NCBI RefSeq assembly: GCF_003324165.1
Contig: NW_025407835.1
Coordinates: 248,001 to 312,000, forward strand
Direction of reading: 5' to 3'
Length of the DNA stretch: 64,000 bases
DNA from: Naegleria lovaniensis
Taxonomy: Eukaryota > Heterolobosea > Eutetramitea > Acrasida > Naegleriidae
The position numbers were made by a program, and so were the translations under genes. Positions 1 to 64,000 of the stretch are shown here, piece after piece. Below the pieces are notes generated by a model. It was not told the DNA's origin. It worked only from the letters and a program-made list of their open reading frames with translations, and did no database searches. Within the stretch, counting starts at the first letter, position 1; every line of letters begins with the position of its first letter.

Positions 1-2
1 TT

Positions 3-1103
3 GCTCTTCCAAAATATGTCAATGAGACGACTCGAACCTACGACCATCAACGATTGTTTGAAATTGTCAAGATTGCTACCAAGAATTTGAACAAGATCAT
101 TGACAAGAATTATTATCCAGTTGAGGAAGCCAAAAAGAGCAATATGAGACATCGTCCTATTGGTTTGGGAGTTCAAGGATTGGCTGATGCCTTTATCAAG
201 ATGCGTCTCCCATTTGAAAGTGAAGAAGCCAAGGTATTGAATCGAGAAATTTTCGAAACGATTTATTTTGCTGCATTGACTGCAAGTTGTGAAGTTGCCA
301 TGGCTGAGGGACCTTACGAGACGTATGCAGGAAGTCCAATGAGTAGAGGTATTTTCCAACATGAATTTTGGACCTCTCAAGGTGAGCCTTTCGAAGGAAA
401 AACCATCACAAGTGGAAGATGGGACTGGGAAGGTTTAAGACAACAAATTCTCAAGTTCGGAGTTCGTAACAGTTTGTTGGTGGCGCCAATGCCAACCGCT
501 TCCACCAGTCAAATTTTGGGCAATAACGAATGTTTTGAACCATATACTTCGAATGTGTATACGAGACGTGTTCTGAGTGGTGAATATCCAGTGATTAATA
601 GACATTTAGTGTCTGATTTGATTCAATTGGGAATGTGGAATCCAACGACTGTGAATCAAATTATTGCCAATAGAGGTTCTATTCAAAACATTGATGGAAT
701 TCCTGACGACATTAAGGAATTGTACAAGACTGTTTGGGAAATCAAACAAAAGAGTTTGTTAGATCTTGCTATTGAGAGAGCTCCATTCATTGATCAATCT
801 CAATCACTCAATGTCTTTATTGCAACTCCATCCATCTCGAAAATGTCTTCCATGCACTTTTATGCTTGGAGTAAGGGTTTAAAGACTGGCATGTATTATT
901 TGAGAACACAACCAGCTGCAGATGCCATTCAATTCACAGTGGATCCAGCCATGATGAAGCAAAACAGTAGTGTCTCGACTGCTGCTGATCAAGAGCAAGA
1001 AAAGCCAGCATCCTCCACTCAAGAACAAGTTATTGTGTGCCGAAGAAAGAGAGGACAACCAACCACTGGTGATGAAGAAGAATGTTTGGTGTGTGGTGCT
1101 TAA
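3..1103 (+). CDS. RNR1: Ribonucleoside-diphosphate reductase large subunit, C-terminal part (5' end outside window)
   Basis: Large (R1) subunit of class Ia ribonucleotide reductase, which reduces ribonucleoside diphosphates to deoxyribonucleotides in the cytosol. The frame is open from base 3, before any ATG, so the gene enters from the left; 366 residues are visible. Diagnostic blocks are [47 protein letters not shown] and TGMYYLRT, whose two tyrosines (codons 894-899) are the radical-relay pair of the family. The protein ends in CLVCGA, the C-terminal CxxC that re-reduces the active site. The catalytic cysteine/asparagine/glutamate loop lies upstream of the window. No intron is seen in this part. 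Its stop faces the glycerate kinase stop across about 180 bases of AT-rich 3' sequence. Confidence 0.97.
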
Positions 1104-1286
1104 TCGTTCAATTGGATTATTGGATCATTGGATGAATCGATAGGCTCACTAAATGGACCGTCTCAACCAACAGATCTCAATTTTTATCAGCTTGTGTACA
1201 TTTAGCTCACATTTACACTTTAAGTAGTGCATGGTGTGAGTGAAATAACTCTCTAAATTATTATCAGTAAATTTATATATATTTCC

Positions 1287-3000
1287 TTAGAATTGATTTG
1301 TTTGAGTTCGTTCCTTCACCCTGTCCACATGTTTGAAAATTAAAGGCAATTTTTCTTTCGTTAATTGGGCCAAACAAGAGAAGGTTTCTTTCATGGACTT
1401 TTCCATCGGGAATTGAGATGTCAAATCCAGCAATAAACAATTCTCATTCGGCACAGTCTCCTTCTTCTTTTGACCACAACAAATAATGCATGCCTTATTG
1501 TACTGTTGACAAAGTTTGGAAACCCATGAAACCACTTTTCCTCCTTCCGATTGATCGTCGTAACATCCCTCACCTGTGAACACAATATCAGCATCCGTGA
1601 TATGTTTCTCTAATTGACAACTCATTCCAATCATTTCAATTCCTTTTTTCAATTCTACTTTTCCGTGAAGAATTGAATAAAATCCACCACTGTATTGAGT
1701 GTCAAAGTCCCAAATGAATGATTATGTTATGTTCGCCAAGTACCAAGTATGTTACAGATGGTTAATCATTCAAAATATTTCACAACAAAAAGCCTTACCT
1801 TATTCCACCTGCTGCACCAGCTCCAGGCATGTCCGCAATCTCGACCCCAGTCTTGTCTCTCACTAATTGTGCAAATCGAATCATTCCCTTCTCAAGTATT
1901 TCACGATCTTGTGGAGATTTGACTCCTTTCTGCTTACTAAATGTAAATGTTGCTCCTCTCTCGCCTACCAACGGATTATTGACATCACATGCAATATCAA
2001 TGGTTAAATCTCTGTAGCGATAAGGTAATGCATTACGATCGAGTGTGAAATCTGCGAGATGAACTAAATGTTTTCCATAAAAAACAAACGAATTTTCGAG
2101 ATTATCTTGAAAATCAGTGTTGTTGTTGTCGTTCGAATTGTAATTATCAAGAAAAACAAAATCTTTGATACACCCAAGAGCACTCAAACATCCAATTCCT
2201 GCATCATTGGTACACGAGCCACCAATTCCAAGTAAAATGTGAATATTATCATTTTCATTGTGTTTCAATAAAATGTGTTTGATTAAGAGCCCTTTTTGTG
2301 TGAAGAACAATTTCCAAATAAATTTGCAAAATGTCAAAACATTGTGTCACACCGTTCATTACTGAGCTCTACCTACCTAATGGATATGTGGTTGTTTCAA
2401 AGGGATTTCTTTCTTCCGTTCGTAATTGTTCCAATCCACACACAGTAGCCATTTCCAATACATAGATGTGTTCTTGGGTATTCAATTCATTATCATGAAT
2501 ATGTTTTTTATAGTAATAAGGGGCTGGAACTAGCTCATGTCTTCGAGAATGCAACGGATGCCGAACAGGAAAGAATTCCAATTGATAGTCATTGGGATGA
2601 TTTTGCTTGATCGATTCTAAAAAACTAATAAAATTATTTTTCAGATCATCAATATTATTAAAATATATAAATAAAATCATTGTGGAATTGTATATTCCAA
2701 TAATTTTGAAATCATTGGGAAATGGTGCGATCAATTCGAGAAAATATTATTCCATCACACCAATTGACATAATAATTAATAATAAATTATTTAAAAAATG
2801 CAACAATCATCATCTCTAACAAAATATTCTTACCCTTCTCCTCCATCGGAAAGTGGAATATTCATGAATTGCGATTGAAATTGCTGTGATTGAGCTGCTC
2901 CTTGAAAAGCCAGAGCAATGGCTTCTCCACATTCTCTACTTTTTAGACTGTCTTTGAATTTATCAAAACACGTGAGAACTTTAAAACATCGGTGTTGCAT
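1287..3000 (-). CDS. GLYK: Glycerate kinase (GlxK/GarK-type, class II), four exons
   Basis: Phosphorylates D-glycerate with ATP, feeding serine or glycerate carbon into glycolysis. Exons on the minus strand are 3000-2834, 2744-2377, 2291-1799 and 1689-1287, which sum to 1431 bases (476 residues). The family signature is present in order: DKFKDSL near the start, SDGGEG at the end of exon 1, MATVCGLEQL and ERNPFETTTY in exon 2, GIGGSCTNDAGIG and PGAGAAGG in exon 3, and FTGEGCYDDQSEGGK in exon 4. Introns 2 and 3 are GT-AG. Intron 1 has a good GTAAGA donor, but protein continuity (SDGGEG then FLELIAPFP) puts the acceptor where there is no AG; see findings. The start is 40 bases from the divergent kinase gene. 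The identification is firm; the exon 2 boundary is not. Confidence 0.9.
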
Positions 3001-3040
3001 TGTATATTCAATTTTTTAACTATTTTTCCATTTAAAAAAT
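3001..3040. promoter_or_regulatory. Very short divergent intergenic spacer
   Basis: Only 40 bases, very A/T-rich, separate the glycerate kinase ATG (minus strand) from the first tandem kinase ATG (plus strand). Promoter elements for both must lie here or inside the neighbouring genes. No recognisable TATA or binding motif can be claimed. Confidence 0.4.
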
Positions 3041-4917
3041 ATGCGCCAAAAGTGCAACGATCGTTGCTTCTCTCCTTTTTCTTTTATTAAGGATATTGAG
3101 ACAAAGGAATATCTCTCTTTGGACCAAAAAATTGATCTTATTATTGAGACTCTAAGCAAGAATTACGAAAAGGAAAATTCTAACCACAAAATATCATACC
3201 CGACGTGGGTTAGAAAGGATAAAACCAAGATCCTTCTTAATGCTCTTAATATTTCTCCTTCTGAATCGTTGGAACTTTTTCCTGATTTTGAGGAACTGGA
3301 ACGATTTCAGTCTTGCTTGGGATATTTATGTAGTAGTTTTGAGAGAAATGATATTCAAGCATTAACTTTAAATTTACAGAATGCGGTACAGATGATGCAA
3401 CAATATTCGTTAGAGTGGAATGCATCGTCTGTTTTGTCATTAATTTCTTCCTTATGCCAAACAAAAAACATTCTAGCCTGTAATGGCGAAATTATGATAA
3501 CAGGGATTTATAACTCGTTATTCAACATGCTCTTTACGAAAAAGAAAGATCTTGTTCCTCATGGGTAAGTTGAAAGATATTTAAACCTTTGCTGATTCTG
3601 AAATGAAACATTTACAGAGGCAAAGTACTAGAGATACATTTAGAAAATGAATTGCCGTATTTTAAAGTGAAATGTGATTCTTTCATTACAGACAAAACTG
3701 CAACTGTTGTGTATCACATTAGAGAGGATAAAGATAGTGTTGACACGGAATGGGAAACTCTGTCTTCAGATGGATGGAAGTTGATACTCACAATGCGAGG
3801 ACTGTTGAACAGAAACATTCGACAATACAAGATGAGTAGAGATCAATTGAAAAAGCATAGTTTCGTATTAGGAATGATTACAAACAAGAAAATTATTCAC
3901 TGCTTTGTGTTGCAAGCGAAATTTGATGAAAACATGAATATTTCCTATCATTTAAGCAAGTATACGTTTGGTGTGGATACTTGTGATGATTTAATTCCAT
4001 TAGTAATGTTTCTTTGCCAATATATCCGAGACTACATTCCTGTGCGTACATGGCTGTCCAAAGAAAACGTGGAAGTGGGTCATACTTCGCTCAAGAGCCC
4101 TCAAAAGCTTGTGTCAGTTGCTTCTACTGTATTTAGCTCTACTTCTCGACACGCCTATCAATTAATACATGGAAAACCTGTCAGGAGAGTGCACGACTCA
4201 GGCAATGGCAAGTTATTAATTGCCAAAACAATCAGTGTATGGAAATTAACGGATTCCACAGAAAATTATATCTACCAAACCTTACTTCGAACAAATTACT
4301 GTCAATACCTTCCAAGTATTTTATCTTATCACAGTGACGCTGTTGAATTGGAACATTTGAGAGAAATTAATACTCACACATCTTGGGAAGAAAGTTCTAT
4401 TCTTGCATTACTGTCAGATGTGACAAGTGCATTGAGATTTCTTCATGAACACAATATTTTACACAGAGATGTAAAACCTACCAACATTTTACTTAGGGAA
4501 GGAGAAGGTGAATTTTTCTGCTTTGTACTTGCAGATTTCAATCTCTCATGCCATTTTCAAAGAATTCAACACCAAAACAAAGAGGTCTTGCTTGATTTGA
4601 ACAGTAACAAAATTATTAATGAGAAATGTGGAACTGGAGCGTTTTGGGCACCTGAAGTTGAGAATGGAGAGAGTTACAATGAAAAGATTGACATCTATTC
4701 TTTGGCTCTCACTGTCCTCTATTTGTTAAATCCTTCACTATTTCATGAAACAAGGCTGTTAACCAAAGATTACCATGGCATGCTTAACACTCTACAAATG
4801 AATATTGGGCTGCAACTTCTCTTAGGCGAAATGCTTGAGACAGAGCCTTCTAAGCGACCCTCTGCACATGAAATTGAGACTAGATTGTCCAGCCTCATGT
4901 CAGTGAACGATGAGTGA
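3041..4917 (+). CDS. Protein kinase-like protein, tandem copy 1 (DFN motif)
   Basis: Two exons, 3041-3564 and 3618-4917, joined by a 53-base GTAAGT...ACAG intron (607 residues). The C-terminal third is a eukaryotic protein kinase fold: a lysine strand LLIAKTISVWKL, the catalytic loop ILHRDVKPTN (HRD near residue 457), a metal-binding motif DFN near 481 in place of DFG, GTGAFWAPE as the APE block, and DIYSLALTVLYLL for helix F. The HRD aspartate, the loop asparagine and the DFN aspartate are kept, so activity is possible; the glycine-rich loop is not clear. The first 330 or so residues match nothing I recognise and are shared only with the neighbour (SPFSFIK..., LCQTKN.LACNGEI). It sits head-to-tail with a close paralogue. 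Substrate unknown. Confidence 0.85.
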
Positions 4918-5069
4918 GTTTTTTTCACCATCATTCGAACGATTGTAATCATCACTGGTATCTTTTCACCTTGGTTAATGTCGCTACCATTAGATTCTCG
5001 TGAAGTAAGACTTGTTCTTGTGACTTGAATGTGCTCCATCACGAACAATTCATGGAAGATGGAAAAAAT

Positions 5070-6947
5070 ATGCATAAGAGACAACGACCACATTTTCAGG
5101 ACCTCTCTTCTCCTTTTTCCTTTATTAAGGCCATTGAGGATAAGGAATTGCTTTCTATGGACCAAAAAATTGGTCTTATCATCGATACACTGAGTCAGAG
5201 CTTTGATAAGTCCAATTTACCCAACATTTCATATCCTTCATGGGTAAAGAAAGATAAAACCAAGACTCTTCTTTACTCTTTGAATATCATTCCTTCGGGA
5301 TCGTTGGAATTTCTTCCAAAGACGGAGGAGATGAGGAGATATCAAACAAGAATCATGGATTTATGCACCTATTATGAAAGCAACGACATTAAGAAATTAA
5401 TGATGGAATTACCTGAAGCAGTGAACTTGTTTCAAGAATATTCACGAGTTTGGAACGAAACATCTATTTTATCATTAATATCTGCCTTATGCCAAACCAA
5501 AAACGTACTTGCATGTAACGGTGAAATTGTGATTACTGGGACATACAACTCGTTATTCAATACGTTGTTTAAAAAGAAAAATCTTGTTCCCCATGGGTAA
5601 GCTATTCTTCAATAATGGAGCATTTCACTAATCTGTTATTTAATCAAAAGAGACAAGATATTGGATATTCGTCTAGCAGCGGAGTTCCCTTACTTTAAGG
5701 TAAAATGTGATTCGTTCATGACAGACAACATAGAATCTGTTGTTTATCACATCAGAGAAGACAAAGACAGTGACGAAAGTGATTGGGAATCGACCTCTTC
5801 TGATGGATACAAGGTGATCGTAACAATGAGAGGGCTGTTAAGTGAAAACATTCGACAGTTCAGGATGAACAAAGATCAATTGCAGCGTTATTGCAAGATG
5901 ACAGGCATGATAACAAACAAAAAATTCATTCACTGCTTTGTTTTGGAAGCAAAATTTGATGAACACATGAATGTTTCTTACCATTTATTCAAATATGCGT
6001 TTGCTGTTAACTTACCTGATTTAATTAGATTGGTCATGTTTCTTTGTCTATATATCCGAGACTTCATTCCAGAGAGTGAAATTATGTCCACTTCTGATTA
6101 CGTTGAAGTGGAAATGTCACCATTCAAAGATCCACAAAGGATTATGGAAGTGGCATCCACCGTCCTTAGCTCTAAATCTCAAGAAGTGTACAAAATGATA
6201 CACGGAAAACCTGTAATGAGGATGCTTGACTCCAAACATAGCCAACTGTTTGTTATGAAAACTACAAGCGTTTACAAATTAACCGATTCTACAGAAAATT
6301 ATATCTATGAAACCTTACTTCGAACAAATTACTGTCAATACCTTCCAAGGGTTTTAACTTTCCATCATGACGCTGTCGAATTGGAGCATTTGAGAGAAAT
6401 TAATACTGTCACATCTTGGGAAGAAAGTTCTGTTCTTGCATTACTCTCAGATGTGACATGTGCATTGAGATTTCTTCATGAACACAATATTTTACACAGA
6501 GATGTAAAACCTACCAACATTTTTCTGCGAGATGGAGAAGGTGAATTTTTCTGCTTTGTGCTTGCAGACTTCAATCTCTCATGCCATTTTCAAAGAATTC
6601 AACACCAAAACAAAGAGGTCTTGCTTGATTTGAACAGTAACAAAATTATTAATGAGAAATGTGGAACTAAAGCGTTTTGGGCACCTGAGGTTGAGAATGA
6701 AGAGAATTATAATGAAAAGATTGACATCTATTCATTGGCTCTCACTGTCCTCTATCTGTTAAATCCTTCCCTTTTTAAAACTTGCTTGTTTACCAAAGAT
6801 TGGCTTGGAATGAGCACGAGCTTGAACATTAGTGCTGGACTGCAAGGTCTCTTAAGTGAAATGCTTGCCATCCAACCTTCTAAGCGACCCCCTGCACATG
6901 AAATCGAGAACAGATTGTCCAACCTCATGTCCGAGAGCAATGAATGA
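5070..6947 (+). CDS. Protein kinase-like protein, tandem copy 2 (DFN motif)
   Basis: Two exons, 5070-5596 and 5651-6947, with a 54-base intron at exactly the same codon (PHG) as the upstream paralogue. I chose the ATG at 5070 over the in-frame one at 5052 because it has the same aaaaatATG context as copy 1 and makes both proteins exactly 607 residues. The catalytic loop ILHRDVKPTN, ADFNLS and KAFWAPE are intact. A block of about 90 codons around the catalytic loop is nearly identical to copy 1 at DNA level, while the N-terminal half has diverged more, suggesting recent gene conversion or strong constraint on the kinase core. The gene ends in a short AT-rich 3' region. Function unknown. Confidence 0.85.
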
Positions 6948-7051
6948 GACTCAAAATTCGAGCTTAATTAAATCCAAATACACTAGTGCTGTTTATTAGT
7001 GTTATAATCAGTCTTTTCCAATATTAATAATTATTAGTGTGTCATGAAAAA

Positions 7052-7749
7052 TTATTGAGCCAAATCCTTTTCAATACTCTTGTACAAATCCTTGTCATCA
7101 TTGATTCTCTCAGGAGTGTCATTAGTTTCATAACGTTTCCTTCTTCTTTGGACGTAGAGCTTTCTCTTTCTCACTAAATCATCTGTGACTGCTCCATGAA
7201 TTCCATTGTAAACTTGGAAGCAAGTACCAGTTGTCAGCATAGTAGCAATCAAAAACCATGGTCCTGCATTGTGTATAATAAGAAGTCATAGCGATGCATG
7301 ATAACATTTGGAACCAATAAAATCCGAACAATACAAATTAATTATGGTCATCATTCACGTTGAAAGTAATAAATCCATCACAAGATTTTCATCAGCCGGA
7401 GCACACCATCATCATTCAATATCATCATCCAATTTTGAAAATTTCAATTAATGACAATCATCGTTCAAATTCATGATCCAACACAATCATCATCAACAGT
7501 ACATTATAATTTCGTTTCAATGATTCATTTCAATAATTGATTCAATGAATTATTACCATCATCATTGCAATAAAATATATCATCATCACAATAAATTCGC
7601 AAACTCTCTCCTATTCTCGCACACATCAACTACTTACTTCTAGTAAAATGAACACGTTGAGCACGAGCAGCGAGAGCATAACCAGCAAATCCAAAAGCAC
7701 TTCCCACCAAGAAGGAATTGCCAATTTCAAATTTAAAGTCCAATGGCAT
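7052..7749 (-). CDS. Small protein with two predicted membrane helices
   Basis: Exons 7749-7638 and 7263-7052 (107 residues), joined across a 374-base intron with GTAAGT donor and TGCAG acceptor. The protein starts MPLDFKFEIGNSF, then has one hydrophobic stretch (FLVGSAFGFAGYALAA, residues about 13-28), a short basic link, a second stretch (WFLIATMLTTGTCFQVY, about 39-56) and a strongly basic tail (KRKLYVQRRRKRY). Small size, two helices and a basic tail fit a mitochondrial inner-membrane or ER accessory subunit, but I recognise no family. The reading frame across the splice and the length in multiples of three support a real gene. Confidence 0.6.
7264..7637 (-). other. Long intron rich in ATC/GAT triplets
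   Basis: This 374-base stretch is the intron of the small membrane-protein gene. It is dominated by interrupted catcat/atcatt triplets and A/T-rich spacers. I see no coding exon or structured RNA inside it. Confidence 0.6.
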
Positions 7750-8030
7750 TTTTTCTTTTTTCTTCTCTCTTCGTCTCCATGAAGCAATCTATATTGGGGA
7801 CCCTTAACTGACTGATTTTAAATATCATGAGAATTTTATTGATACTGGGTCGTTATGAAGTTCTGGCCAAGAATTGAGAGTTTTATGGTTCGAAAAAGAG
7901 GATACTTTCATCGTTACTCCTTCAAAATGCCAATTCTTGACGCACTTTTAAATTGATTGGTTCGTTGTTTCAACAAGGTTTTGCAAATCAAACAAAAAAC
8001 ATTCACCACGAACACTTTCTCTCTCGGAAA

Positions 8031-8454
8031 ATGTCGTCCTCCTCTCAAGTAACAACCTATCAGGACCACAACAATAAACGCACTGCTCAGGAAAATCAAG
8101 ATTTGATGGATTTGGTCAAGAAAACCAACACAAAAGAAGAAACTAAATTACAAAAGTTACATAAAGCAGCAGGTGCTTCCGATGTGAGCAAATGTCCCTA
8201 TCATCGAACCATGAATTTTGGTAAGGATCCATCCATTCACTGTTTGATCATTGTTTTGAATTAATAACATCAATTGATGTATCATCATGTGCTTGATAAC
8301 ATTGATACTTTTTGAAAATCTGTTTTATTTGAAAATAGTGAAGGGTGCTTTCGGAATGGGACCAAAGAAGACAAAGGAAGAAGAAACAGATCCCAACAAG
8401 AAGAAGGAAGAAAAGAAAGAAGAAGAAGAAAAGGGATGGTGTCTCGTCATGTAA
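8031..8454 (+). CDS. Small charged protein ending in a CaaX box
   Basis: Exons 8031-8220 and 8339-8454 (101 residues), with a GTAAGG donor and AAATAG acceptor. The N-terminal two thirds are polar and helical in character; KCPYHRTMNFG lies at the exon junction. The second exon encodes a lysine/glutamate-rich stretch and ends GWCLVM followed by TAA. CLVM is a CaaX prenylation signal; the terminal methionine favours farnesyl transfer, so the protein is probably membrane-attached. An AATAAA signal overlaps the stop (TAAATAAAG). No known domain is visible. The start at 8031 has an A-rich context and lies 281 bases from the divergent neighbour's start. Confidence 0.65.
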
Positions 8455-8672
8455 ATAAAGCATCATGTCTAAATTTGTGCACAACCACACCTCGTACTAT
8501 TCTTGTTGGGTTTTGGAATTAGAGCATGATGATCGGGTGTAACATCACAGAAGGGATCTTTCAAGAAATGCATCACAATCATCTGAAATGCAAAGTCAAT
8601 TTAATAATGTTTACAAATTTTCACAAGCAGCAACGAATGGATCACAGAAATGGACAATAAATCACTCAATAA

Positions 8673-10120
8673 TTATGCATTTGAATTGAATAGATCATCA
8701 TCCTCAACGTCTCGCCTACTTCTAAAGAATGAGGTTTTCTTTTTGTCAGATTGAAGATTTGAGTTTGATTTGTTCTTGCTAGTGTTCAATAATTCTTTTT
8801 GTTTCCTATATCTCAAAATCTGTTTAATTAAATCCTCAATCACTGCAGACACATTCTTTCCAGTTTTAGCACTTGTTTCAAAATAAGGAGCATTGGCAGT
8901 GTCACTAAATTTCATTGCAGTGGCCAATGGAACCTCTGTGAAAGCATTAAAAAAAATTTAAAATATTCAGAGAGTATTCGAGGAAAATGATCATTGATGA
9001 TTCGTGAAAATCAGTGATGTGATTTCATGTGGTTGTTGAAAATCAGGACCCATTATATTGAGTTCATCATGAAAATTCATTCACAATTTTAACACTACAT
9101 GAAAACCTCTCTCACTTACCTCTTACAATTTCAGCAGTATCACACTTATTTCCAATACAAATACATGGCTTCAATAATCCATAAGTGTTTTTTTCTTCTT
9201 TTTGTAGCACATCAAATGACCTGTGAAAAACTTGCATTTGTGTGAAACTATTCATCTCATCCACTGCATAGAATAGAATGAACGCATCAATGTCATACCA
9301 TGGTATATCCTACGTTTGTGTACGAAGATAATGTTGAAATCATCACCCAATGTAAAATAGTCATGATTCAAGTATGGAAGTGATGAGACACATGATAATT
9401 TCAAGAAACATGATCATTATGGCAACCATCATGATGAATCACCATAGTGACATTCATTGGAATGATATCAAACAATCATGATTATTGAAACAAGCATCGA
9501 GAATTCAATATGTATACACACCACAAACACACACAAAAAACACATACTTCTGGTTGAACATCTTCAAAGGATGATCCGGCTGATGGTTGTATGTACAAAA
9601 ACTCAATATCCAAACATTCATTAGAAATTGTATATCTATTGGAATTTTCTTCCTTCTTGTCCATAATTTCGCGTTGATGGAAAGTGGTACCCTATAATGA
9701 TAAAGAGTGTCATGATGGGTCGTCATTGTCAATGATGAGAAAGATCATAGATGATGACAAATTTCGAAACGTTGTGATTGGTTGTTGTCAAGAGTTTGAC
9801 AAGTCGAAATGTCATTTGATGAAAATGTATACGTGATGAGAATGTTCATGTGTCGTGCAAATATACATAAAAGAGTATCCAAATGATCCATGGTCATTGA
9901 AATTTGTGTTCATTCCAATCGTAATAGTTGACGGCCGTGCGTTTACGAAGAATAAATGATGGCCATCATTCAATTTGTATTGTTTTCAATATCACACAGA
10001 ATTATCATCATGACGGTCGTTGAATCATTGTGCCGAAAAACTTACAAATGTCTTTTTACCAGTATTTGGATTGCCACAAATTGCAATTTTGATGTGAGTA
10101 ACAGATTTTGGTTTGACCAT
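8673..10120 (-). CDS. Divergent Ras-like small GTPase without lipid tail
   Basis: Four exons, 10120-10046, 9691-9548, 9309-9120 and 8935-8673 (223 residues); the first intron is 354 bases. The order of motifs fits a Ras-superfamily protein: GNPNTGKKT at the P-loop, a Thr-rich switch I (GTTF), GNKCD as G4 and ETSAK as G5. Two motifs are off: the P-loop residue after GK is Lys instead of Ser/Thr, and the expected DxxG of switch II reads PSAG. The tail is basic and ends DLFNSNA, so there is no cysteine for prenylation. These traits resemble non-prenylated Ras-like proteins of the cilium/planar polarity type (RSG1-like), but that placement is only a guess. Confidence 0.75.
9692..10045 (-). other. 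Long first intron of the Ras-like gene
   Basis: A 354-base intron with GTAAGT donor and ATTATAG acceptor. It contains many gatgat/catcat triplets and no open frame that continues a recognisable protein. A small plus-strand open frame lies across it but has no support. Confidence 0.6.
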
Positions 10121-10545
10121 GATTTTAGTGTTGTTGTTGTTATTATATAGGATTCAAATAAAGTTGGCAGAAGCGCAGCAACTAGTTGTACGTCAATGAT
10201 GAAGATTACAGGAGAGGTGGGAGTGATGATGAGAATGGTTCTTTGCTTTCAAATTTTTTAATTTTATCAACGACGTCTGTCTGATGACAAGAGACATGTT
10301 TTGCTCTGTGAAGGATTTTACCAACAGATACAAAAGGAAGCTTTGGTAAATTCTTGAAGGAGCTTTCTTGGCTTATTGGATTTTTGTTATCATCGTGTCA
10401 ATGTGTGGTGCTCCCACAAATCAAATTTCTTCAACACTAATTACTTTCTTTGAATAACAACCATCATGATTCAAAGGGCTCGTGCCATCAAATCTCAAAT
10501 ATTGTTCGCTTTGATTCTTCAGTATAAATTCATTCCGTATCATTA
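10121..10545. other. Intergenic region, nothing recognised
   Basis: About 425 bases between the Ras-like start and the stop of the LYR gene. Both frames of both strands are interrupted often. It presumably holds the Ras-like promoter; no structured RNA or conserved coding block is visible. Confidence 0.5.
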
Positions 10546-10803
10546 TTAAATTGAAAATGCAGATCTTCCTCCCTTGCTTTGAGCTTTACCCATTTCCGCA
10601 TAGGCTTTCAATCGTTCCAATCCTCCCTTCGCTTCTCCAATTTTCATTTCAATTTTCTTCGGATCCTTCTCGTTTTTATAAGCTCGGAATTCTTCTCGTA
10701 TGGCCTGAGTCATGCCATCTTTCCGTACACTTGGATAGTACTTCATGTGTCTGAGCAGATTTCGATACAGAGAAAGAATTGTTTGTTTGGAAGTACTAGA
10801 CAT
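10546..10803 (-). CDS. LYR-motif protein (LYRM family, complex-1 LYR fold)
   Basis: Single-exon 85-residue protein. The LYR tripeptide is near residue 12 (LSLYRNLLRHMKYYP), followed by an arginine helix (IREEFRAYKNEKDP) and a second helix (IGEAKGGLERLKAYAEMG), the standard three-helix layout of the family. LYR proteins act in the mitochondrial matrix with acyl carrier protein as assembly factors or accessory subunits for Fe-S proteins and respiratory complexes. Spacing and the NEKDP..I block resemble both LYRM9 and LYRM4/ISD11; sequence alone does not decide. The start ATG is preceded by a run of A (AAAAAAATG). Confidence 0.8.
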   Translation of the reverse strand: MSSTSKQTILSLYRNLLRHMKYYPSVRKDGMTQAIREEFRAYKNEKDPKKIEMKIGEAKGGLERLKAYAEMGKAQSKGGRSAFSI

Positions 10804-10949
10804 TTTTTTCTTTTTTAATTCGAAAAATATAATAACTTAAGGATTAAGTTTGATTCATGAATCAAAAGAAAATCACAAGTACATCCGTGAGAAGACGAAC
10901 TGCTGCTAAATTTTGACGATACGAGATCACAATCATTTGCTTTTAAAAA

Positions 10950-12104
10950 ATGACGCAAAAGATATTAGCCCGTCCTGAAAATGGTGTGGTGGTGGTAATT
11001 TTAATTTCTTTTCTTCAGTGTGGTAGACTTCATGAAGCTCCGAGAGAAGTGGAATTATTGAAAAAGAAATTCTCATTGCAACAATTGGGAAAGAAGAAGT
11101 GGCTTGAAAACCGAGAATTAGAATATTCAAAATCCTTTCCAGTGGAGTTTATGAATGATATGAAATTTGTGCTGAGTCACATTAAGAAATATGGACATGG
11201 GCTAGCATATGCATCAACTTGTTTCAAAGAAGACAGAGATTTTGTGTTGAAAGCAGTTCAATATCAGGGATTAGAATTACAATTCGCAAATGTAAATATG
11301 CACAAAGATCAAGAAATAATATTGGCCTCCTTAAACCGAAATCCGTATGGATTTAGATTTGCCTCAAACGAACTTCTAAAAAACAAAGAATTTGTGTTGA
11401 ACACAGTTAGAAAGAACGGGCACGCTTTACTCTATGTTGACGATGTATTTTTGCAAGACAGAGAAATAATTTTAGCTGCTGTGCAGCAAAACGGTGAAGC
11501 ATTAAGGTACAATCAAGCCTTAGAATTGAAAGACGATAGGGAGATTATTTTTGAAGCAATCAAACAAACGAAGAAGGCGTTTCAATGGATATCAACGAGC
11601 TTACTTAGAAATACTCATTTCATGTTGCAAGCTTTAAAATTTGTGGGTGCTGAAATTTATATATTTGACTATTCCAACAAAGAAATAATGCTCAAAGCTG
11701 TTCAAGATTTGGGATTTTTACTCGAATTCTCATCTGATGAACTCAAGAAAGATCGAGACATTATTTTGACTGCAGTTCGAAAAGCTATCAAGTTAGGATG
11801 TAAAAACGTTCTGGAGTATGCTTCACAAGAGGTTGCTACTGACAAAGAATTTGTGTTAAAAGCGCTCAAATTTAACAGTCTTGAAGTAATAGAATCCTTA
11901 AATTCAAACTTTAAAGCTGAAAAAGAAATCATTTTAGAAGCAGTGAAGAATGATGGACGCTCGTTATTTTATGCTAGCAAAGAGTTGCAGAAAGATCCAG
12001 AGCTTGATATGGAAGCTCTTAAATGCAATGGCTATGTGTTAGAGTATCAAGCCAGAATAGAACATTGCTATTTCGGAGCATATTTGGGCATAACCGAACG
12101 TTGA
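10950..12104 (+). CDS. DUF4116-repeat protein
   Basis: Single open frame of 384 residues made almost wholly of DUF4116-type repeats of about 48 residues. The repeat core is D.E(I/F)(I/V)L.A(V/L)...G..L.(Y/F)AS..L..D, for example DFVLKAVQYQGLELQFA, EIILAAVQQNGEALRY and EFVLNTVRKNGHALLY; seven or eight units can be traced from about residue 60 to 370. Such repeats are greatly expanded in heteroloboseans; their function is unknown. The first 50 residues include a hydrophobic patch (VVVVILISFLQ) that could instead reflect an unrecognised 5' intron. The last codons overlap an opposite-strand open frame of doubtful status. Confidence 0.8.
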   Translation: MTQKILARPENGVVVVILISFLQCGRLHEAPREVELLKKKFSLQQLGKKKWLENRELEYSKSFPVEFMNDMKFVLSHIKKYGHGLAYASTCFKEDRDFVLKAVQYQGLELQFANVNMHKDQEIILASLNRNPYGFRFASNELLKNKEFVLNTVRKNGHALLYVDDVFLQDREIILAAVQQNGEALRYNQALELKDDREIIFEAIKQTKKAFQWISTSLLRNTHFMLQALKFVGAEIYIFDYSNKEIMLKAVQDLGFLLEFSSDELKKDRDIILTAVRKAIKLGCKNVLEYASQEVATDKEFVLKALKFNSLEVIESLNSNFKAEKEIILEAVKNDGRSLFYASKELQKDPELDMEALKCNGYVLEYQARIEHCYFGAYLGITER

Positions 12105-12359
12105 TGAATTTCGAACCTTTAATAGAAGTGTCTTTTCAATTCCATTTCCAAAGGGTAGATGAACGATCATTAGATGTTTTTGAATGGACAATCCATTTCT
12201 ATGCAGTATCCAATAACTGACACAATCTACTACAAATTGAATTTCATCTTTAGGCAGGTATGAGCCTTGAAACAGTGGAAACAAAAGTTGAAGTAGCATT
12301 CATGTTTAGGTATGTCTACGCTTATTTGATTGAGGTAGATGAGCACTTACAAAAGTTCA
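12105..12359. other. Intergenic stretch with a possible decayed kinase fragment
   Basis: Between the DUF4116 stop and the truncated histidine-kinase-like gene. On the minus strand an open frame runs from about 12288 to 12039 (SYLPKDEIQFVVDCVSYW) and could be a downstream exon of the kinase: a GTAAGTG donor at about 12349 and a TTTCAAG acceptor at about 12289 are present, but a stop codon precedes the donor in frame. No ATPase motifs follow. Confidence 0.3.
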
Positions 12360-13022
12360 TCATTGTGGCTCATGTGTGCTGTTCTCTAAGTGAGGTGTGG
12401 CTTGTTGCAACATATCTTGAATCACTAACAGAATCTTTGAATGAGAGCTTTCGATTTGATTCAACAATTCTGATTGGCCGTTTGAAATTCCACCACGTTC
12501 AAAACTTTCTTTCATCAGTTCAATGCTTCCCACACATGACATGCACGCTGTTCTGAAATCATGACTTAACCTCTTCATCTTGTCCTCTCTCAATTGAAGG
12601 CATTGTTTTAATTGAGAGTTGGTATTTTTCAATAGGGTATACTTGTTTTTAAAATAATAGTCAAATATGGCTATACTCAAGAATGACAAGGGAAGAGCCA
12701 GCAAATTGTTGTCGAACGTGAAATGGACAACCACTAATGCACAAGCGAGTATCATACATAACAACACAGTATGAAGATAAGGACAAGGTGAGAATAACGT
12801 GTGACGTGCGATCACTAAGAAATTCCCCAATTGATGCATCATGTTGGTTCTATGAGCATTTTGTTCTCCCTGGACAACATGCTCTAGAGAAAGTTCAGAG
12901 AACGGAAACGATGCATTCTCATCATCATCGTCATGAAGAAAATGCTCTAAATTAGATATTGATAAGGAAGAACACAAAATATCTCTCCATACGTCACTAA
13001 TACAAGGGGATCGACGAGTCAT
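12360..13022 (-). CDS. Truncated histidine-kinase-like protein (HisKA only)
   Basis: A 220-residue frame. Two hydrophobic segments (LHTVLLCMILACALVVVHF and LLALPLSFLSIAIFDYYF, about residues 83-125) are followed by a coiled linker and a dimerisation/phosphoacceptor-like region: MKRLSHDFRTACMSCVGSIE, then ELLNQIESSHSKILLVIQDML. His, Asp, Arg and Thr of the H-box are kept, but the usual Pro after RT is Ala. Typical hybrid kinases continue into a HATPase domain and receiver; here a stop follows within 20 residues and no N, G1 or G2 box is found downstream. It is either a pseudogene or remnant of a membrane hybrid kinase, or a gene with a frame break near 12363. Confidence 0.5.
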   Translation of the reverse strand: MTRRSPCISDVWRDILCSSLSISNLEHFLHDDDDENASFPFSELSLEHVVQGEQNAHRTNMMHQLGNFLVIARHTLFSPCPYLHTVLLCMILACALVVVHFTFDNNLLALPLSFLSIAIFDYYFKNKYTLLKNTNSQLKQCLQLREDKMKRLSHDFRTACMSCVGSIELMKESFERGGISNGQSELLNQIESSHSKILLVIQDMLQQATPHLENSTHEPQ

Positions 13023-13033
13023 TGTAGGAGCGA

Positions 13034-13498
13034 ATGGCTACACTCAAGAAGAGGCTGAGAAACAAAGGTACACTTAGTGGTCTTTTCTTGATTGTTGTTT
13101 TTTCACATCTCGTTCCCATGTTCTCTAGAGGAGGAGTAATGGAGTGTTCTGTTTTGGAGAGCTTCTCACGGCTGAGAACGTTAGGAGCTTCGGCTCTTGC
13201 CGTTCTTTGGTGCTTTTTCACTTTTAACAGTAGGTGGAAAACGACAAATGCAGTTAATCACCATAACTGGTCGTCTCGGCATGGAATCATCCTTGTAGTA
13301 AATGGTTTTAAGAAACGTTACCATGATCATACTTCTGAAAAAGGAGCTATCCACAATGGTGTGAAGCCAAGTTCAAGTCCCAAGTCGCGTTCAACTTACA
13401 CCTATTTTGTAAAGATTCTCGATATTGTGGACGATGACGCGAATTGCTTGGTTGATTTCCCTTTCTTGGTATATTTAAAGAAACAAATTACAAGATGA
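13034..13498 (+). CDS. Possible hypothetical protein (weak)
   Basis: A 154-residue open frame starting 11 bases from the divergent kinase-like gene. Residues 13-30 are hydrophobic (TLSGLFLIVVFSHLVPMF), and a second patch follows at about 50-65; the rest is polar with no known motif. The extremely small spacer to the neighbour and lack of any conserved block make it doubtful. It may be the 5' region of the opposite gene. Confidence 0.25.
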   Translation: MATLKKRLRNKGTLSGLFLIVVFSHLVPMFSRGGVMECSVLESFSRLRTLGASALAVLWCFFTFNSRWKTTNAVNHHNWSSRHGIILVVNGFKKRYHDHTSEKGAIHNGVKPSSSPKSRSTYTYFVKILDIVDDDANCLVDFPFLVYLKKQITR

Positions 13499-13928
13499 GT
13501 TTAGAAATTTAATGAGGTTGTAGTGGATATTGATGTTGTTCATGCATGCATTAGGAAAACACCAAATGCAATTATTCGTTACATCCTTTGCGCAAGAATG
13601 GTGTTTAAATAAGATAACGCCATTCTTTTCCTTTACACTCTCAAGACAGCAATACAAATTGGATCAGGAAAAACATGAGTTACCAATTTAACATTTCCAT
13701 TTACAAATCAATCCTCAATCAACAAAACTTCAGATACCATCTCTCTCTAATATCCATTTCTTTCCCACTATCTTCAAGTCCTCATGAAGATTGTCATTGA
13801 AATTCCTCTAAATCAAGCATGCTTCCGTCATACTCATTTCAAATTCTCTCATGTCGTCAATCATCAAACTGTCAACGACATTAAGAAAAAAAAATCAGAT
13901 CTCCTTTACACTCATTAACACACACAAC
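13499..13928. other. Intergenic region, nothing recognised
   Basis: About 430 bases of A/T-rich sequence upstream of the actin-related gene. No long frame or RNA structure could be recognised. An in-frame ATG at 13851 could extend the actin-related protein by 26 residues, but the extension is low-complexity and the ATG at 13929 is favoured. Confidence 0.45.
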
Positions 13929-15660
13929 ATGCCTCCACCAAAGAAGACTTCTGAAGCCTCGTCTTCATTCTCATCCTCATCATCAGTGAAGAAACCTATT
14001 TTGTCTGCAACAAACGATGACGTCTCAGGTCCAGGTATGTACCAGAAGAATTATGAAAGTTATGTGAACGATTTTAACATTCGAATGAAACCTAACATTA
14101 CCAACATACTTGATCCGATTGGTTTATGTTGTTACTATTGTTGTTTGATTTTCTATAGTTATTGTCATTGATCTTGGAGCATATGTAAGTATACAAGTTT
14201 GTGTCTTGATTTGTTCATTAAATCGTAATATTATGAATATGATTATATTTCACCATTGATATATAACATCCACTTGAATTCCACACACACACTTCTATCC
14301 TTTTCGATTGATCTTTTCTTCATTTCATCCTTTCATCATGATGAATAATATTTTCACTTGTCAATCATTCCACACACATTTCCAAAAACAAAAACTTTGA
14401 AAACTCTTCATCACTGAAATCATCATCATTCATCGATCATCACTACTTTATCGAACAACAATTCACACATGACCACTTTTCTGTTTCACAATGAATCTTT
14501 CAATGAACAATCGTCACCAACAGGAAACTAAAGTGACACTTTCTGACAAGACCGATCAAATCGTCACATTCCCAACTGTTGTTGCTTGTCCTCTCAGCTC
14601 TACTTCCTCTTCTCCTTCTGACATTATTGTTGGAGATCAAGCCATTAAGAAGTGTCGTAAAAGTGCAAAAAAAGGAAGCTCAGATTCTGATTCGTATGTT
14701 CTCAGATATCCAATACAAAGAGGATTAATTATGGATTGGCTTCAAATTGAAGCAATCTTATCGTTTGCATTTGAATCCATCGGAGTGAAAGATCCATCTG
14801 TTTATCCTGTTTTGATTGGATTGCCAGGAACCATGATGCCAAATGATCACATTGAAAGTATTGCTGAACTCTTGTTTGAAATTTTCAGAGTCAAGCATGT
14901 ATATTTTGAATTGCCAAATGTCATGTCATTTAAGGGAGCTTCTCCAAAAAATTCATTTGGTTTAGCTGTTGAATCTGGAAGTGCATTGACCTATGTCACA
15001 CCAATTGTTGATGGAAAGCCACAATATGGATTGACACGTAAATTCACATTGGCAGGTCAAGATGCTACCAAATATGCAATTTATGTCATGTCAAAAACAG
15101 GATTTGCTGTTGACCCAGCTGATGAATACCGTGTTGCTCAACACATCAAGACAAATATGGCTTACACTTGTAAGAATCTAAAGACTGAATTTGAATTGTT
15201 TGCTAAAAATCCAGCAGAATTTAAACAAGAATTAGAAATGAGTGGTGAAAAGATGACACTTGACAAGGAATGTTTCTTGATTCCAGAAATCATGTTCGAA
15301 CCTGGTCTTGCTGGAATTACTCAAGCTGAAGTTTCAAGTTTACCATTCACCATTTTCGAAGCTGCCAAATTAGCTGCTGACAATGATTTGAATTTATTGG
15401 GTAAATTACTTTCAAATATTGTTGTGGGTGGTGGTAATTTATTGTTCAATGGAATGGCAGAAAGAATTGAAACTGAAGTCAAGTCACTTGTCACAAAGAG
15501 CAAACTTAAGGCAAATGTTAAGGTCGTTCCAAGTCGTACTGAGGATGCTCTTGGAGCTGTGATTGGAGGTGCTACATGGTCTGATAAAGCTGTGAATGAT
15601 ATGGATTGGTTGACTAGAAACGAATACAAACAAAGTGGTGTTTCTAAATTCTTTAAATAA
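13929..15660 (+). CDS. Actin-related protein (divergent ARP)
   Basis: Three exons: 13929-14034, 14159-14184 (only 26 bases) and 14524-15660, giving 422 residues. The tiny second exon encodes IVIDLGAY, the actin phosphate-1 loop, and joins exon 3 as DLGAY-ETKVTLSDK. Further actin landmarks are FPTVVACP, PIQRGLIMDWLQIEAIL (actin PI.HG...WD..E.IW), LPGTMMPNDH (like LLTEAPLNP), SFGLAVESGSALTYVTPI for the phosphate-2 region, VGGGNLLFNGMAERI, and the near-terminal LGAVIGGATW. The long Ser-rich N-terminus and low similarity to actin suggest a nuclear or orphan ARP; I cannot assign a subclass. Intron 2 is 339 bases. Confidence 0.85.
14185..14523 (+). other. Long intron with ATC-rich tracts
   Basis: A 339-base intron of the actin-related gene (GTAAGT donor, CCAACAG acceptor). 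It is rich in cacaca and atcatcatt runs. Nothing coding is seen. Confidence 0.6.
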
Positions 15661-15825
15661 AACAAGACAGAAGAAGGAGATGAATTTCTGAATGAATTTC
15701 TCAAATGAATGAATGAATACATTGATTACTCTTCTATGGGTTCACTCTCTTCCAAATTAAAGATCTGAAGTTCTGAACCTTCAATTCCCAATCGAACTTT
15801 TCAATCTTGCTTTGATTAACAAAAA

Positions 15826-17679
15826 ATGTCGCAACAACATGATCACACTATATCATCAGAATGGATGGATCATTCACTCACTACTCCATTATTGGTCCAA
15901 CTCCCACATGAAATGATGGAATTAATCTTTGATTATTTGAACATTTCCGAGGGTTGTAATACGATGAGACTCTTGAACCGAACCATTTCTTCTCAATTTT
16001 TACATTATTTCCGACGAATACTGAGAGAGAGATGGGAAGATGAGAATATGGTGAGTCTTTATCCTTTGAATGAACCTCCAGTCTCTCCCGAGATGATTTC
16101 TCAAACCGAGAAGAAATTTAAAATCATCATTCCGTTCGTGTTGAAGGAATTATTAATGATCACGAACGGAAGTAGAAAGCCAAATAGATTCCATCTATTA
16201 CCGATTGAGAATTGGTATGAAAGAGGTTATGGAGTGGTATTTGCTAAGGACTATGTCATTGTATCGGATGGAACTTCAAGTCATATCTTGGTTCATGACT
16301 ATGATGAGTTTTATTCATGGACCAATTTTTGGAATGTGTTGTTTCATTCAGATCTGAGTACGAGCTCGGTGGATGTTAAAAAGCTGCCTGAAAAGAAGTA
16401 TTTTGAATATAATGGCTTTGATTGGTATGACATGCGGGAAGTTCATTTGAAAACGATACCCAAGTTTTACTTGAATTTCTTGCAATGTATGGTAGATCCA
16501 AAACGTAGTGAACTGAGATATAATGCTCAAACAGTCATTGATTGTTTGAATTCTGAATTTTTACAAGATGAAAAATTTGCATGTCGGGTCGCTTCACTTT
16601 ACTACAAACTGGTTCGACATTTTCCTTCACACTTGTTGGATGATAAAAGTTATTGCAAAAAATTGGTCACTGTACAAGGAAAAGTCCTCAAGTATTGTCC
16701 AAAGTTTGCAATCGACAGAGAAATTGTATTGGCTGCTGTGAAAAGCAACGGATTTGCACTGAAATATGCACCTACATTTCAAAGCGATTCAGAAATAGTG
16801 TCTGTTGCGCTCAACACAAGCCCTCATGTTTTGCATCACGTCTCCAAATTGACACCAAACTACAAGCAATATGTTTTGGAGGCTTTGAGGAAGAACAAAT
16901 TCGACACGGTACCAAAATTTTTCACTGAACCAATGGCACAAAGTAAGGACTATGTGGAAGCACTCTTAGAAAAAAGTCCTAAATTGTTGAAGTTAATGCC
17001 AAAGGTTTGGTTTAACACTCAATTTTTTCTTAAATTGATGAAAAAGAATTCAAAATGTTGTAAATATATTTTGCAACAAACAACATCGCTCGATAAGAGA
17101 GTAATTAAGGCTGCACTACAATTGGAACCTGGTTCATTTATTTACCTTTCTGAGAAGCACCAACGTGATAGGGAGTTATTGAACTTGGCGTTTGGATGTA
17201 ATATTAGTATGAATTCAGAAAATAACACCATTTCAAAGGAAGGTTTGAAACAAATTTTGAAAGCTATTGAGAAAGCGCCGAAATTACTAAGAGTGGTCTG
17301 TTTCAAGCATGACTACTTGCCACTGCCCATGGAGGATCAAGAGCTAGTGATGGATTTCTTGCAACAAGCTTGTCAAAAGTCTCTTTCACAAAATGGTTCA
17401 CTGTTGCGCCACTGTCTTGGACATGACTCCTTATTAGACACAAACCAACAATTGCAATTGCTTGCAGCTGAGACAGCTTGTAGACAAAATCCGGAGTGTC
17501 TGCAACATGTTTATTGCGAATACACGGAGCTTTTTCCTCAGTTATTGGAACTTGAATCTACTGCACATTGCAAAGATGCACCCTACTTTGGGTACCACTA
17601 CGAACCAAAAGACAAGGCAGCTTTAATGAAAAACATACGAGCCACCCAAATAGCCATAATCAAGAGAAATAATCCATAA
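15826..17679 (+). CDS. F-box / SMI1-like / DUF4116-repeat protein
   Basis: Single-exon 617-residue protein with three parts. Residues 24-60 form an F-box-like unit (LPHEMMELIFDYLNI...LLNRTIS), suggesting a link to SCF ubiquitin ligases through Skp1. Residues about 83-175 resemble the SMI1/KNR4 (SUKH) fold: SPEMISQTEKKFKIIIP...ELLMITNG...HLLPIE. From about 210 to 540 it has DUF4116-type repeats (REIVLAAVKSNGFALKYAP, SEIVSVALNTSPHVLHHVS). The combination suggests a substrate adaptor, but the target is unknown. The start ATG is preceded by aaaaa. Its stop lies about 20 bases from the convergent peptidase gene. The SMI1-like call is the least certain part. Confidence 0.75.
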   Translation: MSQQHDHTISSEWMDHSLTTPLLVQLPHEMMELIFDYLNISEGCNTMRLLNRTISSQFLHYFRRILRERWEDENMVSLYPLNEPPVSPEMISQTEKKFKIIIPFVLKELLMITNGSRKPNRFHLLPIENWYERGYGVVFAKDYVIVSDGTSSHILVHDYDEFYSWTNFWNVLFHSDLSTSSVDVKKLPEKKYFEYNGFDWYDMREVHLKTIPKFYLNFLQCMVDPKRSELRYNAQTVIDCLNSEFLQDEKFACRVASLYYKLVRHFPSHLLDDKSYCKKLVTVQGKVLKYCPKFAIDREIVLAAVKSNGFALKYAPTFQSDSEIVSVALNTSPHVLHHVSKLTPNYKQYVLEALRKNKFDTVPKFFTEPMAQSKDYVEALLEKSPKLLKLMPKVWFNTQFFLKLMKKNSKCCKYILQQTTSLDKRVIKAALQLEPGSFIYLSEKHQRDRELLNLAFGCNISMNSENNTISKEGLKQILKAIEKAPKLLRVVCFKHDYLPLPMEDQELVMDFLQQACQKSLSQNGSLLRHCLGHDSLLDTNQQLQLLAAETACRQNPECLQHVYCEYTELFPQLLELESTAHCKDAPYFGYHYEPKDKAALMKNIRATQIAIIKRNNP

Positions 17680-17701
17680 GGGAAAAGCTTGTGAAAATAA
17701 T

Positions 17702-19630
17702 TTACTTTCTGTGTCTTGTTCCAAACAATTTCGATAAAACAGATGGATGTTTGGCACTACAAATTTCAGAATAGAATTTGCGGAATTCTGGGGGTTGCAT
17801 TAACTGTGAGACATCACCAATGGCCACAAGTCCAGGTTGCTTTCCTCTGTAAAACAATCGATCAATCAAGTCTAAAATATCCTGCTTTGTGACCGAGTCA
17901 ATCTTGTTCACAAGAAAATCTACGCCGAAATACTTGTTGTTCCACATAAGATCATTGACTGCATTCAACACCAGTGCACTATTGTCCTCTAAGCTGTGCA
18001 ATACTTGAGACTTGTATTGTTGTTTGGCTTGATCCAAGATTTCATTTGTGATATATTCTGGCATCTTGGAGAGGAGTGTAAGAATTGCAATAGGAAGTTG
18101 GCCTGGATTCATTTCTTCGTGATTCAAGCTAGCATGGAAAGAGAAAATACCAGTATCAGAATATGCATAATGTTGGGCAATCATGTTGCTGAATTGGAAT
18201 GCTGGAAGATAGTGCTTGTTAATGACAGAATAAATACCCTTTCCTGGACCACCGCTCGAGAAGGAATCTCCTCCTCCCAAGATTGTTTCCAAGATGTTTA
18301 CAGCGAAAAGATCGTCAACATTCTTATATCCAACTCCTTCAAAGGAAGCAACAAAGGATGTACTTGGTGGAATATTTTGTAAAAAGGCTGACTGAGGTCT
18401 CTCCAAAAATTCAATATATAGTTCACCAGGTTTCCATACGGGTTTAACGTATGGCTCCTGCATAGAATTGTTTTGTAGAGCCTGAGGTGAAAAGTCCATA
18501 TATTTGTTCACTAGTTCTAACATTTTGTCTTGTTCAATACCAATAGCTGAAACTGTGCATCGACTTGGAACATGGAATCGATCATAAAATGCATGGAGAA
18601 TTTCAGGAGTAGCATCTTCTTTGATGGCAAGGGAAGGATTTCCCAATCCACCCTCAGGTGTGGCACCAAAACATGATTTTAGAATGGAATCCGTCATCAC
18701 TGTTGAACTTGAAGGAATGGACATTTCTGTTTCTAAATTAAATTTGAGTAATTGAATTGCAGCGTCAATCTCGGTTTGGTAAAACTTTGGATGTAACATG
18801 GTGTCGGAGAGAAATTCAAAAGCAATGTCAACCTTGTCTTTTGGACAAGTAATGAAGAAGGAATGACTTTCATACTCTGATGTTGACTCATAAAGCACTT
18901 TGTCTTCGAGATATTCCTTCACAAAATCTTCGGTAAACTTTCGAGAATGAGCAAATGTTAATCTGTTGATAATTGTGGAAATTCCGGCTTCATGAGGCTT
19001 TTCATATCGCGGTCCAGCACGAAATGCAACGCAAATACACACCAAATTTGAGTGTTTCGAAAAAGTAGAAACAGTTAAGCCATTCTCTAACTTTGTAACT
19101 TGTAAATCTTTTGCATTGAAATGAATTCCGGGAACAATGTATTGAATGTTACTACTATCAAAGAGAGGTTGAGTAAGATTTGGTAATTTGGGTTTTGATG
19201 ATATTGTTCTCGTGGCATCGGGTTCTTCTGGAATTTTCAAATTATTTCGGAGTGCTTTTGGATTTGCACTTTTCAATAATTGTTTCAATTTTTCCTTATC
19301 AACATTCTGTGCTGTTTCCAATACAGGATTGCCTTCTGGAAAGGAATTCTTTAATTCATAACCCACTTCTGGAGTGAAAACTACTGTAGGAGAGGACGCT
19401 TCCTCTCGTTCTCTCATCACTCTCTGACTCGTATGATAATGATGGAAATTAAATGATGTTGTATTGGATCCAATGCTTCCCAAATTTACATTCTTGCTAA
19501 CAGCTTGAGCCAATGTTGATTTTCCATAAAGTCCGAAAGCACCTATTTGCTGTTGTTGAAGCGCACGCAAGACGGGCTGACTGTTGTTTCCGAGCGCACG
19601 CTGTGTGGAACGAAGAAGGCTTTTACTCAT
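17702..19630 (-). CDS. PMPCA: Mitochondrial processing peptidase alpha subunit
   Basis: Non-catalytic, substrate-recognising subunit of the matrix peptidase that removes presequences. The 642-residue frame begins at ATG 19630 (MSKSLLRSTQRALG), an Arg/Ser-rich N-terminus typical of a mitochondrial targeting peptide. It has the M16 fold: VTKLENGLTVSTFSKHSNLVCICVAF at the N-domain, AGPRYEKPHEAGISTIINRL where active beta subunits carry HxxEH (absent here, as expected for alpha), and the hallmark glycine-rich loop LGGGDSFSSGGPGKGIYS about two thirds along. A long extra stretch of about 130 residues precedes the M16 domain. No intron is needed. Confidence 0.93.
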   Translation of the reverse strand: MSKSLLRSTQRALGNNSQPVLRALQQQQIGAFGLYGKSTLAQAVSKNVNLGSIGSNTTSFNFHHYHTSQRVMREREEASSPTVVFTPEVGYELKNSFPEGNPVLETAQNVDKEKLKQLLKSANPKALRNNLKIPEEPDATRTISSKPKLPNLTQPLFDSSNIQYIVPGIHFNAKDLQVTKLENGLTVSTFSKHSNLVCICVAFRAGPRYEKPHEAGISTIINRLTFAHSRKFTEDFVKEYLEDKVLYESTSEYESHSFFITCPKDKVDIAFEFLSDTMLHPKFYQTEIDAAIQLLKFNLETEMSIPSSSTVMTDSILKSCFGATPEGGLGNPSLAIKEDATPEILHAFYDRFHVPSRCTVSAIGIEQDKMLELVNKYMDFSPQALQNNSMQEPYVKPVWKPGELYIEFLERPQSAFLQNIPPSTSFVASFEGVGYKNVDDLFAVNILETILGGGDSFSSGGPGKGIYSVINKHYLPAFQFSNMIAQHYAYSDTGIFSFHASLNHEEMNPGQLPIAILTLLSKMPEYITNEILDQAKQQYKSQVLHSLEDNSALVLNAVNDLMWNNKYFGVDFLVNKIDSVTKQDILDLIDRLFYRGKQPGLVAIGDVSQLMQPPEFRKFYSEICSAKHPSVLSKLFGTRHRK

Positions 19631-19817
19631 TTTTTTAAGGCACGGGCTCCACACGAATCAAAAACGCTGCGTCTAATCATCAAGCGTTCTGAGAAGTTAG
19701 TAGTGGGAATGCTAGTATTACTACTTTCAAAAGAACAAGTTGTGAACTCGAGAAGAAGTGCGTTTAGAAAAAATTGACTCGATTGATCATCATCTGCAGA
19801 AAATATTTTTCACCAAG

Positions 19818-21601
19818 ATGTCTTCGCATCATCATGATGAACCAGAAGCATCGGAAATACGTTGGAAAGAATTTATGAACTTGGTAGGATTGGACGCTTT
19901 TTCAATTTATTCTCTCCTTCCTTCCTCCCATTCCGTTTTTATTCAAATTACAACAAGTCAGTAAACATTGGCAATTATTATGTTTGGAATGTATGAAAGA
20001 AGATTGTACAGAACTGTATTGGGATCGTTCTGCAATTGTGAGCAAGGGTAAAACCAATCCGTTGGAGTTGTTTTTCAAAATTCTTAATCCTTTTAAAAAG
20101 TTAAAGGTCATTGTACTGAAGAATGAAACTGTAGATATTGCCTTTCTGAAAACCATTCTCGTGGATTGGAAAGGAGAGGTTAAACATTTAAAATTCATTA
20201 ATTGTATGATGAGCGTTTTTCATCAATTACCCATTCAGTGCAAGTTCATGACCTCCGATAGTAGTGTTGAGAGATCTTTTTCGGGATATGTTCCTCTCCA
20301 ACAATTTTTTGGGGGCAAGGTTTTGGAGTGCCAATTTATAACTGAAAAGATGAAAGCAAAAACTGTTCGACGAAATTATGGATATTTGAATGGGATGGAT
20401 GAAAGTGAAAGTCAAGAAATGTCTGTTGGATGTCAGCGGTCGTGTGTGGAGGAAATTACCATTATTTCAACTCAGACACACATGTTGAGCCATGAACATT
20501 TGTTATGCTGCTTTTGCCTCTTAAAAGAATTTCCAAAATTGAGGTTAGTATTACTTAAATATTTATAGTGACAGGATGTAGTGAATTCTAATGATAAAAT
20601 TGGTAGACTGGTTGAGCTTTCATTCATGTCGGCCAATGTCTTGGATTCTGTAATTGAGTCCATGGGAGGAAAAGAGCTTTTTCCCAATGTCGAATTTAAG
20701 AAGAATATTCATTCAACCGCAAACCAAATCTTAATGGACACTCAAGATTTTGAAAAGGTAAGATCTATGATCACATTTGAAAATTGTGAGCACATATCAC
20801 GTCACAACAAAGGCTATCGATTATTACATGAGTCGATTTGAAAAGGACTTTCATTTTAGAAAAAACAGGCTTGAAGCATTTAGGAAGAAGTATTTGACAT
20901 CCCGATCTTCTTTTGACACTTTTCACAACAATGCATGTAAAATCATTGATTTTTTTTCGTATCATTCACCTTTTGGTATGGACTCCAAGTTAAAAGATAT
21001 GAATGGATACAATATTATTCAATTAGCCATTATTTTCTCTTCCCATGCCACTGTGGAATTTATTTTGCGATACTTGACTGCATTAGAAAATGAGTCGGTA
21101 GACATAATTCAAATTCACAACGAGTTACAGGAATTATTTTGGTCCAATAATGGCATTGATGGAAAAAACGCTGTTTTTTCGAGCATTCCAAGCAAAGATT
21201 GTGACGATTTACTGCGAACTATGATGCAGTATAACATTTCATTTAATGCACCCTCTTCTGATGGGTCCACTATAGCTCATTATTTGTGCCACGTTGGAAA
21301 ATTAGAACAACTCAAGAACATTTGGTTTTCACTCTTTAAAGATTTACCACTGGAAAGAAAACTATATTTTCTTGATCTGAATTCTAAAAATCACATGAAC
21401 GAATATCCTATTGAGGTTTGTAAAAAGCTCAAAATGAACAACATGATGAATTATTTGAAAGAGAATTCACAACAGTTTGGAATTTCATATTTACCAAACT
21501 TGGAGGTGGAAAAACCAACGAGTAGCCAAGTCACACATAAACCGTTACCAGTGCAACCTCCTGCACCAAGTCGACAAAATACCCAATGTCAAATTTTGTA
21601 A
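19818..21601 (+). CDS. F-box/ankyrin-like protein with CaaX end; frame broken near start
   Basis: Exons 19818-20547, 20575-20757 and 20813-21601. The middle intron is 55 bases and canonical; the first would be only 27 bases. The N-terminal frame (MSSHHHDEPEASEIRWKEF) must shift at the T5 run 19898-19902 to read the F-box-like FILSFLPP...LQQVSKHW. With one T fewer, exon 1 is 729 bases and the whole is 566 codons. The centre looks leucine-repeat-like, and later blocks resemble ankyrin units (MNGYNIIQLAIIFSSHATVEFILRYL, DGSTIAHYLCHVGKLEQL). It ends NTQCQIL, a CaaX box favouring geranylgeranylation. Either an assembly error or a recent pseudogene. Confidence 0.6.
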
Positions 21602-21770
21602 TGAAATTCATTCATAAACACAAGTGTTATCTTTGTTGGTCTTATTTTGTTGTGGAATGTTGGCATAGTTGACGCTTCATTGATACAGTGGTTCATCCAC
21701 ACAAAGAAGAAAATTACACAAGTTTTGATTGTTGTTAATATATTTAGTATTTATGAACATCATCACAATA

Positions 21771-22262
21771 TTATCTATTCACAATTTTGGTGACAGTTGG
21801 ACTTTGAGACTTGCTCTTGTTTTCAATTTCATTTTGCTCCTTGATGCTCATCAGAATTTCTTCCTTGTTTGTTTCCAAAACCAATCCTCCGATAGTAATT
21901 TCATCCAAAATATAGTGTACTTTATCGGAATGGAAAATCAAATCCAACTCACAAACGTTTTCAAAACATTTATCCAACGTTTCAACAAACACTTGGATAA
22001 GATCGAGTATTCCTAATTCGCTTTCATTTTGATCCACTGCAAAGATAAAGTACAAGGTAGCATAATGTCTGTAGATGAGCTTGGTGTCTTTTCCCCAAAT
22101 TGCTCCTCCTTCTAAAAAGTTACAAACGGAATCAGATCTTCTCACTACTAATTGATAACATTCTCGGACTGCTTGTTGTTGTTTTTCAAAAGGTACTTGT
22201 TCATAGAATCTCGTGAGACGAGGCTTTCCGTGATTGTTCACAACAATAATTCCTTTAATCAT
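21771..22262 (-). CDS. AP3S: AP-3 complex subunit sigma
   Basis: Small (sigma) subunit of the AP-3 adaptor that sorts cargo from endosomes to lysosome-related organelles. Single exon, 163 residues, starting MIKGIIVVNNHGKPRLTRFY. Longin-fold hallmarks are CNFLEGG, LIYRHYATLYFIFAVD and ESELGILDLIQVFVETLD, then CFENVCELDLIFH; the VCNFLEGG and KVHYILDEI blocks match AP-3 rather than AP-1 or AP-2 sigma. The start at 22262 is set by the conserved MIK; the frame runs further upstream without conservation. A Lys/Ser-rich tail of about 15 residues follows the core. Confidence 0.96.
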   Translation of the reverse strand: MIKGIIVVNNHGKPRLTRFYEQVPFEKQQQAVRECYQLVVRRSDSVCNFLEGGAIWGKDTKLIYRHYATLYFIFAVDQNESELGILDLIQVFVETLDKCFENVCELDLIFHSDKVHYILDEITIGGLVLETNKEEILMSIKEQNEIENKSKSQSPTVTKIVNR

Positions 22263-22532
22263 TTTTCGTTTGATGATGATGGTTAAATATTTTTTTAGAG
22301 ATTTTTTTAATTGCAACGATTCTGTTAGCCAAAGGATGATACCTCTCCTTTCAAAACAGGGGTGAATTAAAAAAGAGTTTTTTGGAGTCAAATAAATCTC
22401 CAGAAAATTAACTTCGATCGATTACAAATATATAGCTCTCTCCAATGAATCATTTAACCTGAATCATGTGAATGGTGTTGGGGGATTGATTTCGGAAGAC
22501 GAAAACAAAAAAAATATTTCATTCCTCACAAC

Positions 22533-22958
22533 ATGGATCCATCATCGTCGGATCAGCAGCAATTATTAGAGGCACTTGAAAATAATACTCTCGACATTAT
22601 TGATAATTTAAATCAATTATCCATCATGATAGAAATATATGACCCGAAAGAAACAAAACCTCATTGGTTTGAAAAGATTGAAAAATTGGATCAACAATAC
22701 ACAGACTTGTTGTCTTTGTGTCATTCCAATGCCACCATGCCTCTCATGCAAGAACAATATCCATACGAGGTATTGCAAGTAATTGATAAGAATGAATCAC
22801 CAGATCAATATCTTCAAACTGTAAAGAAAAAGTCACAACAGAGAATCGAGTTTGCAAATGGTAAAAAATCTGCTGTTGACCAATTGCGAAATGTTTTGCG
22901 AACAGAATTAGAAAAACATTTTCCTGAGACCACTGAGAATGTGGTCAAAAAGGAATAA
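22533..22958 (+). CDS. MED10: Mediator complex subunit 10
   Basis: Middle-module subunit of Mediator, the RNA polymerase II co-activator. The 141-residue single-exon protein has the family layout: an N-terminal amphipathic region (IIDNLNQLSIMIEIYDP), the core VPLE-like block (MPLMQEQYPYEVLQVIDKN), the short acidic NESPDQYL link and a C-terminal helix ending LRNVLRTELEKHFPE. Length matches the family (about 130-160). The start is at ATG 22533, preceded by cacaac. It converges on the neighbouring minus-strand gene 90 bases away. Confidence 0.9.
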   Translation: MDPSSSDQQQLLEALENNTLDIIDNLNQLSIMIEIYDPKETKPHWFEKIEKLDQQYTDLLSLCHSNATMPLMQEQYPYEVLQVIDKNESPDQYLQTVKKKSQQRIEFANGKKSAVDQLRNVLRTELEKHFPETTENVVKKE

Positions 22959-23048
22959 TATTTGCTATCATTAATAATTGGATATTTATCGTCTCACAAT
23001 GTTTGATTCATTTAGTGAAAGTATTTACCTAGAGCAGTGTCATTAGCG

Positions 23049-25575
23049 TTACCTCCTCGTAGTAATCTTTGAAGATTTTCTGATACTTGTCTTTTGTTGT
23101 GAGGGAAGTACTGGTTTGCTAGTTGTTAATGTATCTTCGACAATTTTTGGTTTGGATGAATGTTTCGAAATGAGTATTGGCTTTGGACTGAGAGTGGATG
23201 GTTTTTTTGCAAATGAAGGCTTCTTATCACTGCGTGTTACACCTTTGGAAGAAATTCTCTCAGTTGTCGAAATAAAGTCAGACAATTTAACAGATATGGT
23301 TTTTGAGGGTGAATAGTCGAGATCATTTTTGAGTATCTTTGACGTATCCTGGAGAGCACTGGTAAGGATGACACTGAGTGATTCTCGAGGTGTAGTGTTG
23401 AGCTGAGACTGAGATGAAGACCCAGGTGTATTTGAGCTGATTATCCTAGGTGAAGGCTTAGGAGATCCAAACGAGCCTGATGCACTCTTTCCAGTTTTCG
23501 ACTTCTTTGGTACTGTAGCCACAGGTATTGGGGAAAGTATGGACGCGTCTTCAGCACTCATAAATATTACATCAGGCTCATATTCTTTTGGTTGGGACAG
23601 AAATTCCAAGGAAGAAATGTTGTTTGGGTTGGAAGGTATGTTCGTGCTCAATATTGTCGTTGTCTCACTTGTGTGTTCTGTTTTACCATCGATCTTAACC
23701 TCAGGCATGGAATGATCTTTTTCAATTGGCGAACCCAAGTTAAATGATCGAAGATTAGCCTTTTGTTTAAGAAGGTGATGAAAGTGGATTGTGTCCGCTT
23801 CTGAAAACGATTGCTCTTTTTGTAATGGAGGTGTTGACGTATAGTTTGAAATAAATTTGTCGACTTCATCTTGGATTTCTTGGTCAGAAAGGGTGGTGTG
23901 AACGTTTGTTACTGTTGTAATGTTCACAATTGGCTGCGTTTGCACTTCATCCTGTTTGCCTTCTTCATGCATTATTTCCTTGACATCAGTAACTTGCTCA
24001 TTCTTACGCGGTGGTTCATGGTTTGTTTTCACTGATGGGCTTGGTGGAAGCGATTTCTTAATGGATTCATCAACGGTAATTCGCATGGTTCGGATCGTTG
24101 CGTTTTTTAAAGGTAGAAATGCTGTCTAGTTTAGGGTTTAAATGTATGCATCCTGCCACCAAAACATTATGATAATTCTTACCTCCATTATCGAAGACGG
24201 CTTAATGTCAATCCATTCTGCATTTCTTATCATTTTGTCAATATCAAAAGGAAGCTTGATATTGAGCTCTCCTATTGTTTTCAAATCTTTCACTTCTTGC
24301 AGTTTCTTAGTTGGAGTGTAAAAAGATGGTTGTTTGTTCTCTTTCAGCTCAAGCTGAGAAGGGGATCTTGCGACGATGTTACTTTTCCCAGATGCATTTG
24401 CTGTAGTTCCTGTGCTGTTGTTATGTACAAATGAACTAGATTCATTACGTAAATGCTTTTCTTCAACACTTGCAAAGCAAGTAACAGTTTGGTGAACGAG
24501 GTCAGCAAAGTAAGAAAGAGTTTTTTCAAAAATAACAAAGAGAGGGTCAGTTTTGGGCTCAAACTGATTTCGTTTTGTTTTGTCTGCATAAGACGACTTT
24601 GAGAATGCATACAGCAAGTGTATGGCGCCAGATTTCTCAAGCGAAAAATTGTTGATAAGGAACTTTTGAAGTAACGCTTCGTTAATAAGGAAGTTTTCAA
24701 CGTTAGATGAAACTAAACCTCCGTTAATTAAGAGTTAAAACTGAATGAAAAAACGTACAATGATCGTAGCTTTCTCCGTTTGAAAAAAACCCTTTTGTTT
24801 CTTCAACAGCTTCTCGCCACAGTAAAGGAATGATCAACTGATGACAGTCATGATTGGTACCTGTTTGTGTTTGTTTAAAGATGCGCATAGTGTTATTCTT
24901 CCACTTACTTTTGCTTATCAAATTCAAATCAGCAACATCTCGTTCAATGAGTACCACTGATGATTCTATTATTTCTTTTTCCATGCAATTTTTATGAAAA
25001 TACTCTTTGAATCTTCGGAGAGTAATAAAACCTGTGAAAGCGTTGCACTCCCTCATAATTTCGAACGTATGTTTCAGCAAATGTTCAGCATGGCTGAGTT
25101 GGTGATCTTCAGAGTCGCTGGAAATTACAATCAATAAAATCAAAATTTCTTCTACAGACAATAGAGTTTTGTTCTCAGTGTCAAGCAAGAAGAATAAATG
25201 CTCAACCGATTTAATCCACTGATCAGATACATTCCATGCTGCCATCAATTCATTGTTTTGAATTTTTACAAATAATCCTAACAATACATCCAGCTGATAT
25301 TCCGAATATGGTGCAATAGCCTTCATCCATTCCTGCTCGGTTAATGTTGATTTTGGTTTTTGTGTGGTTCCCAAATTAATGATTTGATTCACCCATTGCT
25401 GCATTAACGTTTGAAACTCGTCTTCGTTGACCACTCCGTTCAAAAGCCATTCAAATATTGATTGAAACGATTGAAGATCCTCCGAAGATGATATTAAACC
25501 CTTTGTCATATCCAATACGACTTCTACGTAAAGAGCTTTTGCGTAACATTCTCGTCTGCTGATAGACAAGCTCAT
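23049..25575 (-). CDS. Unknown protein with a possible EF-hand and Ser/Thr/Pro-rich tail
   Basis: Three exons: 25575-24759, 24718-24183 and 24125-23049 (809 residues). Intron 1 is 40 bases (GTACGT...GGAG) and intron 2 is 57 bases with acceptor CTAG. The N-terminal 270 residues are helical; LLDTENKTLLSVEEILILL (about residue 130) resembles one EF-hand loop and flanking helix, but a full pair is not clear. The middle is moderately conserved-looking (FLINEALLQKFLI). The last 360 residues are disordered, rich in Ser, Thr, Pro and Lys (SKTGKSASGSFGSPKPSPR, KKPSFAKKPSTLSPKPI). This could be a cytoskeletal or signalling scaffold; no function is claimed. It starts 65 bases from the divergent gene. 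Confidence 0.7.
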
Positions 25576-25640
25576 TTTTTGGAAGGTCCATGAACGAGTT
25601 TTAAGGTCGAACTGTAAAGTAACGTTGGCGGTAAAAAAAA
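25576..25640. promoter_or_regulatory. Short divergent promoter region
   Basis: A 65-base spacer between the divergent ATGs at 25575 (minus) and 25641 (plus). It ends in a poly-A run before the plus-strand start. No element can be named. Confidence 0.35.
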
Positions 25641-27008
25641 ATGAAAAGAGTTTTCAAAGGGCTAATTCGTTGTTGTACTCGCTTGTCTTCACTGCAGTTC
25701 ATGCATTCTCGATTGTTAACTGAACGATATTTCAACACATGGCAATCTTTGTCCCGAAAGAAAAAAATTAGAACACATGAAGACTGGGAAAAAGATATCA
25801 TTCACCCACAAGGTTTTTACGATTTCGGAAGAAAGGAGACAACGCATGATAAAATATGGAGGGAGAGGAATGAGAAGGATTTACAACAAGCAATGGTAGA
25901 ACTGGATAAATATCCTGAAGAAGTTGAAAAAATTTCAAAAGAAATAGAAAAACATTTGAAAAGAAATTTGGGTCTTATTGGTGACAGAGATCTAACAGCG
26001 TTACTGTATTTAACGCTGCCGTTTATGAAGAGTTTTGTGGAGGAGACTCTTGGTTTGGTTGACCCTTACCCAATTTTTTACTGTTTGGAAAAAAAGGAAT
26101 TTATAACAATAATTGATATGGAGGAAGAGGGAAATGTAATACTGTTAAATAGTCACGAATTCGAACAGCCACATCTAGAAAAATTTGAAGTGGATGACCC
26201 TTCCAGGAAAATGATAGTATTCACAACCGCTGCATCGTGCTCCAAATGGATGGATCGCTTATTATCGAACAACAGAAAACACATATGTATTGACATTATG
26301 TGGAACCACAACGACCCCTTTTACGAACGTGCAAGACTGGTTGTGCTTTACAACGGATGGCTCATGTTAATTCTAAGGGTTCCCAAAACAAAAGGTCCAG
26401 ACCAAAAACTGTACGAGTTGATTATGGACCCCAAAATAATGAAGTTTGGGTTTGATGCACCGGCAAAGGCCGGAAAATTGTCACAATGGTTTGAATCATG
26501 CAACCTGAAAGGTATACAAGATGAAAGGAAACACTTTATCGTTGATGCAGACGAGTATAATTGGAAAAACTTTAGACTACTTACATTTGGGGTGCCACTA
26601 CACAGACGAGTGGACTGTTTTTTGAAGGAGCAGCCAGATTCCTTCTATCATTTTGGCAACCTTGACCCTAACACCAAGCAAGGTAGAACTCGTTTGGAGT
26701 ATGCTTCACACGGTGTGTTTACATGTTGGTACTTTGCAGAATACATGGATACAAGTGAAGAAAATAAGGACATTCACACTTGGGCAACCTCTCATCATCC
26801 AGAAGGAAAAACCCCAATTCTTCTTGAAGAACCTTCAGATGAAGAGTTTGAAAAATGTGAAAAGCTTGCAAAAAAGTATGACCGTGTAAAATTGTCGCTT
26901 GGCCCTCAATTGTTTTACAAACCTTCTGTAGTGAATGTCAAATACAAGGAAACAAAAAGGGAGGACTTTACGAAACTGATCATGGAATGGATTCAGAGTA
27001 AATTTTAG
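25641..27008 (+). CDS. Mitochondrial protein with degenerate 3'-5' exonuclease-like fold
   Basis: Single exon, 455 residues. The first 40 residues (MKRVFKGLIRCCTRLSS) are Arg-rich, without acidic residues, and end near RYF, as expected of a mitochondrial presequence. Residues about 215-290 read like a DEDD exonuclease core: ICIDIMWN for the DxE strand, RLVVLYNGWLMLILRVP for the second strand, LYELIMDPKIMKFGFD for the helix and D strand. The first motif has DIM instead of DxE, so catalysis is doubtful. The remainder is charged with no recognised domain. The fold assignment is inference from short motifs and needs a profile search. Confidence 0.65.
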   Translation: MKRVFKGLIRCCTRLSSLQFMHSRLLTERYFNTWQSLSRKKKIRTHEDWEKDIIHPQGFYDFGRKETTHDKIWRERNEKDLQQAMVELDKYPEEVEKISKEIEKHLKRNLGLIGDRDLTALLYLTLPFMKSFVEETLGLVDPYPIFYCLEKKEFITIIDMEEEGNVILLNSHEFEQPHLEKFEVDDPSRKMIVFTTAASCSKWMDRLLSNNRKHICIDIMWNHNDPFYERARLVVLYNGWLMLILRVPKTKGPDQKLYELIMDPKIMKFGFDAPAKAGKLSQWFESCNLKGIQDERKHFIVDADEYNWKNFRLLTFGVPLHRRVDCFLKEQPDSFYHFGNLDPNTKQGRTRLEYASHGVFTCWYFAEYMDTSEENKDIHTWATSHHPEGKTPILLEEPSDEEFEKCEKLAKKYDRVKLSLGPQLFYKPSVVNVKYKETKREDFTKLIMEWIQSKF

Positions 27009-27108
27009 AGTGTATCATACTACCACCCTCAATTTCACAATCCAGAACACTTGTAGGAGAGAAAGCAATTCCATATAGAGAATAAGGTGAGTTTCATTTC
27101 ATTTCCCA

Positions 27109-30100
27109 ATGTCACGTGTCAGCTACAATCCTCAAGTGAAAAAAATGTTTTCTCACTCCATCTCTGCTTCCTCTCCTTCATCATTCCATGAGGCAACAGC
27201 ACGAGTTCTGCCCAACGAAAAAGCTCCAGTGATAGACAATGCTGATTGGATCCATGCTCAACCTCTCATCGGATCGTATGGACATCGTTCCAAACATACC
27301 TCCGTCTCATTCACAAATGCCAGAAATGAGCCATGTATTCTCATCTTTGGGGGACAATCCGATTCCACTCATTCGTCATCATCAACCAGTACCACTTCAA
27401 ATTCCAGTAATCATCATCTCTCTGGAAGCAACAACAACCATCATCATTCAGTGGGAGGTGGTGACGTATTCATGTATGTGATCAAACGATTGCAAGACAA
27501 TGGTGAATGGCACTGCTACTCTCCACCAGTGAAAAATCCTACCAATGCACCACCTCGAGTGAGAGGTCATTCGGCCGTTTACTTTGAAGGAAGAATGATT
27601 GTGTTTGGAGGAAAGAATAATTTCAGATATTTTGATCAACTTTTCGTAAGTAGTTGACGTCGACGACGAGTGAAAAAGTTTTTGTGTGAATATTGGTCTC
27701 ATTGGTGATGATTATGGCACGCATCTTCTTCGTCGCATTTGATCATTATAATGATGGACACGGCACCTGATCATGGTGGCCACATTGAATTTTCCATCGG
27801 GATAATTCTTTTGAAATTGTGTGAAATTGTGATGGAATTGGCCACTGACAATAATCCAATATCTAACACTCTTATTGATGTCCATTCCACCACTCGATGA
27901 TGATCATCTCGAATGTTTTACTGTATGTGCCATCCACATGAACGATTCCATATTTGGAATAGTCTCTAAACTGTTCCACTTGGGAATGGAGTCACATCAT
28001 TTCTCTTCAACGATTCAGTACGACACGATTCATCACGAATGGACAAAGTAATAAGAAAAATCGCTCAGCATCCTCCTCTCTTCACAACAACAGTACCACT
28101 CCACAGAATTCTTCGTCCTCCTCCTCTGTCGTAGGTCGTACCATTCGTGAACAAATTAGTTTCGAGTCCATGATCAAACTTCCATGTAAGAGAAGTAACC
28201 ATACAGCAGTGGTCCTTCCAAAATATCGTAAAATGATTGTCTATGGAGGACGATCGTATGGAGAGACACTTGGAGATTTGTGGGCCTTTGATTTGGAGGA
28301 ATATCAATGGGATAATATTCAAATGGATCCTCATAAATCGCTCATTCCCTCTGAACGTCATTCACACAGTGCCACAGCGTTGCAGGAAAATCCCAATGTC
28401 ATGATCATTTATGGAGGTAATAATGGTAGTTCACAATTGAATGATTTGTGGATGTTTGATTATTCGGCAACTGTTTTTACACCCATTACCATGTGGAATA
28501 GTGTATTAAGCAATCCTTCATTGTCATTCAAAACGAGCGATCCAGGTGCAACAAATGCCATTCAAGTTGCAAATTCAATACTCCTTGGAAAGAAGGCCTC
28601 CAATTCAGATTCGAAGAATTTATTGATACCCACTCCAAGAGAAAGTCATCAATTAATTTCTTTAGGAAAAGGTTACTTAATGGTTCATGGAGGTTATTCC
28701 AAGAAGAGGTTCATTAAGGATTTTAATATTATTGATCTTCAACGAATGGAATATATTGACTGCACTTCTATTCCAAGAAAGAAGATTCCATGTTCAAGAA
28801 AATGTCACACTCTCAATAACATTTCAGAGGAGTATATTAGCATGGTAGGAGGAGTCTCTAGAAAAAGAGGAAAACTCGATGATTTTAATTTAATTGACAA
28901 GGAAATGTTGAAAAGTTTCATTCTCACCGATGGAGACGCTTCTTTAGTTGAAGAATTGAAAACTGTTCTCGAAAAGAAGTATAACATTCATCTCGAATCT
29001 TCACCTGATGCTTCATCCATTAGAAACTCCATTTCAATCACCCATTTAGAAAGCAACAATCATGACAAACGAAAATCAGTCAGAATTTCTCAAAGTCTCA
29101 GCAAAGACTCTCTTTTAGAAATTGGTTCCATCTTGTTAACATTGAGAGAATACCACAAAGCCATATCCTATTTCACACTAGTTCTTCAAATCGATCCCAA
29201 CAACAAGATGGCTTTCGAAAAGAGAGGAATTTGTCACTTCATGACCGAAGACATTTTGGCGAGTATTCAAGATTTTTCTGAATGCAACTCACCTGAATCA
29301 CAAATTTTAAAGGCCTACGCTTTCTTACGAATTGGAAAATATCGAGAGGCCTCCAATGTCATGCACATGCTCAAAAATAGCTATTCAGGCTCACAATTAC
29401 CAGTACTCGTTGAAGTGATCAAACAATTATTGGACTCGTATGAAAGTTCAATAGAGAGCAAAAACAAGAGCTCTACGCAACGTGAGTTACGTGCCTCTCG
29501 AGCTTATTTTGCTACCAATATTGATGATTATGTTTTTGAGCCTCAATCGGGCCGATATGTGGACCTTGAAAGTGAAAACAAGCCTAGCGAAGAGGGTCAT
29601 GTGAATTTCTCGATTGCAGAGCCTTATTCTTTACTATTTATTGGACAGCATGAGTGCGGAATGACTTCATATTTGCAACAAATTAGGTCCATGTTCCGAC
29701 AAAGTATTAGCATCAAGGAAGCGAAAGTATTCAAACCGAAAATTCAAAATTATACCATTGGTTTGTATCATCAATGGATGAGTTTTAAAAAAGTTTTGGA
29801 AGCATTTGATAAGGACGCATGTCCCATTCAAGTATCACAAGATTTGGAAAAACTTTCGAACCAAGTTTTTGACTATTTGGAAATGAACAAATCCGACAAG
29901 GATGGATTATCCATTTATCCAATTGCAAAAGTTCAAAAATTAGTCATGCAATTGGGTTCCAATCGAGAATTTCAAAAGATTTGCTCCAACTTTGCATCTC
30001 TGTACGAAATATTGAAAACCAAATATTACTTTTGTTCACTCCAAGAAGAAATTCACAAACTCTTCCACAATGCCAATGTACCATAGTAAGTAGCACCATG

Positions 30101-31472
30101 ATTCAAAATTGTGTGACATTTCAATAATTTTTCACATTTTCCATTTCAATAACAGCTTCTTCAAGGAAACGAACAGAATTCTCTCCACAGACTATCTACC
30201 CACAGATATGGATATTATTTCTTTCCCAATCAAGTATCACTTTTGTCCTCTTAATCTCATTGCATGTGAAAAAAAGAGTTATGAAGAATCATTGGATTTG
30301 AATGCAACAAATTCTCCTCTCCCAGCAATGAATCATTCCGAAGAAAATTTAGTATCAACAGCAAGTAGCCCTTCTCCAACTCGTCTTGAAATGAATGACA
30401 CCACCACCATCAACACTAATGGTCACCCAACGAGAGATTTGATTTCATTCGATGACGACAAGATTCTCCCTTCCACTCAAAATGTGAAACAAGTCATTGG
30501 AGATTTCACAAAGACAATCTTTTCGAATATCATTGAACAACATCAAGACAATAACGATAACAACAGCGATAAGGATCGTAGTACTCATGTTCATCATGAT
30601 CATACAATTCAACCATTGGATCAAATGAGAGGAAGTGTCGTTGAAAGAAATGATCATTTCTTGGACTCGCACCAAGACATTCCATCTTGTTTCAAACCTC
30701 CATACAGTGATGACATGTTTATAGGAGATATTTCCATCTATAAGGATAGTATGGATAGTTTAGATTTAAATGTTGAACAATCTCCTCTTGAATTTATCTT
30801 TAAAAGAACACCTTATACTATCTTTTCAACGACAGCTTGCAGTGATGAAGAAAAAGTCACGAGTGCCATTCGAGAGTTGAGTATTGATTCCATTGCTGTC
30901 ATCACCTCATTACATGATGTGGATCGAAAAGTACAAAGCTCTCATCAGCAAATTCCGGTTTATTCCTTTATGAATGGTCAGGTGATGGCCGATGGAAAAT
31001 CAGCCTCTTCTATTGTGAACACTCTACGAATGTGTGAAAAGTTACTGAATCAAGAAGCATTTGGAGACACACAAATTATTTTCATATTCACTCATCATGA
31101 TGTATTTGTAAGTTTTTTTAATGATTTTTACATTTTTTTTTAATCAACCCTTATTCAATAATTGTGACATGAATGATTGGATGAAAAAACACATCTATTT
31201 TCATATGATAGGTTCGAAAGGCTGCACAAGATCCAAATCTTCTCAAAAACGTGTTCCCTACTTATCAAGCAAGTACCAAAAAGTCACCTCAAAAGTACCT
31301 TGAGGAAATGTTCGAAATATTCAATGACAAGTATCGAAAGAGAAGAAGATTTCACTTCTCATTCGTGAACACCCTTGATAAGGATGATGTCAAACGTTCA
31401 TTTAAAACCATTCACGAAATTGTTCATAGTGTTGAATTGAAGAGACAATTAGAAACATACAAGATGTTGTAA
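27109..31472 (+). CDS. Kelch-TPR-G-protein alpha-like fusion with altered GTPase motifs
   Basis: Four exons: 27109-27645, 27963-30085, 30156-31107 and 31212-31472; all junctions GT-AG, 1290 residues. Residues about 60-500 hold kelch blades (CILIFGGQSD, GRMIVFGGKN, KMIVYGGRSYGETLGDLWAF, VMIIYGGNNGSSQLNDLWMF, YLMVHGGYS). Residues 560-690 are TPR-like (LLEIGSILLTLREYHKAISYF, LKAYAFLRIGKYREA). From about 735 it matches a G-alpha subunit: SLLFIGQHECGMTSYLQQIR at the P-loop, ETNRILSTDYLPTDMDII (the DY.P...D block before switch I), IIFIFTHHDVF at the NKKD strand, VFPTYQAS, then NTLDKDDVKRSFKTIHEIV at the C-terminal helix. The nucleotide-contact residues are replaced, so it is probably a pseudo-GTPase. 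An Asn/His/Ser-rich insert replaces switch II. Confidence 0.85.
27646..27962 (+). other. Long intron within the kelch domain
   Basis: A 317-base intron between kelch blocks FDQLF and SLNCSTWEW (GTAAGT donor, GGAATAG acceptor). It is rich in gatgat/atcatt triplets, and no exon is seen inside it. Confidence 0.65.
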
Positions 31473-31686
31473 TCAAACACGATACACGTTATTGGTTTTT
31501 CAATTCAAGTTTGTTTCCTTAGATTAAATTTCGATGTAGAAAAAATTTAATTACTCGAAGCTTTTTTCAATAAAATTCAGTTCGCTTGCATTAGGGTTGA
31601 ATAAAGAGATGCACAAATAGTATTATTTCAGAGGTTCAAAATTGTTTATTCAACGAAATGCGTACTATTTACAATGGTCAACTTGT

Positions 31687-33377
31687 TTAAAAAGACTCAA
31701 AAATACTATTTACATTAGCTCCATCATCAATATCATCCATACATGGAGAGGAGGTGTTCTCAACGAGCAAATTCTCAAAATTAGCACCTCCTCCAACGAC
31801 AACATTCATCATCAAGAGAGAATTCTGGAGGAGATTCATTTGGATTGGATTAAGGTGGAAGTGTTGCTGTTGCTGATCCGAATGAGGCAAATGGAGAGCA
31901 GGAGGTATGTACAAGGCAGGGGTGGTGGTGGAACAATAAAAGTTGGAAGCAGCAGAAGAGGCAAATGGAGAAGGAAGAATGGTACAAAATTGTTGTGTTG
32001 AGGCTTGATGATTTGGAATAAAAACACCATCAGCATCATCGTGGTTGGTAAAATCCGAAATTAATTGGGTCATCTTCTCGTCATCAGCATCATCAGCACT
32101 CAATGATGGAGAGAATTCATCGGCAGACGAATCAGACTCGGACAAGCCACTGGTACACGTGCTGGGACTCACACAATAACCTGCTGCCGTATTGGAAAAG
32201 ACAACATAATCATCATGAGCCTCATGATGTTGTGGAGGAGATGGAATGACCACGAACATTCCTTGTTCAAAGGCTGTATGGAAGGGATGAGCAGGAAGGA
32301 CAACCGTTGAGGTCGATGTTGTTGTTGAGTGATTATTATTGCATCCATTAGTGGTCATTTCATAGTTCAGTATTTCTTGTTGCGACTCGGCAACGACTTC
32401 TTGTGAGGAAGAGTATGGAGAAGATAGATTGGAAGAAGACAAAGAAGCAGGAGAAAACGCATCAGAATTACCCACTACAGATGGATCCATTGTGGACGTA
32501 CTCATTGAACATCCACCACTATTGGACAACAAATCTGAAAAGTTGGTAAAGAGTGAGGTCAAGAAGAGCAAGTGATGATTATTCGCCATACTGCTACTAC
32601 TCGTCGTCGAGCTCTCTTGCTTCTCACTCGACAACAAATTGGTGGCGTTGTGAATCACGGTTCGGATCAAGTTTCGTTCCTTCTCTGAAAAGTTCTTGAC
32701 AGCTGCTGAACGATCCTTTTCATCATTGTTGGCACTCGCTGTCACTAACAAGTGAATGAGTCGAATGGTCTCTGAAACATCATGGTGTGAAATGAGCTTT
32801 TCAAAGAATTCATTCGGTATTTTCTTGAGGTTGGATACAATTTGATCGTTTGATAAGGCATTGTAAATTTCATTGGTTTTTCTAAAGATGAATTCACGAA
32901 TTGACACAAATGAATATTAAAGACGCACACAAAAACTATTAAGACTTACTTGGAAGGATAAGGTTTCAAACTCTTTCTCTTTGCTCTGGGTTTTGGAAAC
33001 TCTTCACCATTCTTCTTCATCTTTTCAAAGTGCTTTTGAGCGTGTGACCGAATTTGCTTTCTCGTTTTCGTTCCAATGAAATCTTCAACCTTCTTCCAAT
33101 CTCTGCCATGAATACGAATAGCTTCGAGGAACTTTTCGTGCTCGTCATCGCTCCATTTCTCTCTCTTTTGTTGAATGGTATATTCTTTTCGTTGCTTTGG
33201 AAGGACTTGAGAGAGAGTGGCCTCAAGAGGTTGTGTGAGAGTGATGGAAGGAGGTGGAGAAGAGGGTGAGGATGAATTCTTTTTTGTAATCTTCTTGATA
33301 GTGGCACCATCACACGAAGAGCCCGTATTAGACTTTCTCCTCGCAGATCCAGCAGTAGTGGTTGACGATGAGACCAT
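31687..33377 (-). CDS. SHAQKYF-type single-Myb transcription factor
   Basis: Exons 33377-32950 and 32881-31687 (540 residues) with a GTAAGT...TTTAG intron. The Myb repeat is at about residues 73-120: [21 protein letters not shown] followed by the third helix [23 protein letters not shown] is the signature of the single-repeat group best known in plants (CCA1/REVEILLE) and also present in amoebae. A basic stretch [12 protein letters not shown] follows and is a likely nuclear signal. The C-terminal 400 residues are low-complexity with Ser, Asn, His and acidic runs, a likely activation region. Expected to bind DNA through the major groove; targets unknown. Confidence 0.9.
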
Positions 33378-34202
33378 AATTTGTGTGTTACTTGTGATTC
33401 GATGAGGTGAGTTGAGTGATGATTGGCAATAATATATTTACACAGTGAGCTCTTATGAAGATGCTCTCAGAGTTTAGGACGACAGAATTGGAGTTGTTGT
33501 GATGGAGAAGTCGGGTCGGCTCGGGACTCTGAGGAGATGAGGGTGTGGTTGTTGTGGTTTCTTTTTTACTGGTAGTGATGCTGTGGTAGGACCAACGTAA
33601 TCACCAAACGCTCCAAATTTCAAAGTTCGGAGTTTCAACTCCGTGACTCGTGAGGTTTGCATTTGTTCGAATCGCCTTCTAAAAACTCAAATTTAGTTTT
33701 ATTCAAGGTTACCAAGTGTTAATTGCAATAGAACCTTCTTGACGAGTAATTCCTTATGATGTGGTGTTTTGGAATGAACGATTGATATTTCACATGTGAT
33801 TCGTTGTTGTTTCACTTGAGCATGCTCGCAAAAATCTCATTTCGGGGAACCTCAAGTTGCCTCTCCGCGGCAGCACAATCTTTTGTAATAATCTCATCAA
33901 GAAATATACGAGCAAGAAGATTCTCTTTTGAACCTGTTTCTTTCTTTGAGTGCGTTCCTTTACAGAAACAAAAAAATGTGTTTGGCTTTCTGAGCAGTGA
34001 AAATTTTGTCTTTCGGAAATCAAAGCATTGAATGTTCTTATGAAAATAGAGAAAAAGAACAGGTCCCTACCACCAATTTTTGTTTTTTACGTATTTATTA
34101 TCTGATCTAATATATATATACTTTTATTGAACAGACATTGCAAAAGAGAGCAAGGAATTTTTTCGCGGATTCGTGTAAATATTAACGAGAGAGAGAGAAA
34201 CG
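33378..34202. other. Long intergenic region with two weak small frames
   Basis: About 825 bases between the divergent Myb and folliculin-interacting-protein genes. A 62-codon minus-strand frame with ATG (33662-33474) and a plus-strand frame from ATG 33822 to 34031 (about 69 codons, start MLAKISFRGTSS, Arg/Ser-rich like a targeting peptide) are present but match nothing known. Near 33625-33640 there is a perfect inverted repeat ggagtt-tc-aactcc. An AT-repeat (atatatatata) lies near 34110. This probably holds both promoters. Confidence 0.4.
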
Positions 34203-37200
34203 ATGGGAAATACAGTGCAAAATAATATAAAGGAGCCTAGAATTGAATCATCATTGCCTTCAATTAATGGCGGTACACAACATTATCTAGAAACATTTCC
34301 GAATCATCTACATAAAACAGATGAGACGGACTCAATTTTTACTCGTTCATCATCATCTTCATCACATACTCATCGATTGATTGATCAAATTCAATTTGGG
34401 TCAATTCCCGATAAATTCTGTAGTGTCCGTATTCTGCTCATGCAAAGTGGCATGACTGGAAATATCACTCTCTATGACACTCACAATGACGAAGCATTTA
34501 AACAAATTAGAGCCAAATTACATCTCAATATTAAAGAATTGAATGAAAAGTTTAGAAAAGAGAGGCTTTTAAAGCGATCAACTCCAAGCTTCCTGGCAAA
34601 AAGTGCTCCTTCTGTGAAACCGCTTCTCGTGAGCATGCTAGGTGGAGAAAAATCTAAAAGCAACCGTACCATAAAGCAAGAGCAGCCAACACAAAAGAAC
34701 GATAAGCAAAATGTGAAACAACCAGTTGGTCTTAATGATATTAGTATTTTAGGAGAAATGTTATTTGGGTCAATTCCCATACAAATTGTGGGACAAAACA
34801 CCAAAATTCATTCCGTTCCACAACACAAGCAGACCTGTCTCAGTAAGGTATTCCGAGTTGGCCTTCCGGTGAGCTCTGTAATTAGCAAGAAGGAACAAGA
34901 GCAAAATTTAAAGGAGCATCATTCCATGTTTTCTAAAATTCCAGAACATACCATGAGCGAGAACAACCATTCTACACAACAGCATACTGATGCGTCTCCA
35001 TCATCGAGCTCATCTTCCATTAGAGGTCGATCTGGAAGTATTGTACATAGTCCTAGCAATGCCAGTAATATGCCCTCTAATGGTGCTGGAGGTAGAGTAA
35101 GAAGCTTGTCAACATCAGTTGCTGAGTCTGCAACAAAAGAGTTCATTGACAGCTTTGATCATGACAATAAGCAGCAAAAAGCCAAGAAAGAAAAGAGAAA
35201 GAAAGTTCAAAAAGATCAAGAAGTCTACATGTGCAAGTCCTCCTTCGGTATTTCTGTACTTCTCGTTTTTCATGACAGTGGCGAAGATAAGGATGACCTT
35301 CAAAATCCAAACCAATTGCAACGTTTAATTTTTTCACATTTTCCACTTTTTGAGCATCGATTAAGGAAACTTCTCAACACGTGCAAACAAGCATTGCAAA
35401 AATATTTAAAGAAAATTGTTGAAGATGCAAAGGAAGCTGGACGATTGGAGGAAATGTTCAGCGGTTTCACATTTAACATTCGATCATTTCATGGATGTTT
35501 GCAAGAGAGCGAGGAAATTTCAAAGGCTTCCATTGACTTTCATAGATTTATCATTTCATTTCTGCACGCGCCTCGTTTTCATGTAAGTTAGTTCGATTTT
35601 TTAATCGTGTGGTACAATAACGTGATTGATGTGTCATCATTAAGTCTCCAATTTGGCAGTCTCATTCACTCATGCCATTCAAAAAGGGTAATGATTTTTC
35701 ATCATTTCTCAATGATTTGTTACTTCTCACGAATGAAGATCCTCAAAACAAAGGGTATGTTGTCTCTTTGAGTTGCATCCATTCTATGTTCACACAACAC
35801 ATTAGTTTCATGACACAAATCATTTCCACAATTCTTGCAAATCATCTTTCATGGATTGCACATTTCACAAAATCATCTGAAACAGAAGAAACTTCTCCTT
35901 CACACTTACTGGTCAAGTATTTAAGGTCTCTGTATGGAGCTGGTTATATTGGGGATGATGAGGGCTATGAAGGCGACACTTCAGATAGTTTATCAACCTC
36001 TTCGTGTGAACCAAAGAAGCATAGACTTGGCCTAAAAAAGTTTTGTAAGATTATTGTGGTTGGAAGTTCAAACAGGCAAATACGATATTGCATTTCCCTG
36101 ATCACATATCTTTTGAAATCTGTGCTTCTTCTGGAAAAAGAATTTTCGGTAGACAAAAAACTACCTGGAGCCGTTCAAAATGTCAACCCCTCTGAGCCAA
36201 ACATGAGAGAGCCTCTTGTCACTCTTACACCAATGCAATTTCTTGAAATGGCTCCACCATTAGAATCGAAGAAAAGCCCAAAATTATTTCAAAAACCATT
36301 CGTTGGTGATTTCCTACCAGCTTCAGGTCAATCGGATGACGACAATGAGGCCAGTATTAAGCCAGTCACTTTAGTTCCACAACCAGACTGTTCCGTGACA
36401 CCATACACTGAGGAAGTTGAACAACTGAATTTAAAAAACAAATTCAACAAGTTTGGAAATGCATTATTTGGTGATGTGTGTACCTGGTATTGTGGAGGAT
36501 TTGTAATTTCGGGATTGCCAAGATATGTCACTTTCCAACAAGAGCTTATTGAGGACTTGGAATTTGTTCAAACAGAGAGTATAGATGGAGATACAAGACT
36601 ACCTGACACAGCTAGTTGTGTTATTGTTGATATCGAGGGAAGGTATGTATTTGAAAGTTTAAGTGTGCAATTTTTTAATTCGAAAATTACACATTTTTAA
36701 CAGATCATGCAATGTTATTGTATCTCATCAGAGTCGCGTTAAATTTGAAGAGGGACATGCATCTGACATGATATCTAACATGCTCTCAGAAATTTTATGC
36801 CTTAAAACTCTCAATGATAGCCCAGAGACCAATGCTGTCTGTGAACAATTGTTTCAAGATACTCTTTACAGTTTGGTTCTGAAAGCAAAACTACTGCTCA
36901 CACTTTCCGACTCGCTCAATATCGAGCAACCATCCAAGAATTCTATTCAAGCTGCACCCTCTTTACTATCCTGGAGATCCCAAAAAAAGCAAAATAGCAA
37001 AGGTTTGGCAGATGTCATCAAAAAGAAGTTCAATAATAATGAGAAATCGAAAAAACAAAATCCAGAACCTATAAGTTACGGCCAAATAGCTGGTCTCCTT
37101 GGTGTATCAACTTCAGACATGCCATTACTCATATCCATAGCAAGTGCTTACCGAGCAGACATTGTTAAAAAGGTTGTTCCTCAAATCAAATCTACATCAA

Positions 37201-37217
37201 AAAAGAAGAAACGATAG
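34203..37217 (+). CDS. FNIP: Folliculin-interacting protein
   Basis: Partner of folliculin in nutrient signalling at the lysosome (Rag GTPase/TORC1 and AMPK pathway). Exons 34203-35582, 35660-36642 and 36704-37217 give 958 residues. It has the N-terminal longin-type block (PDKFCSVRILLMQSG...), LGEMLFGSIPIQI...TKIHS followed by CLSKVF, then the DENN-type middle (GISVLLVFHD...LIFSHFPLFEHRLRKL), AGYIGDDEG...KIIVVGSSNRQIRYCISLITYLL, the C-terminal GGFVISGLPRYVTFQQEL, VIVSHQSRVKFEEG, and finally SYGQIAGLLGVSTSDMPLLISIA, which matches the end of animal FNIP proteins. Ser-rich linkers between blocks are shorter than in animals. All junctions are GT-AG. Confidence 0.92.
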
Positions 37218-37380
37218 GAAGTACATGGTTTTTCTCTTCAAACCTATGAGCTATAGAAGACCTTCGCGTCAAAACAGGAAACCATTTTACCAACTTGAGC
37301 TCGCTGTGGGAAAGGCTTTTCAAATTCTAACCTCAAAAGAAAAAGTTGGAAACTCCATCCTGTATGTTGGTATTATTTGC

Positions 37381-38937
37381 TCAAGCAAAAGTGTTCGCAA
37401 ATCGAACATTTGAAAACTCCTTGATCATCATGTTTCTGAATTCTACTAACCACGTTTTCACTCTCTTTTCGTGTGTATCACTGAAATCAATGGCAGATCT
37501 TGAGTAAACTAGCATACTGAATTTTGTCACATTGGTCATAGTGCTGATCGACGATGAATTGGCTTTGGGAGAGTTAGTAGGGGCGGTTGATTTTCTGATG
37601 CTGTAACGCCTCAAAATGTCCACAACATCATCACCAAAACTTGGAGGGGTAATATCACTAAGATTATCTGCATCCCGTTCATCTTGATTTGCTATTTCTT
37701 GTTCATTTACAGCAGGAGATGATTTTTCATCAATCGTTGCGGGAGAGGGCATTGTTTGCTTATCTTGAACAAATTGCACCGTAATATAATCATAAATTAA
37801 CGATGTTGCTTGTCGATACGTGAAGAGATAAAATTCTGTATTGCTGTCCAACAATTCAACCTTCTCTTGTTTGGAAATAAATATTTCCCATGTGGTCAGG
37901 AGTTGTTCAATCGAAACTCCTTGGAAAATGGGTGAAATAAACTCAGTCCTTCTATCAAATGTTTTGTTGAATCGTTCAAATCCGTTAGGGGCAGAAAAGA
38001 ACCAATTATTCCTTATTTTTGGTGCTTTGTGAAGCATCCAATCCACATTTCGGTGTTGATTTTTTGTTGGGTTACTTGTCGATAACACGACAGGTTTGTC
38101 CAGAAAGAAGTGTGACACTAGTTTTTGTAATTTCGTGTTTGACCTAATTTCTATATCAAGTATTTGAACCATCTTTTCAAAATATTCATTCAATTGTGAT
38201 ACTCTCTTTTCAATATTTTCTTTTTTCAAATTTCCCATGATTAACTTTTTCGGAAAGAAGGGTTTCAATTCTCGTGCAAAATCTGGAGATAATTCAATAA
38301 ATCGTTGATGAAATTCCAATATTTCGCTATATCGTTTTGCTATGATACAATCTCCACTGTCCAAATGTCTATAAAACGAAGCTATTGAATTCATTGAAGA
38401 TGAGGCAGTAATATTGCCATGGTTACTACTGTTGAAACTCTCCGAGCCAGATTCAATTAAAGCAGCAAAAGTATGTCCATTACTTTGATTTTCATTCAAT
38501 GATGACGATGATGAAGATGACGCAGGTGTTGAGGCTGTATTCGTCATGTTATCATCATCAAATTCCTCAAAATGTGAGTACTGATATTCCCGATCAAAGG
38601 GAGTTGCCAGTGTTCCCTTCTTCTTGGAAGTTACTGTTACTTCGTTATGCTGACCCGAAGACATGTTGATGATTTCAAGATGATCTTTGTTACTAGCACT
38701 TGTATTACAATCATCATTAGGAGCATGAACGGAAGGAATAAGAGCTTCTTCTGATGAATGAACCATCATTATTAAATTCTGCACATCATGATTCTTATTC
38801 ACGAGGGCGGCTGGTTTATCGGAAAACTCCTTGGCCTGATGGTTGGAAAATACTTGAATCGTGTAGAGCACAAACGGTTTTTTATCCCCACTCTGACTAC
38901 CATCCACGACTTGATACTGAATGATTTTAATGAACAT
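37381..38937 (-). CDS. PX-domain protein
   Basis: Single exon, 518 residues, starting at ATG 38937 (MFIKIIQYQVVDG). A phox-homology domain is split by a Ser/Asn-rich insert: the first strands (IIQYQV...FVLYTIQVF) lie at the start, while RYSEILEFHQRFIE, the proline-type turn PFFPKKLIMGN and the helix IEKRVSQLNEYFEKMVQ lie at about 205-265. PX domains bind phosphoinositides on endosomes. The insert of roughly 140 residues within the domain is unusual. The C-terminal 230 residues show no recognised domain, with a hydrophobic FSMLVYSRS near the end. It could be a sorting-nexin-like or Naegleria-specific trafficking protein. Confidence 0.82.
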   Translation of the reverse strand: MFIKIIQYQVVDGSQSGDKKPFVLYTIQVFSNHQAKEFSDKPAALVNKNHDVQNLIMMVHSSEEALIPSVHAPNDDCNTSASNKDHLEIINMSSGQHNEVTVTSKKKGTLATPFDREYQYSHFEEFDDDNMTNTASTPASSSSSSSLNENQSNGHTFAALIESGSESFNSSNHGNITASSSMNSIASFYRHLDSGDCIIAKRYSEILEFHQRFIELSPDFARELKPFFPKKLIMGNLKKENIEKRVSQLNEYFEKMVQILDIEIRSNTKLQKLVSHFFLDKPVVLSTSNPTKNQHRNVDWMLHKAPKIRNNWFFSAPNGFERFNKTFDRRTEFISPIFQGVSIEQLLTTWEIFISKQEKVELLDSNTEFYLFTYRQATSLIYDYITVQFVQDKQTMPSPATIDEKSSPAVNEQEIANQDERDADNLSDITPPSFGDDVVDILRRYSIRKSTAPTNSPKANSSSISTMTNVTKFSMLVYSRSAIDFSDTHEKRVKTWLVEFRNMMIKEFSNVRFANTFA

Positions 38938-39178
38938 GGTCCTCGGCAATGATGATGACTCGGAGCGGCTCGTTTCCTCAACTCTTCGACTTTGTGTTTA
39001 CGAAAACTGAATTTTTTTCAAGTGTCGATTCACACTTTAAAAAAATTCATTCACACAAAGAGTTCATGGCTGTTCGTGGACTACGTGAAGGAAAAAAGTA
39101 GCTCAACAAAAGAAAATCTCAGTAACAACGTGTACTTCATTGTTCCACTACGTATTATATGGCTGCTTTATGAAAGTT

Positions 39179-40397
39179 TTAATTGTTGTCATCATAATGG
39201 AGATAATTTGCAAATAGTTCAGTTTCACCTTTGGGGCTGTTCAAGTCACATAAAGCAATTAGTAAAATAGATTTGGTGAGTAATTGTGAATCGTCTTCAG
39301 AAAGTGGTTTGTATGAGAGATTTGGAATGTATTGTCGAAGATGAAGTGGCCATTCATGTAACTTGAAATTATATTCATAGTACATGACATTACTTTCAAA
39401 GTGGAGATTTTGATGATCGTTGTGGTTGGATGTTTCCTCATTGATGACAGGTGAGTTAATGTAATGTCCAATATTTAGATGATTTTTGATTGAGTATTGC
39501 TTTCGTATTTTCCAATAGGCAGTATCATCGCTGTAAGCATTGCCAACCATATCTTCATAGGCATGATCATGCACATAACGAAAATTAAGCCATGAATCAT
39601 CACATTGCTTAATGACTTGGCCATTGGTTAAAATAATATCATCGCGTGTTGAATATGATTGAAAGAATAATTTAGAAATGAATCTGTCATTGCCATCCAC
39701 ACGACAACATGGACTTCTTTGGTTGATAAAATGATTTCCTAATATTTGGTCATCAGTATTGATCCAAATATCAAAAATTGAAAAAGAAGGAGAATGTCAT
39801 AAAACAATGGTTGAAAGAATGCCACGCACCTATTGATTGAAAGAAAATGGGGTCATTACTATCATAAACCATTCCAGGATAAAGACAAACTACTTGGCCT
39901 TTTTTCACATGCCCTTTCAAAAAAACTCCGTCTCCATTCACGTTTGGAAGTAATGTTCTCTTTTTCAACAACAGAAAATCCGTGTTACTCAAACCACTGG
40001 ATTTGTCACAGTTGGTATTAATATTCGATTGATTCATATTGATTTGATGAATAATTTCAAAATATTCCAATAATTGTCGTGTTAAAACTTCATGAGAAAG
40101 ACAATGTTTATAGGCTTCATCCTTCGTCAATAATTCATTTCGGAATGCATTTTCCTTGATTTGTATCGATGTAAGTTTTTTAACATTCGATTGTTTTCTA
40201 TTTCCGAACAAGGAGAATGAAAAATTTTGTGTCATGGCTCCACCGCTGATCCACTGATTATTTGAAATTATTTTCGAAAATGATGATGAGTGGTTATGGG
40301 TGGTTATTGGATGGAAATGGTTTTTCGAAAAAACACATTTGTATAATAGAGTCGTGGTTATCTGCCGACGACTTTGTGAGAAGGCATTTTTGCTCAT
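39179..40397 (-). CDS. SETD9: SET domain-containing protein 9
   Basis: Exons 40397-39830 and 39738-39179 (375 residues), with donor GTGCGT and acceptor TTAG. The N-terminus is basic and serine-rich, possibly a mitochondrial signal (MSKNAFSQSRRQITTTLLYK). The SET region matches animal SETD9: GVFLKGHVKKGQVVCLYPGM, the junction block DPIFFQSIG, VDGNDRFISK, HYINSP (the NH.. substrate motif is altered), VMYYEYNF, LRQYIPNLSY, LIALCDLNSPKGETELFANY where family members carry GEELFxxY. Probable lysine methyltransferase; substrate unknown. It follows the augmin-like gene on the same strand with 26 bases between stop and start. Confidence 0.88.
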
Positions 40398-40423
40398 TTT
40401 CTTTTATCTGAATGCAATGGATC

Positions 40424-41655
40424 TTAACGATGGGACGTCATGCGAACAGAGGATTGCTCCAATAGATCTAGTTTAGGTTGAATAAAGCTGTTGTAGCTGT
40501 TAAGAGCTGTCTGAATCGTGGTACCATTGTTCACGAGTTGTTGGTAGGACTCTCTAATATGATGCACATTTTCAATGAACTGGTAAATGTTCTCGCTGGT
40601 AAAACCCTTTTACAAAATATGTCTAAATACTTACATTCTCTAAATGTGTCAAGCTGTCTGTAATTTTCAGTGTCACATTCTCCAATGGAGACAACTCTTC
40701 TTGAGGTTTGTTGTTAATGACCCATTGAGCAAATTCTTCCTTAAACACTCTAATAAAATCATCAACAAGTGTAGAAAATTGTTGAACTGCCTCTCCAACT
40801 TGCTTAATCTTTTCTAAATGTTCCTGAGATAGATTTGACATGCAAAAATAGTTTCCATCCCAAGGATTCTGATTCATATCGACGTGAATGCCTTTGTTTT
40901 GCTCATTAATTCTGGATTGCAGGTCTTCAATGATTTCTTGATATCTAGTAATATGAGTATTAGCTTTTTCTACATCTTTTTGGAAAGATTGTATGTCTGG
41001 AAGTTTCTTTTTCTTGAACTTGGATGTCATGTCATTGGAGAATAACTTGACATCGTTTACGAGTACTGCATTCATGTTGTGACAAACATGATTAATAAAA
41101 TTGAAATCATTTGCAAATTGTTGCTTGGTTTCTTCAGGGCTATGAGTGCACAGAATATTTGGTTACAAACTTAAAAATTACGCTTGAATGAGCTTGAACT
41201 TACCGATATTCCTTCACAGTCTCTACTAGTTCCAATAAATCATTAATGAACTTAATATTTCTCTCTCGAGTACAGCACTCACTCCCTCTCACCAAATTCA
41301 AATCACAACCTTCAACAATTCCGAGCCAAGAACATGCTTGTAGAATTGCTAATCGTTTAGACAGAATATTCATAAATTAAATCGTATCATCATCAGAATG
41401 AAACATCATACCTTGTTCTTTGTGGTCATTGCTATCTAACGGAAGTCGCAGCATGTGATTGATATCATCGGAGAAATATCCAGCAGGAAGGAAGTATCTA
41501 TTTAACAAGTACATCAGTACATCATATCTAATTTCTCCAGCTTTCAAAATGTAGTCGTTATCAATCACAAGACGAGCAACAGGATGATTGCGAGCTTGTG
41601 GATCATTGTGAAGCAAGGTTTTAATTTTGAAATTCAAATTTTCGACCGTTGTCAT
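40424..41655 (-). CDS. Augmin/HAUS subunit 7-like protein
   Basis: Four exons: 41655-41412, 41348-41204, 41139-40635 and 40579-40424, all GT-AG, total 1050 bases (349 residues). It has the layout of HAUS7/AUG7: an N-terminal winged-helix-like calponin-type part (EIRYDVLMYLLNRYFLP), AILQACSWLGIVEGCDLNLVRG then ERNIKFINDLLELVETV, the linker IHVDMNQNPWD, and C-terminal coiled coils (TRYQEIIEDLQSRINEQ, SYQQLVNNGTTIQTAL). Augmin nucleates branched microtubules in the spindle, consistent with Naegleria's mitotic tubulin arrays. The family call rests on spacing and short blocks in plant and animal members and should be tested by profile search. Confidence 0.6.
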
Positions 41656-41714
41656 TTTTTTGGCGGATTAGATAACTCCAACACTTCAATCCAACAATTA
41701 ATATTCAAAAAAAA
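41656..41714. promoter_or_regulatory. Short divergent promoter region
   Basis: A 59-base A-rich spacer between the divergent start codons of the augmin-7-like gene and the TFIIE-alpha gene. No specific element is identified. Confidence 0.35.
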
Positions 41715-43067
41715 ATGAACGCACTCTACCAAAGAAGCCACAATCAAACAGTTTATGTTCTTCTTCGGATGGTCGTCCGAGCCTTTTATGAAGATGTTCA
41801 TGTAGTGGTGATGGACGCATTATTACATTATCAGACAAATCAGATCGATGAAATCCGAGAGGGCGATTTGGTGAAAAAAGTGAATTTACAACCTCATGTT
41901 GTTAAAAAGGCACTCTTGGATTTGTATAATGACTCAATAGTAGTGAAGGAAGAAAAGGCTACGGAAAGAAAAAAGGGACAAAAGAAATATCCATTTAAAT
42001 CGGAATGTTTTTGGCGAATTGATTATGAGCAATGTATCAATTCTATTCGATATAAATTGTATCTAGTTTCACAGGAAGTCAAAAAGAAAGTGCAAGCAAA
42101 TCCGACATATGTCTGCTCGGGATGTTACGAAGAATTTGAATCATATGATACGGCCAAGTTACTTGATTATTCTACAGGTCTTTTAATTTGTAATTTATGT
42201 GGGTCCGAAGTGAATGAGTCTGCTGACTCCATGGAAAAACATGAGGAAACAGTATCAGGATCGGATTCGCTCGAAGTTCGATTTAATACGCAGTTAGCAC
42301 CGATCAAAGATCGATTAGATCAATGCAAAGATTATGTTGTTCCAAAAGACTACAGATGGAATTACAAAAGTATTGTCACAAAAGAAGAAGCAGACAAACG
42401 AATCGAAGAACAACGTAAACAAATTGACAGAGACAAGAGCATGGGAACTCACAAGCAGGTACATGTCCAAAGGCATCATCAACACAACACTCTCGGTGCC
42501 ACTGCACACGTTGCCAAAGCAGCTGGAAGGTCTACAAACTCATTCCAGCTTGATCCCTCAGCAAACATTATTATTGATTTTGCTGAAAGTAATAGCACAG
42601 CAGAGACTGAGAAGGAAACCACTCCAGTGGCAAAGAAACCAGAAAATCCATTCTTCTTGAAACAAACAGTCTCCTCAAAAGAGTATGCCGATTATAGTGA
42701 TGTAAATGAAACTGTAGAGGAGGAAGATGGTGGTGTGTCACTTAACGACAGAGAGATTAATACTGAAGTGTATCATCAACTGTTGGAAAGAGAACATGAA
42801 GAACAACGAAAAGCCAATGCTATGGATGATGAGTTTGAAGATAACAACATGATTGATGAATTTGTGAATGTCACCGATGGCCTCGGGCAGCCTCAACAAC
42901 AAGAAGCAGCACAAGATTCTTCAGAAACTTTTGTCTATGTTCAAGGTGTTGCCGTTCCATACTCTATGGCCAAAGATAACCCTTCATATTTAGACAAAAT
43001 GACACCACAAGAATACGAAAATTACATGAGTATTTATAAGCAAGAAGAAGACATTTATGAATTTTAG
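41715..43067 (+). CDS. GTF2E1: Transcription initiation factor TFIIE, alpha subunit
   Basis: General RNA polymerase II factor that recruits TFIIH to the pre-initiation complex. Single exon, 450 residues. An extended winged helix spans about 15-125 (VLLRMVVRAFYEDVHVVVMDALL, then ECFWRIDYEQCINSIRYKL), followed by a zinc ribbon at about 130-165 with CSGCYEEF and CNLC as the two cysteine pairs (TYVCSGC...LLICNLCGSEV). The long C-terminus is acidic (EEEDGGVSL, MDDEFEDNNMIDEF) as in other TFIIE-alpha proteins and carries FVYVQGVAVPYSMA, a conserved block just before the end. The gene is immediately followed by the E1 gene. Confidence 0.95.
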   Translation: MNALYQRSHNQTVYVLLRMVVRAFYEDVHVVVMDALLHYQTNQIDEIREGDLVKKVNLQPHVVKKALLDLYNDSIVVKEEKATERKKGQKKYPFKSECFWRIDYEQCINSIRYKLYLVSQEVKKKVQANPTYVCSGCYEEFESYDTAKLLDYSTGLLICNLCGSEVNESADSMEKHEETVSGSDSLEVRFNTQLAPIKDRLDQCKDYVVPKDYRWNYKSIVTKEEADKRIEEQRKQIDRDKSMGTHKQVHVQRHHQHNTLGATAHVAKAAGRSTNSFQLDPSANIIIDFAESNSTAETEKETTPVAKKPENPFFLKQTVSSKEYADYSDVNETVEEEDGGVSLNDREINTEVYHQLLEREHEEQRKANAMDDEFEDNNMIDEFVNVTDGLGQPQQQEAAQDSSETFVYVQGVAVPYSMAKDNPSYLDKMTPQEYENYMSIYKQEEDIYEF

Positions 43068-43158
43068 AATGGCATAGGCAGAACTCTAATAATAATTGTA
43101 AACTTGTTCATGGCTGTTAACAGAACTATAAAAAAAAATAAACACAGCAGCACCTATC

Positions 43159-46100
43159 ATGATTGCAACACCACCCTCTGTAGAGCCCAGTACAGTGATC
43201 ATCACCAGCTCAGGATCATCGAACGGTGATCATCAGTCGGAAAATGCAAATGATATGGAACAAAGACGATATGACCGTCAAATGAGAGCCATCGGAAAGG
43301 AGGCTATGAGCCAGATTGGATCAGCACGAATTTTGCTTCTCGGGTGTGGTGGTCTCGGTGTTGAAATGATCAAGAATTTAATGTTGATGGGATTCAAATC
43401 AATTACATTGTTCGATGACAAATCAACATCGTATTTGGATTTGAACAGTCAATTTTATTTGAGCGAACAGGATGTCGGAAGGAATAGACTTGATGCATCT
43501 TTTGACAAGCTCTATGAACTGAACCCGTACTGTAAATTGGAAAAACTGAGCCAGGAAACTGTCATTGACGAGGAACTCATCACCAAATTTAATATTGTGA
43601 TCTGTACTGATGACATTGTTGTTTCAGACAAAGTTGTTCAAATTAATCAGATCTGTCACGAAAACAGCATCAAATTTATTGCTGGATACACTTGTGGATT
43701 ATTCGCTTCCTGCTTTGTTGATTTCGGAAAAGAGTTTACAGTTAAAGATCCTGATGGTGAACCTCCATCTCATGGTATTGTTTCTGGAATTGAGATTGTT
43801 GAAAGAAATGGTGTTAAAGTTGCAATTGTCAACACCAAGGATGAAACTCAACCTGAACCTCACAATCTTTCAAACGATGATGTTGTAAAATTCCACTCTA
43901 TTGAAGGAATTTCTCATCTCAATGACAAAGAAATACGAATTAAGGTTGTTGACGTTTATAGATTTGAGCTTGTTGATGTAGACGTGTCATCTTGTGGAAA
44001 CTATACTCAAGGAGGTTACTACAGACAAATCAAACAACAGAAAGAGTTGCAATTTAAGAGTTTAAAACAATCCATGGCAGATATTCATGCAGGTTTACAT
44101 GATGATATTTGCTCAACTTTCCTTTTGTACAACTTTGCAGTTATGGACTATCCTCTCAAGTTACATTACTTTTTACTTGCACTTAACGCATTCATTTCTC
44201 AAAAGGGAAGACAGCCAAGAAATTACGACTCTGAAGATGCAAGAGAATTAATTTCTATTGCTAAAAAGATTTTGCAAAGCTCCAACGAAAGACAAGGCTG
44301 TGAGCACTTAATCGATGAAGGATTATTTTCTCTTCTGTGCTTTACTACCACTGGTCCACTCAACCCAATGTGTACAATGTTAGGTGGCTTACTTGCTCAG
44401 GAAGCTCAAAAAGCATGTACTGGAAAGTTTTCACCTCTATTCCAATGGTGTAACTTTGAGTCCATTCGTTCTATTCCCGATTCTATTCGTGTACCTATTT
44501 TACAAAATCCAAGTGCAAATGTCTCTGAGCTTCTTAATAGTTTAGATATGGACGTTAGGGCCAAGAACAACAGATATGACGCACAAAACATGTTGTTCGG
44601 TGCCGACTATCAACAAGCTCTTACCAACCAACAAACTTTCCTTGTCGGAGCTGGAGCCTTGGGATGCGAATATATCAAGAACTTTGCTTGTATTGGATTA
44701 GGTGCTGGCCCAAGAGGAAAGCTCACCGTCACAGATATGGACAGTATTGAAGTATCAAATTTGAGTAGACAATTTCTTTTCAGAGAAGAGCACGTGGGCA
44801 AAATGAAGAGCGAGTGTGCCGCCAAGGCAGCTCAAAAGATGAACCCTTCCCTCAATTTACTTGCCATGTGTGACAGAGTGGGAAAAGAAACAGAAAATGT
44901 GTTCGATGCTGGCTTTTGGAGTGATTTAAATCTAGTTGTAAATGCTCTGGATAACTTGGAGGCTAGATTGTATGTTGACTCAAAATGCGTCTATTACAGA
45001 AAGCCGCTGCTAGAAAGTGGAACTCTTGGAACAAAGGCAAACAGTGAAATTATCATACCGTATATTACCAATAACTATGGAAAACACAAAGATCCACCTC
45101 AAAAGCAATATCCAGAATGTACGATTCATAGATACCCAAATATGATTCAACACACCATTTCATGGGCAAAGGCTTTCTTCCAGTCTTCTTTCACCAAATC
45201 TATTGAAGAAGCAAAACTTTTCTTGAAAAATCCACAAAATTTCTTTGCGGAAAAAGGAAATAATATTGTCACATTAGAATCTGTTTCACTTTATCTGTGT
45301 CAACGTCCGAGAAGCTTTGAAGATTGTTTGAGCTGGAGCAGAATCAAATTTGAGGAATTATTTAATCATGCCATGAAGAACATTTTGTTGACCTATCCTG
45401 AAGACTTTGTTACAAAATCTGGAGCAAGATTTTGGAGTGGCTCCAAGAAGTGTCCACATCCTTTAGAATTTTCAGTTGATGATGAGACTCACATGAAATT
45501 TGTGTATTATGGAGCTCTTCTTTATTCATCACTATTTAACATTCCAGCTCCTGGAGACGCACGCGCCAACCATTTACAATTTTTCAACATGAATAAGCAG
45601 TACATTAGAGAAATTTTGACTCGAACCGTGTTGCCTAAATATATTCCAAACCCAATCAGTAGAGACGATGACGACGCAAAGGATTCCCATAATACAACTC
45701 AAAAACCACCTGAATTAACAGAAGAAGAGCTTAAAAAACAACAACAAGATATTGAGTTTTACGTAAAGAGAATGCGAGACGACTTGACATATATTGCAGA
45801 GAAAATTGACAGCGATCGTGCTTTGGCCGAGACAGAGTTTTTCCTCAGTGACGTTGACTTTGAAAAAGATGACGACTTGCACATGGAATTTGTGACCAGT
45901 GCCAGCAATTTGAGAGCAAGATGTTACAACATTCCAGAAGTTGATGTCTATGAAACAAAAGGTATTGCTGGAAGCATTATTCCTGCCATGATCACTACTA
46001 CAGCTCTCATTACTGGTTTAGTTGGATTGGAACTGTACAAAATCCTTGATATTAACATTCCAAACTTGAAAGGAACTCTTCCTACTGAACAAGAAAAGGA

Positions 46101-46620
46101 AAAGTTCCTTGAACGATTCAGTAACTCATACGTCAACATTGGCATACCATTCATCACACAGTCAGACCCAATGCCATGTAGAAAAGATGTTGCCAATAAT
46201 AAGTATGATATTTGGGAAACCATTGACGTTTCTAAACAACAAGACAATGTAGAAACTTTGAATGACTTGATTTCACATCTACAAACGGTTACAAGTCTCA
46301 ATGTGACAAGTATCACCTATGAAGGAGCCATTCTCTACACTTGCTTCATGTCTGAGGAAACCAAACAAAAAAGAATGACCTTACCACTCGACAAGCTACT
46401 GAATAGTATATTTAAGGCTGAAAAAGCAAAATCTGTTTTCAATTTGGGAGTACTTGCTATGGATTTGAAATCTACCGATTCAGATATCATTGCCCTACCG
46501 ACTGTTGTTTATTCTGCAGAGAAGGCTCGTGTTTCTGATGAAGAAAAACGAAAGCTCTTGTTGGAAAAGAAGAAACAATTGCTCAAGCAAAAGCAACAAC
46601 AACAACCTTCCTCTGAGTAG
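43159..46620 (+). CDS. UBA1: Ubiquitin-activating enzyme E1
   Basis: Activates ubiquitin by adenylation and thioester formation, passing it to E2 enzymes. Single exon, 1153 residues. The inactive adenylation half has GCGGLGVEMIKNLMLMGF at about 60; the active half has VGAGALGCEYIKNFACIGLG with TDMDSIEVSNLSRQFLFR. The catalytic cysteine is in YPECTIHRYPNMIQHTI, at about residue 654. LEFSVDDETHMKFVY and AGSIIPAMITTTALITGL mark the second catalytic half and the crossover, and the last 110 residues form the ubiquitin-fold domain that binds E2. Overall order fits UBA1 better than UBA6, but the two are hard to part here. A Gln/Lys-rich tail ends the protein. Confidence 0.95.
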   Translation: MIATPPSVEPSTVIITSSGSSNGDHQSENANDMEQRRYDRQMRAIGKEAMSQIGSARILLLGCGGLGVEMIKNLMLMGFKSITLFDDKSTSYLDLNSQFYLSEQDVGRNRLDASFDKLYELNPYCKLEKLSQETVIDEELITKFNIVICTDDIVVSDKVVQINQICHENSIKFIAGYTCGLFASCFVDFGKEFTVKDPDGEPPSHGIVSGIEIVERNGVKVAIVNTKDETQPEPHNLSNDDVVKFHSIEGISHLNDKEIRIKVVDVYRFELVDVDVSSCGNYTQGGYYRQIKQQKELQFKSLKQSMADIHAGLHDDICSTFLLYNFAVMDYPLKLHYFLLALNAFISQKGRQPRNYDSEDARELISIAKKILQSSNERQGCEHLIDEGLFSLLCFTTTGPLNPMCTMLGGLLAQEAQKACTGKFSPLFQWCNFESIRSIPDSIRVPILQNPSANVSELLNSLDMDVRAKNNRYDAQNMLFGADYQQALTNQQTFLVGAGALGCEYIKNFACIGLGAGPRGKLTVTDMDSIEVSNLSRQFLFREEHVGKMKSECAAKAAQKMNPSLNLLAMCDRVGKETENVFDAGFWSDLNLVVNALDNLEARLYVDSKCVYYRKPLLESGTLGTKANSEIIIPYITNNYGKHKDPPQKQYPECTIHRYPNMIQHTISWAKAFFQSSFTKSIEEAKLFLKNPQNFFAEKGNNIVTLESVSLYLCQRPRSFEDCLSWSRIKFEELFNHAMKNILLTYPEDFVTKSGARFWSGSKKCPHPLEFSVDDETHMKFVYYGALLYSSLFNIPAPGDARANHLQFFNMNKQYIREILTRTVLPKYIPNPISRDDDDAKDSHNTTQKPPELTEEELKKQQQDIEFYVKRMRDDLTYIAEKIDSDRALAETEFFLSDVDFEKDDDLHMEFVTSASNLRARCYNIPEVDVYETKGIAGSIIPAMITTTALITGLVGLELYKILDINIPNLKGTLPTEQEKEKFLERFSNSYVNIGIPFITQSDPMPCRKDVANNKYDIWETIDVSKQQDNVETLNDLISHLQTVTSLNVTSITYEGAILYTCFMSEETKQKRMTLPLDKLLNSIFKAEKAKSVFNLGVLAMDLKSTDSDIIALPTVVYSAEKARVSDEEKRKLLLEKKKQLLKQKQQQQPSSE

Positions 46621-46874
46621 TGAGAACCAACCACCATCCATGAACTGGCATTGAATAAACCGTAAGATCTGTTATTGTATCTATCTTCACTGTTTGAATT
46701 CATACAACACACTCGAGAGAACTTACCACTCATCAATTGTCCACCAATACTATCAAAACCTTTTGAAAGAAGGCTTTACCAAAACCAAAGAATTTCTGCA
46801 ACGACAACAGACAAGAATTCAAAAAAAAAACAACGCAAAACAATTTTCAGCGTAGAGAGCCTTTGCGAATCAAA

Positions 46875-47748
46875 ATGGGCCAATTGTTTACCAACATCTT
46901 CCAAAAATCGAATATCACACAATCTCGGATACTACTGCTGGGTCTCGACAATAGCGGGAAAACGAGTCTTCTCATGAAGATGGGACTTGTAACGAGTAGC
47001 TCCAACGATAAGAAATCATCAAAATCATCACAAAATAATTTGGAAGATGATGAATTAACTGCAACTCCGACAATAGGATATAATGTAAAAGAATTTTCTT
47101 ATAAAGGAGTTGTATTTAATTGTTGGGATTTAGGAGGACAAAAGAACATTAGAAGTCTGTGGAGTAAGTGTTTTACAATATTATTACCAATGAGAAATTA
47201 CAATGATGATTATCAATACTTGATCATACTGACGGACTGCAATAACATTGGATATCGGATCTGACTCTATCACAATAATGTACAAATTCTGTTATTATCA
47301 TAATTATGGACACTCCGATTCGGACTGAATCATTTTCTTCATCATGATGAACGAATGACAATAATTGTTGCTCTTGATCCATATAAACATCTTTACAACA
47401 ACACATTACTCAGAGCATTACTATAGAGGATCAAATGGAATAATTTTCATTGTGGACAGTGCTGATCATGGAAGGCTGAAAGAGTCCAAACAAGAATTGT
47501 ATCACTTGTTAGAAGACCCTGATTTAAAAAACCTTCCCGTGTTAATATTTGCAAACAAGAGAGATAAAGAAGGAGCAGTCTCAGCAACAGAACTCATAGC
47601 TCAGTTTGAACTTGAAGATTCCATTCAATTAGTGAATGGTAAACATGATTGGTATGTGGAAAGTGTCAGCACGATAACAGGAGAAGGAATTGAAAGTGGT
47701 TTGAAATGGCTTGTTTCAAAACTGAAACAAAAACCTGGCAAGGAATAA
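46875..47748 (+). CDS. Arf/Arl-like small GTPase with loop insertion
   Basis: Exons 46875-47163 and 47414-47748 (207 residues). MGQLFTNIF at the start carries Gly2 for N-myristoylation and an amphipathic helix, both Arf-family traits. G1 is GLDNSGKT (about 23-30), switch I TPTIGYNV, G3 WDLGGQ (about 84-89), the ARF-type SLWKHYYRGSNGIIFIVDS across the splice, and G4 ANKRD. All nucleotide motifs are intact. An insertion of about 25 Ser/Asn/Lys-rich residues lies between the P-loop helix and switch I, making it longer than the usual 180. Probably acts in membrane traffic. The intron is 250 bases and in the same place as the conserved SLW-HYY junction. Confidence 0.92.
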
Positions 47749-48077
47749 TTGATGAAACACAAAAATTGTTTTGGATCGTGAAATTCCATGACTCTTGTTG
47801 GAACCATGCAATTTCATTCCCTAAATTGAACTCTTTCATCATCCTGTGTACATAAGCATATTCGTTCCACTTACTTCTGACCACAATCAGTTTGTTTGTA
47901 AAATACCAGTGTGTATTTGAATTTTAAATTGACAAAACATTTTTATTTTCTTTCTGACAGATCATGATTCTTGAATTTCTCTATTTCTCTCATCCAATGT
48001 GTGAACAACGAAAAACTGCCACTCTCTGCACCTTTCCTATCACTTTTGTTCGAGTGAAGAAAAAATTTGAAGAAAAA

Positions 48078-48650
48078 ATGGAAACACGAGACGTCAAGTT
48101 TATGTTCAATTATGTTTCGAAGGTTGCCAAGCATTTAAACTTGAGACCTGAGATTGTGGCATCCCGAGGGATTAAATTTGATAAAATACCAGCAATGGTT
48201 GAGCAGCTACAATCCCGAGAGGAAAATATCGAAGATGCAAAGCATTTGAATTATTTAAAAGAAAGTTTGTTCATCTATGAACTTCCGATATTCAATCATG
48301 AGGATATTTTGGCTGGAAAACACAAGAATATTGCACCAGTGGAAGAGAGTAATGAAGAAGAGGTGGAAGAGGCTTCTCATTCCAACAACGAAGATGAAGC
48401 CAACCAACATGATAATTCTAATGAGGACGATGTGAATGAATCGGAGACAACAGAAACGTCGGAACCTACTGAAGAACCTCCATCAGAGAAACAACAATCA
48501 CAAGTGGAAAAAATTAAATCGAAAGACAAAAAGTCAAAAAAGAAGAATAGAGATGGTGAAGATGATGTATTGTCGTCGAAAAAAAAGGAAAAATCGAAAG
48601 GCATTCAAAAACCTGAGAAAATGAAGGAAAAGCTTCACAAAAAGAAATAA
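48078..48650 (+). CDS. Unknown protein with acidic then Lys-rich tail
   Basis: Single-exon protein of 190 residues from ATG 48078 (A-rich context aaaaaatg). An in-frame ATG at 47964 exists, but the sequence before it (tttctttctgacag) looks like a splice acceptor, so an unseen 5' exon is possible. Residues 1-90 are a compact helical unit (VKFMFNYVSKVAKHLNLRPEI, HLNYLKESLFIYELPIF). The rest is strongly acidic (EESNEEEVEEASHSNNEDE) followed by a lysine-rich nuclear-type tail (KDKKSKKKNRDGEDD, KEKSKGIQKPEKMKEKLHKK). It may be a nucleolar or chromatin-associated protein; no family recognised. Confidence 0.6.
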   Translation: METRDVKFMFNYVSKVAKHLNLRPEIVASRGIKFDKIPAMVEQLQSREENIEDAKHLNYLKESLFIYELPIFNHEDILAGKHKNIAPVEESNEEEVEEASHSNNEDEANQHDNSNEDDVNESETTETSEPTEEPPSEKQQSQVEKIKSKDKKSKKKNRDGEDDVLSSKKKEKSKGIQKPEKMKEKLHKKK

Positions 48651-48696
48651 AAGAAATAAGGCTCAAATCATTTTGAAATAAATAACTCTTGTCTAT

Positions 48697-51592
48697 TTAT
48701 TGTTGGTGATGTGATGCTGGATTATGCATCATGAAATGGTGGTGAGGCTGAGATAAATGGTGAATATCTGATGAAGGAAGAGAAGTGTTGTTGAGTATTG
48801 TTCTGTTGTGTTGTGACATTGCTGCAAAATTAGGAGTCAAATTTGGTGGATGCAAGCCATGGTGCCCACTCTCGTAGGATCCTCCTGTATTGGGGAAATC
48901 TCCAAATCCTCCCTCTTCGAGAACAATCTCAGAGGTATTTGCTTTTTTAGGTTCAGATTGTGAATAGGGATAGCGTGACATATCTGAGTTAGAATTGTCA
49001 AGTGGTGGAGGTCCATGATGCGTCCGAACTTGGAATGGAGTAAGAACTTCGTTGGAGGTGAGGTTAATATCATTGACAACATGGTGATGAGCGTTTGTTG
49101 AAAATCCAGCTTGATTGGAAAGAGTTCTCATAATCATTCCAGAATGATGATCTCCATCTGAGGAAGAAGCAGGTTGAAAGCTATTGCTAGGTGTTGGTGT
49201 TGCTTTCATGTAAGATGGAATGGTGGCTTGGGTGTGGTCTAATGAATGACCAAGTGGATGAGATCTTGGAAATTGAGAATGTTCTTCTTGTTGATATGGC
49301 ATGTAGGGAGGAGATGGTGCATTGTTTGGATGGACGCCATGGTGGATTGAGGATGGGGTTGAACCTTGTGACGATGATGATGATTGATGAGATTGTAATA
49401 AATCTTGAAGTGATGGTATATACTGTCCAGTGGCGTTGCTATCGTGTTGTTGTTGTTGTTGACAACTAATTGTCGCCAGTACATCCATATATCCACCGCT
49501 GCTGCTGGTTGTTGGGGAAGGTGTGGAAACAGAATTCTTTTGAGATTTTTTTGAGGTTCTCCTTAGTTGTGAATTGTTGCTAACTTGTAACGAAGAGGAA
49601 AGAGATCTTGGTGGTTTGGTACTCGTGAGAGGGCTTTGCTCAATATCATCAAATGGAGATCCTTTCTCCTGCACATCGCAAGCTAACACGGACAGCGTGA
49701 AAAGATCTGGGGTAGCAACTTCAGGGTTAGTCTCCACATAAGGAATTGGTCTTCTTTTCTTCTTACGTCTTTTGGTTGGCAAAGTAAGACCTAACTTAAT
49801 CTTGTAATTGAGGAATAAGCTTCTGATTTGAGTCTCTGTTTTAGTAGGAATTAACTCGGCTAATTTTTTCCAATCTCGTCCATATTCTCTGAAATATTCG
49901 AGAAATGCGTCTCTTTCGCTCACTGTCCAAATGGAAACAACTTTCAAAATTTTCTTTGTCTTGTTAGGTTTGGTAATTGCTGCAGGTGATGGAGGTAATA
50001 AGGGGGTAGTATCTCTCTTTTCTGCAACCATCGATTCCTTTGTTGGCTTTCTTACTGTAGGAGAAGCAGTAGGTGTGGATGTTGTAGATGCAACTTTTTT
50101 CTTTTTCTCTTTGGGAGCTGGAAGTACAAATTTGTATTTGGCTTTGTTTTCCTCGAAAAATTGCCTACATTGTTCCTCGTCTTTGGTTTTGAGCTTTTGA
50201 GCAATTTTCTCAAAGTTTGAACCAACCTTGGTTATCAAGTTTTTGAACTTATTAATTTCCACTTGGGACCATTCGTTTGCGCTTTCTTCTTCTTCCTTTT
50301 TTTTGGACCTAGAGCTGGTTGTTGATTTAGTTTCTACAACTTGAGTTTCTGTGACAAATATTGGCTCTGATGGTGTCATGGGGGAGACAGGCTCACGATC
50401 TTTGGTATCTTTTCTTTTACCCTCATCCACAAATCTCTTTCTGTACTTGTTGTTCAATTTCAGTTCATGCTTCATCTTTTTAAAATCCTCAGTTAGCTTA
50501 TAATTATAATAGAATGTCACAACATCTCCTGTAGTCCTATTTGGTAAAAGTCCAGCAATTGTTCTCATTTCCTTAGGGTGCTTTGTGAATTTTTCGGCAA
50601 AAATTTTCTTCTCTTCTTCAGTCCATGTCACTTCAAGAGCTCTCTTCTCTTGATATTCTCTCAGAACTTGCTCACTTGTCATAAAACCATTTCGTGACAC
50701 AAATGCATTTCGTCTTTCTTCCTCGTTCAACATTGGAGGAATTTTGGCCAGCTGGTCCTGAAACCGTATATTTTCGTTTCTTACATCGTCAAGGGTTATC
50801 TTATTTTTTTTCCACCATTCATATCTTAGCCGCTTGTATTTGGCGCCTTCTTCTCTTGCCTTTCGCTCTATATTGTGAAGTCTTTCTTGAATTATAGTGG
50901 TCAATTCAGGTATCAGTTCTGTGTACGCTCTCTCATTAACTTCATAACATTCGTAATCCGTTGGATTCCTAGGTTTCTTTTCTAATTTATCGTCATCTTT
51001 GTACAGTAAAAAGTCTAACTTTGTCTCCGCATTCATTCCCGATATCATGTTACAATAGTACAGTTCTTGTACTTTGGTTTTAGGAGCGAAATGAACGCAG
51101 TCTGTCATTTCGACATCACCATCAGCAATGGGGCTTGGTTCATTGTCGAGCTGGTGAAGACGTTCTTCGCTTCTCTTTACAAGCTCCTCTAGCTTTTCAA
51201 TTTCTCTAGTAATTTCCTCTGGTGTTGGTTGCGATCCATTGAACAGGGTTTGAATTGGATCATCATCCTGCTTGATCTTTGAATCAGCAGTTCGCTTGGA
51301 TCCTCTTGATTCTGTTTGTTTCGTAGACCGTTTCTTTTGTTGGTTTGGTGATGTGCTGCTTGATGAGGTGTTTTGCCGAGCATCCCCGCTAGAACTACAT
51401 GACGGAAATAACAAAATGACGATGATCATCAAGTGAATTTTGTAAATTTGATGATAGACAATCATCGGGCCAAGATGTTAATTGTATCCCAACAACAACA
51501 ACAACAAATTGAACATAAATCATACTTCGTTAATTTTGCAATCATTGTCTGGTCAAAACTTACCCTTTTCGTTTTGTAGAATTGGTGCTCAT
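48697..51592 (-). CDS. NCoR/SMRT-like protein with three SANT domains
   Basis: Exons 51592-51564 (29 bases, MSTNSTKRKG) and 51394-48697, 908 residues, intron GTAAGT...ATGTAG. SANT1 at about 267-309 (WTEEEKKIFAEKFTKHPKEM...TTGDVVTFYYNYK) is of the NCoR/SMRT/Snt1 type, which binds histone deacetylases, and is preceded by the coiled region and RNAFVSRNGFMTSEQV linker seen in that family. SANT2 (about 385-431, EWSQVEINKFKNLITKVG) and SANT3 (about 498-542, IWTVSERDAFLEYFREYGRDW) follow. The last 350 residues are Ser/His/Gln-rich and disordered. Likely scaffolds a nuclear co-repressor complex; animal NCoR has two SANTs, so the third is notable. Confidence 0.85.
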
Positions 51593-51751
51593 CGATACGA
51601 GTTAAAAATTGATGGAAGAATATTTCTGTTACAATGGTGATTACAATAGGTGTATGCCTTGTTGTTAATTATAATTAATTGGTAGTGATGAAAGGAAGAT
51701 GTTGTTGTAATTAATGGTTTCTCAGCCGAGAAACAAGCTGACTCAAAAATC

Positions 51752-51997
51752 TCAAAAATTAACTTTATAATTCTCCACTAGTTCACCTGAAATCATGCAA
51801 TATTTAAAACTGTTTGTATCCGGAGAGAGAGCAAATGATTCCTTGATGATGCGAATGGGAGGCTTGGATACAACGGCGCGATGAATTTTTTTCTCTTTTT
51901 GATTTGCAATAAAAAAATCGAATGCATTATTTTCTCTGGAAGGGTCAATGGGTGATCGCGAAACTACTCGATTCCGAAACCATGCTGATGAATACAT
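51752..51997 (-). CDS. Small hypothetical protein or 3' exon (weak)
   Basis: A 81-codon minus-strand frame from ATG 51997 (MYSSAWFRNRVVSRS) to TGA at 51752. The frame stays open upstream to a GTTAG splice-like acceptor at about 52022, so it may be the last exon of a gene starting near 52100-52250, but no consistent first exon was found. Basic and polar with no known motif (SGELVENYKVNF at the end). Could be a mitochondrial or structural small protein, or spurious. Confidence 0.3.
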   Translation of the reverse strand: MYSSAWFRNRVVSRSPIDPSRENNAFDFFIANQKEKKIHRAVVSKPPIRIIKESFALSPDTNSFKYCMISGELVENYKVNF

Positions 51998-52287
51998 GTA
52001 GTGATCTCCCAATTGGTATGGCTAACTTGTAAACACCAATTCGTTGCACATTTCCGCTTTGAAATGATGATCATTCGTACAGAAATCATTTTTCTCAATA
52101 GCAGTATACCTGATGATCTTTTTGAGAAGAATATCGTTAAAGATAATTTCCAAGAAAAGAAAAGACCGCTGTGAGTGAGAAGTTTCTACAATTCAATCAA
52201 GTGTTGTTGTTACTTGATAACAACAAATAGAAGGATGCAACAATAGTACTCACTCGCGGATTGCCTCTAAAATTAACATCAAATATT

Positions 52288-55200
52288 ATGTTATTTAAAC
52301 ATTCTTCATGCATTCCTGCTCAACTAAAAAACCACAAACAACAAACCAAACTCTTCATGCCTGATCTAAATCCAAACAATCAAAAGAGGCTTCTTCACAC
52401 TCAGCACGTGCTGAATCATCCTCACAGCACAGGTTCATTACAAACGTTACATGACGAGCATTCAGAGGTTCATAAACCCTACTTTTCTTTTTCCGTTCAT
52501 CATCCCCAAAAGCGCCCTGAACACTTGCAACAAGGGCATCAAGCAAACAGTTCCAACTTGAATTATGAGCCTCCAACCTTGATCATCACACCCCCTTCTT
52601 CTGAGGCCGCAACACAAGAAGCCACAAACAATAGCACGGCTTCAGTAGCCAACAACACCAAACCGAATTGGATTGTCAGTTCCCTCAAGAACTTGCAATC
52701 TCGGCTTCTTTCTCATCCTTTGCGCAAATCCACGAGTATGTTCAAGTTTCCTTCCAATGAGATATTTTCAGAAGAAGAGGAAGATAAACAGAACCAACAA
52801 GGAAAAAAGAAACAACTCGCAACCACCCCTAATACAACCAACTCGAAAACAAAACAAGATTCAGGTAACAACCCGACTAAACTCTCTTCAAAATTCGTCT
52901 CTCATCATCGCAACCTCACTCCAACAACAAAAAACACCCATTTAAAAATGAGCTCGCCATCACAGCCAACTTCTGAATTTGCCAATCAGACAAACTCGGA
53001 GGAAGACTCCGCTACCATTCAACAACAAGGAGTTTTGGAACCAAGCAATATGATTCAGATCAACAATGTTCTTGGTACAGGTAGTGATGGTAATGTTGCA
53101 AAAGCCAACATAAACGGAAGTGAGGATGACATGACGCAATTAGATGATCAAATGATGCAAAAATTAATGATGAAAGATGAAACCATGCCACAACAATTTG
53201 TAGATAGTTTTTTTATTGACAAGGATAAGAAATTGTCCTCCAAGTTTTCCGTAGATGATGAAAGTGAAGAGCTATTGAAAGATAAAATGAATAAGATTTC
53301 TGAAGTCGATGATATGTATGGCCTTGACATTTATTATCACAATAGTGAGTTGTGTAAAATTGAAGGACCAGAAGATCGATTCACTCTCATTGACATTGCA
53401 TTGGAAAGCGCAATGACCATCCAAAAATTATTTCAAAATGAGGCAAAACGTTACGAAAACAATGTTTCCAACGGAAAAATTTATCTATTCCTCAAATTAC
53501 TCTTAGAAGTGTCAAAAGATTTGGAGACCAATTTAAAAAATTTGAAAAGTAGAATAGTTCAGATAGAACTTAAACTGGCTGAAAAATTTCCAAATCAATT
53601 CAAGTTTGAAAACCAAACATGTATATCACATAACTACAAGATGGCCTCATTTGATTTGAGTTTTCTTGACACATCTTTCCACTTTAGAGGATGTTTGTTA
53701 ATTTTTATTCATACTTTGAATGAGTGCAAAACCTCAATCAACAAAGTGATACAGAGCAGAAATTCCTTCTTTTTGTTCACTACGAGCGACGCAAAATATG
53801 AGAAAAAACTTGACGTTTTTCAACAGAAGTTTTTAGTGCTCAAAACAATGTTTAACGTTTCCAACATGTTACTTCAGGAAAGATTGGACAATATTGACTC
53901 CAATAATCCATCATATTTTCCATTTTCACAATCTCTTAAAATTAGTGACATGGATATTTTAAAGGATGTGAATCCTATTGCATTTTGGCAACATTTAGGT
54001 AGCTTTTACGACTCTGAGATTGCTTGGTTCCTTTCTCTCATTGTCAAGACAACGGCATCTTTTGGACATACTCAAGAAGTGCCAAGTAAGCTCAAAAAAG
54101 ATTTGATTTTTTATGCTGCAAGCGCCTACTACCTGATCAATCCAAAAGGTGCTGCAGAAAATTGTGCTACTTTATTTACCAATAATCCAATTGCAAGCAG
54201 CGAATTTTGGAACATCCAAGATGAAAACAACATCATCAAGACATTTACATATCTGGGCTATCCATTTGTTGAGACTTCACGCAAGTTTAAAATACCATTT
54301 CCAGGCAGAAAAATTGTCGATTCTGTTGGACTGAACATTGATGGTGAAGAATTTGAGTTTGTATCAGTTTCAAGAGAGGCTCCAGAGGATTCATCAATTA
54401 TATTGTTTAATAACAACGAGCAAAGCGAAAAAACCAACTCTGTGGTATATTATTCCGAAGATGATGACGATGATGGAGAGGATGAATCTGTTGACCAAAA
54501 CGCAACACCTGTGGAATATCGAGCAGGAAGTAGCATGATCTACCCACAACTTGACAATCTTGAGGAGGTGAAAGAAGGATCCTCGTCTCTTGAGGTAAAC
54601 TTGGCTGAGATTGAAAAAACGATGAAAAATCATGAATATCATGATATTGCACTACGAATTATTTCAACTAAACCTCTTACCGAAGTGCCTGACTATATTG
54701 CTCACAATCCACAAGATTTCCCTTATTTGTCACAGATCCTAAAGGCCATTAATTCAATCAAACTCAAACAAGTTCAACACGATACAACATTTGACGGCAA
54801 AATAATTTTACACATCCACGGTGGAGGCTTCATTGCAATGCAATCATTTAGGTATGTTAAAAGCATTCTCTTTATTCAACTCATTTATTGACACGATGTT
54901 AGTCATGAGGTGTATTTAAGAAAATGGTGCTCTGCAACCAATATGCCTATTATTTCAGTGGACTATAGAAGGTTTGTAGCTTTATTTTTAGTGGTTTCAA
55001 GCTGTGAACGTTTTTAATTCCCATTTTTAGATCACCTCAATATAAATTTCCAACGCAAGTCGAGGAATGTTACTCAGCATACAAGTGGTTGTTAAGTAAT
55101 TGTGAAAAACTATTAGGAGCTCCACTGAAGAAGCTTGTGATTGCCGGTGATTCTGCCGGTGGTAACTTAGCCCTCGCTACTATTTACAGAGCCATAAGAG

Positions 55201-55634
55201 ATGATATTCAATTGCCAGATGCAGTAGTTTTAAGTTATCCTGCAACGTACCTTGATTTTAATCCATCACCCAGTCGTCAAATTTCTGTTATTGATCCCCT
55301 TGTAAATATTAACTTTTTGAGGTTGTGTGGAGAGTTGTACTGTGTAGAGAGTGACAATGCTAGCTGCAATCCATTCGTTTCTCCGGCTACCATTGAAGAT
55401 GGTTATTTGAAACGTTTTCCACCAACTTACTTTAACTTGGGAACTTTGGACCCACTTTTCGATGATGCTGTATACATGGCCAAGAAAATTGCCAGAAATA
55501 ATGGTGGACGAGTGAAAATTAGGCTCTATGACTCTCTTGGTCATGGCTACTTGAATATGGTCGATGTGTCCGGACTTGCCAGATTAGCCTCTGCTCACAT
55601 CTGTGAGTGGATCACCGCTCAAGTTGAAAAATGA
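52288..55634 (+). CDS. Hormone-sensitive lipase family acylhydrolase
   Basis: Exons 52288-54851, 54903-54971 and 55031-55634 (1078 residues). The C-terminal alpha/beta hydrolase has the oxyanion HGGG (about 844-847), SHEVYLRKWCSATNMPIISVDY across the first junction, the nucleophile elbow GDSAGGN (Ser about 919), ALSYPATYLDFNPSPSR, the acid Asp in LDPLFDD, and the His in SLGHGYLN. The SPSR block and the HSL-type N-terminal helical part (AFWQHLGSFYDSEIAWFL, FRGCLLIFIH) match hormone-sensitive lipase rather than bacterial relatives. The first 350 residues are disordered and low-complexity. It hydrolyses stored lipid esters. The ATG at 52288 is the first in frame, but the region is weakly constrained. 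Confidence 0.9.
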
Positions 55635-55821
55635 GCTCATTCCAACAACGACTCTCTTGTGTATGTACATACAAATATTGTGACAACTCCTTTGTGTATG
55701 AAACGAACTCCTTAGCCAAATGAATCATAATAACAGCTAACCATTTGGATTTCATCAAATTGTTTTTCATTATTCATGAATGGTGTGCATGAACAAGATT
55801 GCATTTTTCAGTTCAAAAAAA

Positions 55822-56910
55822 ATGATCAGCCAAGAAGAAACCACCAACAACAACAACAACACGGAGGAAGAAATTTCCAACAACAAGCACACCTTTAATG
55901 ATCCATGCGATGAATTTGCACCATTCAGCGACTCTGAACTGAAACAATTGTTGCAAAATGATGAAATTCCAGTGAGTAAACGGTCCCGAATGTTATATGC
56001 CTTGAAACAATGGACGGAATCGGAAGACAAGATTTCAAGAGCTATTGATATTCTATCAGTTGGATTCAAAAGTAAAAGTGCTCTATTGAGACATGAAATT
56101 GCCTATGTGATGGGACAAATGCGTTCTGAAGTTGCCATCCCAATTCTTGAGAATATTTTGAGTAATATGAGTGAAGACTCGATGGTACGACATGAAGCTG
56201 GTGAAGCCTTGGGTGCCATCGGAAGCCCTTCTGCACTTCCAACTCTTGAGAAATTTGTGAATGATGAATATAGAGAAGTTAGAGAAACTTGTGAATTAGC
56301 TATTTTGAATATTCAATATCAACAAGAAAAGGCCAAGAACCCACAAAATAATCAAGATTCCATCTTTTCACCATTCTCGAGTGTTGATCCTGCACCAGCA
56401 TGCTCCGATGACAAGAAGCTCAAATTTGATGACATTAAGAACACTTTCCTCGATCTTAGCAAACCATTATTTGAAAGATATAAGGCCATGTTTACTTTGA
56501 GAAATATTGCTTCCCAATATCTAGAATTGGACAAGCATGATTACATGTTGTGTTACAAGAGAAAGGCGCAAGCCATTGAAGTTCTATGTCAAGGGTTGTT
56601 GAACCCAGAAGAAGGAGCACTTTTCAAACATGAAGTTGCTTTTGTGTTGGGTCAAATTCAAGAACAGTCAGCTGCTGATGCTCTCGAGTCAACCTTGCGT
56701 GACAAGAATCAACATGCCATGGTACGTCATGAAGCAGCAGAAGCATTGGGTTCCATTTCTGATCCAGAATCACTGAAACTTTTAGAAGAATTCCAAGCAG
56801 ATGAAGTTGAAGCTGTGAAGGACTCATGCGTTGTTGCTATTGACATGCACAACTATTGGTCTGCCTTTTTGTCATTACACAAGAATGACGAAGATGGAGA
56901 GCAACAATAA
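55822..56910 (+). CDS. DOHH: Deoxyhypusine hydroxylase
   Basis: Di-iron HEAT-repeat enzyme that completes hypusine on translation factor eIF5A. The paired His-Glu metal motifs are all visible: LLRHEIAYVMGQ, MVRHEAGEALGAIGSP, LFKHEVAFVLGQIQ and MVRHEAAEALGSISDPE, giving four HE sites in two symmetrical halves separated by the PAPA-containing linker (SSVDPAPACSDDKK). The C-terminus DSCVVAIDMHNYW is also typical. I used the ATG at 55822 because it has the A-rich start context; ATGs at 55780 and 55789 would add up to 14 residues. Length 362, a little longer than the human and yeast enzymes because of an Asn/Glu-rich head. Confidence 0.96.
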   Translation: MISQEETTNNNNNTEEEISNNKHTFNDPCDEFAPFSDSELKQLLQNDEIPVSKRSRMLYALKQWTESEDKISRAIDILSVGFKSKSALLRHEIAYVMGQMRSEVAIPILENILSNMSEDSMVRHEAGEALGAIGSPSALPTLEKFVNDEYREVRETCELAILNIQYQQEKAKNPQNNQDSIFSPFSSVDPAPACSDDKKLKFDDIKNTFLDLSKPLFERYKAMFTLRNIASQYLELDKHDYMLCYKRKAQAIEVLCQGLLNPEEGALFKHEVAFVLGQIQEQSAADALESTLRDKNQHAMVRHEAAEALGSISDPESLKLLEEFQADEVEAVKDSCVVAIDMHNYWSAFLSLHKNDEDGEQQ

Positions 56911-57033
56911 AATTTTGGAGTATTTTCAATAGTTCAGCGTTGAACACGTGACAAAATTAAGAAAATACCACTGAGTAAAGATTGGTGCATGAATTTTAAA
57001 TTGCAATCACATTTTACAATAAATATAAATGCT

Positions 57034-58347
57034 TTATTCTAACGTCTGCGGAGCTTCAAATTGTTTCTTACAAGCGCAGCATGACAAGATGAAAAATACA
57101 ACCATTCCTATAATGGCAATGACCAATACCGAGCCCACAACTGTGTAAGTGACCCACAAGAATTGAATAGCAAAGTCCTTAACCTCAGAATAACAGGTTC
57201 CTCCATCTCTCAATTCAAACAAGTGCCCTGTCACACACATTAAATAATAGGTATAATTTTCAATATTTGGGTAGTAAGGTTTCAAAGCTTCTACAAGACT
57301 TGACGTGTTGTAGTATGAGCTATTTGTCAAGTTGTCCAACACTTTCACCTTAATCGTACTAATGTATTTTCTGTCACTGTACTCTTTTGCCACAAGCTCA
57401 TATGTAACCTTTTCTCGGGCTCCGTGAATAATAATATCTGTGACTTTAACACCTGGATGAACTCTAATAAAGAATGTTTGATCAAAAGCATCTTTTTTGG
57501 CACTAGGTTTAAAGTAATTTGTAGAAAGGACGAGGGTAAAATTAGTCTCAGTTGGTCCAATCAGCTCAATATCGATTGGATTTATCTTTTCTCTTGGAGA
57601 ATACAAACGTTCAGCATGATGGAATGCAATAATAAAGATCTTGTTGGTTGGCTCCCAATCTTCATACCATTTGGCACCCACACTATTCATTCTATCCTGT
57701 ACTTCTTTTCCTCGTACACCAAAGAATGAACAATTCGAAGCAGTCACACAAGGAGGTTGTATAGTTGTTTGAGATAATCCAGCTACAGTTGAAAATGGTC
57801 TATAATAACATTCGGCACACAGTGACACGTTTTTGTACAATCGAATACCTGTTTTCTGGTCTTCAATGGTCACCGCTGTTGAAACATTTGGAACATTATA
57901 GGGTATAGAATTCACTAGAGAAGACAACGTAGAAGCTAATGAAAATTCTCCAAATTCTACATGCTCCGTAATGGGCAACCAAGATGACCATTGATGTATG
58001 GACGCTCTCCACAATACAACAGAACTCACTCCAATCACTAAACTCAAGAAAATGAAAAATGTAAAAACACCAGTCTTGATATTCCTAGAGATACAACAAA
58101 TTTCATCATGATGATAGCGGCTGTTCTTTTTCAGTTTCCCGAAAGTATTTGAGCTCACATGTTCCGTTGTTGTTGTGAGCTGGTTATGATTTTCTGAAAT
58201 GATCTTGGAATGATCGCCCGAGGATGATGATGATATCGTCATCCGTGAATTTGAACTCCACCATGTTGATGATTCATTGGTTTCATCGTGATCGCCCGAA
58301 ACAAAATTAGGCTCATCATCATCACCCTGCGTTTTGGATGAAATCAT
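57034..58347 (-). CDS. Two-pass membrane protein of unknown function
   Basis: Single exon, 437 residues. A cytosolic Ser/His/Asp-rich head of about 105 residues is followed by a transmembrane helix (VFTFFIFLSLVIGVSSVVLW, about 110-130), a 250-residue loop with several N-glycosylation sequons (NVS, NCS, NFT, NLT, NTS, NYT) and eight or so cysteines, and a second helix near the C-terminus (VVGSVLVIAIIGMVVFFILSC) with a short tail CKKQFEAPQTLE. The topology resembles CDC50-type or adhesion-like glycoproteins, but no clear family motif is seen. The start ATG has an A-rich context. Confidence 0.75.
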   Translation of the reverse strand: MISSKTQGDDDEPNFVSGDHDETNESSTWWSSNSRMTISSSSSGDHSKIISENHNQLTTTTEHVSSNTFGKLKKNSRYHHDEICCISRNIKTGVFTFFIFLSLVIGVSSVVLWRASIHQWSSWLPITEHVEFGEFSLASTLSSLVNSIPYNVPNVSTAVTIEDQKTGIRLYKNVSLCAECYYRPFSTVAGLSQTTIQPPCVTASNCSFFGVRGKEVQDRMNSVGAKWYEDWEPTNKIFIIAFHHAERLYSPREKINPIDIELIGPTETNFTLVLSTNYFKPSAKKDAFDQTFFIRVHPGVKVTDIIIHGAREKVTYELVAKEYSDRKYISTIKVKVLDNLTNSSYYNTSSLVEALKPYYPNIENYTYYLMCVTGHLFELRDGGTCYSEVKDFAIQFLWVTYTVVGSVLVIAIIGMVVFFILSCCACKKQFEAPQTLE

Positions 58348-58531
58348 TTTTTTTTCCTTGTATCGTCCAATTCACTTCTGTGTATCTCAAGAAACAACGA
58401 GCTGTTCCAAGAGAGAAGAAGCCATGGCCTGATCTTTCAAAGCTAAGAATTGTTCAATATAGCTTCGGTTTTGTTTTCAATTCTTCTCAACGATTTCAAA
58501 TCACGAAGAAATTTTAAATTAATAACAAAAA

Positions 58532-59989
58532 ATGTTCAAATCACTTTCATCGATTCTCTTGTTGTCGTGTTTGATGGTCTTGTTAGTGGCTACCTCCACT
58601 CTGGCCGATGAAGTTGAATTGGAGAATGATAAGCCAATCAACTATAGAAATAGAATGTTGGTTGTTTTGGAATCCGCACAACTCAAGACAAGTCATTCTA
58701 AATTCTTTGAAGGATTGAAGAAGGCTGGCTTTTCTCTTGAATTTAAATTGGCTTTTGATTCTATTTCTTTGATGAGATATGGAGAGAATTTGTATGATCA
58801 TTTACTCATTATGGCACCAAAGGCAAAGAGTAAGTTTTAATGATGATGAAAGAAGGCTTTCAAATGATGATGAATATGACCATTGTAAAAAGAGCTCGGA
58901 GGTGATTTGGAAGATGCCAACAAGATTCTCAACTTTATCGATCGTGGACACAATGTATTCATTGCTGCTCATGCTGATGGTCTCTCCCAAACTCTCAGAA
59001 AGGTTGCTACTGAAAGTGGAATTGATTTGGATGATGAAGGAACCAATGTTATTGATCATTTCAATTATGATGTTAAGCTTGACTCGGACAAGCACACAAC
59101 AATTGTTATTGGAAATGAAAAGCAATTCCCATCAAAGAAGGTTAACATTTTGGGAGATGCCAAATTCTCACAACAACCAGTTCTCTATCGTGGTCTTGGC
59201 ATGCTCTTAAAACCAACAAACAAGTTGCTCGTTCCAATTCTTAGCGGAGCTTCCACTAGCTATTCATATAGCACTTCTGACGAGAGAGTTCAATCTGAAC
59301 CACTAGTGAAAGGAAGAGACACTGTTTTGGTGGGTGCTAATCAAGCTCGTAATGGAGCTAGATTGACTATTTGCGGCTCAATGGATTTACTTTCGAATGA
59401 TTTCTTTGATGCTTCTGTCACCCAATTCAGTTTAGATGGAAATCACAAGTCCTTTGCTCATTCTGGAAATGAATTATTTGCTATTGAGCTTGCTAAGTGG
59501 GCTTTCCAAGGAAGAGGATTGCTGAGACACACTAAGGTACATCATTATTTGGCTGATGACTCAACTAAAACTCAACCTTCAGCCTATCGAGTTGGACAAG
59601 ATTTGACCTATACTGTTGCCATTGAGGAATGGAATGGAAAAGAGTGGACTCCATTTATTGCTGATGACATTCAAGTAGATTTTGTGATGCTTCACCCATA
59701 TCAAAGACAATTCTTAAAGTACGATCCTGCCACTCAAAAATACACCAGCACATTTAAAGCTCCTGATACGTATGGTGTTTACAAGTTTGTAGTTGACTAC
59801 AGAAGACAAGGTTACAACCAGTTAATATTTGCTGATCAAGTCACAGTTAGACCAATGCACATCAACGAATTTGAACGTTTCGTGCCAGCAGCTTATCCAT
59901 ATTACACAGCTGTCTTTGTTATGATGGGAGGATTCTTCGTTTTTGTCATTCTTTTGACCTTCACCGAAGAGAAGCGAAAGGAAGAGTAA
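58532..59989 (+). CDS. DDOST: Oligosaccharyltransferase 48 kDa subunit (OST48/WBP1)
   Basis: Essential subunit of the ER N-glycosylation complex. Exons 58532-58829 and 58893-59989 (464 residues), intron 63 bases. A signal peptide (LLLSCLMVLLVATSTLAD) precedes the lumenal domain: RMLVVLESAQLKTSHSKFFEGL, YDHLLIMAPKAKKLGGDL across the splice, ILNFIDRGHNVFIAAHA, then SFSGSMDLLSND-type block (CGSMDLLSNDFFDAS), KWAFQGRGLLR, VHHYLADD. The GIF-type beta domain PYQRQFLKYDPATQKY...FKFVVDYRRQGYN follows, and one C-terminal helix (AVFVMMGGFFVFVILLTF) ends in the cytosolic EEKRKEE tail. Full family length. Confidence 0.95.
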
Positions 59990-60100
59990 TTTTGTAAGGA
60001 AGCATAATTTTACATAAATAATTTATATTTGCAAATTATGCTCTTTCCTTCTTTGTGAAAAATCATTTCCCTTACTTCCAATTTATGGCTGTCGAATCAG

Positions 60101-61753
60101 CTATTGCTTGCCATCCGTTGCTTGGGTTTGTTTGGTAATGTCAATCCAATGCGAAAATACATTGGGATACAACAGCAAGTCTTTTACAACTTTGTGAACG
60201 AGCTCCTTAATAAAGTTAGAAATTTCTGTCTTGTCCTCAAGAATTTTGTCTTCACCAGGAAGAGGTAGTTGTTCTCGAGAGAGAGATGATCCCACTCGTA
60301 CAGTAATATTGAATTCTTTCAACGGTGAATACTCTCCAGATGATTTGACAATATAGTTAGCCATTAGCTTTTGATCAGAAAATTGCGGAAATTTTGTTTC
60401 ATCCATTTCAAATGATGGTAGAACTGGGTTTTCAAAATAAATCAATACTTTGTCTTGGGGAGAATTTTGTTTCAAATTTGAGGATGGATTGTGATAGTAC
60501 ATGATTGTCAAGTCACCATCAAACACAAATTTTGAAATCTCAATCTCAATTGGAATTGTAACAAATCCAGGGATTGGCATATTGATTCTAAGTTCTGACA
60601 CAATCTTGATGGATGCATTTCCACTGTATGAAAAATGTCCTGTAAATTTAATACCTCCACCCTTTCCATTTCTCTTACCGGTCAGCAAAAATCCAGGATC
60701 TAATAAATGTTGCTTGACAAAGTTTTCATCATTCAAATCAATTGGAGAGATAGAAAGCTTATCTGATCCATTATTTAGGATTTGTACTGGAGGAATGAAA
60801 TTATTCACATCTTTCTTATTTTCCAAATTTTGCAATCGCTCCTTCCACCAGCTAGCCCTTCTCTTTGTTTGAGCGATCAGGTCTCTTCTTTGTTTGTTTT
60901 CATTGGTTGCAACTTTGTAAACAGTTCCTATTGAACATATATGTGTTTTTTGTGGAGCTTTTCTAAGGCTGCTTAGATTAGTTGTTCCAGGAGTGTATCT
61001 GGTACTAGTGTTATCAATGGTAGTTTGTGAAAAGACATCGCTCATCGTTGCACTTATTGGGCTTGGATAATAATAGTGACCAGAAGCCACCATGAGAGTA
61101 TTATGGGCTAATGGAGAATACATGGGATGACCTGAGGAAGAACCTAACAAATTCTTTCTTTGTATAGAAGAGAGAAATCCTGGCGATGGCATTAAAAATC
61201 CAGATGTAGCGACTGAAGAAACACTCACATTATCATCATGAGTTGTTGTAATGAGTGGATTTTGTTGTACTGGTGTGGACGGTGGTGTAGAATATGATTT
61301 TGATAAATCCACATTTGGCTTATGATCCTGTGTTGTTCGTTGTTGTTTTTGAGCAGGATACAATCTACTATAAATTTTGTTTTCATAATATTTAGCTCGT
61401 TGCATGAATGATTTCTCATCGGGAGCTTGTTGGATATCTTTGATTTGAATATTGGGTGCTGTTGTTCCCAAATCAAGACTATCAATAATTAAATAACTCA
61501 ATGATTGAGTGGGTGATATTTCCAATCCATTCCGATTGGATTTGAGCGTTGAAGATGGCTCTTGTTGATTCATCATCATGACATCCAAATTATTCTCTTC
61601 ATCTCGGACACTTTCATTCAAACTACTGGCACTACTACTTTGAGCATATTTCTTTCTTGAAAATACCAAATCCTCCAATGTTGCATTCAGTTGATCCTTT
61701 AGCTTTTTATTCACTTCAGGAGTCAATAACTTCCAATCAAATTGCAAAGACAT
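60101..61753 (-). CDS. Mdm12-like ERMES component (SMP domain)
   Basis: Lipid-transfer protein of the ER-mitochondria encounter structure. Single exon, 550 residues, start ATG 61753 (MSLQFDWKLLTPEV, matching the Mdm12 start FDWE.L). SYLIIDSLDLGTTAPNIQIKDI at about 80-100 corresponds to the SMP first strand (F.FG..PP.I.I.DI). An insert of about 240 Ser/Thr-rich residues interrupts the domain; the barrel resumes with GIKFTGHFSYSGNASIKIVSEL, NMPIPGFVTIPIEIEISKFVFDG, LTIMYYHN, and ends in a conserved helix ISNFIKELVHKVVKDLLLYPNV. ERMES has a patchy eukaryotic distribution that includes heteroloboseans. The length is greater than yeast Mdm12 because of the insert. Confidence 0.8.
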   Translation of the reverse strand: MSLQFDWKLLTPEVNKKLKDQLNATLEDLVFSRKKYAQSSSASSLNESVRDEENNLDVMMMNQQEPSSTLKSNRNGLEISPTQSLSYLIIDSLDLGTTAPNIQIKDIQQAPDEKSFMQRAKYYENKIYSRLYPAQKQQRTTQDHKPNVDLSKSYSTPPSTPVQQNPLITTTHDDNVSVSSVATSGFLMPSPGFLSSIQRKNLLGSSSGHPMYSPLAHNTLMVASGHYYYPSPISATMSDVFSQTTIDNTSTRYTPGTTNLSSLRKAPQKTHICSIGTVYKVATNENKQRRDLIAQTKRRASWWKERLQNLENKKDVNNFIPPVQILNNGSDKLSISPIDLNDENFVKQHLLDPGFLLTGKRNGKGGGIKFTGHFSYSGNASIKIVSELRINMPIPGFVTIPIEIEISKFVFDGDLTIMYYHNPSSNLKQNSPQDKVLIYFENPVLPSFEMDETKFPQFSDQKLMANYIVKSSGEYSPLKEFNITVRVGSSLSREQLPLPGEDKILEDKTEISNFIKELVHKVVKDLLLYPNVFSHWIDITKQTQATDGKQ

Positions 61754-62289
61754 TTTTTTCAGTTTGTGTGTTTCCACTCAATTTAACTTCTATCAAAAAG
61801 ACTTGTGGTAAGATCTAATGCAATCAAGATACATGGAAGTCTCTTCTCAGTTCAATCTATATTTGAGTTGAAAAAGGAAGATGTTTGCATTTTCACTGAG
61901 CCGAAGCACTCTTTCTGAAATGGACATGGTTTTTCATCATCCAAAAAAAAGTTTCAACATTCTTTGCTTGCACACACAAAAACGTTACAGCACCTCTTCT
62001 TCCTATTGATTCCGCTCTTCTCAGAACAACCACCATTAGAATTGTGAGATCATACGTGTGCGAGTGTAAATCATTAATTTCTTTATATTCCGTTCATTTT
62101 GTGTCATCTTGTCAAATAGAGGTCAACTCTCCACTCAACCGACCAACCTTCTGAATGTTGAATTGATACTACTCTTGCTATCATCCTATTAACTATCCGT
62201 GAGCTCCGTATACAGTGATAGTTTTTCTTCTTCCTCTCTTCACTCATTATCAAAATTGTAACAACAATTTTCAAAATCTTCTTTTCATA
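61754..62289. other. Intergenic region, nothing recognised
   Basis: About 535 bases between the divergent Mdm12 start and the last gene. A/T-rich, with no long frame on either strand and no RNA structure recognised. The plus-strand frame open from 62215 has no ATG before 62290. Likely 5' regulatory sequence for both genes. Confidence 0.5.
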
Positions 62290-64000
62290 ATGATGAACAG
62301 TAATAGTAGTAATAATAACATGAACAACAATACTAATTCTTCTTCCATTCCAACGATCATTCCAACCACAACAACCACCACAACTTCAACTTCCAATGAA
62401 TCTCCGTTTGTAGCCTTTCAGCAACAACAATTCTTGAATAGCTTGTTGCTGCACAATCATAACAATAATAATACCAATAACCAGAACAATAACAACCACA
62501 TGATACTCACGAATTTAAACACTGGTAATCCTAGTAGCAGTAATTCTCTCACTAGTACCCATACTGCTCCGCATCATCATCCTATCCATAATAACATGAA
62601 TCATGATAATATGATGATGATGAATTTAATGATTCATCAATGGAATGTCCTATCTCCCCAACAACAAGAACAATTATTAATGTTATTTCATGCCAATTCC
62701 CAACATCAACAACAACAACAATCATTACCGATGAATGTAATCAATAATCATCATCCTCTCATGATGCTCATGAATAATCATGCCATGATGATGCCAACAA
62801 CAACAAGTCTTTCTGGAATTGATAATAATAATCATAATAATAACAACAGCACCACCAACTCATCCACCAATGTATTGAACCATCTCCTTTTGGCATCTCA
62901 ACAACCTCTTCTCATGATGAATCCTAATAATACCACAAGCACATCATCCACTCATCCCTTTTTTACGACTTCCAATCCTTTGAATTGTAATCCTCAAACT
63001 TCTAACCTTACTTCTCCTTCGATCACATCGCCACAAGATTTCAACATGTTACAACAGTTTTTACTTGGAATGAATGTTATTGATAACACGAGTGTTCATA
63101 ACAATCATCATCCATTGACTACAACAACGCCTATTACAACAAATTCTGATTTTACACTCTTCAATGATACCGTCAGTACGAGTGGTGATGGTAGTGGCAG
63201 TGGTAATAATAATCATAATATGGATGAAAATTCATTTCTTGTCACCGATCAACAAATTCAAACAAATTTTGAAGAATTGTTTCAACAACAACAACAACCA
63301 TTCCATCAACACACGACATCTCCATTTCCAACGGATTTATCCCTCAATTTGTCAAATATTCAGCATCACCAACATGAAATGTCATCCTCGTCGTCGTCGG
63401 TAACTAGTACTCTTTCACAACCTTCGACTCCTCGTGTCGAAGGAGTGTTATTAATCGATCAACAATTTGATACCAACACACTCACAGATTTTGGACTTGA
63501 AACATTTTCCGACATGTCACCTTTTGATAATGTTCATGCCATTGTTGAACAAAATTTAAAGAGAAAATTGGATGTTTTTTTGGAGCCAACAACTGCAACC
63601 ATGAATAGTGGCACAAGTGGAGGGTATAGCTCTCCATCCAGTAGTGGAGAAGTGCACGTTCGGCATCTGCGTCCTCTTCAAGTTTGAAACAATCCACGAG
63701 TCCATTGGCCAATGGTCTTCCAAATAATACTCCATCTGTTCCAGTCTCTTCTGGTTTTTCCATTCTTGATAAATTACCTCCACATCAACAACGAGAATAT
63801 TTCAAACGTGTGAAAATGATGTTAACAGAGGATGACGACGATGCCAATGCTATGGCAACTGGTGGCAATTCTGCTTCATTCATAATGGATCAAATTTTCA
63901 ATGATAGTACAAGTGGAGGAAGTGGAGGTTCTGATGAACGATCCTTTCATAACTTTCTTGATTTTGAGGAAGATCCTACAGCAAGTATCTTTTCAAAAGT
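62290..64000 (+). CDS. Asn/Gln/His-rich protein, 3' end outside window; frame break near 63650
   Basis: Starts MMNSNSSNNNMNNN at ATG 62290. About 460 residues rich in Asn, Gln, His, Thr and Ser in the first frame; DFGLETFSDMSPFDNVHAIVEQNLKRKL (about 400-430) is the only compact stretch. The frame stops at 63687. Coding character continues in another frame from about 63650 to the window end (SASASSSSLKQSTSPLANG, then KLPPHQQREYFKRVKMMLTED). One extra A at gagaag (about 63648) would restore continuity as SSSGESARSASAS. Probably a prion-like transcription or RNA-binding regulator; no DNA-binding domain is visible in the window. Confidence 0.6.
62291..63420 (+). repeat. Low-complexity trinucleotide tracts (AAT/CAA/CAT)
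   Basis: Interrupted runs of aat, caa and cat encode Asn, Gln and His homopolymers. Examples are around 62460-62500, 62580-62640, 62700-62720 and 63285-63300. They are coding repeats within the last gene rather than intergenic satellites. Confidence 0.7.

Follow-up and report, generated by a model that had tools for sequence, protein, structure and literature searches.

A single gene in the window, the 64,000-nucleotide stretch of Naegleria DNA analyzed here, encodes a kelch region, a TPR-like region, and a Gα-derived domain, and the nucleotide-contact motifs of that domain are all altered or unrecognizable. The gene lies on the plus strand at positions 27109 to 31472, as do all features given below. 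Judging from its sequence, we favor with moderate confidence the reading that this kelch-TPR-pseudo-Gα protein works independently of nucleotide, as a constitutive adaptor or scaffold. Dead kinases have taught much about signaling without catalysis, and to our knowledge dead Gα subunits have been studied less. An in-frame Gα fold that lacks its motifs and sits behind two binding modules would offer a clean test of the Gα surface without its switch. The setting adds to the interest, as one Naegleria species, N. gruberi, is credited with 44 Gα subunits, perhaps the most of any, in a passage of PMC8584482 that cites Anantharaman et al. 2011.

The coding sequence was reconstructed as a spliced frame of 3,873 nt without internal stops, giving 1,290 residues and, with the stop, exactly the 1,291 codons that the first-pass annotation had counted. 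Exon 1 (27109..27645; residues 1 to 179) holds the first two kelch GG motifs, and exon 2 (27963..30085; residues 180 to 886 plus two bases) carries, within a single open frame, the remaining kelch, the TPR-like region, and the P-loop half of the Gα-like domain. Exon 3 (30156..31107), which runs up to residue 1204, covers the DYLPTDMD/switch I region, a low-complexity insert, and β2 to β5, and exon 4 (31212..31472; residues 1205 to 1290 plus the stop) supplies β6 and the C-terminal helix. The three introns, of 317 bp (27646..27962, GTAAGT...TAG), 70 bp (30086..30155), and 104 bp (31108..31211), are all GT-AG, with GTAAGT donors and AG acceptors. Codon log-odds trained on the other long frames of the window rank the proposed frame top for every exon (0.093, 0.183, 0.228, and 0.227 for exons 1 to 4). 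The lowest of these, exon 1, compares with 0.008 for its second-best frame; the other wrong exon frames all score negative, as do introns 1 to 3 in all three forward frames.

The window has a G+C content of 36.8%; given its base composition, the probability that a 707-codon open frame such as that of exon 2 arises by chance is about 2e-22. Because the kelch, the TPR-like part, and the P-loop half share this one exon, the fusion is independent of splice prediction. Homology also spans all three splice junctions: the best Kelch_1 stretch in Pfam (residues 152 to 190) crosses the junction at residues 179/180, and Gα profile alignments cross those at 886/888 and 1204/1205. Duplicated contigs are apparently present elsewhere in the assembly, which lends something to the idea that two genes were joined by a gene-model or assembly error; with the shared exon, the spanned junctions, and no second copy of the gene found in the genome search, we place the probability of such an error next to negligible. 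Rfam and tRNA scans of the 64,000-nt window returned no matches, and a comparison of exon 2 with viral contigs, by a search reaching close relatives only, gave one pattern match and no relative. A single-sequence AlphaFold model of the exon 2 product alone had a mean pLDDT of 35.7.

Kelch and TPR are kinds of module that bind proteins. The kelch region (27268..28925, intron 1 included; approximately residues 54 to 500) matches PF24681 at 143.6 bits in a Pfam search of the spliced protein (cut-off 50; E = 7.2e-42). Five blades had been proposed for it; we count six GG motifs, at residues 81, 167, 274, 330, 422, and 475. A seventh GG, at residue 116, sits inside a low-complexity stretch. The TPR-like helical region (29091..29531; approximately residues 556 to 702; TPR_8, E = 1.9e-5) is a short and borderline match, with 24.9 bits in the spliced protein and 26.5 bits in the genome search against a cut-off of 25.7, so the TPR-like repeats reported earlier stand as a helical TPR-like region, with a match strength that is borderline. 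Its best PDB matches are designed TPR proteins, accompanied by natural TPR chains, with the score summed over repeats, and the NCBIfam matches of the first 886 residues all fall far under cut-off and are mostly of TPR type.

The kelch part invites a reading as a tethered G-protein mimic, in which the propeller would replace Gβ, or bind a real GTPase, beside the pseudo-Gα. The closest solved kelch sequence in a PDB sequence comparison is that of LZTR1 (chain 9mey, 2.1e-12), and LZTR1 binds GTPases of the Ras family. Yeast kelch proteins have also reportedly been proposed as Gβ mimics for Gpa2 (Harashima and Heitman 2002). However, the kelch matches are generic, and six of the seven other kelch frames of the same genome outscore the window gene on PF24681. 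We consider this reading highly improbable.

The C-terminal part of the protein matches the Gα family PF00503 at 86.6 bits (cut-off 48.8; E = 2.2e-24), and the profile search that the first-pass annotation had named as a possible refutation thus found a Gα match. The whole spliced protein alone exceeds the cut-off; taken separately, the exons give two Gα matches of 25.8 and 22.5 bits, under the Pfam threshold. We made profiles of the N and C halves from the other Gα-like genes of this genome (27 and 32 rows), against which the window gene scores 33.1 and 50.3 bits, with 0 of 1,000 shuffles equal in each case. The β2-switch II-β4 stretch scores 1.5 bits, a value that 18 of 1,000 shuffles equaled. 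The N and C halves are recognizable and collinear with the family. Comparisons with single relatives are weaker: the best reach 3.3e-5 for the N half and 2.2e-8 for the C half, and the middle part has one match at E ≤ 1 (0.089), to a frame otherwise without a Gα match. The best PDB sequence matches of the C part are Gαo and Gαi (Gαo, 1.5e-6).

Two further features set the domain apart. Between switch I and β2 lies a low-complexity insert of about 176 residues (30250..30777; approximately residues 919 to 1094), unmatched to Gα save for one chance-level stretch (-2.5 bits). The protein starts with MSRVS and has some 730 residues, with the kelch and TPR parts, ahead of the P-loop, which leaves it without a free αN helix with Gly2. 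Neither Roc nor COR, as in Roco/LRRK2-type proteins, is among the 23 Pfam families found at E ≤ 1 in the spliced protein.

The motif positions can be read largely from alignments. The P-loop position (29643..29669; residues 740 to 748) reads GQHECGMTS, with Met for the Lys. The segment DYLPTDMDIISFPIKYH (30190..30240; residues 899 to 915) comprises a conserved block and then switch I, in which the Arg is replaced by Pro (residue 911) and the Thr by Tyr (residue 914), the Tyr at this Mg-binding position being read by manual extension of the alignment. The motif DVGGQ occurs nowhere among the 1,290 residues. β2-β3 and the DVGGQ position (30787..30840) were placed by hand, because β2-switch II-β4 is unrecognizable by profile, and the DVGGQ position reads STTAC (residues 1111 to 1115) in an alignment without score support; 256 of 500 shuffles did equally well in an ungapped comparison of the switch II region with the consensus, and none of seven hand offsets scored above -5. 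The NKxD position (31090..31101; residues 1199 to 1202) aligns as THHD, with His for Lys, and the TCAT position (31359..31373; residues 1254 to 1258) as SFVNT. All the motif readings given earlier (GQHECGMTS, FPIKYH, THHD, FVNTLD, and an absent DVGGQ) are thus borne out in the sequence and alignments, and the P-loop Lys, the switch I Arg, DVGGQ, the NKxD Lys, and TCAT are gone. The NKxD Asp and the P-loop Gly before the Lys position are kept. A G protein needs the Lys of its P-loop, the Thr that binds Mg, DxxG, and the Lys of NKxD to bind GTP tightly and to switch; with these lost, the window protein would be expected to do neither.

We also searched the genome (30.69 Mb in 97 contigs; the window lies on contig C15). 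It matches the N. fowleri Gγ gene printed in PMC9283941 at 96% over 231 of 237 bases, in keeping with N. lovaniensis, a nonpathogenic relative of N. fowleri. The Gα family search produced 101 exon-level matches that merge into 58 places, a number that is not a gene count, as small GTPases of the Arf type and places duplicated in the assembly (C51/C95 and C22/C37) are among them. Relatives were fetched from 36 loci (L029 to L064) and tabulated in 38 rows besides the window gene; with L051 and L053 left out for having Arf as their best Pfam match, 36 rows remain. With unaligned columns scored as not shown, the Lys of NKxD or TKxD is kept in 34 of these 36 rows, and Gln stands at the catalytic position in 19 of 36. 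The count becomes 20 with L040, whose motif is split by an exon end yet reads DVGGQ, and a few of the 19 carry an otherwise altered motif (L047 and L048).

The near-universal Lys bears on whether nucleotide binding persists in altered form, in a divergent G domain that might work slowly or stay loaded permanently. The retained NKxD Asp and P-loop Gly are compatible with such binding, and some septins are permanently GTP bound after losing hydrolysis, sometimes with nonconservative substitutions in the pocket, according to a portion of PMC10731463. The window gene, however, combines P-loop Lys to Met, NKxD Lys to His, switch I Arg to Pro, and an unrecognizable switch II, and the other Gα-like rows rarely give up the NKxD-type Lys. 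On this sequence evidence, altered binding seems unlikely.

Several relatives are degenerate too. Switch II reads DPNQA in L029b, DPNEQ in L048, and ETLGW in L062 and is without alignment in L058 and L059; the NKxD site of L052 reads THVD; and the TCAT site also deviates in several relatives (VNAL, VNLV, and VNTL). A dead Gα is consequently not unique to the window gene. Part of the literature points the same way: excerpts of PMC8584482 report that some Naegleria Gα subunits have deviating catalytic motifs, and an excerpt of PMC9283941 gives thirteen Gα in N. fowleri. The description of the gene as the best candidate for an undescribed system is therefore not supported as it was put, since the N. 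gruberi expansion and the deviating motifs of some Naegleria Gα subunits are in print in PMC8584482 and other degenerate Gα genes occur in this genome. Degenerate Naegleria Gα subunits are, as a class, already published, and the kelch-TPR-Gα architecture was not found in the open-license literature among the matches listed. The word "kelch" is absent from the main texts of PMC9283941, PMC6125883, and PMC11702301.

Of the 119 kelch (PF24681) and 67 TPR_8 matches in this genome, none comes within 8 kb of a Gα match except those belonging to the window gene, and the other 57 Gα-matching places have no detected PF24681 or TPR_8 match within that distance; in these searches the top candidates were scored with one profile each, and a more divergent pair could escape. 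By these searches, a kelch/TPR partner is unique to the window gene among the Gα places of this genome. The next nearest matches, a kelch at 10.5 kb and a TPR at 9.0 kb from a Gα match, are both on the opposite strand. A Pfam scan of the relatives, covering twenty long frames with one open frame per protein, found a Gα joined to an F-box in a single open frame (L054), and a RAD51D_N match of 28.4 bits (cut-off 27.3) that overlaps the end of the Gα match in L062.

In a tree built over 319 columns from 33 Gα-like sequences, the window gene falls with L052, L062, L058, L059, L048, and L038; with a support of 42 and long branches, we did not accept this kinship. The branch of the window gene measures 2.25, the second longest among the 33 tips. 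This length, together with the low-complexity insert and a switch II altered past recognition, is what would be seen if the Gα part were a decaying remnant, a nonfunctional tail on a working kelch-TPR protein. Decay sits poorly with a frame that is intact across three introns and with a codon bias in the Gα part that matches the rest of the gene (0.228 and 0.227 in exons 3 and 4). Some blocks of the fold core are preserved besides, and these sequence features together make a remnant rather unlikely.

We assessed which blocks these are in bits per position, using a profile of the fetched relatives' rows that leaves out the window gene and taking the median of the other rows for comparison. Two elements are close to the family, αE-αF/DYxPT at 1.39 (median, 1.51) and β5 at 1.40 (1.81), and NKxD-αG scores 1.11 (1.43). 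Furthest below the family are β1/P-loop at 0.71 (1.84) and α3 at 0.42 (1.39); α5, a part that in most cases faces partners, reaches 0.55 (0.99). The helical domain (0.26; median, 0.83) and α4 (0.26; 0.92) are lowest in absolute terms. In an ordinary Gα, αN, switch II, and α3 contact Gβγ, RGS proteins, and effectors. Because these three are lost or have drifted here, docking on the usual Gα partners appears less likely than the first-pass annotation implied when it proposed a scaffold on G-protein effectors or receptors, a role that is an inference.

A protein-binding module is the best account of the domain because a Gα fold without nucleotide contacts stays in an open, codon-biased frame. In the adaptor or scaffold that we favor, the Gα-derived domain would retain its fold core despite the lost contacts and present a fixed docking surface, independent of nucleotide, and the kelch propeller and TPR helices would grip other partners, making the protein, by the simplest mechanism, a constitutive adaptor. 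What the pseudo-Gα face binds is a guess: a G-protein regulator, an effector, a receptor, or another part of the same protein. There is precedent for a Gα fold that acts independently of nucleotide: the plant XLG relatives of Gα bind Gβγ and RGS proteins in this manner, according to an excerpt of PMC8584482. A more ambitious proposal, very unlikely in our estimation, is that the protein is a covalent, nucleotide-free stand-in for a G-protein complex, with a Gβ-like or GTPase-binding kelch propeller joined to the pseudo-Gα. It would then be a permanently "set" heterolobosean signaling platform, belonging to a larger group of dead Gα folds that have been turned into docking modules.

Compared with known systems, the window protein shares with heterotrimeric Gα (PF00503), including the Naegleria expansion, recognizable and collinear N and C halves. 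It differs from them in its altered GTPase motifs, the large insert after switch I, the lack of a free αN/myristoylation start, and the kelch-TPR part ahead of the domain. LZTR1 and other kelch adaptors resemble it in the propeller; LZTR1 bears a BTB domain and has a separate GTPase partner, whereas no BTB is among the Pfam matches of the window protein. Like plant XLG proteins, whose function is independent of nucleotide in the part of PMC8584482 that treats them, it carries a Gα-like domain that is extended at its N terminus, but here the extension is kelch-TPR, and the likeness implies neither descent nor similar binding. The septin pseudoGTPases of PMC10731463, members of another GTPase family, offer a further precedent, as their G-domain activity has been lost repeatedly and the role in assembly kept.

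The kelch-TPR-pseudo-Gα gene lies on the forward strand, 100 bases downstream of the stop of a 455-residue open frame on the same strand (window 25641-27005), for which no Pfam match was obtained at 0.001. Downstream and on the opposite strand, Pfam identifies a Myb-like DNA-binding protein (32946-33437, reverse strand). Elsewhere in the window, also on the forward strand, two similar open frames lie next to each other (3607-4917 and 5616-6947), and a Pfam scan of the first returned a protein kinase domain. A 617-residue protein (15826-17676, forward strand) carries DUF4116 and a weak SMI1/KNR4 match in Pfam.

Among the Gα-matching loci (L029-L064) of the N. lovaniensis genome, switch II is altered or unaligned and other motifs are lost in L048, L052, L058, L059, L062 and the second gene of L029. 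In genome-wide profile searches, every kelch or TPR_8 match lay more than 8 kb away from these genes. The degenerate Gα-like frame of L062 (85-1497, reverse strand) also has a RAD51D_N match in the Pfam scan (1.9e-6, residues 396-432), which overlaps the end of its Gα match.

Two adjacent Gα-like frames lie on the forward strand of L055 (2-1798 and 2794-3648). The assembly seems to contain duplicated contigs, because this pair recurs with identical scores on contig C95 and contigs C22 and C37 show the same pattern.

Pfam scans of the long open frames revealed further domain combinations. In the 782-residue frame of L051 (950-3295, reverse strand), an Arf GTPase domain lies towards the C-terminus, and residues 225-279 match BTB weakly. 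The 978-residue frame of L049 (1614-4547, reverse strand) has a weak Arf match at residues 233-281 and a Gα match at residues 443-943 that, at 44.7 bits, falls below the cut-off (48.8 bits); perhaps two G domains reside within this single protein. In L054, one open frame (2600-3499, forward strand) encodes a Gα C-terminal stretch at residues 12-123 followed by an F-box at residues 210-256, a second unusual Gα fusion within the N. lovaniensis genome.
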